Positions 1-64,000 of a DNA stretch of 64,000 nucleotides are shown piece after piece. The position numbers and the translations under genes are program-made. Positions within the stretch are counted from its first letter, which is position 1. Every line of letters begins with the position of its first letter. The stretch lies in contig NZ_FNXF01000019.1 in the NCBI RefSeq assembly GCF_900108485.1, positions 1-64,000 on the forward strand, read 5' to 3'. This DNA is from Rheinheimera pacifica. GTDB lineage: Bacteria; Pseudomonadota; Gammaproteobacteria; Enterobacterales; Alteromonadaceae. The notes below the pieces were generated by a model, which saw nothing but the letters and a program-made list of their open reading frames with translations, was not told the DNA's origin and ran no database searches.

Positions 1-371
1 ATACACAGACGATCCGCTTCTACGAACGGCAGGGCTTGTTGCCGCCGCCTGGTCGGCAGGAGAACGGTTACCGTGTCTATACCGAGAAACACGTTGAGCG
101 GCTGGCCTTTATTCGTCGCTGCCGCATCCTGGATCTGTCACTGGCAGAAATTCACGAACTAAAGCGCTATCAGGACGACCCTCATCAGTCCTGTACCGCT
201 GTCAATGCCTTGCTCGATGATCACATCTCTCATGTGCGCTCGCAGATAACCGCTCTACAGGCGCTTGAGAAACAACTCGTTTCACTAAGAGCGCGTTGCA
301 ACGATGACCGGGAAGTTAAGGCGTGTGGGGTTCTTGCTGGAATTAGCGAGGGAAGCATGCATCAGCAGTAG
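1..371 (+). CDS. MerR-family metal-responsive regulator, CadR/PbrR-like (5' end cut off by window)
   Basis: MerR-family regulators bind stretched sigma-70 promoters and activate them when metal binds. The frame is open from base 3. It starts inside the winged-helix motif (TIRFYERQGLLPPP, then NGYRVYT, then HVERLAFIRRCR), so only about ten N-terminal residues and the start codon are missing. Three cysteines sit where Cd/Pb/Zn sensors of this family bind metal: codons 192-194, 297-299 and 324-326. The last two are nine residues apart and follow the long dimerisation helix. Cys-SCTAVNALLDDHI matches the CadR/PbrR branch rather than MerR or CueR. The target operon would lie left of the window. 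The metal cannot be decided from sequence alone. Confidence 0.85.
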   Translation, partial: TQTIRFYERQGLLPPPGRQENGYRVYTEKHVERLAFIRRCRILDLSLAEIHELKRYQDDPHQSCTAVNALLDDHISHVRSQITALQALEKQLVSLRARCNDDREVKACGVLAGISEGSMHQQ

Positions 372-574
372 GTTGGAGTGCCAACCAGATAATCCGATGA
401 GATGCCGGTTTGCCTCACTCTCATGCAAAGGTAAGATCAACCATTTAATCCGCTTACCCGAAATTATTAAGTGTGGATACTCTAAAATTTCTTCAACGTT
501 TCAAATAGTATCAAAAATATAATAAACCAGTTGTCTGAGTTGTCCTTAAATATGGGACATCCGTGTCCGCGCCT

Positions 575-790
575 TTATCTGGTATGACAAGTGGGGCTGC
601 AGTAATAGCAGCCGTCAAACTTATTACCCGGAAATTTTCGGTAAGCTTCCTTTACCGCAGATTGACAAGTGTCATGTTCACCAAGGTAAACCTGATTCTC
701 GGCATTAGGTAAGTACTGACATGTGTTTGCGTTGTGGACTTCATGCTCACCTGTTGGTTGAGCATTTTTATTGACGATATATCTAGCCAT
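575..790 (-). CDS. small Cys-rich protein of unknown function (71 aa)
   Basis: I recognise no characterised family. The protein is 71 residues, hydrophilic and has no membrane segment. Its C-terminus carries a compact cysteine cluster, CYYCSPTCHTR, and two more cysteines precede it. That spacing suggests a metal-binding or disulfide-linked knot. The ATG at 790 is well supported by an AGGAG Shine-Dalgarno about seven bases upstream (TTTAGGAGCCTACT). The gene is co-directional with a 33-residue gene and the integrase, with a terminator hairpin separating it from the 33-residue gene. My memory is that similar small proteins recur beside integrases of islands; that is not verifiable here. Confidence 0.7.
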   Translation of the reverse strand: MARYIVNKNAQPTGEHEVHNANTCQYLPNAENQVYLGEHDTCQSAVKEAYRKFPGNKFDGCYYCSPTCHTR

Positions 791-817
791 AGTAGGCTCC
801 TAAATTGTAGTTAAAAT

Positions 818-841
818 AAAGCCCCACAAATGAGGGGCTTT
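818..841 (-). terminator. intrinsic terminator after the 33-aa gene
   Basis: AAAGCCCC and GGGGCTTT form a perfect 8-bp stem around an 8-base loop. On the minus strand the stem is followed by TTTATTTT. It lies ten bases after the stop of the 851-952 gene and before the start of the 575-790 gene, so the two small genes are probably separate transcripts. Confidence 0.8.
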
Positions 842-850
842 CAGCGCAGA

Positions 851-952
851 TCAATTGGGTGTAGATCTGTAGTGTTCAGGAACCTTCGTACCATCTTTCT
901 TGGTATGAGCTGGAACGTGAACCTTCTTCTTACCGCCTTGCGTCTTAGCCAT
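851..952 (-). CDS. 33-residue Lys/His-rich micro-protein
   Basis: This gene was found by reading the minus strand. ATG at 952 is followed by 32 more codons and TGA at 851-853. The protein begins MAKTQGGKKKVHVPAHTKK and ends DGTKVPEHYRSTPN. The tail resembles the short GT-x-V-x-x-HYRSxPN motif seen in other small proteins of bacteria and phages. It is strongly basic, with no hydrophobic stretch. A GGAG Shine-Dalgarno stands eight bases before ATG (TTGGAGTTTTTAGC), and a clean terminator follows at 818-841, so it looks like a complete single-gene unit. Function unknown; DNA or RNA binding would suit the charge but is inference. Confidence 0.72.
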   Translation of the reverse strand: MAKTQGGKKKVHVPAHTKKDGTKVPEHYRSTPN

Positions 953-1324
953 GCTAAAAACTCCAAACTTGAAAGTTAATGTCTGGCTGCTACAATTCAG
1001 ATCCTGCTAAAGGGGTAGCAACCAATCAGGTTGATACTACGGTCTCTGACCGATTCGCACTCGGTCAGAGATCAAATCAACTTTCACCAACACTACATAT
1101 AGTGGTGTCATATCAAGATAGTGCGGCTATGTAGATATTGCAAGGTAGGAAACTGTATTTTTAAACAGCTATTTTTGTCGGTTAGTAGCTACTAACTGGT
1201 TAACATATGTGTTTAAAAGGTGTACAGTAAGGCAAGCTTTTTTATTGCCATAAATTTATTTGTTCTATCAATATTTTTTTAATAACTCCGACATACTATC
1301 GATCTTAATCCGGCGATGAGTGTG
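953..1324. other. 372-bp A+T-rich intergenic region inside the element
   Basis: No credible gene is seen here. It contains the upstream region of the 33-aa gene, a strong inverted repeat at 1043-1071, and a very A+T-rich stretch from about 1140 to 1300 that runs to the integrase stop codon. A short direct duplication of TAGTAGCTACTAACTGG-like sequence near 1183-1200 looks accidental. Confidence 0.6.
1043..1071. repeat. perfect 11-bp inverted repeat
   Basis: TCTCTGACCGA (1043-1053) is perfectly inverted as TCGGTCAGAGA (1061-1071) around the 7-base loop TTCGCAC. Neither strand has a T-run after it, so it is unlikely to be a simple terminator. It lies about 90 bases upstream of the 33-aa gene and about 250 bases downstream of the integrase stop. 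It could be an operator, an RNA hairpin or a recombination/transfer element. Confidence 0.7.
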
Positions 1325-2602
1325 TTAAATACTTCCCCGGCTCTTGTAGTTCTTTTCCCACTGAATAAACCTCTTTTCCCATAGCTTGCTGAGTTTATCT
1401 GAATGCATCCATTTGCGTTCTATCTCCTCTTTTGCTGGCAAATCGACTCCAGAGAGCTGCTGGCTAAACATTCGTGGTATGACATGGCTATAGTGTTTTT
1501 CAATCATTTCAATACTAGTGCCGCATTGCCGGGCAAGTACGTCAATAGTCACACTCTGGGCTATCAACTCCCATGTAATGAAGGAATGGCGTAGAGAGTA
1601 TAAAGTTCGTTTACCATGTGGAGAGTTGTCTAGGCCAAGATCTTTAAGAGCAGAGTTAAAGGTTCGGCCTATCTCGTTGGTCTCTGAACCATCGGGCAGC
1701 CTGAAAATATAGTCTTGTGGCTTACGGCTCGGGAAGCGCTCAGTCAACCTCAGAATGGTATTTTGAATAGCGCGTTTGCACACTACTTCCCTTGTACCAG
1801 TGTGAATTGTGGTTTTACCCTTACGAACGGTAACAAAGAATGTTGCTTTATCTCCACTACGCTCTATGTGCAGATCGCTCCACTTAAGATTATCAATTTC
1901 AGTACCGGGGCGCATACCGGTGTAGATAACGAATTCAGCATAATCCTGAGTGAGTTCACGTATTTGTTTGGTTATCTCTTTGCGGCTACTTGTCTCAAGG
2001 TGATAAAGGTGGTCCATTACTCGTTCGAATTCTTCAGGGTTTAAAGATGCTCTTCTAACTGCGTGGTTACCCTTAACAGATAGGCCAGGGATCTGATTGT
2101 GCAACATCCACTTATTCTCGACAGCCTCTTTAAACACCATTTGCATTGCAGCATTGTGGTTCAGGATGGTGGACTTAGCGGGGACTCTGCCGAGTTTCTC
2201 AATACGCCACTTATCGAATTCCTTTAATTTCTCTCCATCGATATCGGTTATTGGGGTACGGTCGAAAAAGGGAATATGGTATCGCCTTAAAACGAGGATA
2301 TAGTCCTTATAAATGACCTTTCCAGTTTCACGGTAGAGCTCGGATTCCATGGTCTGAATGGCCTTTTCAGCTACATCTTTAAATTGCTTGGAGCTAATTA
2401 GAGTTCCAGTTTCGTGCCTAGTTTGGTACTCTACCGCCATTCTGAAGGCAACATCGACAGCTTTGAGCTTTTCGGTCTGTTTGGTGGCTAGCGAGTACCA
2501 CTTTTTACCGGCCCGAAAACGGGCATACCAGTACTTACTATTAGATTGCTTAAAGATGTGTACACCTTCGCTGATTTGGTGACGTTCAACTTGTTTTGCC
2601 AT
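1325..2602 (-). CDS. tyrosine-recombinase integrase
   Basis: Site-specific recombinase of the phage-integrase family, 425 aa, the right length for an island integrase. There is an N-terminal arm-binding region (about 1-70), a SAM-like core-binding region (about 72-175) and a C-terminal catalytic domain (about 185-390). Visible catalytic residues are Arg231 in TGMRPGTE, a probable beta-hairpin lysine in RKGKT (261-263), Arg338 in the box YSLRHSF with Tyr335 in place of the usual histidine, and nucleophile Tyr371 in EKHYSHV. The gene points away from the tRNA-Leu fragment, and its start is 78 bases from it, as expected for an integrase acting on that site. Start ATG at 2602. Confidence 0.95.
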   Translation of the reverse strand: MAKQVERHQISEGVHIFKQSNSKYWYARFRAGKKWYSLATKQTEKLKAVDVAFRMAVEYQTRHETGTLISSKQFKDVAEKAIQTMESELYRETGKVIYKDYILVLRRYHIPFFDRTPITDIDGEKLKEFDKWRIEKLGRVPAKSTILNHNAAMQMVFKEAVENKWMLHNQIPGLSVKGNHAVRRASLNPEEFERVMDHLYHLETSSRKEITKQIRELTQDYAEFVIYTGMRPGTEIDNLKWSDLHIERSGDKATFFVTVRKGKTTIHTGTREVVCKRAIQNTILRLTERFPSRKPQDYIFRLPDGSETNEIGRTFNSALKDLGLDNSPHGKRTLYSLRHSFITWELIAQSVTIDVLARQCGTSIEMIEKHYSHVIPRMFSQQLSGVDLPAKEEIERKWMHSDKLSKLWEKRFIQWEKNYKSRGSI

Positions 2603-2679
2603 AGCGTTCTCGTGCGAAGAATTTGCAAAGTTTGTAGCATGTTATTGAAATAAATAGAAGTTACTATAGCAAATGACCG

Positions 2680-2734
2680 TTCAAAATCCGCCGGGGGAAA
2701 CTCCGTGTCGGTTCGAGTCCGACCCTAGGCACCA
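2680..2734 (+). other. attachment site: 3' half of tRNA-Leu(CAA) beginning at the anticodon loop
   Basis: The segment reads as a class II tRNA from the anticodon loop TTCAAAA (2680-2686, anticodon CAA) to an encoded CCA (2732-2734). It has a 3' anticodon-stem strand TCCGC, a long variable arm CGGGG-GAAA-CTCCG (one G-U pair), a T arm GTCGG-TTCGAGT-CCGAC, an acceptor strand CCTAGGC and discriminator A. The bases before 2680 cannot pair with TCCGC, and there is no D arm. Homology therefore stops exactly at the anticodon loop, a frequent crossover position for tyrosine integrases. The intact tRNA should lie at the other end of the element. Confidence 0.82.
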
Positions 2735-2856
2735 AATATATCAATAGCTTACTTCATATAATTTCTGTTTTTCCAGCAGATGCTGCGCAACTTCTGTTAG
2801 CATTTTTATCACTCTGTGCCACACTTATTTACTCAAATGCGTACCGCAGGTGCCTA

Positions 2857-3618
2857 ATGAACCGGTTTTATATTACGTTATTGCTGTTGGTTGCAGTATT
2901 TTGTTCCCCCCTGCCAGCCCAAACGGACACTGTGCTGTTGTCGAGCAGTAATTATTACCCACATTATGCCGAAGACCTGCCGCAACAGGGTGCGGTAAGC
3001 GAAATAATCCGTCAGGCATTTTTACTGCAAGGCATAAGTATTGAAATCGATTTTATGCCCTTTGCCAGGGCTTACCGTGAAAGCCAGCAGGCAAATTATA
3101 TTGGCCTGGTAGCAGCCTGGTATGACGATAAACGCGCAGAGCATTTTTATTACTCCCAGCCTTTATATGCTAACCAGATAGTATTTTTTAAACGCAAGGA
3201 TATGGTAGTAAATTACCACGATTATGCCGACTTAGTGCAGCAAAAATTACGTATGGCGGTGGTACAGGGCTACCTGCATTTGCCTGGTTTACTGGAAAGT
3301 GGCATTACTACCGTGCAGGTAGCAACCGACGAACAGGCATTTCAAATGCTGGCGCGGGGCCGGGTTGATTTAGTACCGGCAGACAAACTTAATGGCCTTT
3401 ATTTAATTGACGAAAAATTGCCGCAATACGCCGGACAATTAGACTGGATGACACCAGCGCTGGAACAACGGCCAATGTACCTGTTGTTATCGAAAAAAGA
3501 CCCACGTTCAGAAGCACTGATACAGCGTTTTAATACCGGCTTGCAGCAGTTACGCCAATCGGGCCAGTATCAGCAAATTATTGATAACCTGCTCCCCCGC
3601 CCCGACAGCCAAAAATAA
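2857..3618 (+). CDS. periplasmic substrate-binding protein, SBP_bac_3-like
   Basis: Secreted 253-aa protein with a clear Sec signal peptide (about residues 1-21, ending SPLPAQ). The mature part has the two-lobe layout of polar-amino-acid-type binding proteins: an early SEIIRQAF helix, the YSQPLYANQIVFFKR strand typical of lobe I, and a LARGRVDLVPAD hinge region. There is no permease or ATPase of that transporter class beside it, and orphan proteins of this family in aquatic gammaproteobacteria are common. The ligand is unknown. It is the first gene to the right of the integration site and is convergent with fbpC. Confidence 0.8.
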   Translation: MNRFYITLLLLVAVFCSPLPAQTDTVLLSSSNYYPHYAEDLPQQGAVSEIIRQAFLLQGISIEIDFMPFARAYRESQQANYIGLVAAWYDDKRAEHFYYSQPLYANQIVFFKRKDMVVNYHDYADLVQQKLRMAVVQGYLHLPGLLESGITTVQVATDEQAFQMLARGRVDLVPADKLNGLYLIDEKLPQYAGQLDWMTPALEQRPMYLLLSKKDPRSEALIQRFNTGLQQLRQSGQYQQIIDNLLPRPDSQK

Positions 3619-3673
3619 ACTCCAATCGACATTTTAGTATTAACTTAACCAAACACTATAAAGTGCTGCAGCA

Positions 3674-4711
3674 TTAACTGCGCGGAAATAACACCAGGTG
3701 ATCTAAATCAAGCCGGATGCCAATTTGTTCGCCAATAGCATGGTTATGGTGGCTCAGCGCTAAGCATTGCACCTGTTCACCACTTTGCAGTTTTAGCTGA
3801 TACATAATGTGCGAGCCGCGAAAGGCTTTATCTGTTACCTGCGCGGTAATACCGCTGCTGTCGTCATGCACTATGTCATCCGGCCGGATCAGCACATCTA
3901 CTTTATCACCTGGCTTTGCTGAGCTGACATAACGCTGGCGAAACAGCCCCAGGCTCGTTTGCACCTGTTGCGAATCCAGCATGGTGCCGGGCAACAGCAC
4001 GCCACGGCCGATAAAATCAGCAACAAAGCGATTATGAGGCTTGTGATATAACTCATAAGGCGTGGCCCACTGCTGCAGGAGGCCATGCTCCATTACACCT
4101 ATCATATCGGCCATAGCAAAGGCTTCGTTCTGATCATGCGTTACCATTACAGCGGTAATATGCAGCTGTTGCAAAATTTGCCGTATTTCACGTGCCAGGC
4201 CTTCGCGCAGTTCGGTATCCAGGCTGGAGAAAGGCTCATCGAGTAGTAGCACCTTGGGTTCTGGTGCCAGTGCCCTTGCCAGCGCCACGCGCTGTTGCTG
4301 GCCACCGGATAACTGGTGAATATAACGCTGGCCCAAATCAGGCAAGCCTACCAGTTGCAACAGCTGTTTTACCTTAGCCGCTTTGGTTGCCTTTGATGCT
4401 GTAAGTAAACCAAAGCTGATATTGTCTGCCACGCTAAGATGAGGAAATAACGCAAAATCCTGAAATACCATACCAACATGACGCTGTTCTGGTGCCAGTT
4501 GCACTGTTGCGTTGCTAACCGGTTGCTGCTGCAGGCTGATACAGCCTTCGGCTACCGGCTCAAAACCGGCAATGGCACGTAGCAATGTGGTTTTACCGCA
4601 ACCGGAGGGGCCAACTAAACAGCCTATCTGGCCCTGTGCCAATGACAAGCTGATATCTTTCACTACAGTATGGCCAGCGTAAGCTACCGCAACCTGTTGT
4701 AAATACAGCAT
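3674..4711 (-). CDS. fbpC: ferric iron ABC transporter, ATP-binding subunit
   Basis: ATPase energising ferric-iron import through FbpB at the inner membrane. 345 aa: Walker A GPSGCGKTT (34-42), Q-loop VFQDFALF, signature LSGGQQQR (133-140), Walker B VLLLDEP (153-159), and a C-terminal TOBE-like regulatory domain (about 245-345). The ATG at 4711 shares its last base with the fbpB stop codon, showing translational coupling. Third gene of the fbpA-fbpB-fbpC operon. Other members of the family carry putrescine, sulfate or maltose, but the neighbouring FbpA supports iron. Confidence 0.9.
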   Translation of the reverse strand: MLYLQQVAVAYAGHTVVKDISLSLAQGQIGCLVGPSGCGKTTLLRAIAGFEPVAEGCISLQQQPVSNATVQLAPEQRHVGMVFQDFALFPHLSVADNISFGLLTASKATKAAKVKQLLQLVGLPDLGQRYIHQLSGGQQQRVALARALAPEPKVLLLDEPFSSLDTELREGLAREIRQILQQLHITAVMVTHDQNEAFAMADMIGVMEHGLLQQWATPYELYHKPHNRFVADFIGRGVLLPGTMLDSQQVQTSLGLFRQRYVSSAKPGDKVDVLIRPDDIVHDDSSGITAQVTDKAFRGSHIMYQLKLQSGEQVQCLALSHHNHAIGEQIGIRLDLDHLVLFPRS

Positions 4712-6351
4712 TAAAGCTTTCCTTTTAAACTTGAATCTACTGAGCGTGCCAGCAGGATCACCGGTAATAAACTTACCAGCACAATGGCCAGTGCCGGTAG
4801 TGCTGCATCCGCTAAACGCTCGTCTGATGCCAGTTCATAAGTGCGTACCGCCAGCGTATTAAAGTTGAATGGCCGTAAAATAAGGGTGGCGGGCAGCTCT
4901 TTTAATACATCAACAAACACCAGTAATAATGCCGCTAACACACTGGAGCGCAGCAGCGGCACATGCACCTTTTGCAATACTTGCAGTGGTGTATAGCCTA
5001 ACGAGCGCGCAGCATTATCCATACTGGGTTTAATCCGCTCCAGCCCGGCTTCAACACTGTGCAGTGACACGGCTAAAAAGCGCACACTGTAGGCCAGCAG
5101 CAGCGCAAATAAGGTACCGGAAAAAATAAGCCCGGTGCGGATGCCAAACCATTGCTCAGCCAGCAAATCGATGCGGCCATCCAGATACGCCAGCGGTAAC
5201 ATTACGCCAATGGCAATAACGGTACCGGGTACTGCATAACCCAGCGCGGCGACGCGCACCGGTGCCTGCACCAGTACATCGGGGCGCAGCCGCTTGCCGT
5301 AGGCAAACAGTAAGGCCAGCAGTACAGAAATAACCGCAGCCATCGCTGCCAGAGAAAAGCTATTCCATACCAGTTGGCCAAACTGCGGTGTCAGGGTTTG
5401 CTGATAATTGCTAAGTGCCCAGCTCACCAGTTGCACAGCAGGAATAACAAAACCAAATAGCACCGGCAGCAGACATAACAGCAGCAGTAACATCTGGCGC
5501 CCGACACTTATGTTACGCCTTGGCGCAGCATTGCTGCGCTGGCCCTGATGATAATAACGGATTTTACGCCGCGACCAACGTTCCAGCACCAGCAGTAACA
5601 AGACAAACCCCGTTAACATGGCCGCCAGTTGGGCAGCAGCGACCTGATTCCCCATACCAAACCAGGTGCGGAAAATACCGGTGGTAAAGGTAGTGACACC
5701 AAAATACTGCACGGTGCCGTAGTCAGCAAAGGCTTCCATCATCGCCAGCGCGGTACCGGTTAAAATAGCCGGGCGTGCCAGCGGTAATGCAACTTTCCAG
5801 AAATGCTGCCTCGGTGTTAACCCCAGGGTACGGCTGGCTTCAAATAAGGAGGCGGATTGCTCACGAAAGGCACTGCGCGCCAGCATATACACATAAGGAT
5901 ACAGCACCAGCGACAGCATAATAATGGCACCACTGAGCGAGCGTATTTGCGGGAACCAGTAATCACCATAGCGCCAGTCGAATTGAGCCCTTAGCGCAGT
6001 TTGTACCGGACCGGCAAAATCCAGCATGCCAGTGTAGGTGTAAGCAATAATATAGGCAGGCATGGCCAGCGGCAGCAATAATAACCACTCCAGCACACGC
6101 CGGCCGGCAAACTGATATTGGCTGATAATCCAGGCTGATGCGGTGCCCAGCAGCAAGGCACCCAGGCCTGTGCCACCGGCCAGCAACAACGAATTTATGA
6201 CATAGTCGGCCAGCACGGTCTGGCGTAAATGCTGCCAGACATCAGGTTGCGGGTTAAAAACACTGGCAAAAATGACCAGTACCGGCAGCGCCAGCACTAA
6301 GGCTGGCAGCAATACCGACCAACGCCAGATGTCACGCAAACTGCGCTTCAT
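4711..6351 (-). CDS. fbpB: ferric iron ABC transporter, fused permease
   Basis: Inner-membrane channel of the iron importer. 546 aa with about twelve hydrophobic segments arranged as two BPD_transp_1 halves. Each half has an EAA-type loop: EASRTLGLTPRQHFWKVALP in the first, NAARSLGYTPLQVLQKVHVP in the second. The fused two-domain form is standard for FbpB/SfuB-like permeases. It lies 38 bases after fbpA and overlaps fbpC by one base. Confidence 0.92.
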   Translation of the reverse strand: MKRSLRDIWRWSVLLPALVLALPVLVIFASVFNPQPDVWQHLRQTVLADYVINSLLLAGGTGLGALLLGTASAWIISQYQFAGRRVLEWLLLLPLAMPAYIIAYTYTGMLDFAGPVQTALRAQFDWRYGDYWFPQIRSLSGAIIMLSLVLYPYVYMLARSAFREQSASLFEASRTLGLTPRQHFWKVALPLARPAILTGTALAMMEAFADYGTVQYFGVTTFTTGIFRTWFGMGNQVAAAQLAAMLTGFVLLLLVLERWSRRKIRYYHQGQRSNAAPRRNISVGRQMLLLLLCLLPVLFGFVIPAVQLVSWALSNYQQTLTPQFGQLVWNSFSLAAMAAVISVLLALLFAYGKRLRPDVLVQAPVRVAALGYAVPGTVIAIGVMLPLAYLDGRIDLLAEQWFGIRTGLIFSGTLFALLLAYSVRFLAVSLHSVEAGLERIKPSMDNAARSLGYTPLQVLQKVHVPLLRSSVLAALLLVFVDVLKELPATLILRPFNFNTLAVRTYELASDERLADAALPALAIVLVSLLPVILLARSVDSSLKGKL

Positions 6352-6389
6352 CCGGCGCTTACCACTTTACAACAAATTGAATTCAAAGA

Positions 6390-7412
6390 TTATTTCCAGC
6401 CAGCGCGATCCATTACCCGAATGGCTTCAGCGTTTAATTCCCCTAATTTGTCCAATTGTAACTGGTCTGCTTTAAATTCACCAAAGCCTTGTAAGATAGC
6501 ACTGGCTTTAACACCTGCGCGCACAGGGTATTCATGATCCGCTTCGGCGTACCACTGCTGCGACTCTGGCGTCAGCATGTATTCAAGCAGTTTAATTGCC
6601 TCGGCTTTGTTCGGTGCATATTTGGCCACACCGGCGCCGGAGATATTAATATGCGCACCACGGCCATCCTGATTTGGCCAGAACACTTTTACTTTCTCTG
6701 CTGCAGCTTTATCACGCGGGTCGGCCAGCATACCACCTAAATAATAAGTGTTGGCAATGGCAATATCACATACACCTGCCGCTGCAGCTTTAATCTGATC
6801 ACGATCGCCCCCTTTTGGTGGCATAGCGAAATTGGCTACCAGGCCTTTGGCCCATCGCTCTGTTGTTGCCTCGCCATCGTGGGCAATTAAACTGGCAGTC
6901 ATCGACTGGTTATAAATATTGTCAGACGAGCGCACACAAATACGGCCTTTCCATTTCGGGTCAGCTAAATCTTCGTAGGTTGACAGCTGTTCTGGTTTTA
7001 CTTTGCCGGGCACATACATAATTGGCCGGGCACGCATGGTAAGGCCAAACCATAAACCGGCAGGGTCACGCAGCGCCGCTGGAATATTTTGCGTTAATAC
7101 ATCCGACTCAACACTTTGCAACACACCCTGTTGCTTGGCACGGTACAAACGGCCAACATCGGTGCTAATCAGTACATCAGCCGGGCTGTTGCGGCCTTCG
7201 CTGACCATACGGCTAATCAGCTCGTCGGGCTTACCGGTGATCAGGTTTACTTTAATGCCGGTATCGGCGGCAAATTTATCCAGCAGCGGCTTAATCAGTT
7301 CTTCCTGCCGGGCTGAATAGATATTAACTTCAGCAGCCTGCGCCGCTGTCATATTTATTAATGCGCTGGCAATACCTGCGCCAAGTAAAGTTAATGCATA
7401 AGCTGATTTCAT
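6390..7412 (-). CDS. fbpA: ferric iron-binding periplasmic protein
   Basis: Captures Fe(III) in the periplasm for FbpBC. 340 aa. Signal peptide about residues 1-26 (ending AAQA). The mature protein starts EVNIYSARQEELI, the hallmark of the FbpA/FutA group, and has the adjacent tyrosine pair Tyr223-Tyr224 (NTYYLGG) that coordinates ferric iron in this family. The gene leads the operon and is preceded by a Fur-box-like palindrome at 7465-7483, so repression by Fur-Fe(II) is expected. Confidence 0.94.
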   Translation of the reverse strand: MKSAYALTLLGAGIASALINMTAAQAAEVNIYSARQEELIKPLLDKFAADTGIKVNLITGKPDELISRMVSEGRNSPADVLISTDVGRLYRAKQQGVLQSVESDVLTQNIPAALRDPAGLWFGLTMRARPIMYVPGKVKPEQLSTYEDLADPKWKGRICVRSSDNIYNQSMTASLIAHDGEATTERWAKGLVANFAMPPKGGDRDQIKAAAAGVCDIAIANTYYLGGMLADPRDKAAAEKVKVFWPNQDGRGAHINISGAGVAKYAPNKAEAIKLLEYMLTPESQQWYAEADHEYPVRAGVKASAILQGFGEFKADQLQLDKLGELNAEAIRVMDRAGWK

Positions 7413-7464
7413 ACTGCCACTCCCAAAAAGTGTTGAGGTAGAAAAGACAGGCTATATAAGCATA

Positions 7465-7483
7465 AATACGAATTATTCTCAAT
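7465..7483 (-). promoter_or_regulatory. Fur box upstream of fbpABC
   Basis: AATACGAATTATTCTCAAT (plus strand) differs at only three positions from a perfect AATGAGAATTATTCTCATT-type Fur palindrome. It lies 53 bases upstream of the fbpA start codon. The promoter elements themselves are not distinct. Confidence 0.75.
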
Positions 7484-7503
7484 GAGGTAAAGCCCTGACA
7501 GAT

Positions 7504-7539
7504 AAAAAAAGGCCGTTAAATATGCTTTAACGGCCTTTT
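7504..7539 (-). terminator. intrinsic terminator of the zinc receptor/lipoprotein operon
   Basis: A perfect 14-bp stem (7507-7520 with 7526-7539; core GGCCGTTAAA) around loop TATGC. On the minus strand it is followed by an unbroken T-run. It sits 33 bases after the stop of the lipoprotein gene and insulates it from fbpA. Confidence 0.9.
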
Positions 7540-7571
7540 GTAACACTAAGACGAACTAACGCCGGGCGGTA

Positions 7572-8918
7572 TTAGTGATTATGCGCTTCGGCAGGCTCAG
7601 CAATACCCAGCCACACCAGCTTATGCGGCATAAAATTAAGTTGTTTGGTTGCCACAACCTCGGCATCAGCCGTGTCTACCGTTAGCAGTGTCCGGTCAAT
7701 AGGGTTAATAACATAGACTTTGTCATCGCTGGCAGAAATAGCCAGTTCAAACCGGCTGCCTTGTGGCATAGCGGTAACATCGGCAGTGGTTAGCTGAACT
7801 TTGGCCGCAAACTCAAACGCAGCTTCGTCTGTGCCTTCATGCTCATGGCCGTGATAGTTCAAAATGGTTAAATAACCCAAACTGTCCAGCAGCACAAACT
7901 TACTGCCTTTGTCGGCAAAACCATAACCGGTTAGTGTTGCACCAGCTGTCGCTTGCCAGTCTATTAGTTGCATTTCGCCGTCGTGGGCGTGAATAGCAAA
8001 AACACTGGTACCGGCAAAACCCACAAAGTGTTCGGCCTGCATAGCGCCCACTAAGGTGCCTATGCGCATGGTGCCGGTAATATCGGCGGTATTGGCCAGT
8101 TTACTGGCGGTAAAGGTTGTCCCTTCCTGCTCTATCAGCAACACGCCGTCAGTACAGCCAAAGCTGATAAAATGTTCGTTTTGCGCGCTGCCATGCAAGC
8201 CAGGGCATAGCTCATCAAACACCAGTTCCTGATGATAATGGTCGCCATGTTGTTCATATACCGCTACTTTGTCTGGCAAGGTGGTTGCGCTGTTGGCATC
8301 ACGCACAGTTGAAATTAAATACTCTCCGCGGGCCTGAGCAGCGCCATGCATATGCAGGCTGTAATTTAGTACCGGATAGCCATTGCTGTCGGTAGTAATA
8401 TCGGCATCGCTGATAACTGCTACCGAAGCAGGAGCACCACTGGCGGCATCACCATCAAAAAACACCGCTAACTGGCTGTCACTGGCGGTGATATGCGTTG
8501 GCCGGCTGTTGCTTAAAACAAAGCTGACTAACTCAGGGTCTTGCTGGTAATCATGCAGGTGATCAACATGATCTTCCTGATACAGGCCACCGTCAATAAA
8601 CTCGACTCTGTCTGTGGTGCGTTGTATCGCCAGCGCATAACGGTGTGCAGCCGATGCAGCCAGTGCTGACGGAATATCTGCTACAGCAAAGCTGTCCAGC
8701 AGGCTACCGTCACTCAACTCGTATACAGACAGCAGGTTTGAATCTTTGGCAGAAATAACCAACCGGCCTGCGGCGCTGACATCATCATGGTCATGATCGT
8801 GATCGTCTTCAATTGGGATCGGATCTTTTTCGACAATATTAGTTGTGCTATCACCACAGGCACTGAGTAAAGATGCACCGATCAGCAAGGCTGCCAGGCT
8901 TAATTTTGTTTGTAACAT
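7572..8918 (-). CDS. His-rich lipoprotein, AztD-like zinc chaperone (beta-propeller type)
   Basis: 448 aa from the ATG at 8918, chosen because AAGGAG stands five bases upstream. A signal peptide ends in lipobox LSAC (Cys21). It is followed by an acidic/His cluster, DDHDHDHDD, and repeated WD-like strands along the whole protein, plus scattered His pairs (VDHLHDY, YHGHEHEG). AztD zinc chaperones are beta-propellers with such His clusters, so periplasmic zinc binding is the best reading. It follows the TonB receptor 68 bases downstream, probably in one transcript, behind the Zur-box region. No AztABC-type transporter is next to it. Confidence 0.72.
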   Translation of the reverse strand: MLQTKLSLAALLIGASLLSACGDSTTNIVEKDPIPIEDDHDHDHDDVSAAGRLVISAKDSNLLSVYELSDGSLLDSFAVADIPSALAASAAHRYALAIQRTTDRVEFIDGGLYQEDHVDHLHDYQQDPELVSFVLSNSRPTHITASDSQLAVFFDGDAASGAPASVAVISDADITTDSNGYPVLNYSLHMHGAAQARGEYLISTVRDANSATTLPDKVAVYEQHGDHYHQELVFDELCPGLHGSAQNEHFISFGCTDGVLLIEQEGTTFTASKLANTADITGTMRIGTLVGAMQAEHFVGFAGTSVFAIHAHDGEMQLIDWQATAGATLTGYGFADKGSKFVLLDSLGYLTILNYHGHEHEGTDEAAFEFAAKVQLTTADVTAMPQGSRFELAISASDDKVYVINPIDRTLLTVDTADAEVVATKQLNFMPHKLVWLGIAEPAEAHNH

Positions 8919-8986
8919 TACCACTCCTTGTTATAAGTAAAAGGTGCAACAGGCCAGGAACCAGAGTTAACCTGCTGCACAAAAAA

Positions 8987-11389
8987 TCAAAAACTACCGC
9001 GTATGCCCACTGCTACCGAGCGGCCGGGTAAAGGGGTTAAATCTTTTAAAAATGAGGTGTGTACCCGCGCTTCTTCGTCAGTCAGGTTCTGGCCTTTGAT
9101 ATAGGCCGTTAACTGCTGAGGCCCCAGATCAAAGCGGTAACTGACGCTGGCATCAAGCAGGGTATAACCTGCTGTGGCTTGCTCCAGCTCGGACACTTTG
9201 TCTTGTTTAAAATAACGGGTAGCGCGTACATCGGCGCTCAGTGCATCCAGCTCGTAAGCCAGCTCTGCGGCAAACCGCAGTGGTGGTGTGCGGGGTAAAT
9301 CGCCGCCGCCCTTAATTCGGGCGCGGATATAATCCCCCTGTAGGGTTAGCTTAAATGGATCATTAATTTGCCAGCTAAACTGCGCTTCCAGACCATGTAA
9401 GGTGACATCGGCAGTGGTAAACAGATACACCGGCAGTTCTGCGTCGTGGCTGTGACCGTGATCATCGTCACCGTGGTCGTGGCCCCCGTGATTATGACCA
9501 GATTCAGCAAACAAGCCGGTATTCTGCTGGTAATAGTAGTTGTCTATGCGGTTGTAAAAGGCATTCAGCACAAAACCGGTATTGCCGCTGAATTTACGCA
9601 GCGTAATATCCAGGTTGTTCGCCACTTCCATTTCGATGGGCTGAGTGTTCAGCACAAACTCGTCGTCATCCAGCACAAACAACGCCCCTACTTCGTAAGA
9701 AGCAGTGCCGATATGCGCACCAAACGACAATAATTCTGACGCAGCAGGCGCCCGCTGTGAGCGTGACACCGACAAACCAAGGTTATAGCCTTCCGTAAAA
9801 TCCCACACTGTGCCGGCAGACACACTGTAAGGCGTAAAACGCTGGCTGACATCAAACACGCGGATAAACTCAGCACCATGGTCATGATCATGTCCGTGGT
9901 CATCGCCATCATGGCTATGGGCACCAATATCAGGCAGCAACACATCGGTAGCGTCAATAGTCACCCGCTCTACCCGTGCGCCTACTTGTACTAACCAGGG
10001 GCCAAAATGCCGCTCTTCCATCCAGCCCAGTGCCAGCATTTGCGTTTCTGATGGCGGCGTAAACGCCTCTTCGCCTACGGCTTCAAAATCGCTAAACTTG
10101 TAGTGCAGGCTTAAGCCACCACGCCAGTCCTGATAAGGCCGGTGTAACAGCTCCAACCGGGCTTCCTGGCTGCGGTTTTTAAACGTGGTACCTACTGCTC
10201 CGCCTTCAATTTCGCTGTGCTCATAGTCAGTAAACGCCAACCGGGTATTAACTGTACGAATAAGGCCGGAGGAAAAATTCAGCTCACTTAGCAACTGATA
10301 ACGGTTTTGCGTTAAATCGGCATAAACCTGCTCTTCGGCCGCGTGATCATCGCCTTCTTCTTCATGGCCACCATGCGAGTGGCCGGGAATACCATATTCA
10401 CGCTCTAAACGGCCGTAAGAAACACCCACATAGCCATTGTCCAGCAAATAACTCCCACCGAGCGTAAAACCTTTAGCAGTAGCTGCACTGCTGGCTACCC
10501 GGCCTTTTACTGCGTCGTCGTCCGGTTGTGCTTCTGCAAAGCCCGGAATACGGTAATCGTCGCTGTCGCGCCAGAAACCGTCAACATAGAGGCCAATGTT
10601 ATCTACACCGGTAACCAAAGAGCCTGCAGCCAGCTTTTCATTATTGACTGACTCACGCTGCAGCATCCACTCGGCGCGGGTGCTGTTGTCGGTAGGAATA
10701 CGCTCATCTACCACGTTAACTACCCCACCAATGGCACCGCTGCCGTAAAACAACGTAGCCGGGCCACGCAGCACTTCAATCTGGGTGGCGGTACTGGCTT
10801 CGGCCGCTACACTGTGATCAGGGCCAACTCGTGAAGCGTCACCGGCGTCTAAACCATTTTGGGTAATTAATACCCGTGGGCCGTCCAGGCCACGGATAAT
10901 AGGGCTGCTGGCCACGCCACCGTAGAAATTAGAATGCACGCCCACTTCGTTTTTCAACGTATCGCCCAAGGTTCCGGCCTGGCGCATTTTCAGTGCATCT
11001 CCGGCCAGTACACTGACCGGTATAGCCGACTCGGTGGCAGAGGCATGAAACGGGCTGGCTTTTACATCTATTACTTCTATTGTGCTGCTGAGCAACACCA
11101 GGCTGACATCGCTTAGCCCCTGCTGCGGCACAGTGAAATGAAAATTACGGTGAGCATAGCGCGACGCTTCAATATGCAGCTCTGCATCCTGCATTAGTAA
11201 TTGGCCTACACTGAAGCGGCCAGCCTCGTCAGTAATGGCATGCTGATTTTCACCAACCACTGTAACTTTAGCACCAGCCACAGGCTTGCCAGCGCTGTCG
11301 GTTACCACACCGGAAATAGACTCAGCACTTACCTGGCCGGATAACAGGCTGCCAGCTACCAGACAGGCCAATATGGTTTTCTTAAACAT
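8987..11389 (-). CDS. znuD: TonB-dependent outer-membrane zinc receptor, ZnuD-like
   Basis: Takes up zinc across the outer membrane using TonB energy. 800 aa from the ATG at 11389; this start gives the signal peptide MFKKTILACLVAGSLLSG and has GGGGAA upstream. An in-frame start 48 bases earlier would add a Cys-rich tail and seems wrong. After the signal there is a carboxypeptidase-regulatory-like domain (about 24-105), a TonB box near EVIDVKAS, a plug (about 110-225) and a barrel ending in aromatic F. Three extracellular-loop candidates are His/Asp-rich (HSHGGHEEEGDDH, HSHDGDDHGHDHDH, HGGHDHGDDDHGHSHD), as in ZnuD. It diverges from the GTPase operon across two Zur boxes. Confidence 0.88.
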   Translation of the reverse strand: MFKKTILACLVAGSLLSGQVSAESISGVVTDSAGKPVAGAKVTVVGENQHAITDEAGRFSVGQLLMQDAELHIEASRYAHRNFHFTVPQQGLSDVSLVLLSSTIEVIDVKASPFHASATESAIPVSVLAGDALKMRQAGTLGDTLKNEVGVHSNFYGGVASSPIIRGLDGPRVLITQNGLDAGDASRVGPDHSVAAEASTATQIEVLRGPATLFYGSGAIGGVVNVVDERIPTDNSTRAEWMLQRESVNNEKLAAGSLVTGVDNIGLYVDGFWRDSDDYRIPGFAEAQPDDDAVKGRVASSAATAKGFTLGGSYLLDNGYVGVSYGRLEREYGIPGHSHGGHEEEGDDHAAEEQVYADLTQNRYQLLSELNFSSGLIRTVNTRLAFTDYEHSEIEGGAVGTTFKNRSQEARLELLHRPYQDWRGGLSLHYKFSDFEAVGEEAFTPPSETQMLALGWMEERHFGPWLVQVGARVERVTIDATDVLLPDIGAHSHDGDDHGHDHDHGAEFIRVFDVSQRFTPYSVSAGTVWDFTEGYNLGLSVSRSQRAPAASELLSFGAHIGTASYEVGALFVLDDDEFVLNTQPIEMEVANNLDITLRKFSGNTGFVLNAFYNRIDNYYYQQNTGLFAESGHNHGGHDHGDDDHGHSHDAELPVYLFTTADVTLHGLEAQFSWQINDPFKLTLQGDYIRARIKGGGDLPRTPPLRFAAELAYELDALSADVRATRYFKQDKVSELEQATAGYTLLDASVSYRFDLGPQQLTAYIKGQNLTDEEARVHTSFLKDLTPLPGRSVAVGIRGSF

Positions 11390-11459
11390 CTTATTCCCCA
11401 TAAATACACTCGCACCACTGCAGCAACAGCTAGCCACAGCATTTGACGGCTCAATTGTT

Positions 11460-11471
11460 ATGTTATAACAT
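11460..11471. promoter_or_regulatory. Zur box 1
   Basis: Perfect palindrome ATGTTATAACAT, the core of the gammaproteobacterial Zur site (TGTTATANTATAACA-like). It lies 71 bases upstream of the znuD-like start and is shared by the divergent zinc operons. Confidence 0.85.
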
Positions 11472-11486
11472 CTTTCAACTTTTGTG

Positions 11487-11498
11487 ATGTTATAACAT
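11487..11498. promoter_or_regulatory. Zur box 2
   Basis: Second perfect ATGTTATAACAT, 27 bases centre-to-centre from box 1 and 72 bases before the MerC-like start. Two identical sites in one divergent region fit one Zur dimer pair per promoter. Confidence 0.85.
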
Positions 11499-11569
11499 TA
11501 TTTACCTTCAATGCAACGCCAGCGGGCAAATAACGTCACTTCGTCATCACGACTTACCAGAGGAAGCTT

Positions 11570-11944
11570 ATGAAAGATCTTATTGCCGCCGCCTTATCAG
11601 GCTTGTGCGTGGTGCACTGTATCGCCACGCCATTATTGCTGGCACTGGGCAGTTCAGGCTTACTGCTGGGTGTATTTAGTTCAGAATGGTTTCATTACCT
11701 GATGTTACTGCCCATCAGCGCCATGCTGGCCTGGAGCTTGCCCGGTGGCTGGTGCATTCACCGCAGTAAAACCCCTTTTGTACTCGGGCTGAGTGGCTTT
11801 TTACTATTAATTGCCTCGCTGTTTGCCGGCCACGATGCCGAGGCTGTATTGGCGGTTATTGGTGGCTTGTTGTTAATTGGTGCCCATTTGTATAACCGTA
11901 AACTGCTGCACAATCTGCAAGGAGCTCAGCATGCTACACACTAA
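11570..11944 (+). CDS. MerC-like membrane protein
   Basis: 124 aa with four hydrophobic segments and the MerC-family opening, an early [17 protein letters not shown] segment in which Cys-x-x-x-Cys and His could bind metal. MerC proteins move mercury, but family members outside mer operons are common. Here the Zur-controlled position argues for zinc or another divalent metal. AGAGGAAG precedes the ATG. The 3' end overlaps the GTPase gene by 14 bases, so it is the first gene of the zinc-response operon. Confidence 0.8.
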
Positions 11945-13151
11945 CCCGCTTACGGATAAACGCTTGCCGGTTACCGTGTTATCCGGCTTTCTTGGTGCCG
12001 GCAAAACCACTTTGCTCAACCATATACTGCACAACCGCGCTGGCTTACGCGTCGCGGTTATTGTTAACGATATGAGCGATATCAATATTGATGCCAGAGA
12101 GCTTAATACTGATATCAGCTTAAACCGCGCTGAAGAGAAACTGGTGGAAATGAGCAATGGCTGCATTTGCTGTACGTTGCGCGAAGATTTGCTGTTAGAA
12201 GTAGGCAAACTGGCCAAAGCCGGCCGCTTTGACTATTTGCTGATTGAATCAACCGGTATTTCTGAGCCGTTGCCGATTGCCGAAACCTTCACCTTTGAGC
12301 ACGAAGACGGCCAGAGCCTGGCCGATATTGCCCGGCTGGACACACTGGTAACGGTAGTTGATGCGGTTAACTTTATGGCCGACTTTGAGGCTGCCCAGGA
12401 TTTAGCCGAGCGTGGCGAAAGCCTGGGCGAAGACGATGAGCGCAGCGTAGCAGACTTACTGATTGAGCAGATCGAGTTTTGCGATGTGTTAGTTATAAGC
12501 AAAGCCGATCTGGTAACAGAATTACAGCTGCAACGTCTTAGCGCGGTGCTACGCAGCTTAAACAGCCGTGCCCGCATCATTCAGGCGCAGCAGGGCAAGG
12601 TCGAGCCAGCGCAAATCCTTAATACCGGGCTGTTTAATTTCGAGCAGGCACAACAAGCCCCCGGCTGGCTACAGGAGTTACGTGGCGAGCATAAACCCGA
12701 AACTGAAGAATACGGTATCAGCAGCTTTGCCTTTACCGCCCGCGCTCCGTTTCACCCACAGCGCTTTCATGCCTTTTTACACCAGGACTGGCCCAGCGGC
12801 CGCCTACTACGCTCTAAAGGTTACTTTTGGCTGGCCAGTACCCCCGAATATGCCTGGCTGTGGCATCAGGCTGGCGGCATTGCCCGTTATAATATGGCGG
12901 GCTTATTCTGGCAGGCCGTACCGGCAGAGCAATGGCCGCAAGAGCCGGAGCTACAAGAAGCTATTATGCAAAGCTGGACAGAGCCCTACGGTGACAGACG
13001 CCAGGAACTGGTGTTTATTGGCCAGCAGTTGGATAAAACCGGTATGTTGGCGCAGTTAGAAGCCTGTCTGCTCACCGCTGACGAGCTGGCGCTGGGCGAA
13101 CAGCAATGGCAACAACTACCCAGCCCATTTATACAGGAACACGCTGCATGA
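11931..13151 (+). CDS. COG0523 GTPase, zinc metallochaperone (ZigA/YeiR-like)
   Basis: 406 aa from the ATG at 11931, which has GGAG ten bases upstream and lies within the previous gene. The P-loop is GFLGAGKTT (19-27), followed by the CxCC metal motif CICC (78-81), ESTGISEP and SKADLV (the G4-like motif), then a CobW C-terminal domain (about 275-390). COG0523 members under Zur control are thought to deliver scarce zinc to client enzymes using GTP. Its Zur-linked neighbours are the same set as in other bacteria. The client here is unknown. Confidence 0.9.
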
Positions 13152-13729
13152 GTGCGCTGGCATTTACAGAATTCAGCCCGCTAAGTCATACAACAACTCG
13201 TCAGCTTAGCGATACCAGCAGCGATGTATTACCACAAATATTTGCACCTGACGTTAACCTGGTTAGCTGGCAACGTGCGGCAGATCCGCTGATTAGCGCC
13301 TACTGTGCCGGGCTTACGCTGGCAATGCCGTTAAAGCGTATTGTCGGCGCAGATACCGTATCAACCGATATTGCCGCCGCATTGCCGGACGCGCCAGGCA
13401 AAGCCGCGTTACTGGCAGATATTGCCCTGCTGTGTCAGATGTTTAGCTGCCTGATGGACTGCCAGCAACTTGGCCTGCGCTTAGAAACACTGCAGCGCCC
13501 CATGTGCCCGAAATTTCATACTGATCATCTGGTATGCCGCCTGGTCTGTACTTATCTGGGCCCTGGCACTGAATGGCTGGATGCTGCCGGTAACATGGCT
13601 CACGCCTCATCTTTTGCCGTTACCTTACTCAAAGGCTCCGGCTGGGAAGGCAATGAGCAGCAAGCTATAGTGCACCGTTCTCCGGCGTCTGGCTTGCCCC
13701 GGGTATTGCTGACCCTGGACCCGATGTAA
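13148..13729 (+). CDS. DUF1826 protein, zinc-starvation associated
   Basis: 193 aa. ATG overlaps the stop of the GTPase gene (ATGA), showing tight coupling. The second half is the recognisable part: [25 protein letters not shown], in which His, Asp and Cys residues could form a metal centre, and an ending VHRSP…RVLLTLDPM that recalls small oxygenase-like folds. The family is known from Zur-regulated operons beside COG0523 genes. No biochemical role is established as far as I know. Confidence 0.82.
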
Positions 13730-13736
13730 GCAGCCG

Positions 13737-14174
13737 ATGAAAACAAATTACTGTGTAGCCCAGTCTGCTTTGCAACGGCGGCCGTCAATGACGAAAAACC
13801 GTAAACAGGTAATGGCGTTGCTGCAGACAAAAAACACCGCCATGTCGGCTTATGAGGTCATTGCTGCTATGCAGCAGGAATACGATGTTAACCTGCACCC
13901 GATGGCCGCCTACCGCGCTCTGGATTTTTTACTGCAAATGCACTGCGTGCTGCATCTGCGCACGATAAATAAGTTTCTGTATATCGATGGCCAGCAGCAC
14001 TGTTTCTGGCAGGTTTTTATCTGTGATAACTGCCGGCAGATAGAAAAATATCCCTTACCGGCCACCATCGCACGGCCAATGCTGCAACACACCGGTTCGG
14101 CTTTTCAAACCAAAGATCTGCATATTGAACTGCATGGACTGTGCAAAAACTGCTGTGATGTGCCCCACACCTGA
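13737..14174 (+). CDS. zur: zinc uptake regulator Zur (Fur family)
   Basis: 145 aa. A winged-helix half with the Zur-typical YRALDFLL is followed by a metal-binding half containing FICDNC and HGLCKNCC, the two Cys pairs of the structural zinc site, and a conserved HIELHGLC segment like E. coli Zur. Binds the Zur boxes at 11460-11498 when zinc is sufficient. It lies eight bases after DUF1826, so it is part of its own regulon and likely autoregulated. An internal ATG at 13788 would remove the start of the DNA-binding domain, so 13737 is preferred. Confidence 0.9.
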   Translation: MKTNYCVAQSALQRRPSMTKNRKQVMALLQTKNTAMSAYEVIAAMQQEYDVNLHPMAAYRALDFLLQMHCVLHLRTINKFLYIDGQQHCFWQVFICDNCRQIEKYPLPATIARPMLQHTGSAFQTKDLHIELHGLCKNCCDVPHT

Positions 14175-14190
14175 ATTAAGGACCCCTCCA

Positions 14191-15105
14191 ATGCATTTCC
14201 CTGCTCTTGCAGATACTGCCCACGCTGCCAGCCCGGCTTTCGCCGTTGCGCTGGATAACGTCGGTATGCAACATATTGATTTAATCCTGACACTATCTGA
14301 TTTACCGCAACACCCCCTTGCTGTAAAAGCAGATGTTAGCGTTAACCTGCCCCAACCGGATAAAAAAGGTATTCATATGTCCCGGCTGTACCAGCATTTG
14401 TATCAATGGGTACAAGTGCAGTCTGTCAGCCCGGCAACGCTGCACGATTTGTTGACGATACTGCTGCAAAGCCAGCAAGAGTGCGCCAGTGCCAGTGCCA
14501 GCTTGCACCTTAGCGCTCAGCTCTTATTGCGCCGGCCGGCATTAAAAACCCCGGCACTGGCCGGCTTTAAAGCCTATCCGCTAACCATTAGTGCAACCTT
14601 GATAAACAACGAACTGAACATTGAGCTCAGTGTGGTTATTGGTTATTCCTCTACCTGCCCCTGCTCGGCGTCGCTAAGCCGCCAGTTGCTGAGCGAGCAG
14701 TTTCAGCAGCAGTTTGCTGGCCAGCCTGTCGTTGACACTGCCCTGGCCAGCCAGTGGCTGTTGCAACATGCCAGCCTGGCCACACCGCATAGCCAGCGCA
14801 GCACCGCGCAGCTTCGCATTAAACTTAATCCGGCCCAGCATGATTTTGGCATCCTCCCCCTGATTGACCGCGCCGAGCAGGCATTGGCCACGCCGCTGCA
14901 AACCGCGGTAAAACGCGCCGACGAACAGGAATTTGCCCGCCTTAACGGCGCCAACCTGATGTTTGTCGAAGATGCGGCCAGGCGATTACATGCGGCCCTG
15001 AGCCAGCATTATGACGCTTTTAGCATTGCTGTTGCCCACCATGAAAGCCTGCATCCGCATGATGCGGTTGCTAACGTTACCTTTGCGGCTAACTCCAATG
15101 GATAA
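14191..15105 (+). CDS. folE2: GTP cyclohydrolase IB (FolE2)
   Basis: Converts GTP to dihydroneopterin triphosphate, the first step of folate synthesis. Unlike zinc-dependent FolE it works with other metals. 304 aa with the family's PDKKGIHMSRLYQ, catalytic cysteine region STCPCSASLS and C-terminal VAHHESLHPHDAVA. ATG at 14191 has AAGGACC upstream. In Zur regulons this enzyme replaces FolE during zinc starvation, which its position after zur supports. Confidence 0.95.
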   Translation: MHFPALADTAHAASPAFAVALDNVGMQHIDLILTLSDLPQHPLAVKADVSVNLPQPDKKGIHMSRLYQHLYQWVQVQSVSPATLHDLLTILLQSQQECASASASLHLSAQLLLRRPALKTPALAGFKAYPLTISATLINNELNIELSVVIGYSSTCPCSASLSRQLLSEQFQQQFAGQPVVDTALASQWLLQHASLATPHSQRSTAQLRIKLNPAQHDFGILPLIDRAEQALATPLQTAVKRADEQEFARLNGANLMFVEDAARRLHAALSQHYDAFSIAVAHHESLHPHDAVANVTFAANSNG

Positions 15106-16446
15106 CAATGAATTTTTGCAGCAGATCCAGCGCAAACACGCCTGCAAGCTGATCCGCAACGGCGGCCTGGTCACCCCGGCAGGCATTGTTCAGGCCGATA
15201 TCGCTCTGCTATACGGTAAAATTGCTGCCATTGGTTGCAACGGCTGGCACGCTGATGAAACACTGGACGCTACCGGTTTGTATGTTCTGCCCGGCGTAAT
15301 TGATACGCAGGTGCACTTTCGTGAACCCGGCCTGACACACAAAGAAGATATTAGCCACGGTAGCAAGGGCGCAATACTGGGCGGTGTAACCGGCTTTTTT
15401 GAAATGCCCAATACTAACCCGCTAACGTTAACGCATGCTGATCTGCAAGCGAAGCTGAATATTGCCGCACCAGCAGTTATTGCAACTATGCGTTTTATAT
15501 CGGTGGCAGCGCGGCAAACCTGCAGCAACTGGCGCAGTTGGAAACCCTGCCAGGTTGTGCTGGTATCAAGGTGTTTATGGGCAGCTCTTTTGGCGATTTG
15601 CTGGCCGAACAGGACGATTTACTGCGGCAAATTCTGCAAAACGGTAAACGGCGGGTGGCTATTCATGCCGAAGATGAAGCGCGTTTGCGCCAGCGCCAGC
15701 CGCTAACTGCCAATGATGTGCACAACCACCCTGTTTGGCGCGATGCGCAAAGCGCGCTGCTGGCAACCCAACGTATTATCGCGTTAGCGGAACAAACCGG
15801 CCGGCCGCTGCATTTACTGCATATTTCTAGCGCTGAAGAAATGGCCTATCTGGCGGCGTTTAAACACCGTGTGACGGTAGAAGTGACACCACACCATTTA
15901 ACATTACACTCACCCGACTGCTACGAGCGTTTGGGCAGCCTGGCGCAAATGAACCCGCCGGTGCGCGATGCCAACCACCAACAGGCGTTATGGCAGGGTA
16001 TTAATGATGGTACTGTTGATGTGATTGGCAGCGATCATGCGCCGCACACTCTGGAGGAAAAAACCCGGCCTTATCCGGCCTCGCCCAGCGGCATGACAGG
16101 TGTACAAACCTTGCTGCCGGTAATGCTCGATCATGTTGCCGCCGGCCGGCTCAGCCTGCAGCGGCTGGTTGATTTAACCAGCAGCAACCCGGCGCGTATT
16201 TTTGGCCTGAACGGTAAAGGCCGGCTGGCAGTGGGTTACGACGCGGATTTAACGCTGGTAGATACCAAAGCAAGCCGCACTATAGATAACAGCTGGATCG
16301 CCAGCAAAGCACTCTGGAGCCCCTACCATGGCAAAACCGTTACCGGCTGGCCCATTGCCACTATTATCGGCGGCCAGCTGGTAATGCACAGCGACAAGAT
16401 CCTGGGCAAACCAGCCGGTAAAGCTTTTTGCTTTAACAGCGCTTGA
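15098..16446 (+). pseudogene. dihydroorotase paralogue (PyrC2-like) with a -1 frameshift near 15484
   Basis: Begins MDNNEFLQQIQ at the ATG 15098, overlapping folE2 by eight bases. The first frame gives PGVIDTQVHFREPGLTHKED and MPNTNPLTL, then derails after IAAPAVIA. The next frame resumes with NYAFYIGGSAANLQQL and runs to the end through KVFMGSSFGDLL, VEVTPHHLTL, IGSDHAPHTLEEK and GVQTLLPVMLDH. Restoring one base in the GCAACTATG run at 15482-15490 (GCA-AAC-TAT) would join them into about 449 aa. The first metal-binding His of the usual HxH is Gln (DTQVH), as in a known dihydroorotase subgroup. Zur-linked paralogues are thought to be zinc-sparing. It may be a real pseudogene or a sequencing error. 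Confidence 0.85.
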
Positions 16447-16482
16447 TTAGCAGAAACCCTCAGCGCGAACTAGCCTAAATGC

Positions 16483-16509
16483 AAAAAGCCGCTTGGCAGC
16501 GGCTTTTTG
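16483..16509. terminator. bidirectional terminator between the zinc operon and rraB
   Basis: AAAAAGCCGC and GCGGCTTTTT form a 10-bp stem around TTGGCAG-type loop bases, with U-runs in both directions. It separates the convergent pyrC2-like and rraB genes. Confidence 0.9.
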
Positions 16510-16523
16510 TCAGGCGTTAACTG

Positions 16524-16895
16524 TTACTCTTCGTCATCGTCCAGATCCAGTTCATCTTCGTCACCTTCAAAGTAGGTGCCCCAGCCGTCGTACTCTACTT
16601 TATGTTTATGCGCCAGCTCTTCTAATTTAATGGCATCAGTAACAATACTATCGGCATCCAGAGACTGCTCACGAATGGCGTCAAACACCCAGGCGCTGCC
16701 CCCCTCTTCAAACTCGACTTCTTCGGCGTCAGTTACTTCATAGCCCAATTTAAACAGTTCTACCGCCAGCTTTTCCAGCTTGGCAAAGTCTTTGTCGTAA
16801 AAGTGGTGCTCAATGGTGTAAAGCGCATCCGGATCGCTGCCGTCTTCTAACAAAGCGGCGATGGTGTCTTCGGTAAATTCCTGCCAGTTTTCCAT
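16524..16895 (-). CDS. rraB: RNase E inhibitor RraB
   Basis: Binds RNase E and alters its mRNA decay activity. 123 aa, closely matching the family core: [31 protein letters not shown] and [11 protein letters not shown], ending in a run of Asp/Glu. ATG at 16895 was chosen because it matches the family start and follows the plsC stop by four bases with AAGAG upstream. Probably co-transcribed with plsC. Confidence 0.92.
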
Positions 16896-16899
16896 AAAA

Positions 16900-17646
16900 T
16901 TACTCTTTAGCTGCAATATTTCTGGCAGTGTAGTCGTTGCCCAGTTCGCTATCAAGTAAAGCGATTTTCTGTAGCATCTGTAGGTGGGTATTTTCGGCAA
17001 ACTGGCGGATATTCAGTTGCTCTTTTGGCAGTTCCAGCGGCGCCATCAGTTCAATAATAACTTTGCCGTTGTTCCAGCGGTTTAGCTTAAACTGGCTGTG
17101 GGTGCTGCTCATACATACCGGCACCAAAGGCACCTTTGCCTCCAGCGCTATATGAAAAGCACCGGCTTTAAACGGCAGTAAGCCACGGCCATAGCTACGC
17201 GTGCCCTCCGGGAACATCCATACCGAGATATTATCGCGGCTGATACGTTCGGCAGCGCCGAGCATGGCCCCCAAAGCGCGGCTTTTATTTTGCCGGTCAA
17301 TCAGAATATTGCCGCTAAGCCAGTACAACTGGCCAAAAAACGGGATGTACTTCAGGCTTTTTTTACCAATGGTTACGGTACGGGGCTGCACACCATTACT
17401 GATGGTAAATAAATCCAGGTTATTCTGATGGTTAGCTATATAAACATAAGGTTTACCCGGGTCGATAGCTTCATGGCGGCGAACTTCAACGCTAATACCG
17501 AAAATATGCGACATCCAGCCATACCAATGCGAAAAAATATAGACATTATTCGGGTGAAATGGCCGTACCAGACAAATTAACAACCCCGCCAGCGTACTGA
17601 TAATAAAAAACAGCACCAATAAAATTAACCTTACTACCGCTATCAC
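16900..17646 (-). CDS. plsC: 1-acyl-sn-glycerol-3-phosphate acyltransferase
   Basis: Makes phosphatidic acid by acylating lysophosphatidate at the inner membrane. 248 aa from a GTG at 17646, which has GGAG eight bases upstream and begins with the hydrophobic anchor. Starting further upstream would add a Cys-containing leader outside the family. The HX4D motif is NHQNNLD, and the substrate motif is [12 protein letters not shown] terminator lies between parC and this gene, so it likely has its own promoter or partial read-through. Confidence 0.92.
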
Positions 17647-17691
17647 TGCTATCTCCGCTTCGCCGCCACAGGCGGCTGTTGTCGCCGGCAC

Positions 17692-17717
17692 AAAAAAGGC
17701 GCCGTAAAAAAGGCGCC
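17692..17717 (-). terminator. terminator after parC
   Basis: Two GGCGCC hexamers (17698-17703 and 17712-17717) pair with each other, and on the minus strand the stem is followed by six Ts. It sits 14 bases past the parC stop. Confidence 0.75.
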
Positions 17718-17730
17718 CAGTATAGCGGCT

Positions 17731-20019
17731 TTATTCGGTACTGCTGGTTTGATCACTGCTGATATCGGCACCGTGGTTAACCAGCACTTCATCAATACGC
17801 TGCAAGCCACGCGGTAATTTGTTGCCACGCCGGCCACGTTCACCATGGTAATGTGCTAAATCGTCTGCTTTTAAGCCCAATTTACGCTTACCGGCCACTA
17901 AGGTTACGCTGCCATCAGCCGGCACTATTGCCAATTGGCAAACATACTCTTCACGGCTGGCGGCACGGGCAGACGGTATAGACATCAGCTTATTGCCTTT
18001 ACCTTTACTTAATTTAGGTAAGTCGGCTACCGGGAACACCAGCATGCGGCCTTCGTTGGAGATACACAGCACCAAATCAGTTTCAGGCTGTTTTACCACT
18101 AATGGTGGCAGCACTTTGGCCCCCACCGGCAAACTTAATACCGCTTTACCGGCTTTATTACGACTGAGTAAATCACTGTATTCGGCAACAAAACCATAAC
18201 CGGCATCAGAGGCCAGTAATAACGCCTGCTTTTCATCGCCCAGCAGCACATGATCAAAACTCTCACCTGCCACCACAGCAAAGCGGCCACTTAACGGCTC
18301 GCCCTGGCCACGGGCAGAGGGCAGTTCGTGCGCTTCGGTGGCAAAACTACGGCCGGATGAATCAATAAATACCGCCAGCTGGTTTGACCGCCCACTGGCC
18401 AGCGCTTTGAAGGCATCACCGGCTTTGTAGCTTAATGCATTGCCATCGACATCATGGCCTTTGGCACAGCGTACCCAACCTTTTTCCGACAACACTACGG
18501 TAACCGGTTCACTGGGTAACAGCTCTTTTTCACTTAACGCTTTGGCTTCACCGCGCATAACGATAGGGCTGCGCCGCTCATCACCGTACTTTTCGGCATC
18601 GGCCAGCAACTCATCACGGATAAGCTTGGTCAGCTTTTTCTCTGAGCCTAAAATGCCCTGCAATTTGTCGCGCTCTTTGGCCAGCTCATCCTGCTCGCCA
18701 CGGATTTTCATCTCTTCCAGCTTGGCTAAATGGCGTAACTTCAGCTCTAAAATCGCTTCGGCCTGGCGTTCAGTTACGCCAAAAAAGGCGATCAGTTCGG
18801 CTTTAGGATCATCAAAAGTACGGATAATGCGGATCACATCATCAATATTTAAAAAGGCAATTAATAAACCTTCCAATACGTGCATGCGATCCAGCACTTT
18901 ATCCAGCCGGTACTGCAAACGCCGGCGTACAGTGTCACGGCGGAACGTTAACCATTCAGTCAGAATTTCCAGCAGGTTTTTTACCCGTGGCCGCTGGTCC
19001 AGGCCAAGAATATTAATATTAACCCGGTAGCTTTTTTCCAGATCAGTGGTAGCGAACAGATGCTGCATTAACTGCTCAACATCAATGCGGTTAGAGCGCG
19101 GCACTATGACAATGCGGGTTGGGTTTTCATGATCCGACTCATCACGCAAGTCGCTAACCATTGGCAGTTTTTTCGCCTGCATCTGCGCGGCTATCTGTTC
19201 CAGCACCTTAGAACCGGACGTTTGATGCGGCAAGGCAGTAATCACAATATCGCCATCTTCCTGGCTGTACACTGCGCGCATTTTTACGCTGCCGCGGCCG
19301 GTTTCATAAATGGCTGCCAGCTCATGCGCCGGACTGATAATTTCGGCGTCGGTTGGATAGTCCGGGCCTTTTACGTACTGCATTAAGTCCGTTACGCTGC
19401 TGTGCGGGTTGTCCAGTAAGGCGGCACAGGCATGCGCCACTTCACGCGCATTATGTGGCGGTATATCGGTCGCCATCCCCACAGCAATACCGGTAATGCC
19501 ATTAAGCAATATGTGCGGCAAGCGCGCCGGTAGTACTTTTGGCTCTTCCAGCGTGCCGTCAAAGTTGGGTAGCCAGTCGGTGGTGCCGGCGCCGAGCTCA
19601 GACAACAGCACTTCCGAAAAGCGTGATAATTTGGCTTCGGTGTAACGCATAGCCGCAAAAGATTTCGGATCGTCCGGTGCACCCCAGTTGCCCTGGCCAT
19701 CTACCAGCGGGTAACGGTAAGAGAACGGCTGCGCCATTAACACCATGGCTTCGTAACAGGCGCTGTCGCCGTGCGGGTGAAATTTACCCAAGACGTCACC
19801 GACAGTACGGGCGGATTTTTTGTATTTAGCCAGATGCGACAAACCCAGCTCAGACATAGCGTAAATAATACGCCGCTGTACCGGTTTAAGCCCATCGCCA
19901 ATATGTGGCAAGGCGCGGTCCATAATGACGTACATGGAGTAATTTAAATAGGCTTCTTCGGTAAAACGACGCAGTGGTAACTGCTCAATACCATCTTGTG
20001 AAATTACGGTTTCTGTCAT
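17731..20019 (-). CDS. parC: DNA topoisomerase IV subunit A
   Basis: Decatenates daughter chromosomes with ParE. 762 aa. Catalytic Tyr126 lies in [10 protein letters not shown]. The quinolone region reads [12 protein letters not shown] with Ser86 and Glu90, the sensitive-type residues (E. coli Ser80/Glu84). A C-terminal pinwheel follows (about 500-750). A TPR membrane-protein gene, four bases upstream, separates it from parE, and all three point the same way. Confidence 0.98.
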
Positions 20020-20022
20020 AGC

Positions 20023-21429
20023 TTATCCTGTCTGCTCTGAGGTTTTACTGGCTGCAGAGCGGTTTTTCGCTTTATGCCGGTTTAGTTGCCACAGCAATAA
20101 AATCAGTAATATTACGGTTGAACAGCCCAAAATACTGAGCCATAGCAATTGCACCTGGCGCTCGCGCTCAGCCTGGCTTAGCCGCAGCGCTTTTAGTTCA
20201 TTATCCTGCACCAGTAAGCGGTTGCGTTGCTGTTGTTGTTCGTGATCAAAGCTAAGCCGCATTTGCTCTATGGCCAGCTCGTTTTCTTTATTGCGCACGT
20301 CCTGAAACAGTAAAACAAATTCATGCAGTTGCCGGTAAGCCCGGTCAAACTGGCCCTGCTCGGCCTGAAGCTCTGCTTTTAGGTACATAATGCTAAGCCG
20401 GATTGGGCTATCATCTTCAACCCCTTCGCTGTTAAGGCTTTGCTCAGATAACATTAACTGCTGCATAGCCAGCGAGCTTTGCTTTAACCGCTGATAAATA
20501 AGCGCTTTTTCGTAGTAGTGGGTAGAAATATGTGTTGTGGACTGCAACTGCGGCAGATACTCCTCTGCTTTGGCAATATAACTTAGGGCCGCATCCCCGC
20601 GGTTATTCTGGCTACTGGTGATCGCCAGGCCAAGATAAGCATGATACAAATTCACCTTGTCTTGCGACTGCTGACTTTTTTGCAGCATTTTATTGTAGTG
20701 TTGCAGTGATAATTCGTATTGCTCTAAAAAGCCGTAGGTTCGGGCCAGATTAAACAATACGGTGATTTGGTTTTTCTGCCAGCCCAGCTGTTCATATAAT
20801 GTCAGCGCGGTTTGCAGTAACGCAATGCCGTCTTTTTCGTAAGCCAGCGAAGCATAAAGTAAACCCAGCTCAGCATTAACCTCCGCCAGTACCTCGGTAT
20901 CGTTTAACCGCTGCGCCCGCTGATAGGTATCTTTTAACAATGCCAGCGCCTGCTGATTCTGGTTACGGTTGCTAAACACTGCAGCCTGGTTAATCTGGCC
21001 GAGTAAAATCAGCCTTTCATCATCCAGCAAGGTTGCCAGTGCTATACCCTGTTCGTAATGCTGTAAAGCGCTAACGTCATCGGCCTGCATTTCTCTGGCA
21101 AAGCCCAGCCCATATAACAGCTCCACTTTAGACAATGATTGCAGTTCGCCTAACAAGGCCAGCCCCTGCTCTGCCGCTTGTTGTTGCTCCTGATGCCGCC
21201 CCAGTGTGCCAAACAGCACAGCTTGTTCAGCGTACCACTGCGCCTGTACCGGCTCTGGCAAGCCAGGCAAAGCAGCCTGATGCTGTTGCAGCAAAGCCAG
21301 CATTTCCTCTGGCTGTTGCCGTTTCTGCTCAGTTACTTGCTGCAGCCAGGCAGGGAGTTGTGCACTATACAAGCCCTGACTAAACAACAGAGCGCTGCCC
21401 AGGAGTATTACTGTAATGTGTTTTGTCAC
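20023..21429 (-). CDS. periplasmic TPR protein with C-terminal membrane anchor
   Basis: 468 aa. A signal peptide (about 1-23) precedes many TPR-like helices from about 60 to 370 (for example LLYGLGFAREMQADDVSALQ and FNLARTYGFLEQYELSLQ). Then comes a Gln/Glu/Arg-rich coiled coil (about 375-425), one membrane helix (LLWLSILGCSTVILLILLLW) and a short basic cytoplasmic tail. This is the sensor half seen in many GGDEF enzymes and histidine kinases, but no output domain follows. It sits between parE and parC, 31 and 4 bases away respectively, so it is probably co-transcribed. A protein-protein scaffold or signalling remnant is possible; function unknown. Confidence 0.75.
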   Translation of the reverse strand: MTKHITVILLGSALLFSQGLYSAQLPAWLQQVTEQKRQQPEEMLALLQQHQAALPGLPEPVQAQWYAEQAVLFGTLGRHQEQQQAAEQGLALLGELQSLSKVELLYGLGFAREMQADDVSALQHYEQGIALATLLDDERLILLGQINQAAVFSNRNQNQQALALLKDTYQRAQRLNDTEVLAEVNAELGLLYASLAYEKDGIALLQTALTLYEQLGWQKNQITVLFNLARTYGFLEQYELSLQHYNKMLQKSQQSQDKVNLYHAYLGLAITSSQNNRGDAALSYIAKAEEYLPQLQSTTHISTHYYEKALIYQRLKQSSLAMQQLMLSEQSLNSEGVEDDSPIRLSIMYLKAELQAEQGQFDRAYRQLHEFVLLFQDVRNKENELAIEQMRLSFDHEQQQQRNRLLVQDNELKALRLSQAERERQVQLLWLSILGCSTVILLILLLWQLNRHKAKNRSAASKTSEQTG

Positions 21430-21460
21430 CGTTATAGCGCCTTATTATTGTTACAGCAGC

Positions 21461-23368
21461 CTACACAGTAATGGCGGCTTTATCGCCTTTTAATTCCAGC
21501 CAGTCGCGCCGGTCTGTAGCGCGTTTTTTCGCCAGCAACATATCCATCAGCTCCATCGTTTGTGCCACATCATCTACAGTAAGCTGCACTAAACGCCGGG
21601 TATTCGGGTCCATGGTGGTTTCACGCAACTGCAACGGGTTCATTTCACCCAGACCTTTAAAACGTTGCACATTAACTTTGCCGCGTTTTTTCTCAGCTTC
21701 TATCCGGTCCAGCACGCCATTTTTTTCATCTTCGTCCAGCGCGTAATACACATCTTTACCAATATCAATGCGATACAGCGGCGGCATGGCTACATACACG
21801 TGGCCAGCTGCCACCAGGCTGCTAAAGTGACGCATAAACAAGGCGCATAATAAGGTGGCAATGTGTAAACCATCGGAGTCGGCATCAGCTAAAATACAAA
21901 TTTTGCCATACCGTAATGCGGTTAAATCGGCACTATCCGGGTCCATGCCTATGGCAACAGAGATATCATGCACTTCCTGCGATGCCAGGATCTGGCCCGA
22001 CTCTACTTCCCAGGTATTAAGAATTTTACCGCGTAGCGGCATTACCGCCTGAAACTGACGATCACGCGCCTGCTTGGCACTACCGCCGGCCGAATCCCCC
22101 TCGACCAGAAACAGCTCTGTGCGGTTAAGATCCTGTGCTGAGCAATCTGCCAGCTTGCCGGGTAAGGCCGGGCCGGAGGTAATCTTTTTGCGCACCACCT
22201 TTTTTGCCGCTTTCAGCCGCTTTTGTGCATTGTTAATACAAAAATCGGCCAGGCTTTCGGCAATGTCGGTGTGCTCGTTCAGCCATAAGCTAAAGGCATC
22301 TTTAACAATACCCGAGACAAAAGCCACCGACTGGCGCGACGATAAACGCTCTTTGGTTTGACCGGCAAACTGTGGGTCCTGCATTTTCAGCGACAGAATG
22401 TAAGCACAGCGATCCCAGATATCTTCCGGCGACAGCTTAATACCGCGCGGCAACAGGTTACGAAACTCGCAAAACTCGCGCAGCGCCTCCAGCAAGCCCT
22501 GACGTAAACCATTAACATGGGTGCCGCCCTGGGCAGTAGGAATAAGGTTTACATAGCTTTCGGTTACCAGCTCGCCGCCTTCAGGCAACCACAACAATGC
22601 CCATTCCACCGCTTCGGTGCTGGCACTAAAACTGCCGGTAAACGGCTGCTCTGGCAGACAGATATAGTCTTTTACCGATTCGGCCAGATAATCTTTAATG
22701 CCGTTCTGATAACACCACTGATATTGCTGCTGGTTTACTTTGTCATCAAAGCTCACCGTTAAACCAGGGCACAATACCGCCTTGGCTTTTAATACATGTA
22801 GCATGCGGCTGACAGAAAACTTTGGCGAGTCAAAGTAAGAAGGTGTGGGCCAAAACCGCACCCGGCTGCCGGTGTTACGCTTACCTACAGTACCGGTAAT
22901 GCTGAGCTCAGAAACCTTGTTACCATGCTCAAACGCCATTTCATAAATATTGCCGTCACGACGCACAGTAACGTCTACCCGGCTGGACAATGCATTCACT
23001 ACCGAGATACCTACCCCGTGTAAACCACCGGAGAATTGATAGTTCTTATTGGAGAATTTACCCCCGGCATGCAGGCGGCAGAAAATCAGCTCTACGCCGG
23101 TAACGCCCTCTTCAGGGTGAATATCTACCGGCATACCACGGCCGTTATCTATTACTTCCAGCGACTGATCGTCATGCAGTATCACCTGCACGGTATCGGC
23201 ATGGCCTGCCAATGCTTCATCGACACTGTTATCAATAACTTCCTGGCCAAGGTGATTAGGCCGGGTGGTGTCGGTATACATTCCGGGGCGACGCTGCACA
23301 GGCTCAAGCCCGGTCAGCACTTCAATCGAATCGGCGTTGTACTGTTGTGATGTCATAGTCTCGGTCAC
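21461..23368 (-). CDS. parE: DNA topoisomerase IV subunit B
   Basis: ATPase subunit of topoisomerase IV. 635 aa, as usual for ParE rather than the longer GyrB. GHKL ATP-binding motifs are EVIDNSVDEALAGH and DNGRGMPVD, with GGLHGVGISVVNALS. The TOPRIM domain shows LVEGDSAGGSAKQ, PLRGK and DADSDGLHI. Transcribed after yqiA and the nudF-yqiB-cpdA group, as in E. coli. Confidence 0.98.
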   Translation of the reverse strand: MTETMTSQQYNADSIEVLTGLEPVQRRPGMYTDTTRPNHLGQEVIDNSVDEALAGHADTVQVILHDDQSLEVIDNGRGMPVDIHPEEGVTGVELIFCRLHAGGKFSNKNYQFSGGLHGVGISVVNALSSRVDVTVRRDGNIYEMAFEHGNKVSELSITGTVGKRNTGSRVRFWPTPSYFDSPKFSVSRMLHVLKAKAVLCPGLTVSFDDKVNQQQYQWCYQNGIKDYLAESVKDYICLPEQPFTGSFSASTEAVEWALLWLPEGGELVTESYVNLIPTAQGGTHVNGLRQGLLEALREFCEFRNLLPRGIKLSPEDIWDRCAYILSLKMQDPQFAGQTKERLSSRQSVAFVSGIVKDAFSLWLNEHTDIAESLADFCINNAQKRLKAAKKVVRKKITSGPALPGKLADCSAQDLNRTELFLVEGDSAGGSAKQARDRQFQAVMPLRGKILNTWEVESGQILASQEVHDISVAIGMDPDSADLTALRYGKICILADADSDGLHIATLLCALFMRHFSSLVAAGHVYVAMPPLYRIDIGKDVYYALDEDEKNGVLDRIEAEKKRGKVNVQRFKGLGEMNPLQLRETTMDPNTRRLVQLTVDDVAQTMELMDMLLAKKRATDRRDWLELKGDKAAITV

Positions 23369-23391
23369 TGGCTGATAGGATTAAGCGCGTT

Positions 23392-23964
23392 TTACGCGAG
23401 TTGGCAAAAATTGGCAATAGTCGCAAGCTGCGCGGCATAGCCGACATAACTGTGATCGCCACCTTCGCTCAGTTTTATTTCAGCGCCCTGATAGTAATCA
23501 AGCGCTAAGCGGTAATCTAACACTTCATCACCGCTTTGCAACAGCACCAGGTAATTGTGCGGTTGCTGTAACGTCACCGGCATTAATTGCTCCAGTGCGG
23601 CCATATGTGCCGCAGTTACATCGTAATGCTGCTGCAGTACCGGATGATAATAGCGACCCAAATGCTGATTTAATACAGTGTGCGGTGCCACCGCCGGGTT
23701 AATCAGGCAGGCGCGGCAACTAATTTGCTCGGCAATGCAGGTAGCCAGAAAGCCCCCCAGCGAACTGCCAATTAACGCTACATCACGCTGCTGACCAATA
23801 TGTTGCTGAATAAGCGCCAGTGCCGCTGCCGGCTCATAAGGTAAATCCAGTGCGCTAAAATCGGTGTGTGGGTAATGCTGCTGAAAAAATGCTTTTGTCT
23901 GTACCGCTTTGTCTGACAAGGAAGAGCTGGCAAAACCATGTAAATACACTACTTTTTTATTCAT
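23392..23964 (-). CDS. yqiA: YqiA-type alpha/beta-hydrolase (esterase)
   Basis: 190 aa. Opens with KKVVYLHGFASSSLSDKA (the HGFAS oxyanion region). The nucleophile elbow is GSSLGGF, Asp and His of the triad are probably in SGDEVLDY and EGGDHSYVG. The family includes E. coli YqiA, an acyl-ester hydrolase whose in vivo role is unclear. It lies two bases after cpdA and 23 bases before parE, in the conserved order. Confidence 0.9.
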   Translation of the reverse strand: MNKKVVYLHGFASSSLSDKAVQTKAFFQQHYPHTDFSALDLPYEPAAALALIQQHIGQQRDVALIGSSLGGFLATCIAEQISCRACLINPAVAPHTVLNQHLGRYYHPVLQQHYDVTAAHMAALEQLMPVTLQQPHNYLVLLQSGDEVLDYRLALDYYQGAEIKLSEGGDHSYVGYAAQLATIANFCQLA

Positions 23965-23966
23965 TT

Positions 23967-24740
23967 TTACGTCTTCGCGGTTAAATTCAGTTGGCGGAAC
24001 TGCCAGCGTACATCGCCCGTGGCAGAAAAAAACCAGTCACACCACTGTGGCCCGCCGTTGACAGTTTGCCAGTCGGGCGTTGGCAAAAACTGCACTGAGC
24101 TGGCCGGACAGCCGACAATATCAATATCATGCTCACGGCGCTGATAAGCATAGTGTGCATGGCCATGGGCAATGCCTCTGATATGTGGCTGCGCCGCTAT
24201 AGCCTGCCACAGCCTGGTTTGATCTGACTGGCCATGTTTATCAATAAAACAGTTAAGCGGCCGCGGGTGATGATGGCAAAACAGCCAAACTGCCTGCGCA
24301 CTACTTTGCTGGCATTGCTCTGCCAGCCAAAGCTGCTGCTCGGGTGGAAAAACACCAGCCGGAGTCGGCCCCTTGGTATTAAGCAGCAGCAATTGCCACT
24401 GCGCCAGGAGCAGATTACGTTCAGGCCGAAACGGCGCTTGCTGACATAATACCTCAAGCTGGGCAATATCATCATGATTACCGGGCAAACAAAATACCGG
24501 GCAATCAAGCGGCGCCAGCAATCGGGCCAGTAGCTGGTAAGATTCTGTACTGTGATCCTGAGTAACGTCGCCGGTTAGCAATACCGCATCGGGTTGTTCT
24601 GCTATCAGCGTATCGACAATAGCTGCCAGATGGGCAGCAGGCTGTATCTGTTGATAGCGATCATCAAAGGCAGCCAGCAAATGGCAATCGCTAAGCTGGG
24701 CAAGATGGTATGAAGCTTTCGGGCTAAAGTGGTACTGCAT
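23967..24740 (-). CDS. cpdA: 3',5'-cyclic AMP phosphodiesterase
   Basis: Hydrolyses cAMP, tempering CRP signalling. 257 aa from the ATG at 24740, which overlaps the yqiB stop (ATGA). The calcineurin-like metal motifs are present: QLSDCH, LTGDVTQDH, PGNHDD, FCHHHP and HGHAHYA. Here the first motif has Cys where many homologues have a shorter spacer (DxH read as SDCH). Confidence 0.93.
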   Translation of the reverse strand: MQYHFSPKASYHLAQLSDCHLLAAFDDRYQQIQPAAHLAAIVDTLIAEQPDAVLLTGDVTQDHSTESYQLLARLLAPLDCPVFCLPGNHDDIAQLEVLCQQAPFRPERNLLLAQWQLLLLNTKGPTPAGVFPPEQQLWLAEQCQQSSAQAVWLFCHHHPRPLNCFIDKHGQSDQTRLWQAIAAQPHIRGIAHGHAHYAYQRREHDIDIVGCPASSVQFLPTPDWQTVNGGPQWCDWFFSATGDVRWQFRQLNLTAKT

Positions 24741-25180
24741 CAGGCGAACGCTAACTCGCGGTTTATATAACCCTGGCCGGCACATAATTTCAGCCAGTCG
24801 CGCAGCAGCAGGTTAATCTGACGTTTTTCGTCCGGCAGCAGCATATCCAGATTAGGGTAGTCATAACGGGCTTTAAAGCCACTGATCTGCTGACAGGCCA
24901 GCACTTCAGCCACCCGCGCATCATGGTATAGCCGCACCACAAAGCTGGGGCGGAAATAAAGGTCCCGCTCGTCGGTCAGTTCAATTTGTAATGTGGTAGT
25001 AAAACGCGCCACATCAGTAACGCTAATACGATAGCAATGCAGATCCGAGACCTGAATGACCGTAGCCTGGCCTGTTTTTGTATCCTCAGCCAGATAGCGG
25101 TTCAACTGAGCATAGTTACGTTCGCACAGTGCCAGAAAATCCGGTAATTTTGGTACATATTTCTGGCGTTTAAACCACAC
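24740..25180 (-). CDS. yqiB: DUF1249 protein YqiB
   Basis: 146 aa of unknown function, recognisable by VRLYHDARVAEVLACQQ and FKARYDYPN and by the Cys residue in the LALCERNYAQL opening. It lies one base after nudF and overlaps cpdA by one base, in the same order as E. coli nudF-yqiB-cpdA-yqiA-parE. Soluble, with no signal peptide. Confidence 0.92.
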   Translation of the reverse strand: MWFKRQKYVPKLPDFLALCERNYAQLNRYLAEDTKTGQATVIQVSDLHCYRISVTDVARFTTTLQIELTDERDLYFRPSFVVRLYHDARVAEVLACQQISGFKARYDYPNLDMLLPDEKRQINLLLRDWLKLCAGQGYINRELAFA

Positions 25181-25181
25181 C

Positions 25182-25817
25182 CTAGCCTCCCCAGGCTTGT
25201 TTTACTTTGTTCAGATTAAGTGCCAGCCATTGCAGAGCAATGACACTGGCAGCGTTATCAATTTTTTGCTCAGCCAATAGCTGCATAGCGGCCGTGCGCG
25301 GTACCAGATGCACTTTAATATCTTCGTGCTCTTCTGCCAGGCCGAATACACCGGTTTGCACCGGTTGCGTTATCCGGCCTAAAAACAGCTGAATACGTTC
25401 GGTGGTGCCACCCGGGCTGGATAAGTAGCTAAGCATAGGCCAAAGTTCTTCGATTGTTAACCCTGCTTCTTCCTGGGCTTCACGTTTTGCTACCTGCTCC
25501 GCACTCTCGCCGGGTTCAATCATACCGGCAACCGCCTCCAGCAGCCAGGGGCTGTGGCTGGTAGCTGCAGCACCGGCACGAATTTGTTCAATCAATACCA
25601 GCTCATCTGTTTGGGCATTGTAAGGCAACACCACCACAGCATGACCACGCTCAAAAATTTCGCGTTGAATCGGCCCGCTCCAGCTACCGTTAAACAACCT
25701 GTGGCGTAAGGTATAACGCTCTAAGCGGAAGAAACCCTGAAAAACCGTGGTTTTGTCGAGAATCTCCAGATCCTGATGGCCAAATGATGGATACTCGCCA
25801 AAGTTGAATTTAGACAT
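25182..25817 (-). CDS. nudF: ADP-ribose pyrophosphatase
   Basis: Splits ADP-ribose into AMP and ribose 5-phosphate. 211 aa from the ATG at 25817 (a GTG four codons earlier is possible). The Nudix box reads GMIEPGESAEQVAKREAQEE, and the family-typical REIFERGHAVVVLPY and SSPGGTTERIQLFLG are present. First gene of the operon leading to parE, divergent from tolC. Confidence 0.94.
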   Translation of the reverse strand: MSKFNFGEYPSFGHQDLEILDKTTVFQGFFRLERYTLRHRLFNGSWSGPIQREIFERGHAVVVLPYNAQTDELVLIEQIRAGAAATSHSPWLLEAVAGMIEPGESAEQVAKREAQEEAGLTIEELWPMLSYLSSPGGTTERIQLFLGRITQPVQTGVFGLAEEHEDIKVHLVPRTAAMQLLAEQKIDNAASVIALQWLALNLNKVKQAWGG

Positions 25818-25834
25818 AACGGCACTCACATTCT

Positions 25835-25854
25835 GTTACACTCTTGCGTGTAAC
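25835..25854. promoter_or_regulatory. operator-like inverted repeat between nudF and tolC
   Basis: GTTACAC (25835-25841) and GTGTAAC (25848-25854) are perfect inverses around six bases. It is 18 bases from the nudF start and 83 bases before the tolC start, so a dimeric regulator could control either gene. Which regulator is unknown. Confidence 0.5.
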
Positions 25855-25936
25855 TTTACGGTTTAATGATTACTTAGTTTACAGTAACAGAGTATTATTC
25901 GTGCAGTTTCCTTTTAGTTGGCCAGGATTGGTAAAA

Positions 25937-27295
25937 ATGAAAAAAACCTTAATAAGCACCTTGTTAGCCTCCACTTTCGGTTTGCTAAGCCTGCAAGCCA
26001 CTGCAGCAGATCTGCAGGAAATTTATCAGCTGGCAACTCAGAAAGATCCGCAATTGCTCAAAGCTGTTGCTACCCGTGATGCAGCCAAACATAGTATTGA
26101 CGTGTCAAAAGCAAGATTGTTACCGCAGGTAAATCTAACCGCAGGCTACTCCAAGTCGATGGCAGAAAGTGCGCAGTTTATCGATGGAACTCTGACACCT
26201 ATCGACAGGGACAATAAAGGCTGGAGCGCTGAAGTTGGGTTATCACAATCAATTTTTGATTGGACCAACTGGAAAAATCTGAATACTGCAGAGAAATTAG
26301 CCATGCAAAGCCAGACTAATCTGGATGCTACAGTGCAGGCGTTAATTGTACGGGTATCACAAAGCTATTTCGACGTACTTAAAGCTGTGGATGATTTAGG
26401 CTTTGCCGAAGCTGAAAAAAGATCTATTGAGCGTCAGTTAGAACAAACCAAGCAGCGCTTCGCCGTCGGCTTAACGGCGATTACTGACGTACATGAAGCC
26501 CAGGCTCAATATGACAGTGCAGTAGCGCGCGAAATCACTGCTCAAAATACTTTAGAAACAGCTCGTGAGGCTCTGCGTGAAATCACCGGACAGTATCACG
26601 CAGAATTGGCTACACTTGACACCGACAAATTTTCTACTCAGTCCCCTTCACCAGCAACTGCCGACGAATGGGTTAAACTGGCTGAAGATATGAACCTGAG
26701 TTTGAAAGCCAATAAGTTGGCGCTCGAGATAGCAAGTAACGATATTGATAATGCTAAAGCAGGTCACTATCCAACATTAAGTTTAGATGCATCTTATGGC
26801 ACCTCAGATTCGACCTCAGACACGACAATAGGTGGTGTAACAGAAACCAGTAACTTACCACGCTTTGATAGTAAGCAAATTGGCTTGAATTTGCGTGTAC
26901 CGCTATATAGCGGTGGTGGCACTACGGCACAAACTGCTGTAGCACGCGCTAACTATGTGGCTGTCAGCCAGGATCTGGAACAAAGCTACCGTACTGCTGT
27001 TCGTCAGGTGCGTAGCTCATTTAACGATATTAATGCCAATATCGCTACTATCCGTGCTCTGGAACAAGCTGTTATTTCAGCAGAAAGCGCATTAAATGCT
27101 ACTGAAGCCGGTTTTGAAGTAGGTACCCGTACCATAGTAGACGTGCTGCTAAGTACTCGTAACCTGTTTGAAGCCCGTCGTAACCTGTCAGGTGCGCGCT
27201 ACAATTATGTACTTGCTATCCTTACACTGAAACAAGCCGCTGGTAACCTGTCAGAACAAGATCTGCAAGGTATTAATCAGGCTCTGACTAACTGA
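25937..27295 (+). CDS. tolC: outer-membrane efflux channel TolC
   Basis: Exit duct for multidrug efflux pumps and type I secretion. 452 aa from the ATG at 25937, preceded by AGGATTGG; this start gives the signal peptide KKTLISTLLASTFGLLSLQATA. The two repeated OEP halves and the DLQEIYQLATQKDPQL opening match TolC. A divergent nudF neighbour, as in E. coli, supports the true tolC rather than a paralogue. Confidence 0.95.
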   Translation: MKKTLISTLLASTFGLLSLQATAADLQEIYQLATQKDPQLLKAVATRDAAKHSIDVSKARLLPQVNLTAGYSKSMAESAQFIDGTLTPIDRDNKGWSAEVGLSQSIFDWTNWKNLNTAEKLAMQSQTNLDATVQALIVRVSQSYFDVLKAVDDLGFAEAEKRSIERQLEQTKQRFAVGLTAITDVHEAQAQYDSAVAREITAQNTLETAREALREITGQYHAELATLDTDKFSTQSPSPATADEWVKLAEDMNLSLKANKLALEIASNDIDNAKAGHYPTLSLDASYGTSDSTSDTTIGGVTETSNLPRFDSKQIGLNLRVPLYSGGGTTAQTAVARANYVAVSQDLEQSYRTAVRQVRSSFNDINANIATIRALEQAVISAESALNATEAGFEVGTRTIVDVLLSTRNLFEARRNLSGARYNYVLAILTLKQAAGNLSEQDLQGINQALTN

Positions 27296-27303
27296 TCTGA
27301 CTC

Positions 27304-27341
27304 AGGTTCACCGCGCCCGCGGTGAACCTCTTACCAGTTTT
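27304..27341 (+). terminator. terminator after tolC
   Basis: A perfect 12-bp stem AGGTTCACCGCG / CGCGGTGAACCT with a two-base loop (so effectively a shorter stem), nine bases after the tolC stop, with a modest T-run at 27337-27341. Confidence 0.7.
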
Positions 27342-27402
27342 CACTATTCCCGCCGTCAATTTTCGTTACAATAGCGCATTATTTTTTTGTTGAGGATATG
27401 GC

Positions 27403-28335
27403 GTGGTTCAGGCTCCGCGATTCAACTGGCGTTTTTTATTACCGCAATACTGGCTAATTTGGTTCGGTGCTGCTTTGTTATGGCTGCTTAGCTGGTTACC
27501 TTACCGGGTGTTAATGATATTAGGTTCAGGCTTGGGCAGCTTGTTGTATAAAGTACTGAAATCACGCCGTAAGGTGGCATTACGTAATATCGAATTGTGC
27601 TTTCCTCAGATGCCGGCAGATGAGCAAGTGGCGCTGGTAAAACGAAATTTTGCCGAAACCGGCAGAGCACTGTTTGATACCGTGATTGGCTGGTGGTGGC
27701 CGCAATGGCGGATACGCCGCATTGCCCTGTTTAAAGGGTATGAACATATCGCTGCCGCGCGGGCTGAGGGTAAAGGTGTGCTATTACTTGCCCCCCATGT
27801 CCTGCACCTGGAAGGCGTGTGCCGGGCTTTTGGCCTGACGCATCCCAGTATTGGTTTTTACCGGCCTCACAATAACCCCTTGCTGGATTACCTGACCTAC
27901 CATGGCCGCAGCAAAAGCAATAAATACATGATAGGCAAGCGCGATGTAAAAGGCCTGATCCGGGCGCTGAATCAGGGCGAAGTGTGTTTTTATCTGCCGG
28001 ATCAGGATTATGGCCGCACCAAAGCTGAATTTGTGCCGTTTTTTGCTGTTAAGGATACCGCGTCAACCACCGGTACTTTGCTATTTGCCAATGTTGCCAA
28101 TTGTGCTGTAATACCGGTCATTACCCGCCGTCTGCCAGGCAGCCAGGGCTATGAAATAGAAGTACAACCTGCGCTGGAACCGTTTCCTACCGGCGATGAT
28201 AAAGCTGATGTTACCCGGGTAAATCAGTGGGTAGAGCAGGTGGTACTGCGCGCGCCTGAGCAGTATATGTGGTTACACCGGCGTTTTAAAACCCGACCGG
28301 ATCCTGATGCACCGTCATTGTATAAAGGAAGCTGA
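27403..28335 (+). CDS. lpxL: lipid A lauroyl-type acyltransferase, LpxL/HtrB family
   Basis: Adds a secondary acyl chain to Kdo2-lipid IVA at the inner membrane. 310 aa. N-terminal anchor (LIWFGAALLWLLSWLPY), HX4E motif HVLHLEG, YRPHNNPLLD, and PDQDYG. GTG start at 27403 with GAGG seven bases upstream; an overlapping ATG at 27398 is in another frame. The symbol is by family; LpxL, LpxM and LpxP cannot be told apart with certainty, though PDQDYG favours LpxL/P. Confidence 0.9.
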   Translation: MVQAPRFNWRFLLPQYWLIWFGAALLWLLSWLPYRVLMILGSGLGSLLYKVLKSRRKVALRNIELCFPQMPADEQVALVKRNFAETGRALFDTVIGWWWPQWRIRRIALFKGYEHIAAARAEGKGVLLLAPHVLHLEGVCRAFGLTHPSIGFYRPHNNPLLDYLTYHGRSKSNKYMIGKRDVKGLIRALNQGEVCFYLPDQDYGRTKAEFVPFFAVKDTASTTGTLLFANVANCAVIPVITRRLPGSQGYEIEVQPALEPFPTGDDKADVTRVNQWVEQVVLRAPEQYMWLHRRFKTRPDPDAPSLYKGS

Positions 28336-28338
28336 ATT

Positions 28339-28926
28339 ATGTGGTTTTGGTTTCGTAGCATAGTGTTGCTGCTGGTGTTGGGTGGTATAGGCTATTTGTT
28401 AATGACCAAGCCAGATTTTTTGATCCGTAAAGACTCTGTCAATCAGGCCGCTGACGGCTTCAGCCAGTTTTATAGTAAAATCCGAGGCTCTATCGCAGAT
28501 GGCGCCAGAGAATTATCTAAATTCAAGTTAGACCTGCCCGACACCAGCGATAAGCTGACACTGCAGTTACAACAACGGGCTAAAGTGGTGGTGCCGGGCG
28601 CCCCAAACTGGCGCGGCCAGGTAATTGACCGCCGGTTTCGTGAAGGTGACACCGTTAAAACCAAACTAAGCGAGTATGCCAGAGCTGAAAACATAGAGCT
28701 GTTCTGGACCTTGCCACGCGATTATGTGGTAAAGCAGTATTTTCAGGTCGATAGCAGCCTTATTGACACCGTGTATCAGGTAGCGCAGGCAATAGCGCCG
28801 GATTTTCAATCACCGGTAATCAGCTTTTACTGCCCACGCGAACGGGCCGCTGTTATCACAGACAAAGCCAATGAGCACCTGAGCGAACATTGTATCCCGG
28901 CCAATACTAAGCCTAAGGCTGATTAA
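28339..28926 (+). CDS. membrane-anchored TcpQ-like protein
   Basis: 195 aa. A single N-terminal membrane helix (WFWFRSIVLLLVLGGIGYLL) is followed by a spacer and a C-terminal domain (about 90-165). The pattern WRGQVIDRRFREGDTVKTKL and ENIELFWTLPRDY resembles the TcpQ / pilus-associated domain. Two cysteines near the end (FYCPRE and EHCIP) may pair. It follows lpxL by three bases and overlaps the convergent glnE by 14 bases. Role in the envelope is inferred only from topology. Confidence 0.6.
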   Translation: MWFWFRSIVLLLVLGGIGYLLMTKPDFLIRKDSVNQAADGFSQFYSKIRGSIADGARELSKFKLDLPDTSDKLTLQLQQRAKVVVPGAPNWRGQVIDRRFREGDTVKTKLSEYARAENIELFWTLPRDYVVKQYFQVDSSLIDTVYQVAQAIAPDFQSPVISFYCPRERAAVITDKANEHLSEHCIPANTKPKAD

Positions 28927-31720
28927 ACAGCTGCCGCCAGCATTGTTCTACCGTCTGCTTTGCCTGCGCCAGGCTGTCTTGTTCTGGCAACGTTGCCGGA
29001 GCCAACGTCTGGCGATGGCCCGCACCACGTAATAACTGATAAGCCTGTTGCAACTGCTGCACTTGTTGTGGTGGTAATAAACCACATTCTGCTGCGGCAT
29101 CCAGAATACGGATATTGTCGCTGTAGCGGTATAGTTGCGCGTGCTTCGCGGCATAGCCCAGCACCAGATACTGGCTGATAAACTCCAGATCAACGATCCC
29201 ACCTGTGCTGTGTTTAGGATCTGCCGATGCTACGCCATGATGCTGGCGCAACTTTTCGCGCATTTGCAGTACTTCTTCACGCAATTTAGCCAGATCACGT
29301 GGTTGGCTTACTATCTGCTGGCGGATATGTTCAAACTTCTGCCGTATGGCAGTGCTGCCATAAATAGCCCGCGCTCGCACCAGCGCCTGATGCTCCCAGG
29401 TCCAGGCTTCCTGGCGCATATACTCGGCATAGGTTTGAATATGGATCGCCAGTAACCCCGAGTTCCCGGATGGCCGCAACCGGGTATCTATGTCATACAA
29501 CACACCGCTGTTGGTGCGGGTGGTACACAGGTGCAGCACCCGTTGTACCAGCTTTAAATAAAACTGGCGCGAGTCAATGGCCCGCTCGCCCGACGTGGCT
29601 TGCTGCGTATCGCACTGATGCACAAAAACTAAATCCAGATCCGAGCCATAACCCAGCTCCAGCCCGCCCAGTTTGCCATAAGCAATGACGGCAAAACCTT
29701 TGTCGCCGTCGGTTAGGCCGGCAGGCACACCATAGCGTTCTGTCATCTGCTGCCAGGCCAGCTCTACCACCTGCGCCAGCAATACTTCTGCCAGCCAGGT
29801 CAGATGATCGCTGACTTTCATCAGCGGCAGCACACCGCTGATATCAGCCGCAGCAATGCGTAATTGCTGTGCTTGCTTATATTGACGCAAGGTTTCCATT
29901 AACAGTTCCAGATCATCAGACGACACCCGCAGCATGTGCTGGCGCAGCCGGTCCTGGTAATCGGCCTGAGTAGCAACCTGATACAACTGCGCCGGGTCGA
30001 TCAGTTCGTCCAGCAGCATAGGATAACGCGACAATTGCTCTGCCAGCCAACCGCTTTGGGTACATAACAGTACCAATTGCTGCAGGGCAGCCGGGTTTTC
30101 AAACAGTAGTTCAAGGTAGGCGGTACGGGTAACAATCTGACGGAATACCCCTAATACCCGGCTTAGCACCGTTGGCGACGAGCGCTGCTGTTGCAGCATA
30201 TGCAACAACAATGGGATAAGCTTGGCCAGAAAATCACGGCCACGCGGGCCAACACTACGTTTTTGGCAATCCAGCTTAAATTGCTGCAACAAATTAATCA
30301 GTTCAATAGCGTCCGGTGCAGTTAGCCATTCCAGTTGAGTTGCCAGTTCTTCTGCCGGTTGTTCGCTGTCCCAGATCAACCGGCCCAGGGTAATTTCCTG
30401 CTGCTCCAGCTCTTCACCGTTATCAATAACCAGTTTAAATTGCCGGTGCACTCTGGCCATAGCGCTGTCGATCTGTTGTTGCAACTGCTCCCAGTTATCC
30501 AGCCCTAAAGACACCAGCAACTGGGCCTGCGTCAGCCCGTCTTGCGGTAAAGTTTGGGTTTGCTGATCATCAATACCCTGCAAAGCTTGCTCTACAGTAC
30601 GCAGCAACAAATAATCGTCCTGCAGTTCGGTAACCTGTTGCCAGGTTAATACCTCTTCATCTGCCAGCACCGGCAGCGCCTTTAATAAGGCCGGCTGTTG
30701 CATCGCTGGGATCCGGCCACCGCGGATTAACTGCAGGGTTTGTACAATAAACTCAACTTCGCGAATGCCTCCCACACCCAGTTTAATATTGTTGCGCCGG
30801 TTCAGCCGGCGGTTTTCCTGCTCAATTTGCTGTTTCATCCGCCGCAGCGATTCAATGGCAGAAAAATCAATATAACGCCGGTAAATAAAAGGCTTAAGCA
30901 ACTGCTGCAACTCGGTACTGTAGTAACCGTCGGGGTTAAGAATACGGGCTTTTAACATGGCGTAGCGTTCCCACTCGCGCCCTTGCTCCTGATAATAATC
31001 TTCCATGGCGGCAAAGCTCAGCGCAAGCGGGCCACTGTCACCAAAAGGCCGCAGCCGCATATCTACCCGATAAACAAAGCCATCGGCCGTCACCTGATGC
31101 AAAGCAGCGATCAATTTTTGCCCCAGCCGGGTAAAAAATTGCTGGTTTTCACAACTGCGCCGCCCACCCGACGTTTCACCATTGGCCGGATAAGTAAAAA
31201 TAAGATCAATATCAGACGAAAAGTTCAGCTCAGCACCACCCAGCTTACCCATGCCCAATACCAGTAAAGGCATAGCATTGCCGTGTTCATCCTTTGGTGT
31301 ACCCCACTGCGAACTCAACTGCTGGTACGCCCAATGGTAAGCGGCATTAATTAAGGTATCTGCCAGTTGTGATACCAACTGCAGGCTGCGGCTAACGGTT
31401 TGCAATTTAAGCATATCAGCGGCAAGAATGCGGCATAGCTGCGCATTACGGCAACGGCGCAGTGCGGCAAAAGCAGCGGCATCATCCAATATCTGCTCTT
31501 GTGGCAGTGCTACCACCGGCTGCTGTAATTGTTGCAACAGTATAGTGCTGTCGGTCAGCTCGGCCAGCAATACAGGTTGTTGTTGCAAGGTTCGGCCAAT
31601 AAAACTGCTGCCACTTAACAACCTGCGCAACACTGTCTGTGCATCTGCATTAAGGCCGTCAAGTTCAAACCGGCTTAACATCTGGTTTAGATAACTTTGC
31701 AACACCGTTTCAGCCGCCAT
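28913..31720 (-). CDS. glnE: glutamine synthetase adenylyltransferase/deadenylase
   Basis: Adds and removes AMP on glutamine synthetase in response to PII, tuning nitrogen assimilation. 935 aa with the two nucleotidyltransferase domains: GMGKLGGAELNFSSDIDLIF in the N-terminal half (deadenylase) and AYGKLGGLELGYGSDLDLVF in the C-terminal half (adenylase), each followed by an RLRP motif. It follows the ygiF-like gene by 12 bases, as in E. coli. Confidence 0.97.
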   Translation of the reverse strand: MAAETVLQSYLNQMLSRFELDGLNADAQTVLRRLLSGSSFIGRTLQQQPVLLAELTDSTILLQQLQQPVVALPQEQILDDAAAFAALRRCRNAQLCRILAADMLKLQTVSRSLQLVSQLADTLINAAYHWAYQQLSSQWGTPKDEHGNAMPLLVLGMGKLGGAELNFSSDIDLIFTYPANGETSGGRRSCENQQFFTRLGQKLIAALHQVTADGFVYRVDMRLRPFGDSGPLALSFAAMEDYYQEQGREWERYAMLKARILNPDGYYSTELQQLLKPFIYRRYIDFSAIESLRRMKQQIEQENRRLNRRNNIKLGVGGIREVEFIVQTLQLIRGGRIPAMQQPALLKALPVLADEEVLTWQQVTELQDDYLLLRTVEQALQGIDDQQTQTLPQDGLTQAQLLVSLGLDNWEQLQQQIDSAMARVHRQFKLVIDNGEELEQQEITLGRLIWDSEQPAEELATQLEWLTAPDAIELINLLQQFKLDCQKRSVGPRGRDFLAKLIPLLLHMLQQQRSSPTVLSRVLGVFRQIVTRTAYLELLFENPAALQQLVLLCTQSGWLAEQLSRYPMLLDELIDPAQLYQVATQADYQDRLRQHMLRVSSDDLELLMETLRQYKQAQQLRIAAADISGVLPLMKVSDHLTWLAEVLLAQVVELAWQQMTERYGVPAGLTDGDKGFAVIAYGKLGGLELGYGSDLDLVFVHQCDTQQATSGERAIDSRQFYLKLVQRVLHLCTTRTNSGVLYDIDTRLRPSGNSGLLAIHIQTYAEYMRQEAWTWEHQALVRARAIYGSTAIRQKFEHIRQQIVSQPRDLAKLREEVLQMREKLRQHHGVASADPKHSTGGIVDLEFISQYLVLGYAAKHAQLYRYSDNIRILDAAAECGLLPPQQVQQLQQAYQLLRGAGHRQTLAPATLPEQDSLAQAKQTVEQCWRQLFNQP

Positions 31721-31732
31721 ATGCTCCCCGCT

Positions 31733-32635
31733 TTACACGCTTTGATACAGATATTCAGACACAGCCAGCAGTAACTCATTGTAACGGCGCCAGCCAAACA
31801 CTTCTGCATTTTGCAGCACGGCGTCAGCCAAAGCAGCGGCTTCCCCGGCTAAGTGCGGTATTTGTGCTTGCTGGACCAAAGACAATGACAACGCAGTTAA
31901 AGCCTGGCTGGCTATATTAAGTGCTGCCGCCTGCTGTGTTTGCCCGTAGCTTGCCTCAGCTTGCTGCAACGCACGGATTTGCGCCAGTAAAGTAGTACCC
32001 GCATGCTGTGGTAATGCCAGTGGTTGCTGCGTACGCAGGCTGTATCCCCGCGCAGCTTTACTCTGCCAGCCGGTGCGCAGTGGCAATTGTTGTAGTAAGA
32101 TTTTGGCCAGTGCAAATAACTGCAGGGCGTTACCGCTAATCAGCTCCAGTTCCAGCTCGGCAATAGGCTGGCTGTGGCTGCCGGCGCGAATTTCGCCCTG
32201 ATCATACGCCAGTTCAACTTCGCTGCCATCGGCACAGCGCAGCAACCAGCTCTGCCGGTTAAAATCGGTACAGAACAGTTCGATCAATTGCTGCTGTAAC
32301 TGTGGTACATCGGTCTGCTCTGGCCAGATTTCTGCAGGAAAAGCATCCAGCTTTGGCACAACGCCGTCGCAGGGAACATTATATTCCGGCCGCATTTGCA
32401 TAGCGCCGTGCTGACTACCTGCTAACTTAATAGTTTGTTCATAACGTCCCTGCTTTAACCGGCTACGCAGCCCCATATCATGGCGGCGGAACCAGTTGTC
32501 GGCAGTATCAAAATAGGCATTTAATAAGCTGTTATGCCCGGCATGCTGCAGCTCTCCCAGTTGCGGAATCAACTGCACTAAACTGCCGAGCCCGGCGGGC
32601 GGCAGCAGATACTTCAGCTCAAGTTCAGTACTCAT
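31733..32635 (-). CDS. ygiF: CYTH-fold inorganic triphosphatase, YgiF-like
   Basis: Hydrolyses tripolyphosphate. 300 aa. The CYTH signature ELELKY is at residues 4-9, and the tunnel residues appear as YFDT, LRSRLKQGRYEQTIK, AYDQGEI and IAELELELISG. A helical C-terminal region resembling CHAD follows (about 205-300). Upstream of glnE as in E. coli. Enzymatic specificity is by family. Confidence 0.88.
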   Translation of the reverse strand: MSTELELKYLLPPAGLGSLVQLIPQLGELQHAGHNSLLNAYFDTADNWFRRHDMGLRSRLKQGRYEQTIKLAGSQHGAMQMRPEYNVPCDGVVPKLDAFPAEIWPEQTDVPQLQQQLIELFCTDFNRQSWLLRCADGSEVELAYDQGEIRAGSHSQPIAELELELISGNALQLFALAKILLQQLPLRTGWQSKAARGYSLRTQQPLALPQHAGTTLLAQIRALQQAEASYGQTQQAAALNIASQALTALSLSLVQQAQIPHLAGEAAALADAVLQNAEVFGWRRYNELLLAVSEYLYQSV

Positions 32636-32769
32636 TGGTTACTCTGTGCGTCGCACTGACGGCCAGAGGCCGCGCAGCTGCTTTTAACCCTTGTCAATTG
32701 CAGCACAACTCCCTATCATCCAAGATATTGGCTGCAAAGCGGTTTCATTTAAATAAGCTCAGGATACCT

Positions 32770-33369
32770 ATGTTCAGATTAATTAAAAGCACCCTGCTGG
32801 TATTATTTTCAGCCTGGTTGGTGGCGCTTTCCGTTCAGGCCAGTGCGCAAGAAGGCTCTAAGCCTGCATTTATCAGTGATGCCTTATTTGTCTTTTTGCA
32901 TTCTGGCCCTAACAACCAGTACCGTATCATAGGCACCGTTAACGCTGGCCAGAGTGTTACTTTTCTGCGGGAAGACAGCGCCACCGGCTATGCCGAAATT
33001 CAGGTTGACGGTAAAACCGGCTGGCTACCAAAAGAACATGTTACCTACACGCCAGGATTGGTTACCCAGTTAGAAAAGCTTAAAGCTGAATATGCCCAAT
33101 ATAACGAAACAGTGAATGCACTGGAGCAACAACGGGATCAGTTAAACAGCCAGCTCAATGAAGCCGTATCGGAGCGGCAAAAAGCCGTCGAGCAACTGGA
33201 GCAGGCCAACCGCGCCTACGAGCAACTAAAAGTGCAACTGGAAAATACCCAAAGCTCGATCTGGGAAAAACCGATGGTGCTGGGTTCATTAATCCTGCTG
33301 GCAGGGTTAATTTTTGGCTTACTGTTGCCACTGTTAATGCCCAAGCGCCGCAACAGCGAGCGCTGGTAA
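32770..33369 (+). CDS. ygiM: SH3-domain membrane protein, YgiM-like (TIGR04211)
   Basis: 199 aa from the ATG at 32770, which has AGGATACCT upstream. Signal peptide, then a bacterial SH3 domain (about 30-95; SDALFVFLHSGPNNQYRIIG, TGWLPKEHV), a long Gln/Glu coiled coil (about 100-165) and a C-terminal membrane helix (LGSLILLAGLIFGLLLPLLM) with a basic tail. Divergent from ygiF-like; in E. coli the ygiM gene precedes cca. Periplasmic role uncertain. Confidence 0.88.
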   Translation: MFRLIKSTLLVLFSAWLVALSVQASAQEGSKPAFISDALFVFLHSGPNNQYRIIGTVNAGQSVTFLREDSATGYAEIQVDGKTGWLPKEHVTYTPGLVTQLEKLKAEYAQYNETVNALEQQRDQLNSQLNEAVSERQKAVEQLEQANRAYEQLKVQLENTQSSIWEKPMVLGSLILLAGLIFGLLLPLLMPKRRNSERW

Positions 33370-33380
33370 CTATTATTAGT

Positions 33381-33887
33381 TTAGCCCGCTAACGGCGGGC
33401 TATCTGTTGCTTTAAGCGGTAAACCTGTGTCGCTCTTAACCTGCTCTATCACCACGTAGGTATGCGTTTGCGCCACGCCGGGTAAATCGACAATTAATGA
33501 TAGTATGCTGCGATAGGCGTCCATATTAGGCAGGCGCAGTTTCAACAAATAGTCAAAACCACCCGCCACCATATGACACTCGGCCACCTGCGGAATTTGT
33601 ACTACCGCATCACGGAATTTATCAAACACCTCGCTGGTGGTCCTGTCCAGCGTGACCTGAATAAAAGCCGCCGTACCAAAACCCAGCTTGGCAGCATTTA
33701 ACCGCGCGCCAAAGCCGTCGATATAGCCTTCTTTTTCCAGCCGTTTTACCCGTTCAATGCAAGGGCTGGCACTTAAATTCACTTTTTTTGCCAAATCAAC
33801 ATTGGCTATACGGCCGTCGCGCTGCAGTGTATCCAGAATACTGATATCAATCCGGTCCAGCCCTTTTGTCTTCACAGGTGTATTCAT
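33381..33887 (-). CDS. Lrp/AsnC-family regulator, likely of putA
   Basis: 168 aa. Helix-turn-helix half (DRIDISILDTLQRDGRIANV, then SASPCIERVKRLEKEGYIDG) and RAM half (VAECHMVAGGFDYLLKLRLP; GVAQTHTYVVIEQV), close to E. coli Lrp in layout. It is divergent from putA across 132 bases. In bacteria whose PutA lacks a DNA-binding domain, Lrp-type PutR proteins control proline use. That role is inference from position. Confidence 0.88.
   Translation of the reverse strand: MNTPVKTKGLDRIDISILDTLQRDGRIANVDLAKKVNLSASPCIERVKRLEKEGYIDGFGARLNAAKLGFGTAAFIQVTLDRTTSEVFDKFRDAVVQIPQVAECHMVAGGFDYLLKLRLPNMDAYRSILSLIVDLPGVAQTHTYVVIEQVKSDTGLPLKATDSPPLAG
33382..33402. terminator. bidirectional terminator overlapping the lrp-like 3' end
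   Basis: TAGCCCGC and GCGGGCTA form a perfect 8-bp stem with a five-base loop. The stem is made of the last codons of the regulator gene (PPLAG-stop), so the coding end doubles as the terminator for the convergent ygiM-like gene. Confidence 0.7.
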
Positions 33888-33959
33888 AGCAGTAAGTTTT
33901 CTGGTTTTAGTTAAAGTTTACAGAATTATATAGGGTTAAACCGCAAAAATAACCACCCT

Positions 33960-33990
33960 ATGCGGCAGACTTTTCACTAAAATGCCGCAT
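33960..33990. repeat. inverted repeat in the putA 5' region
   Basis: ATGCGGCA (33960-33967) and TGCCGCAT (33983-33990) are perfect 8-base inverses with a 15-base spacer. The right arm is 30 bases before the putA ATG, which has AGGAAG upstream. It may be a regulator site or a leader hairpin. Confidence 0.55.
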
Positions 33991-34019
33991 TCTCTGTTCT
34001 TGTCAGGAAGCTAACTGCC

Positions 34020-37000
34020 ATGTTGTATAACGGTTCCCTGGTTGCCAACCAACCGCTGCGTCAAACTATTCGTGACTTCTATCGTGCTGATGAAGATAAG
34101 GTACTCGATTACCTGCTACCACTGGCCGACATTGGTGTTAATGCCCGCAGCCGGGCTTGGGAACGGGCACGCCAGTTAGTGCTGACTATCCGCCAGGCTC
34201 AGGTAGGTAAAGGTGGTGTGGATGCGCTGCTAAATGAGTTTTCGTTGTCGACCGAAGAAGGCCTGGTGCTGATGTGTCTGGCCGAAGCGCTGCTGCGTGT
34301 ACCGGATAAAACCACCGCCGACCGCCTTATCCGCGACAAATTATCACAAGGTGACTGGAGCTCGCATCTGGGTAACAGCAGCTCATTGTTTGTTAACGCC
34401 TCGGCCTGGGGCTTGCTGTTAACCGGCAAGCTGGTGAACTACTCTGACGAGCAGAAAAAACAACAATTTGGCTTATTAAAGCGTACCTGCGGCCGCCTGG
34501 GCGAACCGGTGATCCGCCAGGCAGTGCGTTATGCCATGCAGATAATGGGCGCGCAGTTTGTTATGGGCACCACTATAGGCGCCGCGCTGGAACGCGCGTC
34601 TGAGATGGAAGCAAAAGGTTTTCGTTATTCTTACGATATGCTGGGCGAAGGCGCCCGCACTATGGACGATGCTAACCGCTATTTTGACAGTTATATGCGG
34701 GCTATTGATACCATAGGCAAAGCAGCAAAAGGCCGCGGCCCGTTTAACAGCCCCGGTATTTCGGTAAAGCTGTCGGCTATTCATCCGCGTTATGAATTCA
34801 GCCACCGTGACCGGGTTATCGAAGAGTTAGTGCCACGGGTAAAACAGCTGGCACTGGCAGCTAAAGCCTATGATATTGGCTTTACCATTGATGCCGAAGA
34901 AGCTGACCGGCTGGATATTTCACTGGATATTATTGCTGCAGTATTCAGCGATCCGGCCTTGGGTAACTGGGAAGGTTTCGGCCTGGCAGTACAGGCCTAC
35001 CAGAAGCGCGGTATTCATGTTATTGAATGGCTGCGCGATTTAACCTTAAAAGTTGGCCGTAAAATGATGGTGCGGCTGGTTAAAGGTGCCTACTGGGATA
35101 CCGAAATCAAGCTCAGCCAGCTTGAAGGCTTTAGTGACTTCCCGGTATTTAGCCGTAAACCGTCTACTGATGTGTCTTATCAGGCTTGTGCGAAAAAAAT
35201 GCTTAGCTACCGCGACAGCATTTACCCGCAATTTGCCACCCATAATGCCTACACTGTGGCCACTATTATGGAGATGACCAAAGATTACAGCGGTTTTGAA
35301 TTCCAGCGCCTGCACGGTATGGGTGATGCGCTGTACGACGAAATAGTGATCAAAGATAAGATCCCGTGCCGCATTTATGCCCCGGTGGGCGAGCACTCCG
35401 ATTTGCTGGCTTACTTAGTACGCCGTTTGCTGGAAAATGGCGCTAACAGCTCCTTTGTTAACAACATTATTGATGAAACTATTCCGGTAGAATCACTGCT
35501 AACTGACGCGGTAGAAACCGTGCGCGGCTGGAAGCAAAAACGTAACCAGCAAATTCCGCTGCCTGCAGATTTATATGGCACAGAGCGCAAAAACTCCAAT
35601 GGTTTGGATCTCACCGACATTGATCAATTGGAAGCGGTAAAAGCGGCCATGACCCAATGGTTTGAAACGGTTAAGCAGATCCCGGTGCAGCCTGACGCCG
35701 TGCCGGTAACTAACCCGGCCCAGCTTGATGAAACTATCGGCTACCTGCAATATGCCGATAAAGACAAGATGCAGCAAATTCTGGCCAATGCTGAAACGGC
35801 CTTTCATAGCTGGTCAGCAACAGATATTACTGAACGCGCTGCACTGTTACGCCGCATTGCTGACGCATTGGAAACACACCGCAACGAACTACTGGCCCTT
35901 TGTGTAAAAGAAGCCGGTAAAACGCTGGGCGACAGTGTGGCGGAAGTGCGCGAAGCTATCGACTTCTGCCGTTATTACGCTGTCCGAGCTGAAGAGCTGT
36001 TTGCCCAGCCCGAGCAAGCCCGTGGCGTATTTCTGTGTATCAGCCCGTGGAATTTCCCGCTGGCGATTTTCTTAGGCCAGGTTGCAGCCGCTATAGTGGT
36101 AGGAAATACCGTAGTAGCTAAACCTGCCGAACAAACCAGTTTAATTGCAGTACGTACTGTAGACATTATGCGCCAGTGCGGCATGCCAGAGCATGTAGTA
36201 CAACTGGTTATCGCGCCGGGTAGCCAGGTTGGCCAGCACATAGTGCCAGACAGCCGCATTCAGGGTGTGATGTTTACCGGTTCTACTGAAACCGGTTGCT
36301 GGATAGCACGTAAACTGGCTGAGCGTGGTGGCGAACCGGTGCCGCTGATTGCCGAAACCGGCGGCCAGAACTGTATGATAGTCGACTCAACTGCCCTGCC
36401 AGAGCAGGTAGTAGACGATGTGATTTCTTCCGGCTTCCAAAGTGCCGGCCAGCGCTGTTCGGCGCTGCGGGTACTGTTTTTGCAGGAAGACGTGGCCGAT
36501 AAAATTATCACCATGCTAAAAGGCGCGATGGCAGAGCTGCATGTGGGCGACCCGCAGTGGCTTAGTACTGATCTGGGCCCGGTCATTGATGCTAAAGCGC
36601 ATGAACGGTTAAACAGCCATGTGCAGTACTTAGCCGACAAAGCCACTTTACATTACGAGTGTGCTATTCCCGCAGGCGATCGTCATTACTTCTTTGCACC
36701 GCGTTTATATGAAATCAGTGACCTGACCGTGTTAGAGCGTGAAGTGTTCGGCCCGGTAGTACACATTATCCGCTTTAAAGCTGACGAGGTTGATAATATT
36801 ATTAACCAGATCAATGCTACCGGCTATGGCCTGACAATGGGCGTACACAGCCGTATTGAGCAATTTACTAACCGGGTAGCCCGCGATATTAAAGCCGGCA
36901 ATATTTATGTAAACCGCAATATGATCGGTGCTGTCGTTGGCGTGCAACCTTTTGGCGGCCGTGGTTTATCCGGTACCGGCCCTAAAGCGGGTGGCCCTTT

Positions 37001-37796
37001 GTATTTAACCCGGCTGGTAAAGGACAACACTGATGTCAGCTGTGCTGAGCTAAGCGAGCAAAAACAACACCGCCTGCTAAGTGAAACCACCAGCAGTGCT
37101 GTAGCTTACGCTATGCCATCAGCAGCAGCGGCTCAACAGCAATGGGCATTGCTGAACATTAACCAGCGTACCTCAGTACTACGCCAGTTTTTGGCATCAC
37201 TGGCATCTAATGCCGTGGTAAATAAGCTGGAACCCGATTTAGAGCAAGTACTGACACTGGCCCAGCAAAAACTAAAACGGGTTGAGCGTGATCTGCAAAA
37301 GCCTATTGCTCTGCCCGGCCCAACCGGCGAAAGCAATACCCTGGTACTGGACCCGCGCGGCATTCTGGCGCTGGTGCGTGATGAAACCAGTTCGTTCAGC
37401 CACTGGCTACTGGCTATTATTACTGCACTGGCATCAGGTAATGCTGTGGTTACCGCAGTGGAAGAAGCCGATCTGGCCGAAGCTGAAGCCTGCATTAAAG
37501 CACTGCTGCAGGCCGGTTTACCACAGCATCTGCTGGCAGTGGTGCGGTTAGATTGCCTGACTACGTTACTGGCGCATCCGGATCTGGCGGGCGCTATGGT
37601 AGAAGTCAGCAGTGCAGTAAAACCGCTCTGTGCTGCGCTGTTGGCCAGCCGTGCCGGCGCTATACTGCCGCTGATTACAGCTCCTGCCGGACCACGTTTA
37701 CTGCAGCGGTTGGTTACGGAAAAAACCATTACCATTAACACTACAGCGGCAGGTGGTAATGCGTCTCTGATGACAATGGCAGACAACATCGGCTAA
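34020..37796 (+). CDS. putA: bifunctional proline dehydrogenase / P5C dehydrogenase
   Basis: Oxidises proline to glutamate. 1258 aa. The N-terminal ribbon-helix-helix repressor domain of enterobacterial PutA is absent: the protein opens directly with the PRODH arm (TIRDFYRADEDKVLDYLLPL). PRODH motifs include FTIDAEEADRLDISLD and RLVKGAYWDTEIK. The P5CDH half has FLCISPWNFPLAIFLGQ, GSTETGCWIARK, ETGGQN and the catalytic cysteine in SAGQRCSALR. A C-terminal extension of about 240 residues is the type B conserved domain. Non-DNA-binding PutA fits control by the divergent Lrp-like regulator. Confidence 0.96.
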   Translation: MLYNGSLVANQPLRQTIRDFYRADEDKVLDYLLPLADIGVNARSRAWERARQLVLTIRQAQVGKGGVDALLNEFSLSTEEGLVLMCLAEALLRVPDKTTADRLIRDKLSQGDWSSHLGNSSSLFVNASAWGLLLTGKLVNYSDEQKKQQFGLLKRTCGRLGEPVIRQAVRYAMQIMGAQFVMGTTIGAALERASEMEAKGFRYSYDMLGEGARTMDDANRYFDSYMRAIDTIGKAAKGRGPFNSPGISVKLSAIHPRYEFSHRDRVIEELVPRVKQLALAAKAYDIGFTIDAEEADRLDISLDIIAAVFSDPALGNWEGFGLAVQAYQKRGIHVIEWLRDLTLKVGRKMMVRLVKGAYWDTEIKLSQLEGFSDFPVFSRKPSTDVSYQACAKKMLSYRDSIYPQFATHNAYTVATIMEMTKDYSGFEFQRLHGMGDALYDEIVIKDKIPCRIYAPVGEHSDLLAYLVRRLLENGANSSFVNNIIDETIPVESLLTDAVETVRGWKQKRNQQIPLPADLYGTERKNSNGLDLTDIDQLEAVKAAMTQWFETVKQIPVQPDAVPVTNPAQLDETIGYLQYADKDKMQQILANAETAFHSWSATDITERAALLRRIADALETHRNELLALCVKEAGKTLGDSVAEVREAIDFCRYYAVRAEELFAQPEQARGVFLCISPWNFPLAIFLGQVAAAIVVGNTVVAKPAEQTSLIAVRTVDIMRQCGMPEHVVQLVIAPGSQVGQHIVPDSRIQGVMFTGSTETGCWIARKLAERGGEPVPLIAETGGQNCMIVDSTALPEQVVDDVISSGFQSAGQRCSALRVLFLQEDVADKIITMLKGAMAELHVGDPQWLSTDLGPVIDAKAHERLNSHVQYLADKATLHYECAIPAGDRHYFFAPRLYEISDLTVLEREVFGPVVHIIRFKADEVDNIINQINATGYGLTMGVHSRIEQFTNRVARDIKAGNIYVNRNMIGAVVGVQPFGGRGLSGTGPKAGGPLYLTRLVKDNTDVSCAELSEQKQHRLLSETTSSAVAYAMPSAAAAQQQWALLNINQRTSVLRQFLASLASNAVVNKLEPDLEQVLTLAQQKLKRVERDLQKPIALPGPTGESNTLVLDPRGILALVRDETSSFSHWLLAIITALASGNAVVTAVEEADLAEAEACIKALLQAGLPQHLLAVVRLDCLTTLLAHPDLAGAMVEVSSAVKPLCAALLASRAGAILPLITAPAGPRLLQRLVTEKTITINTTAAGGNASLMTMADNIG

Positions 37797-37817
37797 CTGT
37801 TACAGTTTGTCACAACG

Positions 37818-37846
37818 ATAAAGCCCGCATTTGCGGGCTTTATGCT
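37818..37846 (+). terminator. terminator after putA
   Basis: ATAAAGCCCGC / GCGGGCTTTAT, an 11-bp stem around ATTT, 22 bases past the putA stop. The T-run is short, TTTATG. Confidence 0.75.
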
Positions 37847-37966
37847 ATGGTATACCTTGTGCTATCGCGATATTATGACAAATCATCTCGTTGTTAATTT
37901 ATAGTTAAGGTTACTTAAGGTAAAATGGCGGGCTGGGCTCAAGGGCGGTTTTGGACTACAAAATAG

Positions 37967-39094
37967 ATGGCATATCAGGAAGTTAATATATCTGATTTAC
38001 AACCGGGCAGTTATGTTGTGCAGGTATTACAACAGTCAGGTGATATTGTCGTCAAACATGCAGGCTGGGTTCGCACCAGACAAGCGATAGAAATACTGCG
38101 GAAAAAAGGCGTTAAAGTAGTACTGATCGACCCGGAAAAAGCGATAACCACTGCCCCCGCTACACCACCTGCCGAGCCAATTGCCCCAGCAGAAGACTTC
38201 GCCCCCCGGGTACTATTTGCCGATGAATGGCCTAGAGCAGAAAAAACCCTGCTGCAAACCCAGCGCGTACAACGTCAAATGCTGGACGCTGTGCGTAGCG
38301 ACAACCACATTGATCTGACACTGGTACATGAAGTCAGTGCCGGGCTGGCAGAATCTATCAGCCGTAATCAGGATGTATTGCTGTGCCTTAACCGCATAGC
38401 AGAGCAAAGCGACAGCTTACTGCAACACAGTATCAGCTGTGCTGTGTATATGGCGGCTTTTGCGCGCTACCTGAACTTACCGTCACATAAAGTGCAGTCA
38501 CTGATAACAGCGGCCTTATTACATGATATAGGTAAAGCCATCAGCCCGGATTATCTGCAAATGGCAGATCATCTGGCAATTCCGGCCAGTTTAAATGCCC
38601 TGCAGAAAACGGCGAAACTGGCTGGCGAAGTGTCGTTATGGATCAGCCAGCATTGTGCCCATCTGGATGGCAGCGGCGTGCCAAAAATTGCCGCACGGCA
38701 AATAGAAAAAGGCAGCCGGATGCTGGCAATAGTTAACGCTTACGAGAAACTGACCGCATCACTGGCACCTAAACTTGGCCCGCTGGCAGCATCCCGGCAG
38801 TTATTGGAACGCACACCCCATCAGCTGGATGCCGAACTGTTGCAACTGTTTATTAAATGTATTGGTATTTATCCACCGGGATCAGTAGTTAAACTGAGCA
38901 GCGGCAAGCTGGCGCTGGTACTGGAAAATAACGCCAAAAAACCGTTATTACCCAAGGTCAAAGTGTTTTATCACAGTGTGCACCAACACCATATTCCGCC
39001 TAAAATCCTCGACTTGTCACGCCAGCAGGAAGAGCAGATAGACAGCTGCGTTGATCTGAAGAAATTCGGCCTGGATGTAAAAAACTATATCTGA
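37967..39094 (+). CDS. degenerate HD-GYP domain protein with DUF3391-type N-terminus
   Basis: 375 aa. N-terminal ~60-residue domain as in DUF3391 proteins (VNISDLQPGSYVVQVL). Then an HD domain with HDIGK at 186-190. HD-GYP enzymes normally show HHExxDGxGYP; here the region is HCAHLDGSGVP, so a His-His-Glu becomes His-Cys-Ala and GYP becomes GVP. Cyclic di-GMP hydrolysis is therefore doubtful, and the protein may bind or sense the nucleotide. The start has a poor ribosome-binding site. It lies directly before the convergent gspB-gspA genes. Confidence 0.82.
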   Translation: MAYQEVNISDLQPGSYVVQVLQQSGDIVVKHAGWVRTRQAIEILRKKGVKVVLIDPEKAITTAPATPPAEPIAPAEDFAPRVLFADEWPRAEKTLLQTQRVQRQMLDAVRSDNHIDLTLVHEVSAGLAESISRNQDVLLCLNRIAEQSDSLLQHSISCAVYMAAFARYLNLPSHKVQSLITAALLHDIGKAISPDYLQMADHLAIPASLNALQKTAKLAGEVSLWISQHCAHLDGSGVPKIAARQIEKGSRMLAIVNAYEKLTASLAPKLGPLAASRQLLERTPHQLDAELLQLFIKCIGIYPPGSVVKLSSGKLALVLENNAKKPLLPKVKVFYHSVHQHHIPPKILDLSRQQEEQIDSCVDLKKFGLDVKNYI

Positions 39095-39095
39095 A

Positions 39096-39848
39096 TCAGC
39101 CCGCAGGCCATTCAGTTAACGCTGCCACACTAAATAACTGCGTACCCAGCTCTAACAGTACATACTGTGGGGTAATTTCTTTAATCCGGATATCCGCAGT
39201 AACCCACTGCCCTTCCTGCAAGGTTTTACCATTTACCTTAACCCAGCGCTGGCTGACGCTGGTGGCATAAACGTGGGCATCAAACCGCAGCGGGGGAATT
39301 TGTTGCTGCAACTGTGCATCCAGGCTGTGAATATCGGTAGCCGGGGCATTGTGGCTGCGCAGTGTAGTGTTGTTGGCGCGGGTGTTTTCAGTTGCTTTTA
39401 ATGCAGAAGCAAACTTGTCGCGCAGTTCACCGGATATTTCCGGCTCAGGCAAAGCTAAGGGTTGTGGCTCTGCTGCTGCGGTACCTGCCGTCACGGTTGT
39501 CACTGACGGCAATGAAGTAAATTCTTCCTTTACCGGCTCTGGCAGCGGTTTTATCGCCAGGGTAATTTTGCTATCAATAGCCGTTGCAGCTGCACTGGCA
39601 GCAGCTTTACTGTCTGCCTCGCTCAGTGCTGCAAAAATATTCACTGGCTGTGCCGGGCTAACAGCGTCTGCCGCCGGGACAGGTTCTGGCCGGGCCGGTG
39701 GCATAAGCCAATAAGCGGCCGCAGCGCCCACGCAACCGGCCAGTAGCAGCGCCAATATTAGGGCCAGCTTACGCCAAAAAGCACCGCTATCAGCAGCAAC
39801 GGGCGTGTGCTGATTCTGCTGTTTCAGTGCTTCCATTAAAATCGACAT
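39096..39848 (-). CDS. gspB: type II secretion assembly protein GspB-like
   Basis: 250 aa. Short cytoplasmic start MSILMEALKQQNQ, one membrane helix (about 27-49), a low-complexity Pro/Ala periplasmic linker and a C-terminal domain of about 60 residues (VSQRWVKVNGKTLQEGQWV, VLLELGTQLFSVAALTEWP) typical of GspB/PulB/ExeB. It follows the ATPase gene by 18 bases. With GspA it inserts the secretin through the cell wall; the secretin operon is not in this window. Confidence 0.85.
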   Translation of the reverse strand: MSILMEALKQQNQHTPVAADSGAFWRKLALILALLLAGCVGAAAAYWLMPPARPEPVPAADAVSPAQPVNIFAALSEADSKAAASAAATAIDSKITLAIKPLPEPVKEEFTSLPSVTTVTAGTAAAEPQPLALPEPEISGELRDKFASALKATENTRANNTTLRSHNAPATDIHSLDAQLQQQIPPLRFDAHVYATSVSQRWVKVNGKTLQEGQWVTADIRIKEITPQYVLLELGTQLFSVAALTEWPAG

Positions 39849-39866
39849 AAGCTTCTCTACTTCACT

Positions 39867-40793
39867 TTATTGGCTTTGCAGCAACGGCATAATAATCAGT
39901 GCCAGGCTAAAGCCCAGCACTATAGCGCAAACGCCCAATACAGGCCAGAACCAGCGCGGTAATGCCGCTTTGGCTACCTGATCTGACAGCGGCAAAATTT
40001 CACCGGCAGCACGGCTTACCAGCTTATCACTAACGATAGCTTGTTGCTGGCTGTAGGCGCCAAGCAGTGCCCTGTCTGCCATCAGGTTAACTAACCGCGG
40101 TATACCCCCGCTTAGCTGATACAAACGCTTTACTGCACCATCGCTGAATACCGGTCTGCTGCACCCGGCAACCTGCAGGCGGAATTTCAGATAATGTCTT
40201 ACCTCATCCAGGTTCAGCGGTAACAAGTGATAGCGCGCGGTAATGCGCTGGGCTAACTGACGCAAATCGTTGCGTTTTAACAGTAGCTGCAACTCTGGCT
40301 GGCCAATTAAAATTACCTGCAGCAACTTGCGGGTATTGGTTTCGAGATTGGTGAGCAAACGTAATTGCTCCAGCACCGCCGGTTGCAGATGCTGGGCCTC
40401 GTCGATAATCAGCAACGTATGTTTGCCGGCCTCATGGTTTTTCAGTAAGCGGGCTTTTATTTTATCGCCCAACAGTTTTAAACTGGCATCGGTTTTTTTA
40501 TAGCGGATTTTCAGCTCATCACAAATCGCTGCCAATAACTCCAGCTCCGATAAGGTCGGGTTTAAAATAAAGGCCACTTCGGCACGCTCGTCCAGTTCCT
40601 GTAATAAGCAGCGCGATACCGTGGTTTTACCGGTACCCACTTCACCGGTAAGCAGCACAAACCCCCCGGCCTCGCCCAAACCAAAACGTAGATGCGCCAG
40701 CGCTTCGGCATGGCGGGGGCTTAAATACATAAACTCCGGGTTAGGCGCGATGGAAAACGGGGCACTGGTTAAGCCGAAAAATCCGGTATACAT
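39867..40793 (-). CDS. gspA: ATPase GspA/ExeA-like, lacking the peptidoglycan-binding domain
   Basis: 308 aa AAA+ protein. Opening MYTGFFGLTSAPFSIAPNPE, Walker A GEVGTGKTT, Walker B LLIIDEAQH and sensor-like GQPEL match ExeA. A membrane helix at the end (WFWPVLGVCAIVLGFSLAL) is followed by only a few residues. Aeromonas-type ExeA is about 550 aa and carries a periplasmic peptidoglycan-binding domain, so this one is a short form. MshM is similar in length, but the adjacent gspB favours GspA. AGGAAG precedes the ATG. Confidence 0.83.
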   Translation of the reverse strand: MYTGFFGLTSAPFSIAPNPEFMYLSPRHAEALAHLRFGLGEAGGFVLLTGEVGTGKTTVSRCLLQELDERAEVAFILNPTLSELELLAAICDELKIRYKKTDASLKLLGDKIKARLLKNHEAGKHTLLIIDEAQHLQPAVLEQLRLLTNLETNTRKLLQVILIGQPELQLLLKRNDLRQLAQRITARYHLLPLNLDEVRHYLKFRLQVAGCSRPVFSDGAVKRLYQLSGGIPRLVNLMADRALLGAYSQQQAIVSDKLVSRAAGEILPLSDQVAKAALPRWFWPVLGVCAIVLGFSLALIIMPLLQSQ

Positions 40794-40860
40794 ACTGCTT
40801 CCTGCTGGTTAGGGCGCCGCCATTTGTTGCGACCGTGCATTTTGAAAGACGACAGGTATA

Positions 40861-42123
40861 ATGGCAAAAAATCAGCCAACAGGAAAGCCGGTGCAACGAT
40901 ATCTGGTCGGTGGTGCAGTACGTGACAGTCTTCTAGGTTACCCGTTTCACGAGCGGGACTGGGTAGTGGTGGGCGCTACCCCCCAACAAATGCTTGAGCT
41001 GGGCTACCAGCAGGTGGGCAAAGACTTTCCGGTTTTTTTGCACCCGCAAACTAAAGAAGAGCATGCCCTGGCCCGCACTGAACGGAAAAGCGGTAAAGGC
41101 TATACCGGCTTTACCGTATATGCCGCACCCGATGTGACACTGGAACAAGACTTACTGCGCCGCGATCTCACTATCAATGCCATTGCGCAGGCTGATGACG
41201 GCAGCCTGGTTGACCCTTTTGGCGGTGCCGACGACATTCAGCATAAAATCTTACGCCATGTATCAGACGCTTTTGCCGAAGATCCACTGCGCGTACTGCG
41301 GGTAGCGCGCTTTTATGCCCGCTATGCCCATTTGGGCTTTAGCGTTGCAACCGAAACACAAACTTTAATGCAGCAGTTAAGCAGCGAGCTTACTACGCTG
41401 ACACCCGAGCGGGTATGGCAGGAAACCGCCAAAGCGCTTAGCGAACAAACGCCACAGGCCTATTTTCAGCTATTATACGACACCGGCGCCCTGCAAGCAC
41501 TGATGCCGGAACTGGCTGCTTTGTGGGGCGTACCGCAACCGCCTCAGTGGCATCCGGAAATTGATACCGGCGTGCATACCCTAATGGTGTTACAGCAAGC
41601 CGCTGTGTTATCGCCGCGGCTGGATATCCGTTTTGCTGTGCTGGTGCATGATTTGGGCAAAGGCGTTACCAAACCTGAACTCTGGCCGGCGCATCATGGC
41701 CATGAACATACCGGTTTACCGCTAATTAAGCAGTTATGCGAACGTTTACGGGTACCAAATGATTGCCGCGATCTGGCACTGCTGGTGTGTGAATATCATC
41801 AACTGGTGCACCGCGCCCGCGAACTGAAAAGCAGCACGGTATTAAAACTTTTTGATGCAATAGATTTATGGCGCAAGCCAGAGCGGCTGGAGGCAATATT
41901 GCTGTGCTGCACCGCAGACTTACGCGGCCGTACCGGCTTTGAACAGGCTGAATATCCGCAAGCGGCTTACTTAACTATATTAGCGGATGCTGCCCGCAGC
42001 GTTAATGCCAAACACCTGATAGCGCAGGGCTTGACGGGTGAAGCCATTAAACAAGGCTTACAGCGGGCACGTTTAAATGCCATTAAAACAGCGAAAGCGC
42101 AGCTTAAAACCGCTGCGCCGTAG
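40861..42123 (+). CDS. cca: CCA-adding tRNA nucleotidyltransferase
   Basis: Builds or repairs the CCA end of tRNAs. 420 aa. Class II motifs [29 protein letters not shown] and the ERVWQE region, followed by an HD phosphohydrolase domain (LVHDLGKG). [14 protein letters not shown] is typical of the gammaproteobacterial form. A ten-residue N-terminal extension precedes the usual start; the ATG at 40861 has only a weak AGGT upstream. Confidence 0.97.
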
Positions 42124-42138
42124 ACGCTGTGTGCAACC

Positions 42139-42942
42139 CTACGCCGTGCTGCTAAGCACCGCCAGTAACACCACACCCAGGATCAGCCGGTAGATCACAA
42201 ACGGCAGCATGCCCATGCGCTCTATCACTTTTAAAAACAGGTGAATACAGATAAAAGCACTGGCAAAAGACAACCCTGTGCCCAGTAAAATAGCGGTAAC
42301 ATCGTAGTGTGTGGGTTCAGCCAGCAACTTAGTACCCTGATAAGCGCCACTTAATACAATAATGGGAATTGACAGCAAAAAAGAAAAACGTGCAGCACTG
42401 ACTCTGTCCAACCCCAGCATTAATGCCGCTGTCATGGTAACGCCTGAACGTGAGGTTCCCGGGATCAATGCCAATGCCTGAGCAATACCAATCAGCAATG
42501 CCTGCTTCCAGGTTAACTGCTCCATAGTTTGCATTTGCTTTGCTGTCGCGTCTGCCAGCCAAAGCGCCAGGCCAAACACTATAGTGGTAATAGCAATAAC
42601 ATAAGGCGAGCGCAGGAAAGTTTCTATTAAATCTGCGGCCAGCAAACCGGCTAAACCAGCCGGAATAGTTGCCAGAATAACCCACCAGGCAAGTTTGCTG
42701 TCAGTGCTGTGTTTACCACCCAATGACTGCACCCAGCCCACGGTTAAATTGGCGATATCACGGCGAAAATACAACATTACCGCCAGTAAAGTGCCGACAT
42801 GTACTGCGACATCAAATACCAGGCCCTGATCTTCCCAGCCAAACATCGCTGATGGCAGGATAAGATGGGCAGAAGAGGAAATAGGTAAAAACTCGGTCAG
42901 GCCCTGAATAATGGCCAGAATAATAACTTCCACTGTACTCAC
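42139..42942 (-). CDS. uppP: undecaprenyl-diphosphatase UppP (BacA)
   Basis: Recycles undecaprenyl diphosphate for cell-wall and O-antigen synthesis; also confers bacitracin tolerance. 267 aa with about eight membrane helices. The hallmark motifs are present: [17 protein letters not shown] near the start and [14 protein letters not shown] in the middle. It is two bases after folK in the minus strand. Confidence 0.96.
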
Positions 42943-42944
42943 AG

Positions 42945-43433
42945 TTACTTGCTCCAGTTAAATGGCACCGGCCATAATTTTTGTTGTTTCGAATACTGTT
43001 GCCACAATTCACTATAACTGAGCCCGGTAAGCGGGTGTATTACATCAGGTGCAATTTCAGCCAGTGGCAACAATACAAAGGCATTTTCTGTAATTTCTGC
43101 CCGAGGCAACTCTACCGGTTGCTGACACACCACATCATCGTAAGTCAGTAAATCCAGATCCAGCGAGCGGCCGCTGAACTTTGCCGCCGTTCTGTCACGG
43201 CCATAGCTGTCTTCAATTTGCTTAAATAAGCCCACGCAATCGGCTATAGATAAGGTGGTGTTAACCGCAACAACCATATTGTAAAAAGCGCTACCGGCAA
43301 AACCAACGGCCTCACTTTCATACACTGATGACAGCGTAAGCGGGCCAAAGTGTTGCGTAAGTGCGCTGACTGCTGCCTGAATATGATAACTACGATTGAT
43401 ATTGCTGCCGATACTGATATAGATCCGCGCCAT
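42945..43433 (-). CDS. folK: HPPK, 6-hydroxymethyl-dihydropterin diphosphokinase
   Basis: Transfers pyrophosphate from ATP to hydroxymethyl-dihydropterin in folate synthesis. 162 aa. HPPK motifs: [11 protein letters not shown] at the start, YESEAVG, and the signature [21 protein letters not shown]. This is the short version used in the folB-folK-uppP cluster. It overlaps folB by one base. Confidence 0.94.
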
Positions 43434-43786
43434 CAGCTGCGGCTCCGCACTATAGTAACGCCAACCGTTTCTGCCTGCTCCAGTGCGCCCGGCTTTTGCA
43501 CTGACACTTTAACCTGAGTGGTAGCAAATTCATTTAGCAGCAATTGCGCCACACGCTCAGCTACTGTTTCAATCAGCTCCAGTGGCTGGGCGGTAATTAA
43601 ACCGATAACACGCTGGGCAATAACGGCGTAATCCAGTGTCTGGCGAATATCATCCTGCTTTGCTGCATTACTGATATCAGTCATCAGCTCCAAATCTAAC
43701 AACAAGCGTTGCTGAATGGTTTTCTCCCAGTCGTAAACGCCAATCACGGTATCTACTTGTAGCTGTTTTATAAAAACTATGTCCAT
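43433..43786 (-). CDS. folB: dihydroneopterin aldolase
   Basis: Cleaves dihydroneopterin to hydroxymethyl-dihydropterin and glycolaldehyde. 117 aa, the usual length. Motifs VIGVYDWEKTIQQRLLLDLEL, TLDYAVIAQRV and VSVQKPGALEQAETVGV. It leads the minus-strand group folB-folK-uppP and is divergent from plsY. Folate synthesis therefore uses FolE2 during zinc starvation upstream of these housekeeping steps. Confidence 0.95.
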   Translation of the reverse strand: MDIVFIKQLQVDTVIGVYDWEKTIQQRLLLDLELMTDISNAAKQDDIRQTLDYAVIAQRVIGLITAQPLELIETVAERVAQLLLNEFATTQVKVSVQKPGALEQAETVGVTIVRSRS

Positions 43787-43924
43787 TCAGTTACATCCGC
43801 ATTGCGTTATTTCTCGTTTCAGGTAGGCTGGTCGGATAGGTAAAACCGCGAAAACCCTATAATCTGCTGGCCTTAAATCAGGCTGCAATCTTAACGTAAA
43901 AACTGGTGCTGAGGAACCGCCTTA

Positions 43925-44530
43925 ATGACCCCGCTGATTGGAATTATGATGCTGGCAGCCTATCTTTGTGGCTCCGTTTCGTCGGCAGTGCTGGTCAGCA
44001 AGCTGTTTCGCTTACCTGATCCCCGCTTACATGGCTCCGGCAACCCCGGCGCCACCAACGTACTACGTTTAGGCGGCAAGCTGCCAGCCGTACTGGTGCT
44101 GCTGTTTGATATTTTAAAAGGCACTATTCCGGTGTGGGGTTCCTACTTTTTGCAAATAGAACCACTATATCTGGGGCTGATAGCGATCTGTGCCTGCCTG
44201 GGGCATATTTTCCCGCTGTTTTTTGGTTTTCAGGGTGGTAAAGCTGTGGCTACAGCCTTTGGTGCCATGATGCCTATCGGGCTGGATTTAGCCGGTTTAC
44301 TGATCGCCAGTTGGCTGATTATTGTGGCAATCAGTGGCTATTCATCGCTGGCGGCTATTTTAACCGTTACCTTAGCACCAATTTTTACCTGGTTTATTAA
44401 ACCGTTGTATACCGTGCCGGTGTTAATGCTTAGTATTCTGATTATTATACGCCACCGCGAGAATATCGTACGGCTGTACCGTGGCAAAGAAAGTAAGGTG
44501 TGGGATAAGTCCAAGCGGATTCAGGAGTGA
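43925..44530 (+). CDS. plsY: acyl-phosphate:glycerol-3-phosphate acyltransferase
   Basis: Makes lysophosphatidate using acyl-phosphate at the inner membrane. 201 aa with five to six membrane segments. The three conserved loops are visible: [31 protein letters not shown] and the late RHRENI. GAGG lies upstream. Convergent with tsaD across a stem-loop repeat. Confidence 0.95.
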
Positions 44531-44557
44531 GTTAACGGCAACTCAGTGTTCGCTTTC

Positions 44558-44650
44558 GGTTGCAACTCCCGCCTTGGCTCGCCACAGCAACTCGCTACCG
44601 CTTGCGCGTTCGCTCAGACACTCTGTGGCGCCCAAATCGGGATTCCAACC
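44558..44650. repeat. 93-base imperfect stem-loop element between plsY and tsaD
   Basis: Nested pairing is visible: outer arms GGTTGCAACTCCCG (44558-44571) and CGGGATTCCAACC (44638-44650) with one mismatch and one bulge; TTGG with CCAA; then a perfect CGCCACAG (44580-44587) with CTGTGGCG (44623-44630). The loop is CGCTACCGCTTGCGCGTTCGC-like. It lies between convergent genes and looks like a dispersed REP/MITE-type intergenic unit rather than a terminator, having no T-run. No second copy was found in this window. Confidence 0.6.
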
Positions 44651-44681
44651 TTCAGCCAAACTACAGGCTTAACACCATCGT

Positions 44682-45695
44682 TTAAACTGCCGGCAACTCC
44701 TGCATTGGCCAGCGCGGTGTTACCCCAATTGTTAAATCCTGCTGCTGCCCGGCCGCTAAACGGTAGTAACCGGCCAGTGCTATCATGGCACCATTGTCGG
44801 TGCAAAATTCTTTACGCGGATAAAACACTTCGCCACCATGGCGTTTCAGTAACTGCGCTAATTGCTCACGCAACGACGTATTGGCACTCACACCACCGGC
44901 AATAACCAGGCGTTTATAACCGGTTTGCACCAGCGCCCGCTCGCATTTAATTACCAGGGTATCTACCACAGCCTGCTGAAACGATGCGGCGATATCAGCC
45001 TGCACCTGCGCACTGCTACCTTCTTTGGCTATTACGTTCGCCGCTGAGGTTTTTAAGCCGCTAAAGCTAAAATCGAGCCCCGGCCGGTCTGTCATTGGCC
45101 GCGGGAACTTGTACTTTTTACTGTCGCCCTGCACGGCCAGCTTAGCTAACAACGGGCCGCCGGGGTAATCCAGCCCCATGAGTTTGGCGGTTTTATCAAA
45201 GGCCTCGCCTGCAGCATCATCAATAGACTCACCTAACAGCTCGTAGCGGCCAATACCTTCTACCGCCACTAACTGGGTGTGGCCACCGGATACCAACAGT
45301 GCCAGAAACGGAAACTGCGGCGGGTTCGCTTCCAGCATCGGTGCCAATAAATGGCCTTCCATATGATGCACCGCCAGTGCCGGCTTACCCCAGGCCATTG
45401 CTAAAGAGCGGCCAATAGCCGCACCTACCAGCAAAGCACCGGCTAAACCCGGGCCTGCGGTATAGGCTACGCCATCAATATCGGCGGCAGCGCAATTGGC
45501 TTCGCGCAGCGCTTGTTGTATCAGCGGTATGGTTTTACGGATATGATCGCGCGAGGCCAGCTCCGGCACTACACCGCCGTAATCGGCATGCAGTGGGATC
45601 TGGCTGTACAGTACATGGCTTAACAACCCCAGCTTGTCGTCATAAACGGCAATACCGGTTTCATCGCAGGATGTTTCTATACCTAAAACTCGCAT
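44682..45695 (-). CDS. tsaD: tRNA N6-adenosine threonylcarbamoyltransferase TsaD
   Basis: Transfers threonylcarbamoyl to A37 of ANN-decoding tRNAs. 337 aa. ASKHA motifs: [15 protein letters not shown], metal site [18 protein letters not shown] and [12 protein letters not shown]. Divergent from rpsU, as in many gammaproteobacteria. Confidence 0.97.
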
Positions 45696-45782
45696 CTGTG
45701 TCTCAAATCGGCTAAAATGGCGGCCATTGTACCGGCTCAGTTCACTCAGAGCCAGAGGATCGGATTTAGATCGCAGAACTGC

Positions 45783-45812
45783 TTTACATCGCCCTGTCTT
45801 TTTGCGTAAAAT
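45783..45812 (+). promoter_or_regulatory. sigma-70 promoter of rpsU-dnaG
   Basis: TTTACA (45783-45788), 18-base spacer, TAAAAT (45807-45812), giving a start near 45819 and a leader of about 57 bases before rpsU. Confidence 0.6.
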
Positions 45813-45875
45813 GCCGCACCATTTTTAATCGTATTGGTTCACAGATAACCAATTTGGCCCTGAGGTGAGAATTTA

Positions 45876-46091
45876 ATGCCTGTTGTTAAAGTAAAAGAAA
45901 ACGAACCGTTTGACGTAGCATTACGTCGTTTCAAGCGCTCATGCGAAAAAGCTGGTGTATTAGCTGACGTACGCGCTAAAGAATTCTACGAGAAGCCAAC
46001 CTGGATTCGTAAGCGTAAAAAAGCAGCAGCTGTTAAGCGTCACGCTAAGAAGCTGTCTCGCGAAAACGCACGTCGCATCAAGCTGTACTAA
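45876..46091 (+). CDS. rpsU: ribosomal protein bS21
   Basis: Small-subunit protein near the mRNA exit. 71 aa, strongly basic, beginning [20 protein letters not shown] and ending ARRIKLY as in E. coli. GAGGTGAGA precedes the ATG. First gene of the rpsU-dnaG-rpoD group. Confidence 0.98.
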
Positions 46092-46230
46092 GCATTAACT
46101 GCTTATAGTACCTGCTTAGCGACACCGGTGCTTTGGCTGTGCCTTATGTTTGCCAGCCCAGCTGTAATAACAGCATGCTTTATTAGCATAAATAAAGCCC
46201 GACGTAACAGCGCAAAGTTGACATCTGCAT

Positions 46231-46262
46231 ACCGTGCCCGCAAGGCACGGTTTGTCTTTTTC
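46231..46262 (+). terminator. attenuating terminator between rpsU and dnaG
   Basis: ACCGTGCC / GGCACGGT, an 8-bp stem with loop CGCAA, then TTGTCTTTTT. Placed like the classic internal terminator of the macromolecular-synthesis operon that keeps primase levels low; dnaG starts 22 bases later. Confidence 0.85.
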
Positions 46263-46284
46263 TGAATAACGCCGAAGGAAAAAG

Positions 46285-48039
46285 GTGGCAGGACAAATCC
46301 CCAGACAGTTTATCGACGAGTTGTTGGCCCGCACCGACATCGTTGAACTGATTGACCAGCGCGTACCGCTGAAAAAAGCCGGTAGAAACTACGCCGCCTG
46401 CTGCCCGTTCCATAGCGAAAAGTCGCCCTCTTTTACTGTTAGCCCCGACAAGCAGTTTTATCATTGCTTCGGTTGCGGTGCGCACGGTAATGCCATCAGC
46501 TTTATGATGGAGTTTGAACAACTCGAATTTGTTGAAGCCATTGAAGAATTGGCACAGCAACACCACCTGGAAGTACCACGCGAGCAAGGTGCCGGCCCCA
46601 AACGCCCTGCCGCCCAGGCTGATGATTACCATTTAATGCAGCAGGCGGCCGAGTTTTACCAGCAACAGCTGCAAAGCCACCCTAATGCCGGTATGGTGCA
46701 GCAATATGTGGCAAAGCGCGGCTTAAGCTCCAAGACCCTGGCCGATTTTGCCATTGGTTACGCGCCGGACGGCTGGGATAACCTGCTAAAACGCTTAAGC
46801 CCGACTAATCATAAAGCGCTACGCGATCAGCTGTTTGAACTGCGGTTGATAAACCGCAACGATAACGGCCGTGAGTATGATTTCTTTCGCGAACGCTTAA
46901 TGTTTCCTATCCGCGACAAACGCGGCCGGGTTATTGCCTTTGGTGGTCGCGTATTAGGTGATGGCACGCCGAAATACTTAAATTCACCGGAAAGCCGCCT
47001 GTTTCACAAAGGCCGCGAGCTGTATGGCTTATATGAAGTACGCCAGCAACCAGGCCATGTGGAACAAATACTGGTGGTTGAAGGTTATATGGATGTAGTA
47101 GCACTGGCCGAGCACGATATCCGCTTTGCCGTAGCCTGTTTGGGCACAGCTACTACATCGGATCATATGCATACGCTGTTTCGTTATACGCCCAAGGTAG
47201 TGTGTTGTTATGACGGTGACCGTGCCGGTCGCGATGCCGCCTGGCGTGCATTGCAAAGCGCCCTGCCGCAATTAAAAGACGGCGTAGAGTTAAATTTCGT
47301 GTTTTTGCCAGACGGCGAAGACCCGGATTCTTTAGTACAAAAAGAAGGCAAAGACGCGTTTTTACAACGTATTGCCAGCGCTATGCCGCTAAACCAGTAC
47401 TTTTTTGAGCATCTGGTGCAGGAGTTTGATCCGGCCACTGATGCCGGTAAATCAGCGTTATCGGTAAAAGCAGCAGAACTAATTAAACAAATACCTAGCG
47501 AATTTTACCGCGACAGCTTAAGCGATAAACTGGCTAACCTGCTGGGTAAGCCGCGTGAGCGCACAAAAGCGGCAGTAAACCGGGCATCAAACCGGGTAAA
47601 ACCGGCAGCGATGAAAATAACACCAATGCGCCGTGCTATTGGTTTATTGCTGCAGTACCCCAATTTAGCCAATGTCATGCCGGATGCGCCAGAGCTTGGC
47701 GAAGCGAATATTCCGGGTATTGGGCTGCTACTGGCACTGCAACAACGGCTGCAACAACAGCCGGACTTAACCACGGCGCAGCTGATCGAACAATGGCGCG
47801 ATTTGCCCGAACACAGCATTTTAATGACACTGGCCGCTTGGGATCACCAGATCGAGCCGGAACAATTGTCACAGGAATTTGTCGATACTTTTCACTCAAT
47901 TGAAGATCAGTATTTGCAACAACGGCTGGAAGCCCTGGAACGAAAAGATAAACTGCAGCAACTGAGTAAAGCCGAATGGCACGAATACAAACTGCTGCTG
48001 CAAGCGCTGAAAAGCAAAAAACCAAAGCTTGCGAACTAA
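46285..48039 (+). CDS. dnaG: DNA primase
   Basis: Makes RNA primers at the replication fork. 584 aa. CHC2-type zinc ribbon (CCPFHSEKSPSFTV, YHCFGCGAHGN), TOPRIM domain (VVEGYMDVVAL, CYDGDRAGRDA) and a C-terminal DnaB-binding helical domain. Translation starts at GTG 46285 (MAGQIPRQF) behind GAAGGAA, like E. coli's unfavoured start. Followed by rpoD after 84 bases. Confidence 0.97.
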   Translation: MAGQIPRQFIDELLARTDIVELIDQRVPLKKAGRNYAACCPFHSEKSPSFTVSPDKQFYHCFGCGAHGNAISFMMEFEQLEFVEAIEELAQQHHLEVPREQGAGPKRPAAQADDYHLMQQAAEFYQQQLQSHPNAGMVQQYVAKRGLSSKTLADFAIGYAPDGWDNLLKRLSPTNHKALRDQLFELRLINRNDNGREYDFFRERLMFPIRDKRGRVIAFGGRVLGDGTPKYLNSPESRLFHKGRELYGLYEVRQQPGHVEQILVVEGYMDVVALAEHDIRFAVACLGTATTSDHMHTLFRYTPKVVCCYDGDRAGRDAAWRALQSALPQLKDGVELNFVFLPDGEDPDSLVQKEGKDAFLQRIASAMPLNQYFFEHLVQEFDPATDAGKSALSVKAAELIKQIPSEFYRDSLSDKLANLLGKPRERTKAAVNRASNRVKPAAMKITPMRRAIGLLLQYPNLANVMPDAPELGEANIPGIGLLLALQQRLQQQPDLTTAQLIEQWRDLPEHSILMTLAAWDHQIEPEQLSQEFVDTFHSIEDQYLQQRLEALERKDKLQQLSKAEWHEYKLLLQALKSKKPKLAN

Positions 48040-48065
48040 TGCGGCTGGCTAGAAAAGCCGCGCTT

Positions 48066-48074
48066 TGTTATAAT
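48066..48074 (+). promoter_or_regulatory. extended -10 promoter of rpoD
   Basis: TGTTATAAT is a perfect TGN-TATAAT extended -10 hexamer, 50 bases before the rpoD ATG. No good -35 is needed for this class. Just upstream, GCGGCT/AGCCGC forms a small hairpin past the dnaG stop, so promoter and terminator overlap. Confidence 0.6.
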
Positions 48075-48123
48075 CGCTAGTTCGCAATTTTACATTAATC
48101 AAATTGGTGGAAGATAAGTCTCT

Positions 48124-49968
48124 ATGGAGCAAAATCCTCAGTCGCAGCTAAAACTCCTGATCATTAAAGGTAAAGAGCAAGGTTATCTTACCTTTGCTGA
48201 GGTGAATGATCACCTGCCGCAAGACATTATCGATTCAGATCAGATAGAAGACATTATCCGCATGATCAATGACATGGGGATCCAGGTGTTTGAAACAGCA
48301 CCGGATGCCGACGATCTGATCATGACCGATGCCACCACAGATGAAGACGCCGTAGAAGAAGCGGCACAAGCTTTAGTCAGCGTGGACAAAGAACTGGGCC
48401 GCACTACCGACCCGGTACGGATGTACATGCGTGAAATGGGCACCGTTGAGCTTCTGACCCGCGAAGGCGAAATTGACATTGCCAAGCGGATTGAAGACGG
48501 CATCAACACAGTACAAAGCTCTGTTGCCGAGTATCCTGAAGCCATTACTTACCTGCTGGAACAGTGGGATAAATATGAAGCCGAAGAGATTCGCTTAAGC
48601 GACATTGTTACCGCCTTTATTGACCCGAATGATATCGACGAGGCGCCTATCGTTGGCAGCCACATTGGTTCAGACGTACCAGAAGATAAGCTGGACGATG
48701 ACGACAGCGACGATGACGATGAAGACGGCGACGCTGATGCCGACGACGGCGATAGCGGCCCGGATCCGGAAATGGCGCGGCTGAAGTTTGGTGAACTGCG
48801 TACCCAGTACGACGTTACCCGTAACTCGATCGTGAAAAACGGCCGTGAACACGCCACCACCAAAGTAGAAATTGAAAAATTAAGCGAAGTATTCCGCTGC
48901 TTCCGTCTGGTACCAAAACAGTTCGATCGCCTGGTTAAAAACATGCGCGAAATGATGGACCGTGTACGGGTGCAAGAACGCATTGTGATGAAGCACTGCG
49001 TTGAATACGCCAAAATGCCGAAGAAAAACTTCGTTAAAGCCTTTACCGGCTTTGAAACTTCTACTGCTTGGTTATCAGCAGAAATTGCGGCTAACAAACC
49101 TTATTCTGCCAAACTGCAGGAAATGCAGGAAGAACTGGTTCGCAGCATTGAAAAGCTGAAAAAAGTTGAAGAAGAAACCGGCTTAAGTATCTTTAAAATT
49201 AAAGATATTAACCGTCGTATGTCGATTGGCGAAGCCAAAGCCCGCCGCGCCAAGAAAGAAATGGTAGAAGCTAACTTACGTCTGGTTATCTCTATCGCGA
49301 AAAAATACACCAACCGTGGTTTGCAGTTCCTTGATTTAATTCAGGAAGGTAACATTGGTTTGATGAAAGCAGTAGACAAGTTTGAATACCGTCGTGGTTA
49401 CAAGTTTTCTACTTACGCCACCTGGTGGATCCGGCAGGCCATTACCCGCTCTATCGCGGATCAGGCCCGCACCATCCGTATTCCGGTGCATATGATTGAA
49501 ACCATCAACAAGTTAAACCGTATTTCCCGTCAGATGCTGCAGGAAATGGGCCGCGAGCCATCACCGGAAGAATTATCCGAGCGTATGCAAATGCCGGAAG
49601 ATAAAATCCGCAAGGTGCTGAAAATCGCCAAAGAGCCGATTTCAATGGAAACGCCGATTGGTGATGATGAAGACTCGCATCTGGGTGACTTTATCGAAGA
49701 CAGCACAGGTGAATCACCGCTGGATTCGGCCACCATGGAAAGCCTGAAAAACGCCACCAACGAAGTGCTGGCCGGTTTAACGGCGCGTGAAGCCAAGGTA
49801 CTGCGGATGCGCTTTGGTATTGATATGAATACAGACCACACGCTGGAAGAAGTAGGTAAACAGTTTGACGTAACGCGCGAGCGGATCCGTCAGATTGAAG
49901 CCAAAGCGCTGCGTAAACTGCGCCACCCGTCACGTTCAGAAGTATTAAAAAGCTTCCTGGACGAGTAA
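48124..49968 (+). CDS. rpoD: RNA polymerase sigma-70 (housekeeping)
   Basis: Principal sigma factor. 614 aa. Region 1.1 ([20 protein letters not shown]), 1.2 ([20 protein letters not shown]), an acidic non-conserved insert with a run of Asp (about 193-218), region 2 ([20 protein letters not shown]), region 3 ([16 protein letters not shown]) and region 4 ([20 protein letters not shown]). Ends SFLDE. It has its own extended -10 promoter and a good terminator. Confidence 0.98.
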
Positions 49969-49983
49969 GCTAATGCTAAAGAT

Positions 49984-50009
49984 AAAGGCGCCGACAGGCG
50001 CCTTTATTC
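49984..50009 (+). terminator. terminator after rpoD
   Basis: AAAGGCGCC / GGCGCCTTT around GACA, 15 bases after the stop, followed by ATTCT. Confidence 0.85.
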
Positions 50010-50151
50010 TATCAGTCTAAAAAACCAGCAGTTAATCGTCTCAACCGGCACAAGCCGGATGACAAAGCAGAGAAAACTTCTTATACTGCCAGCCGTTTCC
50101 TATAGGTATATAAATAGGATGCACCTGAAAACCATATAATCAGTTTCACAT

Positions 50152-50228
50152 GGCCCCATAGCTCAGTTGGTTAGAGCGCTCGACTCATAATCGATCGGTC
50201 GCTGGTTCGAGTCCAGCTGGGGCCACCA
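50152..50228 (+). tRNA. ileX: tRNA-Ile2 (CAT anticodon, lysidine type)
   Basis: 77 bases with encoded CCA. Acceptor GGCCCCA/TGGGGCC, D arm GCTC-GAGC, anticodon loop CTCATAA, T arm GCTGG-TTCGAGT-CCAGC. CAT would also suit tRNA-Met, but the body (GGCCCC start; GACTCATAATCG; GGTCGCTGGTTC) is that of E. coli ileX, which also lies just downstream of rpoD. TilS would convert C34 to lysidine so it reads AUA. The outer anticodon-stem pair 27-43 is a C-U mismatch. Confidence 0.9.
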
Positions 50229-50571
50229 TTTCAAGCTGCGCTTTCATGTTACCCCTCAGAGGACTATTGCCCCTTGCAGCTAAAGCTGCTGCACGTTCTG
50301 CTCATATAAAGCTATGCTTTATTACTACACTAGCGCCACCCAGCCGGAGCCACCATTTTTAAAGACTTGTCGTTTTACCCTACTTCCTGAAAATAGCTCT
50401 GATCGTATTCTAACTATTGTTTTATCTACGTTATTCGCGGGGATTCGTTAGATATCGTATGTTAATTAACCGTCTGTTTTTCTTACAGATAACTCTCATA
50501 TAAATAACACGCTACAACCCCAAAAATGAAAAATAAAATAAAAAAATAAAAAAAACAGTAACATACAAACA
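50229..50571. other. 343-bp intergenic DNA: tRNA 3'-end copy and A-tract region
   Basis: No gene seen. It contains an imperfect copy of the tRNA-Ile2 3' end at 50340-50358, a 7-bp hairpin ATAAAGC-TAT-GCTTTAT at 50306-50322, and an inverted CTGT-n7-ACAG at 50474-50488. A run of almost pure A/T from about 50522 to 50556 follows, probably bent DNA upstream of the sigma-54 promoter. Confidence 0.6.
50340..50358 (+). repeat. imperfect copy of the tRNA-Ile2 3' end
   Basis: CCAGC-CGGAGCC-A-CCA-TTT matches the tRNA's CCAGC-TGGGGCC-A-CCA-TTT (50213-50231) at 17 of 19 positions, 127 bases further on. No T loop or other arm precedes it. It could be a degenerate tRNA remnant or an old attachment-site duplicate. 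Confidence 0.55.
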
Positions 50572-50587
50572 TGGCACATATAGTGCT
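50572..50587 (+). promoter_or_regulatory. sigma-54 (-24/-12) promoter of the PEP-CTERM gene
   Basis: TGGCACATATAGTGCT matches consensus TGGCACgNNNNtTGCw, with GG and GC at the required spacing and only two non-core differences. Transcription would start near 50599, about 90 bases before the start codon. The inverted CTGT/ACAG at 50474-50488, near -118, is a candidate enhancer-binding site. Confidence 0.7.
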
Positions 50588-50688
50588 TTAATATAGCGCT
50601 ATTCATAGCAATGTTTTATATGTAACTAAAGCATTTACTAAAGAATGCATACTAAATTTTTTAATTATTATTGAAATAAGGAAATATC

Positions 50689-51261
50689 ATGTTAAAAAAA
50701 TTGTTTGCTGCTGGTTTATTACTTTTTATAACTGCTACAGCTAACGCCACACCAATTACACGTATTAACGGCTCTTTTGATGTGTTTGGTATTGGTCAGA
50801 CTACATTAAATGCAAACGGTGAAATTGCCCAAGTTGATTTTAGCCTTAACAGCACTTTATTTCCCGTTCTTGCTACTGGCGATTACTTAGATTACTTCAC
50901 TAGTGATTCTATTTTCAGCGTAAAAAACCCTTTAATTTTAAGTAATATTGTGGGCGTTGAACTTTGGACTGTAGAAGGATTTTCCTTTACAGGTACAAGC
51001 ATTCGTCAAAATAGTACACAAGGTGCTTCTACTGGCTTATACATTATCGGTAATGTTACACACGCTGATTTTATTACAACTGAGACTGAGTGGTTCTTTT
51101 CTACTCAAGGTTTAACAAACGATAGCGTTAATGTAAAAAGCTTCTCTTCAACAGTAACTTCTCCAGCTCCTGCGGTTACAGTTGCTGAACCAACTTCTTT
51201 AGCTATTTTCGCTTTAGGCTTAATGGGTTTTGCTGCTCGTCGTAAGAGAAAATCTGTTTAA
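50689..51261 (+). CDS. PEP-CTERM sorted exported protein
   Basis: 190 aa. Signal peptide (LFAAGLLLFITATANA), a middle region of beta strands with no known domain, and a PEP-CTERM tail: VAEPTSLAIFALGLMGFAARRKRKSV in pattern (motif AEPTS, hydrophobic helix, Arg cluster), here with Ala in place of the first Pro. Such proteins are cut by an exosortase and often belong to extracellular matrix or floc. AAGGA precedes the ATG. The gene is clearly more A+T-rich than its neighbours. No exosortase lies in this window, so the sorting enzyme must be elsewhere. Confidence 0.85.
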   Translation: MLKKLFAAGLLLFITATANATPITRINGSFDVFGIGQTTLNANGEIAQVDFSLNSTLFPVLATGDYLDYFTSDSIFSVKNPLILSNIVGVELWTVEGFSFTGTSIRQNSTQGASTGLYIIGNVTHADFITTETEWFFSTQGLTNDSVNVKSFSSTVTSPAPAVTVAEPTSLAIFALGLMGFAARRKRKSV

Positions 51262-51314
51262 TTCTGTTTAAACAAAATAACAAGCATTACATCTAACACT
51301 TGTTAGTGAATACT

Positions 51315-51346
51315 AAAGCACCTAACGTTATGTCAGGTGCTTTTTT
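51315..51346 (+). terminator. terminator after the PEP-CTERM gene
   Basis: AAAGCACCT / AGGTGCTTT stem with an 11-base loop, then TTTT. It lies 53 bases past the stop codon. Confidence 0.85.
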
Positions 51347-51361
51347 ATTGATGCTATATCT

Positions 51362-51565
51362 GCTAATAACCCTCTGGTGACAGGCGATCCTGCCATACGG
51401 CTGTATGCCGGTGACAGAGTACGCTCTGAACGTCTGTTACAGCAGCACTTTGACGGTGAACTGGCGCATTATGAGCTGGAATGCCGCATGCAGCATAAAG
51501 ATGGCCACTGGGTGTGGATCTTAACGCAGGGCAAGTTGATAAACCGCTATTGCCCGGCCGGTAAG
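51362..51565 (+). pseudogene. remnant of a PAS/PAC sensor domain
   Basis: In frame from about 51362 the translation gives GDRVRSERLLQQHFDGELAH, then YELECRMQHKDGHWVWILTQ and GKLINRY. This is the end of a PAS fold plus its PAC motif (KDGHWVWIL). No start, N-terminal half or output domain (GGDEF, kinase) is attached. The frame runs into an inverted repeat CCCGGCCG/CGGCCGGG (51552-51583) and then the 3' end of the opposite-strand hydrolase gene. Most likely a fragment left by a deletion. Confidence 0.7.
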
Positions 51566-51591
51566 CATACATTTAACGGCCGGGTCGTGAT

Positions 51592-52758
51592 TTATTGTGC
51601 CGCCGCGGCAGTAGCGCCGGTAGCAGCCAGTTCAGCCTGTGGCATCAGCGCCCGCCACCAAAAGCTGTTTTGCGCCACAGTGTTATGCAGTTGTGATACA
51701 GACACCACCCGGCCAAACTCGGGTGTTAACAATGCAGTGTCCGCTTGTTCTGCGGCGGCACTTACCCGCTCAAGTGGCTCATACCAGGCATGAAAGGCTA
51801 AATCAAAAGTGCCGTTATGCACCGGCACCATAACCTGGCCTTTTACATCAAGGTGGGCCTGTACGCTTTGCTCCGGCGTCATATGAATATGCGCCCAGTC
51901 GTTATCGTAAGCGCCGGTTTCAATAAAGCTGACATCAAAGGGGCCATATTTATTGCCTATTTGCTTAAAGCCATCAAAGTAACCGGAATCACCACTGAAA
52001 TACACTGCACCGGCCAGGGTTTTAATTACCCAGGAACCCCACAACGTATTATTGCCATCACCAATACCACGGCCAGAGAAATGCTGCGTTGGCGTAAAGG
52101 CAATCAGCGCATTGTCGCTGACCTGCTCCTGCCACCAGTCAAAACGCTGAATTTTCTCTGCTGCTACGCCCCATTTTTGTAAGTCGGTTTCTACCCCCAG
52201 CGGCACCAAAAACTGCGTGGTTTTCGCCGCCAGTTGTTTAATGCTGGCTTTGTCTAAATGATCATAGTGGTTATGTGAGATCAGCACTTTAGCAATGGCT
52301 GGCAGCTCAGCAATACTGATTGGCGTTTGGTGAAAGCGTTTCGGACCTAAAAAAGAAAACGGCGACGCGCGCTGCGAAAATACCGGGTCCAGCAGCCAGT
52401 ATTCACCATATACTTTCAGCAGTACCGATGAATGCCCAAGCTTAACAAAGTGCAAGTCATTGTCCGGCAAGGCATCAAGTTGCTGCCGGCTTAGTGGCAA
52501 TAGCGGTATGGTTTTCGCCGGTACTTTGTCTACTGCCGGCTCAGTGAAATAACGTTTGGTAATTTCCAGCGTTTTCAGTAAGCCCGGTTGTTCAAAGGCA
52601 TGCACATTATGAAACTTACCATGCTGATACCGGCTGGCATCAGTTAGCGTTGTTGCATCAACGTTTGCTACGATCTTGGTATTTAGCATCACTATTCCTG
52701 CCCCTATCAGTGCCAGGCTGCCCAGCAGCCAGCTTAGTGGTTTAATTAATTTGCGCAT
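51592..52758 (-). CDS. MBL-fold metallohydrolase with N-terminal membrane anchor
   Basis: 388 aa. Hydrophobic N-terminus (LSWLLGSLALIGAGIVML) implies a membrane anchor or signal. The metal motif is HNHYDHLD, with later VYFSGDSGYF and MTPEQSV. Layout resembles UlaG/NAPE-PLD-like enzymes that cleave phosphodiesters or lactones. The substrate is unknown. GGTGAG precedes the ATG at 52758. It is divergent from a TetR gene across two shared operator-like repeats, so it is probably the TetR target. Confidence 0.85.
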   Translation of the reverse strand: MRKLIKPLSWLLGSLALIGAGIVMLNTKIVANVDATTLTDASRYQHGKFHNVHAFEQPGLLKTLEITKRYFTEPAVDKVPAKTIPLLPLSRQQLDALPDNDLHFVKLGHSSVLLKVYGEYWLLDPVFSQRASPFSFLGPKRFHQTPISIAELPAIAKVLISHNHYDHLDKASIKQLAAKTTQFLVPLGVETDLQKWGVAAEKIQRFDWWQEQVSDNALIAFTPTQHFSGRGIGDGNNTLWGSWVIKTLAGAVYFSGDSGYFDGFKQIGNKYGPFDVSFIETGAYDNDWAHIHMTPEQSVQAHLDVKGQVMVPVHNGTFDLAFHAWYEPLERVSAAAEQADTALLTPEFGRVVSVSQLHNTVAQNSFWWRALMPQAELAATGATAAAAQ

Positions 52759-52772
52759 AAGCTCACCATATA

Positions 52773-52793
52773 TAAACTACACCGTGCAGTTTA
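52773..52793. promoter_or_regulatory. TetR-type operator 1
   Basis: A 21-base palindrome with arms TAAACTaCAC and GTGcAGTTTA around a central C; 9 of 10 arm positions match. It lies 15 bases upstream of the hydrolase start. Confidence 0.75.
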
Positions 52794-52811
52794 CATGCAA
52801 AAACACATAAG

Positions 52812-52832
52812 TAAACTGGTTAGTGCAGTTTT
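52812..52832. promoter_or_regulatory. TetR-type operator 2
   Basis: Second site with the same ends (TAAACT…GTGCAGTTT), 39 bases centre-to-centre from operator 1 and 47 bases before the TetR start. The inner bases are less symmetric. Confidence 0.6.
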
Positions 52833-52878
52833 TTCTGTACTGCGCTACAATGGCTGCATTAATGCAAGGCCGAAAACA

Positions 52879-53481
52879 ATGAAACTAACTGACAAAAAAC
52901 GCATGCAAATACTTGATGCGGCAGAAGAACTATTCCACAGCAGCGGTGTGGAACATACCAGCATGGACCAACTGGCCCTGCAGGCTAAAGTATCAAAACG
53001 CACGGTATACAACCATTTCGCCACTAAGGATGCGCTATTTCAGGCGATACTGCAGCGTATGTTCGACAAACTGGCAGAGGGCGGCGAAGTACGTTTTGAC
53101 GCTACACAACCGATTGAGCAGCAGCTGCGCCGTATAGCACAAGATGAAGTTGCGCTGCTTAGCTCTGCTGCTTTTTTGCGGGTAGCTAAAATTGCCATTA
53201 TGCAGGTTATGCAACGCCCGGAACTGGCACAACACATGAACAATAGCAGCCTGGGTTGCAAGCGCTATATAGACAACTTTTTAACTGACGCCTGCACAGC
53301 CGGGGTGCTTCACATTGCCGATATCCCCTTTGCCGGTAAGCAGTTTATTTACCAGCTAAAGTCCTTTGTGTTTTACCCCAGCCTGTTTGGCCTGGAGCAA
53401 CAAACCCCGGCACAGCAGGCGCATATTATTGATGAAGCTATAGCGCTGTTTCTGGCAAGGTATCAGAGCAAACCCGGCTGA
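52879..53481 (+). CDS. TetR/AcrR-family regulator
   Basis: 200 aa from the ATG at 52879; earlier in-frame starts would put the operators inside the gene. The DNA-binding domain is classic: KKRMQILDAAEELFHSSG, TSMDQLALQAKVSKRTVYNH. The C-terminal ligand domain has AefR-like features (FLRVAKIAIMQVM; QFIYQLKSFVFYPSLFG). Likely autoregulated through the two palindromes and controlling the divergent hydrolase. Confidence 0.9.
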   Translation: MKLTDKKRMQILDAAEELFHSSGVEHTSMDQLALQAKVSKRTVYNHFATKDALFQAILQRMFDKLAEGGEVRFDATQPIEQQLRRIAQDEVALLSSAAFLRVAKIAIMQVMQRPELAQHMNNSSLGCKRYIDNFLTDACTAGVLHIADIPFAGKQFIYQLKSFVFYPSLFGLEQQTPAQQAHIIDEAIALFLARYQSKPG

Positions 53482-53509
53482 CAGCCGTTAGGCTGTAGCC
53501 GGCTGTTAC

Positions 53510-56500
53510 TTATAAACTGTTTAAAAACGCCAGTAAGGCTGCTCTGTCTGTTGCTGACAGATTTTGGTAGTTCACCCGGCTTATTTCTGCCTCACCGCCG
53601 TGCCAGCGAATGGCTTCATCAATAGTGCGGGCGCGGCCATCGTGCAAATAGTTAGCGTCTGGTGTGCAGTATTCATGGCCATCCAAACCAAAGGCGTCCC
53701 AACCTACATTGCCGGCTACCCCACCGGTAACACAGGCGGATAACCCCAGGCCCCACAGTGGTGCAGTGCGCCACTCTGAACCGCCGGCCTCACCTTCGGC
53801 TAAATTATCCGCCAGGCCCGGCCCCATATCATGCAGCAGCAAGTCAGTGTACGGATAGATAGTCTGGTTACGTAACTCTGCCAGCGGGTGATATTCGCTG
53901 GTTTGAAAGCTCTCAATATGGCAACCGTTACAGCCGGTAGCATTGAAAACGGCTTTACCCTGTAGTACCTGCGGGTCGTTGTAATCACGCTGCGGCCGAA
54001 CCCCCAGCAATGAGATGTACTTCACCAGATTATCCAGATGCTGATCCGCCAGCGGTGCCCCACCGCCGCAGTTACTCTGGTTGGCACCGCAATCGGGCGT
54101 TGGGAGTATTGTAGTCATTACGCCCATATCGGCATTAAGCGCTGCTGCTACCTGATGTCTTACGCTGGCAGTTGCCGCTTTATAACCAAAGCGGCCTAAA
54201 CGCGCTTCACCGGTAACCGGGTCAATCACGCGATGGGCGCGGCCGGAAATGCCATCGCCGTTGGCATCATCAATATCTTCCAGCGCTAATATTGCCGCTT
54301 CAGGTATGGCCTCCAGCAAGCCGATGCCGTTTAACTGTGGCGCAATACGGGCCGAGAAAGTATCAGGCACGGTGCCGCTGAATTGGTAGTTGGCCGTGCG
54401 CAGGCCGTTACTTTCAGTAAACGAAGCAATAGATGGCATACTTTCATTGCTGCTGATGCCATTGCGCCGCGGCTGCAGTACCCGGCCTAATTCGGCATGT
54501 GATAAACCCTCAGCATTACCCACCCGAAATACCCATTTGTCCAGCGGCGTGCCAACAGCGCCAACCGGTGCCCGGCCATTACGCACATGGCAGCCGGAGC
54601 AGCGCTGGTTGATATAGTTCGAACCGGCTAACCCTGCCATGCCGGCAAAAATACCGTTTTCGGCGTTTTCGTCATGGCTGCCATCAACAAAAGAGGTGTG
54701 GTGCAAACGCCGCCCCAGTACAAAAGGCTGACCATTGTCATAACCTAAATTGGTGGCCATTTGCTGAAAATGACCGTCTGGCTCGGCGGTCATTTGTACA
54801 TGCAAGGTGGTGTCGCCGCCTAAACGGGCGCTGGCAGGCAGCGGCACAGAGTCACGCTGTAAATAGCGGCCGGGCTGAAAAATCTCTTTGTCGGTAACAT
54901 CCCACGGCACTATGCCCTGGCCGACAATATATAAAAAGGTGGTGCCGTAATAGTTAGCCCGGCCACGCGGCAACGTGGACCCATCGAGAAACTGGCTGAC
55001 TTCAAACTCCAGCTTATCGCCGACCTGAATTGGCCGGCCTTCGCGGCAGTTGTAGCTTTCTTCTTTCCAGTAATGGGTGTTGTCTACCATGTTCATAACA
55101 CCATTACCGCAAAACTCGGCCAGCGTATTCATACCGATATACCACCAGCGATTTTCTGCTTCGGTATCATGCAGTTTATTCTGCGTCACCACATTCATCC
55201 GAATACTGCTGCCGCCTTTGGCAACGTAATCGACTATTTCAATGGCAGCAGTTCTGTCTTCCCAGTAAAACGTCAGGTAATGATCATAAGCCTGAAAATG
55301 GTTTTCTTTGGCATGTCTGTCGCGGGCGCGATCAGAAAAACGGGTAACCAGCGCATCGCCGCGATCATACTGAATAGCGCTTTCCAGCGCTGTCGCGGCA
55401 TTATACAGCGGCACTACATTCAGTGCTGTCAGCGGGCAGCCATTAGCATTGACCGGCGTACCGGCCGGTGTGCCGGGGCAGTTATCCAGCGCATCAGGCA
55501 CACCGTCGCCGTCACTGTCCTGGCCCGGATCTGGGTTCGTCCCGCCCGGATCCGGGTTACTACCACCGCCATTACCACTCAAGGTAAAACTTTGCTCGGC
55601 CGTATCAATGGCATAGCCATTTGCTGTATCCCAGTAGGTAAAAAAGTATGTCAGCACAGTGCCGGGTGCTAAACCCGACACCTGATAGCTGTTTACTCCA
55701 CTTGCCTGTTGCATGGCGACATTAATCTGGCCGCCGTTATTTACGCGGTGATGCACATCCGCCCAGCCTGTACTGTTAACAAAAAACCGCACACTGTCAG
55801 CACCGGTTTGCGCTACACCAAAAGCCCCGGCAGCTACCGGGCAACCGTTAGCGTTTACTACTGTGCCGCTGGCAGTATTAGCGCATTGGTCCAGGTTGTC
55901 AGGTACACCATCACCATCGCTGTCGGCCAATGCTGTGCCACCGCCGCCTTGCCAGACAATATCATCAATGGCAAATTCAAAGCTGCTGCCGGGTAACTGG
56001 CCATCGATACTGGCAATATAAAACATGCCGGTTAACGCCTGCAGCGCAATTAGCTCGCCACGTAAATCGGCTACCGGAATACTGACTTCGCCCCACTCAC
56101 CGTTGCGTACCAAACCATAGCGGCTTTGATTGGCAGGGAAATTCAGCCAGTTTTCATTAGTGTAGGAGTCGGCAATGCCAATTTTAAAGCCCACATTAGC
56201 CGGAATTTTGATACTGAACGTCATATTGCCGCTGGCAAAGTTGCTCATATCGCGTACCTGACGGGTTTGAATGCCGCCACCAAACCATTGCCCCGGGCTG
56301 ATATAGTTCCAGGCAATCACATTACCGCCTTCCAGTGGTGCAGTGTTGCCCGCCACTACCGATGCCTGATTCCAGATATAAATATCCGAGCTGACGCCAG
56401 CCTGCAGTTGGTTAGTTGTCGGGGTGGTATCAGTAAAAACGCCAAAGCTCCCCGTTTCCGGTGGGTTAACATTGCCGCTAAATACCTGCCCCATACCGTT

Positions 56501-57445
56501 TAACTGGTACACCCGCACATAATCGATATACATTTTGGCCGGCAAGGGTGCGCTAACCTGAGCATTCGTTGCGGCGTCGGTAAAATTGCCGCCTACCGCC
56601 ATATTAAACAGCAGGTAGAAAGGTTGTTGTAGTTCACTGGATTCTTCGGTAATGCTGATCGGCGCATCGTACATATCGTACTCAACGCCGTTATCTATGA
56701 CAGTGAAACGCAGCTGGCTGTCTGTCCAGTAAGTGCGGTAAGTTACAAAGCGGTTGCTCAGTGGCTGGGCCGCTACATAGGCGTTGTCGGTTTGCCAGGC
56801 CGTCATGGCGGCACAGGTTGGGTTTTCAGGTACGCAAGCCGCATCAGCGTAAAAAATCGCATTAGCACCTACATAGCTGTTGATATCGGCACCGGGGTGG
56901 CCGGCCTCAGCCCTGCCCTGAGCACTGTGGCCCATTTCCATCATGTCAATTTCGCCCTTGGCCGGCCAACTGGCGGTACTGGTGCCCAACATCCAGGCGG
57001 CAGGCCATAAGCCGGTGGCCAGATCCGGCACCCGCACACGCACCTCTATCATGCCGTACTGCACGGCCAGTTTTTGCTCACTGTCAATTTTGCCAGAACT
57101 AAAAGCGCGGCCGCCTATAGCGTCGTTACGCGCCTGCAACACCAGCGCTTTATTACCCGGCTCGCCCGGTACATCTTCAATGCTCAGATTGTCTGCGCTA
57201 TACCACTGCAGTTCCTGGTTGCCCCAGCCACATAAACCGACCTGGCAGCCATCGCCTTCAATTTCATTCCATGTGGCCGTATTAAAGGTGTTGAAGTTGT
57301 CCTCAAACAACAGGTTACCAATAACAGGGTTAGTAACATCTGCCAGTGCCGTGTGCGGCGCACCAAGGCAACAAAGTGCCAGTAAAGTGGAAAAAGACGG
57401 CCATAGCGTGTAGCGCTGTGCCGGAGTGTTTTTACTATTTTTCAT
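53510..57445 (-). CDS. GH16 beta-glucanase - CBM - TSP3 - CBM56 - di-haem oxidoreductase fusion
   Basis: 1311 aa from the ATG at 57445. Signal peptide to about Ala36. GH16 domain about 40-315, with catalytic EIDMME (Glu165, Glu170), as in laminarinases. Domain about 320-500 resembles a carbohydrate-binding jelly roll (IDDIVWQGG end). TSP3 Ca-binding repeat DSDGDGVPDNLDQC (about 508), then a CBM56-like beta-1,3-glucan module (TGWADVHHRVNNGG; TYFFTYWDTANG), a Pro/Gly linker, and a second TSP3 repeat (DSDGDGVPDALDNC). From about 690 to the end it is a di-haem oxidoreductase (DHOR), with haem sites CSGCH (949-953) and CNGCH (1172-1176), GSEWRTAPLWGLG and YLHDGRARTIDEAI. All are in one uninterrupted frame. 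A LacI-like palindrome lies over the likely promoter. Function of the fusion is unknown. Confidence 0.93.
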   Translation of the reverse strand: MKNSKNTPAQRYTLWPSFSTLLALCCLGAPHTALADVTNPVIGNLLFEDNFNTFNTATWNEIEGDGCQVGLCGWGNQELQWYSADNLSIEDVPGEPGNKALVLQARNDAIGGRAFSSGKIDSEQKLAVQYGMIEVRVRVPDLATGLWPAAWMLGTSTASWPAKGEIDMMEMGHSAQGRAEAGHPGADINSYVGANAIFYADAACVPENPTCAAMTAWQTDNAYVAAQPLSNRFVTYRTYWTDSQLRFTVIDNGVEYDMYDAPISITEESSELQQPFYLLFNMAVGGNFTDAATNAQVSAPLPAKMYIDYVRVYQLNGMGQVFSGNVNPPETGSFGVFTDTTPTTNQLQAGVSSDIYIWNQASVVAGNTAPLEGGNVIAWNYISPGQWFGGGIQTRQVRDMSNFASGNMTFSIKIPANVGFKIGIADSYTNENWLNFPANQSRYGLVRNGEWGEVSIPVADLRGELIALQALTGMFYIASIDGQLPGSSFEFAIDDIVWQGGGGTALADSDGDGVPDNLDQCANTASGTVVNANGCPVAAGAFGVAQTGADSVRFFVNSTGWADVHHRVNNGGQINVAMQQASGVNSYQVSGLAPGTVLTYFFTYWDTANGYAIDTAEQSFTLSGNGGGSNPDPGGTNPDPGQDSDGDGVPDALDNCPGTPAGTPVNANGCPLTALNVVPLYNAATALESAIQYDRGDALVTRFSDRARDRHAKENHFQAYDHYLTFYWEDRTAAIEIVDYVAKGGSSIRMNVVTQNKLHDTEAENRWWYIGMNTLAEFCGNGVMNMVDNTHYWKEESYNCREGRPIQVGDKLEFEVSQFLDGSTLPRGRANYYGTTFLYIVGQGIVPWDVTDKEIFQPGRYLQRDSVPLPASARLGGDTTLHVQMTAEPDGHFQQMATNLGYDNGQPFVLGRRLHHTSFVDGSHDENAENGIFAGMAGLAGSNYINQRCSGCHVRNGRAPVGAVGTPLDKWVFRVGNAEGLSHAELGRVLQPRRNGISSNESMPSIASFTESNGLRTANYQFSGTVPDTFSARIAPQLNGIGLLEAIPEAAILALEDIDDANGDGISGRAHRVIDPVTGEARLGRFGYKAATASVRHQVAAALNADMGVMTTILPTPDCGANQSNCGGGAPLADQHLDNLVKYISLLGVRPQRDYNDPQVLQGKAVFNATGCNGCHIESFQTSEYHPLAELRNQTIYPYTDLLLHDMGPGLADNLAEGEAGGSEWRTAPLWGLGLSACVTGGVAGNVGWDAFGLDGHEYCTPDANYLHDGRARTIDEAIRWHGGEAEISRVNYQNLSATDRAALLAFLNSL

Positions 57446-57831
57446 GTGCAATAACCCACAGTTTGTATGCTATTTAACGGGTCACGCTGCTAGCTTTTAC
57501 TGCATGCTTTAGCGCGCCAGACAAGGCATGCTGAGTGTGAAAATGATTTTGCGGCCATAACACAGCGGCAAAACACATTTTGCTGGTGGGGTTGACAACA
57601 ATAGTGTGGCAGCCCGGCATTTTAGCGGGCTGCGTTTTAACAACAGATATTGCCACCTGTTGTTGCACATTACTTTTATCCTGTCCTGCTGCGCTTATCG
57701 GTTCTGCCTTGTTACCAGTGGCACAGGCAGTATTATTATCTCTACAGCAAAATGTAAGCGCTTACTTAAGCTAGATGAGATTATTTTGCAGGTCAAGTTA
57801 CTGCGATAAATAAGGTGGTTTTAGTGAGAGC
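57446..57831 (-). other. 386-bp leader and promoter region of the GH16-cytochrome gene
   Basis: No convincing gene. The likely transcript start is near 57722, leaving a leader of about 275 bases. In it GCAGCCCG (57609-57616) and CGGGCTGC (57626-57633) form a perfect 8-bp stem around nine bases, a possible leader structure. A 64-codon open frame at 57474-57668 has no good ribosome-binding site. Confidence 0.6.
57730..57766 (-). promoter_or_regulatory. promoter with LacI-family operator upstream of the GH16-cytochrome gene
   Basis: TGTAAGCGCTTACT (57753-57766) contains the perfect 12-base palindrome GTAAGCGCTTAC with central CG, as in LacI/GalR-family sites. On the minus strand, TTACAT (57757-57752), 16 bases, TAATAC (57735-57730) form a plausible sigma-70 promoter. 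The operator covers the -35, consistent with repression lifted by a sugar. Confidence 0.6.
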
Positions 57832-58470
57832 TTACTGCTGCCTGGCCAACTGATTGGCAAAATCATGGTTGACATCACGGTGCCCGGCTTCATCTGCCCG
57901 CACGGCAATAACCACGTCACGCAGCCGGGCATCAGCCGGTAATTGCCAGTACTCTATTGCCACTTGCGGCGCGGCAATATTCTCTATAGCACCGCTTTCT
58001 ATCTCGGCCAGATAACAGCTGTAACTGTATACTGCCTCTTCTTCAAAATAGCCCACCAGGCGGTGTGCGGTTTTTGCCGACACCATATACAGCACTAAAA
58101 AGCCGGTAAAAAACAGGCCCTGCGCTAACAGGATCAGCATGCGCTCAAACCAATTCGGTTTGGCAATTTCAATAAAGGTCATAAGGTGCATGCGCTCGTT
58201 CTCTGCTTCGTCCAGCAACACCCTGATCCAGCCATGATCATCTTCCATCCGGCGCAAACTGCGCATATGCCGTAACATCCCGGCCACCATGCCCGGCACG
58301 CCTGCTACGGTTTCCAGAATAACGGCGCGATGGCCATAACGTTTGGCAAAGAAGGTGTCGGCACAAAAGCGCAGCATTTTGGTTAAGCGAAAGGCGATAC
58401 GATCAGATAAATTCTGTGGTTTATGGTGTGCGGCTAAAGGATCAGACGGGTTAAGCTGGTCTTCAGACAT
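57832..58470 (-). CDS. aox: alternative oxidase (AOX)
   Basis: Di-iron quinol oxidase that passes electrons to oxygen without pumping protons, and is cyanide- and NO-resistant. 212 aa, short like other bacterial AOX. Iron ligands appear in order: Glu53 (ETVAGVPG), Glu92 and His95 ([10 protein letters not shown]), Glu144 (FEEEAVYSY), Glu194 and His197 ([12 protein letters not shown]). Two hydrophobic segments allow membrane attachment. CAGGAG precedes the ATG. No NO-sensing regulator is seen nearby. Divergence in orientation from the downstream genes is not seen; it is tandem with the GH16 gene after 386 bases. Confidence 0.92.
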
Positions 58471-58539
58471 CAGTAGCTCCTGTTGCGATATGGCCTAGGA
58501 GTATAGCAGAGGCAACTGAACCCTTACTGAGCATAACAA

Positions 58540-58564
58540 CAGCAGCTAAGGTTGTTAGCTGCTG
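58540..58564 (-). terminator. hairpin after the chemoreceptor gene
   Basis: AGCAGCTAA / TTAGCTGCT, plus one more pair, around loop GGTTG. On the minus strand it follows the chemoreceptor stop by 24 bases and is followed by TTGTTATG, a weak T-run. Confidence 0.55.
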
Positions 58565-58587
58565 CAATACTTTATGCCAGCACCAAT

Positions 58588-60210
58588 TTACACGCGGAAA
58601 TGGTTTACCAGTTCGCTAAGTGTTTGTGCCAAACGGGCCAGCTCTGCACTTGATGCCTGGGTTTCATTGGCGCCCGCAGAAGTTTGTACTGATAAATCGC
58701 GGATATTCACCAGATTACGGTCCACTTCACGGGCCACCGTGGCTTGCTCTTCTGCCGCGCTGGCAATGGTCAGGTTTTGATCACTAATTTGCCCGATAGC
58801 TTCGGCAATCAATTGTAAGGCTTCGCCTGCCTGCTGGGCAATCTGCAGTGTTTCGGTTGCTTTACCACTGCAGCTGTTCATGCTTTCTACCGTATTATGG
58901 GTTTCAGCCTGCACCGCATGCATCATCCGTTCAATTTCTTTCGTCGACTCCTGAGTACGATGCGCCAGTGCGCGCACTTCATCTGCCACCACAGCAAAAC
59001 CGCGGCCACTATCGCCGGCCCGGGCGGCCTCTATCGCGGCATTTAATGCCAGTAAGTTAGTTTGTTCAGCAATTGCACGAATAACCCCCAATACAGAGCC
59101 AATGTCTTTTACTCTGTCTGCCAGTTTTTCAATGCCGTGGCGTGACGATTGCAGCTCGCCATCCAGCGCCTGTATGGTGTGAATAGTATGGTTTACCCGT
59201 TCTTGCCCCTGCCGGGCTTTATCATTGGCAATTTCAGAATCACGCGACGTAGAAGCCGCGCTGCGGGCAACTTCCTCGATGGCGGTAGTGAGCTCGGTTA
59301 CTGCCGTTGCGCCTTGCTCCAGCTCCTCACTTTGCTGATGTAAAGTACGGCTGGATTGCTCCGTTACCACACTTAGCTCTTCAGACGTAGCAGCCAGCTG
59401 TGATGAAGACTGGTTAATTTCATGTACTGTGGTTTTTAATTGCTGCTGCATTTGTGCCATAGCGCGGATCATTTCGCCGGCTTCGTCCGGCTCGTCATCA
59501 TGGAAAACCTGATTAAGCTCACCTGCGGCAATTTTCTGACTAATTAATACCGCCGCCTGCATTGGCTTAACTAAACTGCGGCTTAACATTAAGCCAAGTA
59601 TCACCGCAACCATGACGGCAATGACTATAATCACAATCATATTCATGTTAGCAAGCTCAATACTGTGCTTGGCACTGTCGGCTTGCTGGCGGGTGGTGGT
59701 TTGTTGATAAGCAGCCAGAGCAACCAGTGCTTCAGTCACTTTTAGTGCTGTATCGTTTATTCCCTGGTGTCGTAATTGTTCAGCCTGATCTATTTGGCCG
59801 CGATCAATTAACATCAACAGTTGTTGATGTAACTGGTCATATTGCTGTTTAATTGCTACCGCCTGGCTAAATACCGCACTTCCCGCTGCCGTTTTGTGAA
59901 ACGCAGCAGCGCTATCAGAAGCTTGCTGATAGTTACGTGTCGCTTCTTGCAATGCATTACGCTGCACCTGCCTGTCGGCCTCAGAGCTGGCATGCAACAT
60001 ATTTACCGTGTACAAGCGAATCAGCAAAAACTCCCGGTTCATATCACCTGCCAATAAGGAAGCAGGCAGACGTCGGTCAGCAATATTATTAATATTTGTT
60101 TCCGTTTCCGAAAATCGAAACATGGCAACGCTACCAACTACAACGCTTAACAACACCATCAATGTAAAAATAACGGCAAGCCTTTTACCAATTTTAATTT
60201 TTCTTAACAT
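58588..60210 (-). CDS. methyl-accepting chemotaxis protein
   Basis: 540 aa. Membrane helix 1 about 11-33, a periplasmic four-helix-type domain rich in Gln and Ala (about 34-190), helix 2 about 192-212, HAMP (about 213-265) and a signalling domain with the hairpin tip [20 protein letters not shown] then [20 protein letters not shown]. It ends without the NWETF receptor pentapeptide. The ligand is unknown. It is tandem with the alternative oxidase after 117 bases. Confidence 0.95.
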
Positions 60211-60464
60211 AAGTTCCTCATCCTACTGCATTTATTGTCTGAAACAAATTAAGCATAGGGTGTTATCGGTAAGACACAAGGCCGTTTGCTACAAAGCTGA
60301 AACAATGTTGATTTGTAATAATTAAACCGATGACAATGTTATGCCGTAAGAAGTAATAGCGACAGCCAGCAAGGATAACTTGCTCCGTTGTTGTTATATT
60401 TTAATGCTTATGCTCAAAACAGCCCTTATTACTGGCCTGTTAAAGCAGATAAAGGACGTGCAAT

Positions 60465-61328
60465 ATGAAAATGACTAAACAGGTTGTCGGTTCTACCCTA
60501 CTGGCTGTTACTGGCTTGCTCTCCTGCGGCGTTAGCGCAGCCGCTATGCCAGAGCTTAAAGGCAACGAAGTATTATGGCTGCTTAACCAAACCAATCAGC
60601 TAATTAAAGTGAACCCTGCAGCACCGGATAAAGTACTGGAGCAAAAAGCTCTTAGCGGCCTGGCTGCCGGCGAAACGCTGCTGGGTATAGATTATCGCGT
60701 AGCCTATGGTGTGTTATTTGCGCTGTCAGATAAAGGCCAGCTCTATACGGTTAACACCGGCACTGGCGTATTAACTACCGTAGGTGCGCCTTTACCTGAT
60801 GGTACTTTACAGCAAGGCCAGTTCGGTTTTGATTTTAACCCGGCGGCCGACCGCATTCGTGTTGTTAATGACAAAGGCCAAAACTTACGTTTGCACCCGG
60901 AAACAGCAGAACTGGCGTCAACCGACCCAACACTGCAGTATGCGCAGGGCGATTCACACTTTGGTAAAACTCCGGCTGTCACTGCCGCGGCTTATACTTA
61001 CAATCAGCAAGACAGTAAAATAACCACCAACTATGCTATAGACATCACAGCGGGCAACTTAGTGACCCAAGGCACTAAAGAAGGCACAACCCCGGCGGTA
61101 TCACCCAATACCGGGCAACTGTTTACTGTTGGCAGCCTGGGGCTGGCAGCACTGCAACAGGTGTCTTTTGATATTTCCGACCTGAACAATATTGGCCTTG
61201 TTGCTGCCAGCACGACAGCGGAACCGGCCAGCACGCTTTATCAGATAGATTTAACCAGTGGTAAAACCAAAAAACTCGGCACCCTGGCCGATGGCAGTGC
61301 GCTGGCAGGTATCGCCATTGAACCTTAA
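60465..61328 (+). CDS. DUF4394 exported protein
   Basis: 287 aa. Signal peptide (TLLAVTGLLSCGVSA). Repeated short strands such as LLGIDYRVAYGVLFALSDKG, then GFDFNPAADRIRVVNDKGQN and LRLHPETAEL, match the DUF4394 family. They suggest a propeller-like secreted fold. Function unknown. AAGGAC precedes the ATG. The 3' end overlaps the cupredoxin gene, so the two are coupled. Confidence 0.83.
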   Translation: MKMTKQVVGSTLLAVTGLLSCGVSAAAMPELKGNEVLWLLNQTNQLIKVNPAAPDKVLEQKALSGLAAGETLLGIDYRVAYGVLFALSDKGQLYTVNTGTGVLTTVGAPLPDGTLQQGQFGFDFNPAADRIRVVNDKGQNLRLHPETAELASTDPTLQYAQGDSHFGKTPAVTAAAYTYNQQDSKITTNYAIDITAGNLVTQGTKEGTTPAVSPNTGQLFTVGSLGLAALQQVSFDISDLNNIGLVAASTTAEPASTLYQIDLTSGKTKKLGTLADGSALAGIAIEP

Positions 61329-61917
61329 GCAGCCGCGCTACCTGTTACTGGCTGCGGCATTTCTGCTGCCGCCAGTTGCCTTAGCTGCAAAGCTGGAAGT
61401 TCAGGTGCAAAATAGCATCGGTCAGCCAATGGCCGGTGCTGTGGTGTTCCTGGAATCTGCTGCGGCTTCTGCGGCCGTTACACCGGTGGCCACTGCGCAG
61501 ATTATTCAGCGCGACACCACCTTTATTCCTGAAGTGCTGGTTATCCCGCGCGGCAGCGCGGTAACCTTCCCCAATAAAGACACGGTGCGCCATCATGTAT
61601 ACTCGTTTTCCGCCATCAAGCCGTTTGAGCTTAAGTTGTACGTTGGCACGCCAACCGATCCGGTGGTGTTTGAGCAAAGTGGCGTAGCGGCGCTGGGCTG
61701 TAATATTCATGACCAGATGATTGCCTGGGTAGTGGTGCTGGACACGCCCTACTACAGCCACACCAACAACGATGGCCTGGCCGTGTTAAGCAATGTTCCG
61801 CCCGGCGATTACACTTTGCGCGTATGGCATAAAACGCTGTTATCAGAAGCCGACGTGGCAAAACAGCCGCTTAGCCTTAGCTCTAAAACGCCTTTGCAGC
61901 AGGTAAAACTTAAATAG
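61318..61917 (+). CDS. exported cupredoxin (plastocyanin/methylamine-utilisation type)
   Basis: 199 aa. Type I copper ligands are visible: His in VRHHVYSF, Cys and His in LGCNIHDQM, and Met of the same loop. A TTG at 61318 was chosen as start: AGGT stands seven bases before it and the protein then begins with a clean signal peptide (RYLLLAAAFLLPPVALA). An ATG at 61291 has no ribosome-binding site and would add hydrophilic residues. It overlaps the end of the DUF4394 gene by 11 bases. The C-terminal part (NVPPGDYTLRVWH) is a small beta domain. Likely a periplasmic electron carrier or copper protein. Confidence 0.8.
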   Translation: MNLKQPRYLLLAAAFLLPPVALAAKLEVQVQNSIGQPMAGAVVFLESAAASAAVTPVATAQIIQRDTTFIPEVLVIPRGSAVTFPNKDTVRHHVYSFSAIKPFELKLYVGTPTDPVVFEQSGVAALGCNIHDQMIAWVVVLDTPYYSHTNNDGLAVLSNVPPGDYTLRVWHKTLLSEADVAKQPLSLSSKTPLQQVKLK

Positions 61918-61998
61918 GTTAGCCAAGACAGCAGCGCAAAATTGTTTTAATCTCTGTGCCTTAAGCCCTAAATCACCTTTAGCATACAAGGCCATATT

Positions 61999-63102
61999 AT
62001 GAATATCCGTGCCCTAATCAGCAGTGCAAAATTAGTTTGTGCCAGCCTGATTTTTGTCAGCCTGTTTAGCCAGGCCCAAAGCCCCGCCAGTACAGCAGCA
62101 CACAACCTGACACTGGCCGAGGCCAATAAACTGGTAGCCTTGCCTTTACATTGTGTTGAAATGCCTTACCCGTACAAAACCGGCGTAGTGCTGGGCAGTG
62201 CAGCCGACTTACAAGAACCTTCAGTACTGCACCCGGTGTTTTATGGCTGTTTTGACTGGCACAGCGCAGTGCACGGTTACTGGTCGCTGGTAACCTTGCT
62301 GCGTCAATTCCCGGATTTAGCCCAGGCAGATCAGGTTAAAGCCATACTGCAGCGCAATTTAACTGCCGACAAAGTGGCACGCGAAGTAGCCTTTTTCAGT
62401 AAAGACATTAATGCCTCCTTCGAGCGCACCTATGGCTGGGCCTGGTTGTTAAAGCTGTCTGACGAACTGCAGCTGTGGCAAGATCCACTGGCCAAACAAC
62501 TGGCAGCTAATTTACAACCGCTGGCCGATCTGATTGCCGAGCGCTACATCAGCTTTTTACCCCGGTTGTTATATCCGGTTCGTGTTGGCGAGCATACCAA
62601 CACCGCTTTTGGTTTAAGCTTCGCTTACGACTACGCCGTTAACCAACAACATACCGCTTTACAGCAGCTTATTAGCCAGCGCACCAAAGACTATTTTTTG
62701 CAGGATAAAAACTGCCCTATTGCCTGGGAACCCAGCGGTTACGACTTTATCTCGCCCTGCCTGGAGCAAATTGGCCTGATGCAGCGTATTTTACCGTCAG
62801 AGCAATTTTTGCCCTGGCTAAATCATTTTATGCCGCAACTGGCCAACCCTGCTTATACGCTGGCGGTAGGCAAAGTGAGCGACCGCACCGACGGCAAGCT
62901 GGTGCATTTAGATGGTTTAAACTTCAGCCGTGCCTGGAACCTGTATGCGCTGGCAAAGCAGTACCCACAGTATGCACACCTGCGCCAAGTAGCCGACCAG
63001 CATATGGCACATTCCTACCCCAACCTGATAGGCGATAGCTACGAGGGCGGCCACTGGCTGGGTAGTTTTGCTATTCATGCGCTAAACAACGCTAAGCAGT
63101 AG
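61999..63102 (+). CDS. DUF2891 exported protein
   Basis: 367 aa. Signal peptide (about 1-26). The family core is recognisable: HPVFYGCFDWHSAVHGYWSL, RTYGWAWLLKLSDEL, GEHTNTAFGLSFAYDYA and CPIAWEPSGYDFISPCLEQ, an alpha/alpha-barrel-like pattern with several conserved Trp, His and Asp that could form an active pocket. No function is known to me. It lies 81 bases after the cupredoxin gene, probably in the same transcript. Confidence 0.85.
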   Translation: MNIRALISSAKLVCASLIFVSLFSQAQSPASTAAHNLTLAEANKLVALPLHCVEMPYPYKTGVVLGSAADLQEPSVLHPVFYGCFDWHSAVHGYWSLVTLLRQFPDLAQADQVKAILQRNLTADKVAREVAFFSKDINASFERTYGWAWLLKLSDELQLWQDPLAKQLAANLQPLADLIAERYISFLPRLLYPVRVGEHTNTAFGLSFAYDYAVNQQHTALQQLISQRTKDYFLQDKNCPIAWEPSGYDFISPCLEQIGLMQRILPSEQFLPWLNHFMPQLANPAYTLAVGKVSDRTDGKLVHLDGLNFSRAWNLYALAKQYPQYAHLRQVADQHMAHSYPNLIGDSYEGGHWLGSFAIHALNNAKQ

Positions 63103-63120
63103 CATCATTTAACACCGGTA

Positions 63121-63148
63121 TTGTGATCACGGCGGAGTAGGTTATAAT
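63121..63148 (+). promoter_or_regulatory. sigma-70 promoter of the ABC-F gene
   Basis: TTGTGA (63121-63126), 16 bases, TATAAT (63143-63148). The -10 is flanked by perfect inverted arms CGGCGGA (63130-63136) and TCCGCCG (63149-63155), possibly an operator. Confidence 0.7.
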
Positions 63149-63196
63149 TCCGCCGTCCCCAGCTTTGGAGCAGATAACTGAAATGAACAACTAAAT

Positions 63197-63314
63197 CCTG
63201 ATTAGCCGTCAATTTTATTTTTGGACTTATCAGGGTTAGCGGGTTTGTTTTGGTTGGGCTATCAACAGCACTGCCTGATCTGTTTTTATTACCCGCCCCT
63301 GAATTATCAGGAGG
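63197..63314 (+). promoter_or_regulatory. structured leader with alternative CCTGA/TCAGG pairings before the ABC-F gene
   Basis: Three copies of CCTGA(T) (63197-63202, 63274-63279, 63298-63302) alternate with two copies of (A)TCAGG (63229-63234 and 63306-63311). The second ATCAGG overlaps the Shine-Dalgarno CAGGAGG (63308-63314). Segment 1 with 2 pairs at 8 of 9 positions (CCTGATTAG/CTTATCAGG), and CCTGA-ATTA-TCAGG makes a tight hairpin at the ribosome-binding site. This is an attenuator-like layout. Confidence 0.5.
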
Positions 63315-63318
63315 CAAT

Positions 63319-64000
63319 ATGACCTTATTCAACTTTTCCCCTTGCAGCTTTAGCTTAGCTAATGGCGATGTGCTGTATCGTGATATTCAGCTGACACTTG
63401 ATAGCGGCCTTAGTGCCCTGATAGGCCGCAATGGTAGCGGTAAATCGGTGCTGGCAGCGCAACTGGCACAGCAACAGCCTGCTGATTGCTATTTACTGTC
63501 GCAGCTACCGCCAACGCACTGGCAGCAACTTAGCCTTGCCGATCTGCTTGGTATCACAGATACACTTAAAGCACTGCAACAACTCGCTGATGGCCAATGC
63601 GACACTGAAACCCTGAGTATAATTGACGGACACTGGCAACTGGCGGATGACCTGCACACCGAATTGCAACAGGTAGGCGCTGCGCCAGATATCTGGCAAC
63701 GCTGTAGCAGCTTAAGCGGCGGCCAGCTTAATCACCTGCGGTTGTGGTGGGCCTTTTACCAGCAGCGGCCACTGCTGATCCTGGATGAACCGTCTAACTA
63801 TCTTGATGCGCAGGCACGCTACTGGCTAAGCCAGCGTATTGCCCGCTTTCTGGCCCGGCCCAAAAGCGCCATTTTGCTGATCAGCCATGACCGGGAATTA
63901 CTGCAACAAGCCAGCGTGCTATACGAGTTAAGCAGCGCCGGTTTAAGCCGTTACGGCGGTAACTATGAATTTTATCAGCAACAACGTCAGCTGCAGCAAA
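63319..64000 (+). CDS. ABC-F family ATPase (3' end beyond window)
   Basis: Ribosome-associated ABC-F proteins are twin-ATPase factors that rescue or protect ribosomes; the resistance branch protects from antibiotics. At least 227 residues here, starting MTLFNFSPCSFSLANGDVL. First ATPase domain has Walker A GRNGSGKS, signature SLSGGQLNHL and Walker B LLILDEPSNYLD, then the H-loop ISHDRELL. No membrane segment. CAGGAGG precedes the ATG by four bases, within the leader structure. The branch (Uup, EttA, resistance or other) cannot be decided from this part. Confidence 0.9.
   Translation, partial: MTLFNFSPCSFSLANGDVLYRDIQLTLDSGLSALIGRNGSGKSVLAAQLAQQQPADCYLLSQLPPTHWQQLSLADLLGITDTLKALQQLADGQCDTETLSIIDGHWQLADDLHTELQQVGAAPDIWQRCSSLSGGQLNHLRLWWAFYQQRPLLILDEPSNYLDAQARYWLSQRIARFLARPKSAILLISHDRELLQQASVLYELSSAGLSRYGGNYEFYQQQRQLQQ

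Follow-up and report, generated by a model that had tools for sequence, protein, structure and literature searches.

The window, a 64,000-nucleotide stretch of Rheinheimera pacifica DNA, carries on its minus strand a single open frame that starts with ATG at 57445, stops at 53510, and has genes for a TetR-like regulator and an alternative oxidase as its neighbours. From the N terminus, the encoded protein comprises a signal peptide, a GH16 laminarinase domain, a conserved domain, a TSP3 motif, a CBM56 module, a second TSP3 motif, and a C-terminal di-haem oxidoreductase (DHOR, PF06537), with the following elements:

53510..57445, minus strand: GH16-CBM56-DHOR fusion gene, 1311 aa plus stop
57341..57445, minus strand: Sec-type signal peptide, aa 1-35 (judged by eye), with cleavage likely behind ALA
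56498..57316, minus strand: GH16 laminarinase domain, aa 44-316 (Pfam and PDB matches)
56936..56953, minus strand: GH16 catalytic motif EIDMME, aa 165-170
55937..56473, minus strand: conserved domain, aa 325-503, without Pfam or PDB match
55883..55924, minus strand: TSP3 calcium-binding motif 1, aa 508-521 (Pfam)
55601..55819, minus strand: CBM56 module, aa 543-615 (Pfam)
55478..55519, minus strand: TSP3 calcium-binding motif 2, aa 643-656 (Pfam)
54611..55393, minus strand: N-terminal extension of the DHOR, aa 685-945 (alignment, model)
53513..54610, minus strand: di-haem DHOR core (PF06537), aa 946-1311 (Pfam, model)
54587..54601, minus strand: predicted haem c site 1, CSGCH, aa 949-953 (sequence motif)
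53918..53932, minus strand: predicted haem c site 2, CNGCH, aa 1172-1176 (sequence motif)
53822..53833, minus strand: HDMG, aa 1205-1208 (alignment), of which Met1207 is a possible axial ligand

The Pfam scores clearly exceed their cut-offs for the DHOR (217.8 bits against 22, with two CxxCH motifs) and CBM_56 (75.5 against 27), and also pass for TSP_3 (30.3 against 25, in two stretches) and Glyco_hydro_16 (28.4 against 22). The catalytic motif of GH16 enzymes is E-x-D-x-x-E, and its form here, EIDMME, is the same in 9/9 same-genus genes compared; the GH16 part also matches solved laminarinases (8xph, E 4.6e-29). The GH16 catalytic motif described as intact in the initial annotation is borne out, as are the two calcium-binding TSP3 motifs, which start at aa 508 and 643. 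The GH16 domain is predicted to cut beta-1,3-glucan, a polymer of algae and fungi, of the laminarin, curdlan or callose type, and the CBM56 likely ties the protein to such a polymer. Of the proposed glucan-binding modules, CBM56 is upheld, but the supposed jelly-roll at aa 325-503 is at most a candidate: this domain, which travels with this GH16 type, has no Pfam match at E<=1, and its best sequence match in the PDB does not go below E 0.22.

The joining of GH16 and DHOR in one secreted protein is a genuine pairing that recurs in other bacteria. The gene is found at full length, with no stop codon inside it, in 8/25 Rheinheimera genomes including the window's own, with the other seven copies at 80-95% identity to the window gene, and GH16-DHOR fusions are present in other families. 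Because intact genes are found in further genomes, an assembly join is ruled out, and no sign of one was seen within the gene; for the rival that the frame arose by such a join or by chance in-frame neighbourhood, we found no supporting point and regard it as extremely improbable. The claim that both parts share one frame accordingly holds, and the two are not confined to separate genes elsewhere.

Fusions of a glycoside hydrolase with a DHOR are already in print, with GH16 in Lam16A and with GH26 in Xyn65. Lam16A (Sde_1393) of Saccharophagus degradans ends in a COG3488 region, which we take to correspond to PF06537. The protein was tabulated in 2008 with GH16, two CBM6, four TSP3 and this C-terminal 'thiol-oxidoreductase like' part (PMC2386152), and CBM56 is also listed for it (PMC3124978); in the relevant passages of both papers, the COG3488 part is not put to any test. 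Compared by published table, the order GH16, CBM, TSP3 and C-terminal DHOR is the same as in the window protein, but Lam16A has 1707 aa and CBM6 modules, as against 1311 aa and CBM56 only. Xyn65 of Gilvimarinus xylanilyticus (2022; GH26-CBM31-CBM6-Big-DHOR) has been assayed for 1,3-xylanase activity, with the role of its DHOR left open in the parts of the paper covered, and made up 82.3% of the 1,3-xylanase spectra in the culture secretome (PMC9638140). It shares with the window protein secretion, CBMs, a DHOR at the C terminus and a hydrolase type directed at beta-1,3-linked polymers, but its hydrolase is a GH26 1,3-xylanase rather than GH16. In the literature covered here, we saw no experiment on the DHOR half of a hydrolase fusion. 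The initial statement that no characterised enzyme is known to tie glucan hydrolysis to a DHOR has to be qualified in the light of Lam16A and Xyn65.

The initial annotation also spoke of a complete di-haem oxidoreductase. Both motifs, CSGCH and CNGCH, are indeed intact and predict two covalent haem c sites, and the genome carries a TIGR00353 cytochrome c maturation gene (nrfE/ccmF type), which is no proof of haem attachment. However, this is not an ordinary DHOR: a conserved stretch of 264 (~265) aa lies ahead of haem 1, compared with 88-121 residues, leader included, in four ordinary DHORs, and the best PF06537 stretch of the protein covers profile positions 213-499 of 499. We term this extended form extDHOR, and expect the DHOR parts of Lam16A and Xyn65 to have the extension too. 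Ordinary DHORs (PF06537, DUF1111) of imelysin operons share the haem core, many invariant residues and HDMG, but are mostly ~430-590 aa long; the extension is absent from the 14 rows aligned, with no extension residue aligning to their cores. Imelysin contexts of DHOR are illustrated in PMC3143127, and imelysin-like genes neighboured the ordinary DHOR at 6/6 loci inspected by eye, one of them Pfam-confirmed. The window gene is unlike these in both its extension and its neighbours. The adjoining alternative oxidase was considered as a partner and rejected: it adjoins the gene at four loci (L026, L027, L034, L039) but not at three others (L025, L028, L037).

Conservation of the module bears on the rival in which the DHOR now lacks redox function and serves only in glycan binding or protein stabilization, one option offered by the authors of Xyn65 (PMC9638140). 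Consistent with that option, when Xyn65 was produced in E. coli with the signal peptide removed, and hence probably lacked haem, its activity on xylan came close to that of the DHOR-free Xyn80 (76.9 versus 91.9 U/umol; PMC9638140). Against it, two CxxCH motifs occur in 80/80 extDHOR domains from several phyla, the position of Met1207 is Met in 86/88 rows (Leu in two), 16 polar residues of the extension are invariant in 88/88 extended rows (invariant positions here include R708, R710, H711, Y727, Y832, Y833, H916, H924 and E926), and dN/dS of 0.03-0.06 in the extension indicates that extDHOR is under strong purifying selection. Loss of redox function therefore appears very unlikely.

The structure model was poor with 21 sequences (pLDDT 61) and reached 93.7 with 102. 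In a fold search against the PDB, hydrazine synthase was the sole match to pass E<=0.001 (5c2v_C, E 3.1e-5, TM 0.16/0.31), and it does not tell the activity of extDHOR. The rubber oxygenase RoxA, which is secreted, has two haems and cleaves its polymer as a dioxygenase (PMC6797691), offers a precedent for chemistry only and is not among the 50 Foldseek matches listed. Around haem 2 and the C terminus, DHOR shows a weak likeness to bCcP, MauG and BthA, and to the gamma subunit of hydrazine synthase. This likeness (3o5c E 0.049; 1iqc E 0.3; 5c2v E 0.012; a YxHDG...T motif), together with the naming of PF06537 as a putative peroxidase, would suit a DHOR that clears H2O2 where the protein sits on algae or glucan, and so protects the hydrolase or the cell during digestion. 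Yet the distal Q-x3-P-x5-E found in MauG, with its Glu113, and in BthA (PMC6405878) is present in 0/88 extDHOR and 0/14 ordinary DHOR rows, and CCP_MauG is not among the seven Pfam matches of the window protein at E<=1. Q991 and E1001, spaced 10 apart as in MauG, were considered as a distal pair; the idea was dropped because the spacing varies from 7 to 17 over 88 rows (10 in 32/88), with the full motif in none. General detoxification, moreover, does not need repeated pairing with beta-1,3-glucan modules, and no electron donor outside the cell is known to us in this setting. We consider a peroxidase role unlikely, though far from negligible.

That pairing was followed through the 80 best extDHOR relatives, a sample in which the fused share is biased upward because the loci were picked by likeness to an alignment whose lead sequence is the fused window protein. 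GH16 is fused in 19, encoded unfused in the fetched flanks of 15 more (in 9/15 of these, downstream by no more than 330 bp and on the same strand), and neither fused nor flanking in 46; such association was seen at 0/27 control loci with an ordinary DHOR. Three GH16 types occur with extDHOR, two loci (L087 and L090) carry GH3 fusions, and nine changes between fused and unfused states are needed on the tree. A two-gene pair ~143 bp apart in one genome (G765) is one fused gene in another of the same genus (G670), and a Microbulbifer locus encodes on one strand a TonB barrel, SapC, Cupin_8, Trp halogenase, extDHOR, GH16, GH3 and GH16. No PF00722 match was found in 6/21 extDHOR genomes searched, and extDHOR may also work alone, because three genomes (G025, G051, G194) carry CBM56-CBM56-extDHOR without any GH16 match.

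A further rival holds that the DHOR is an electron relay, which either supplies a second redox enzyme outside the cell, for example an LPMO, or carries electrons from the polymer to an acceptor. The CjX183 cytochrome domain of the CBM2-bearing Cbp2D does reduce AA10 LPMOs (PMC8981238), whereas X183 domains from Teredinibacter failed to drive LPMO activity in the conditions used (PMC10916295). Cytochromes of the Cbp2D/Cbp2E type (X158, X183, X132) resemble the window protein as CBM-bearing c-type proteins of polysaccharide degraders, but consist of single-CXXCH domains of other families, and the relevant passages mention no DHOR (PMC8981238, PMC12542752). Among 19 same-genus genomes (G000-G018), AA10 occurs in 7/7 fusion holders versus 3/12 others (Fisher p 0.003, confounded by relatedness); in the order sample, it occurs in 9/21 extDHOR holders versus 97/373 others (Fisher p 0.13). 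AA10 as a general or obligatory partner is thus unsupported in the order sample, although the two co-occur within the genus. Furthermore, the GH16-fused genomes G196 and G040 show no AA10, and the AA10 gene of the window genome sits on another contig. Of the roles put forward in the initial annotation (sugar oxidation, electron delivery and peroxide removal), delivery to an AA10 LPMO as a rule is weakened by these counts. We judge a relay in general unlikely, though not negligible.

We instead favour, with more doubt than confidence, a secreted two-enzyme protein acting on beta-1,3-glucan, in which GH16 would cut the polymer, CBM56 would hold the protein on it, and the anchored extDHOR would perhaps oxidize the bound glycan. 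Here, extDHOR would be an independent catalytic accessory performing redox chemistry at the same surface, as LPMOs do beside hydrolases: (i) haem 1, roofed by the extension, may activate O2 or H2O2 and oxidize the bound glycan or its groups, and (ii) haem 2 may pass electrons. A doubtful but serious possibility is that extDHOR represents a haem-based auxiliary activity not recognized until now, which would oxidize or cleave glycans with beta-1,3 links (laminarin, curdlan, callose or 1,3-xylan) as the di-haem equivalent of an LPMO; it would be carried by CBMs, with repeated fusion to hydrolases of families GH16, GH3 and, in published work, GH26. For the favoured reading as a whole, we counted the GH16/GH3 fusions and flanks, the nine changes on the tree, the G765/G670 pair, the Microbulbifer locus, the invariant extension residues and their low dN/dS, the CxxCH pair in 80/80 domains, the three CBM56-CBM56-extDHOR genomes, and the Xyn65 share of secretome spectra; against it, the upward bias in the fused share, the 46/80 relatives without fused or nearby GH16, the 6/21 genomes with no PF00722 match, the uninformative fold match, the need for an electron source outside the cell, and the activity of Xyn65 probably without haem.

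How oxidative enzymes assist hydrolases has been studied in depth on cellulose and chitin; for beta-1,3-glucans, no bacterial redox partner of this sort is known to us. With a haem module fused to or beside GH16 and GH3, and in print to a GH26 1,3-xylanase, such a partner becomes directly testable, and convenient material for this exists in the Rheinheimera protein, which is fairly small, and in the G765/G670 pair.

The predicted fusion of a GH16 domain to a di-haem oxidoreductase (DHOR, PF06537) was borne out by a single 1311-aa open frame at 53510-57445 (-), starting from the ATG at 57445, which retains the catalytic EIDMME and both haem motifs, as the initial annotation had claimed. The window protein has the following features:

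N-terminus, signal peptide (read by eye)
aa 44-316, GH16
aa 325-503, conserved domain with no family assignment
two TSP3, flanking CBM56
aa 543-615, CBM56
aa 685-948, extension of ~265 aa before the haem core
C-terminus up to aa 1311, DHOR haem core

GH16 is known for hydrolysis, CBM56 for beta-1,3-glucan binding and the DHOR family for c-type haem sites. Secretion and haem attachment of the window protein are plausible, since its genome encodes a type II secretin and has a gene for cytochrome c maturation.

The extension separates two kinds of DHOR. Among 394 genomes of the order (112 with a match at E≤1e-30), matches to short proteins, mostly about 430-590 aa, were restricted to the haem core, and those to longer proteins included the extension; two proteins of 771-781 aa (in G099 and G174) had core-only matches. 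By manual count, the extended kind (extDHOR) occurs in 21 of the 394 genomes, including G372 (partial match at a contig end) and G040 (two pieces). The class sample gave whole-profile matches in just 3 of 369 genomes (G765, G670 and the window's own, G000), and the extended kind is therefore uncommon. Six inspected short-DHOR loci have imelysin-like neighbours, Pfam-confirmed for two neighbours at one locus; at L058:4921-8117, two adjoining DHOR-like genes (581 and 483 aa) apparently lie inside one imelysin operon, as judged by eye.

The window extDHOR was modeled confidently from 102 sequences (pLDDT 93.7, pTM 0.94), with a predicted beta-rich extension. The sole PDB match at E≤0.001 was hydrazine synthase (5c2v_C, E 3.1e-5), which superposed poorly; CcpA followed (3hq9, E 0.13). 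Sixteen polar extension residues are invariant in 88/88 extended rows (the window protein, 71 of 80 named loci and 16 others). When the window gene was compared pairwise with L006, L007 and L008, dN/dS was 0.03-0.07 in GH16, 0.11-0.13 in the 325-503 domain, 0.08-0.14 in TSP3-CBM56, 0.03-0.06 in the extension and 0.06-0.10 in the haem core; the estimates are rough where dS exceeds 1, as it does several times. Alongside these observations of domain order, conservation and genomic association, we infer that haem 1, beneath the extension, would be the catalytic site, at which extDHOR may oxidize glycan. Alternatively, extDHOR could act as a peroxidase; the distal motif of bCcP/MauG occurs in 0/88 extended rows, which weakens the case for a standard peroxidase but is compatible with a different peroxidatic site.

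Genome contigs were scanned with an alignment headed by the window protein, confirming at least 471 relatives, of which the best 80 were kept; ordering by likeness to the window protein favors fused forms in this set. These 80 are mostly Gammaproteobacteria, but the labels Myxococcales, Planctomycetota, Verrucomicrobiia and Fibrobacteres also occur; many are MAGs, and all 80 carry two CxxCH motifs. Seed searches of the 80 identified 19 GH16 fusions (five from Rheinheimera), 15 unfused relatives with a GH16 gene in the flanks, which reached at most 6 kb on either side and in some cases less (in nine of the 15 the gene has the same orientation and lies no more than 330 bp downstream), and 46 with neither, two of them lacking a recognized anchor frame. 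Neighboring GH16 genes need not all be laminarinases, as the family also includes agarases and carrageenases. The 689 kb of flank held 18 GH16 genes versus <1 expected from PF00722 density (49 matches in roughly 92 Mb of 21 extDHOR genomes, namely G765, G670 and the 19 order holders other than G040 and G372), an excess that is indicative only because the two genome sets largely differ. Ordinary-DHOR controls gave no GH16 match in 27 loci (196 kb in total, flanks mostly shorter).

Pfam, applied to proteins or N-termini of 17 of the 80 relatives, confirmed GH16 in L063, L082, L099 and L116; for L065 it lists SKN1_KRE6_Sbg1 and not PF00722, so that GH16 call comes from the seed search. At least two of the 80, both among these 17, are GH3-CBM6-Lipoprotein_15-extDHOR frames (L087:1546-7881 and L090:1-7881; 2112 and 2627 aa), which by domain assignment adds GH3 to the hydrolase families fused with the extDHOR module. 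Lipoprotein_15 (PF03640) was found in 9/17 (L103, L111, L117, L083, L082, L065, L087, L090 and L101). This secreted repeat, absent from the window protein, directly precedes extDHOR in many relatives, among them L040, L045, L046 (as L082) and L065, and is a possible redox or metal partner.

GH16 is probably not a fixed partner: PF00722 was not found in 6 of the 21 extDHOR genomes searched with it (G025, G051, G194, G287, G038 and G064), although some divergent GH16 domains, such as that of L065, escape this profile. G025, G051 and G194 encode CBM56-CBM56-extDHOR, which suggests that the module has its own work on beta-1,3-glucan. Genes for AA10 LPMO, a candidate redox partner, occur in 9/21 order extDHOR holders versus 97/373 other genomes (p 0.13).

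The search for this domain order across genomes, proposed in the initial annotation, revealed that the fusion recurs. Stop-free full-length matches were obtained in 8 of the 25 Rheinheimera genomes (G000, G002, G007, G013, G014, G015, G017 and G024) in a first survey of 41, in G362 beyond that survey, and the fusion was also found outside the genus. A quick 90-row tree (LG+G4, SH-aLRT only, G040 left out) requires nine fused/unfused changes, with at least seven forced by starred branches for the unfused label, gain and loss being indistinguishable. The Rheinheimera rows adjoin Exilibacterium L125 (Cellvibrionaceae), where a GH16 gene lies 14 bp downstream of the extDHOR gene; this placement suggests horizontal transfer. 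G765 has two separate genes, GH16-CBM6-CBM56-F5/8C and, about 143 bp downstream of it, CBM56-F5/8C-extDHOR, and both domain sets form one 1628-aa frame in the congeneric G670; G788, of the same genus, has a 1102-aa frame resembling that of G765, and 18 of 21 genomes searched in this family gave no such match. Microbulbifer L079 encodes, in order, a TonB barrel, SapC, Cupin_8, Trp halogenase, extDHOR, GH16, GH3 and a final GH16 assigned by seed search.

Glycoside hydrolase-DHOR proteins are already known from annotation, given two published examples. Saccharophagus Lam16A is tabulated as GH16/CBM6/CBM6/TSP3x4/COG3488 (PMC2386152), with CBM56 included in PMC3124978; the window protein comparably combines GH16, TSP3, CBM56 and DHOR. 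Gilvimarinus Xyn65 is GH26-CBM31-CBM6-Big-DHOR, whereas the window hydrolase is GH16. Of the four 1,3-xylanases secreted on 1,3-xylan, Xyn65 was the most abundant, and it cut this substrate when produced in E. coli BL21 with the signal peptide removed; its authors describe DHOR as previously not found in glycoside hydrolases and leave its role open (PMC9638140). The earlier statement that no such enzyme had been characterized must be qualified: Xyn65 was assayed as a 1,3-xylanase and Lam16A was already annotated; the literature searched gave no test of redox activity. The same search found no account of extDHOR as a family, of recurrent GH16 fusion or of GH3 fusions.

Among neighboring genes, a bacterial alternative oxidase (AOX; 57832-58470 (-), Pfam 291.6 bits) is encoded immediately upstream of the fusion, and adjoins it in some, not all, orthologous loci. 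In three relatives the next gene in the same orientation after the fusion encodes a PepSY-associated membrane protein, at L039:3643-5193 (assigned by Pfam), L034:6369-7919 and L026:12431-13981 (both by likeness); a TetR-like gene occupies this position in the window. A small secreted protein at 50689-51261 (+) has a C-terminus resembling, by eye, a PEP-CTERM sorting signal. The window genome also encodes a second extDHOR (G000:C23:157396-158967; L023:5987-8971), a 994-aa F5/8C-DHOR protein that has, by eye, a lipoprotein-like leader and belongs to a distant clade whose extension is longer.
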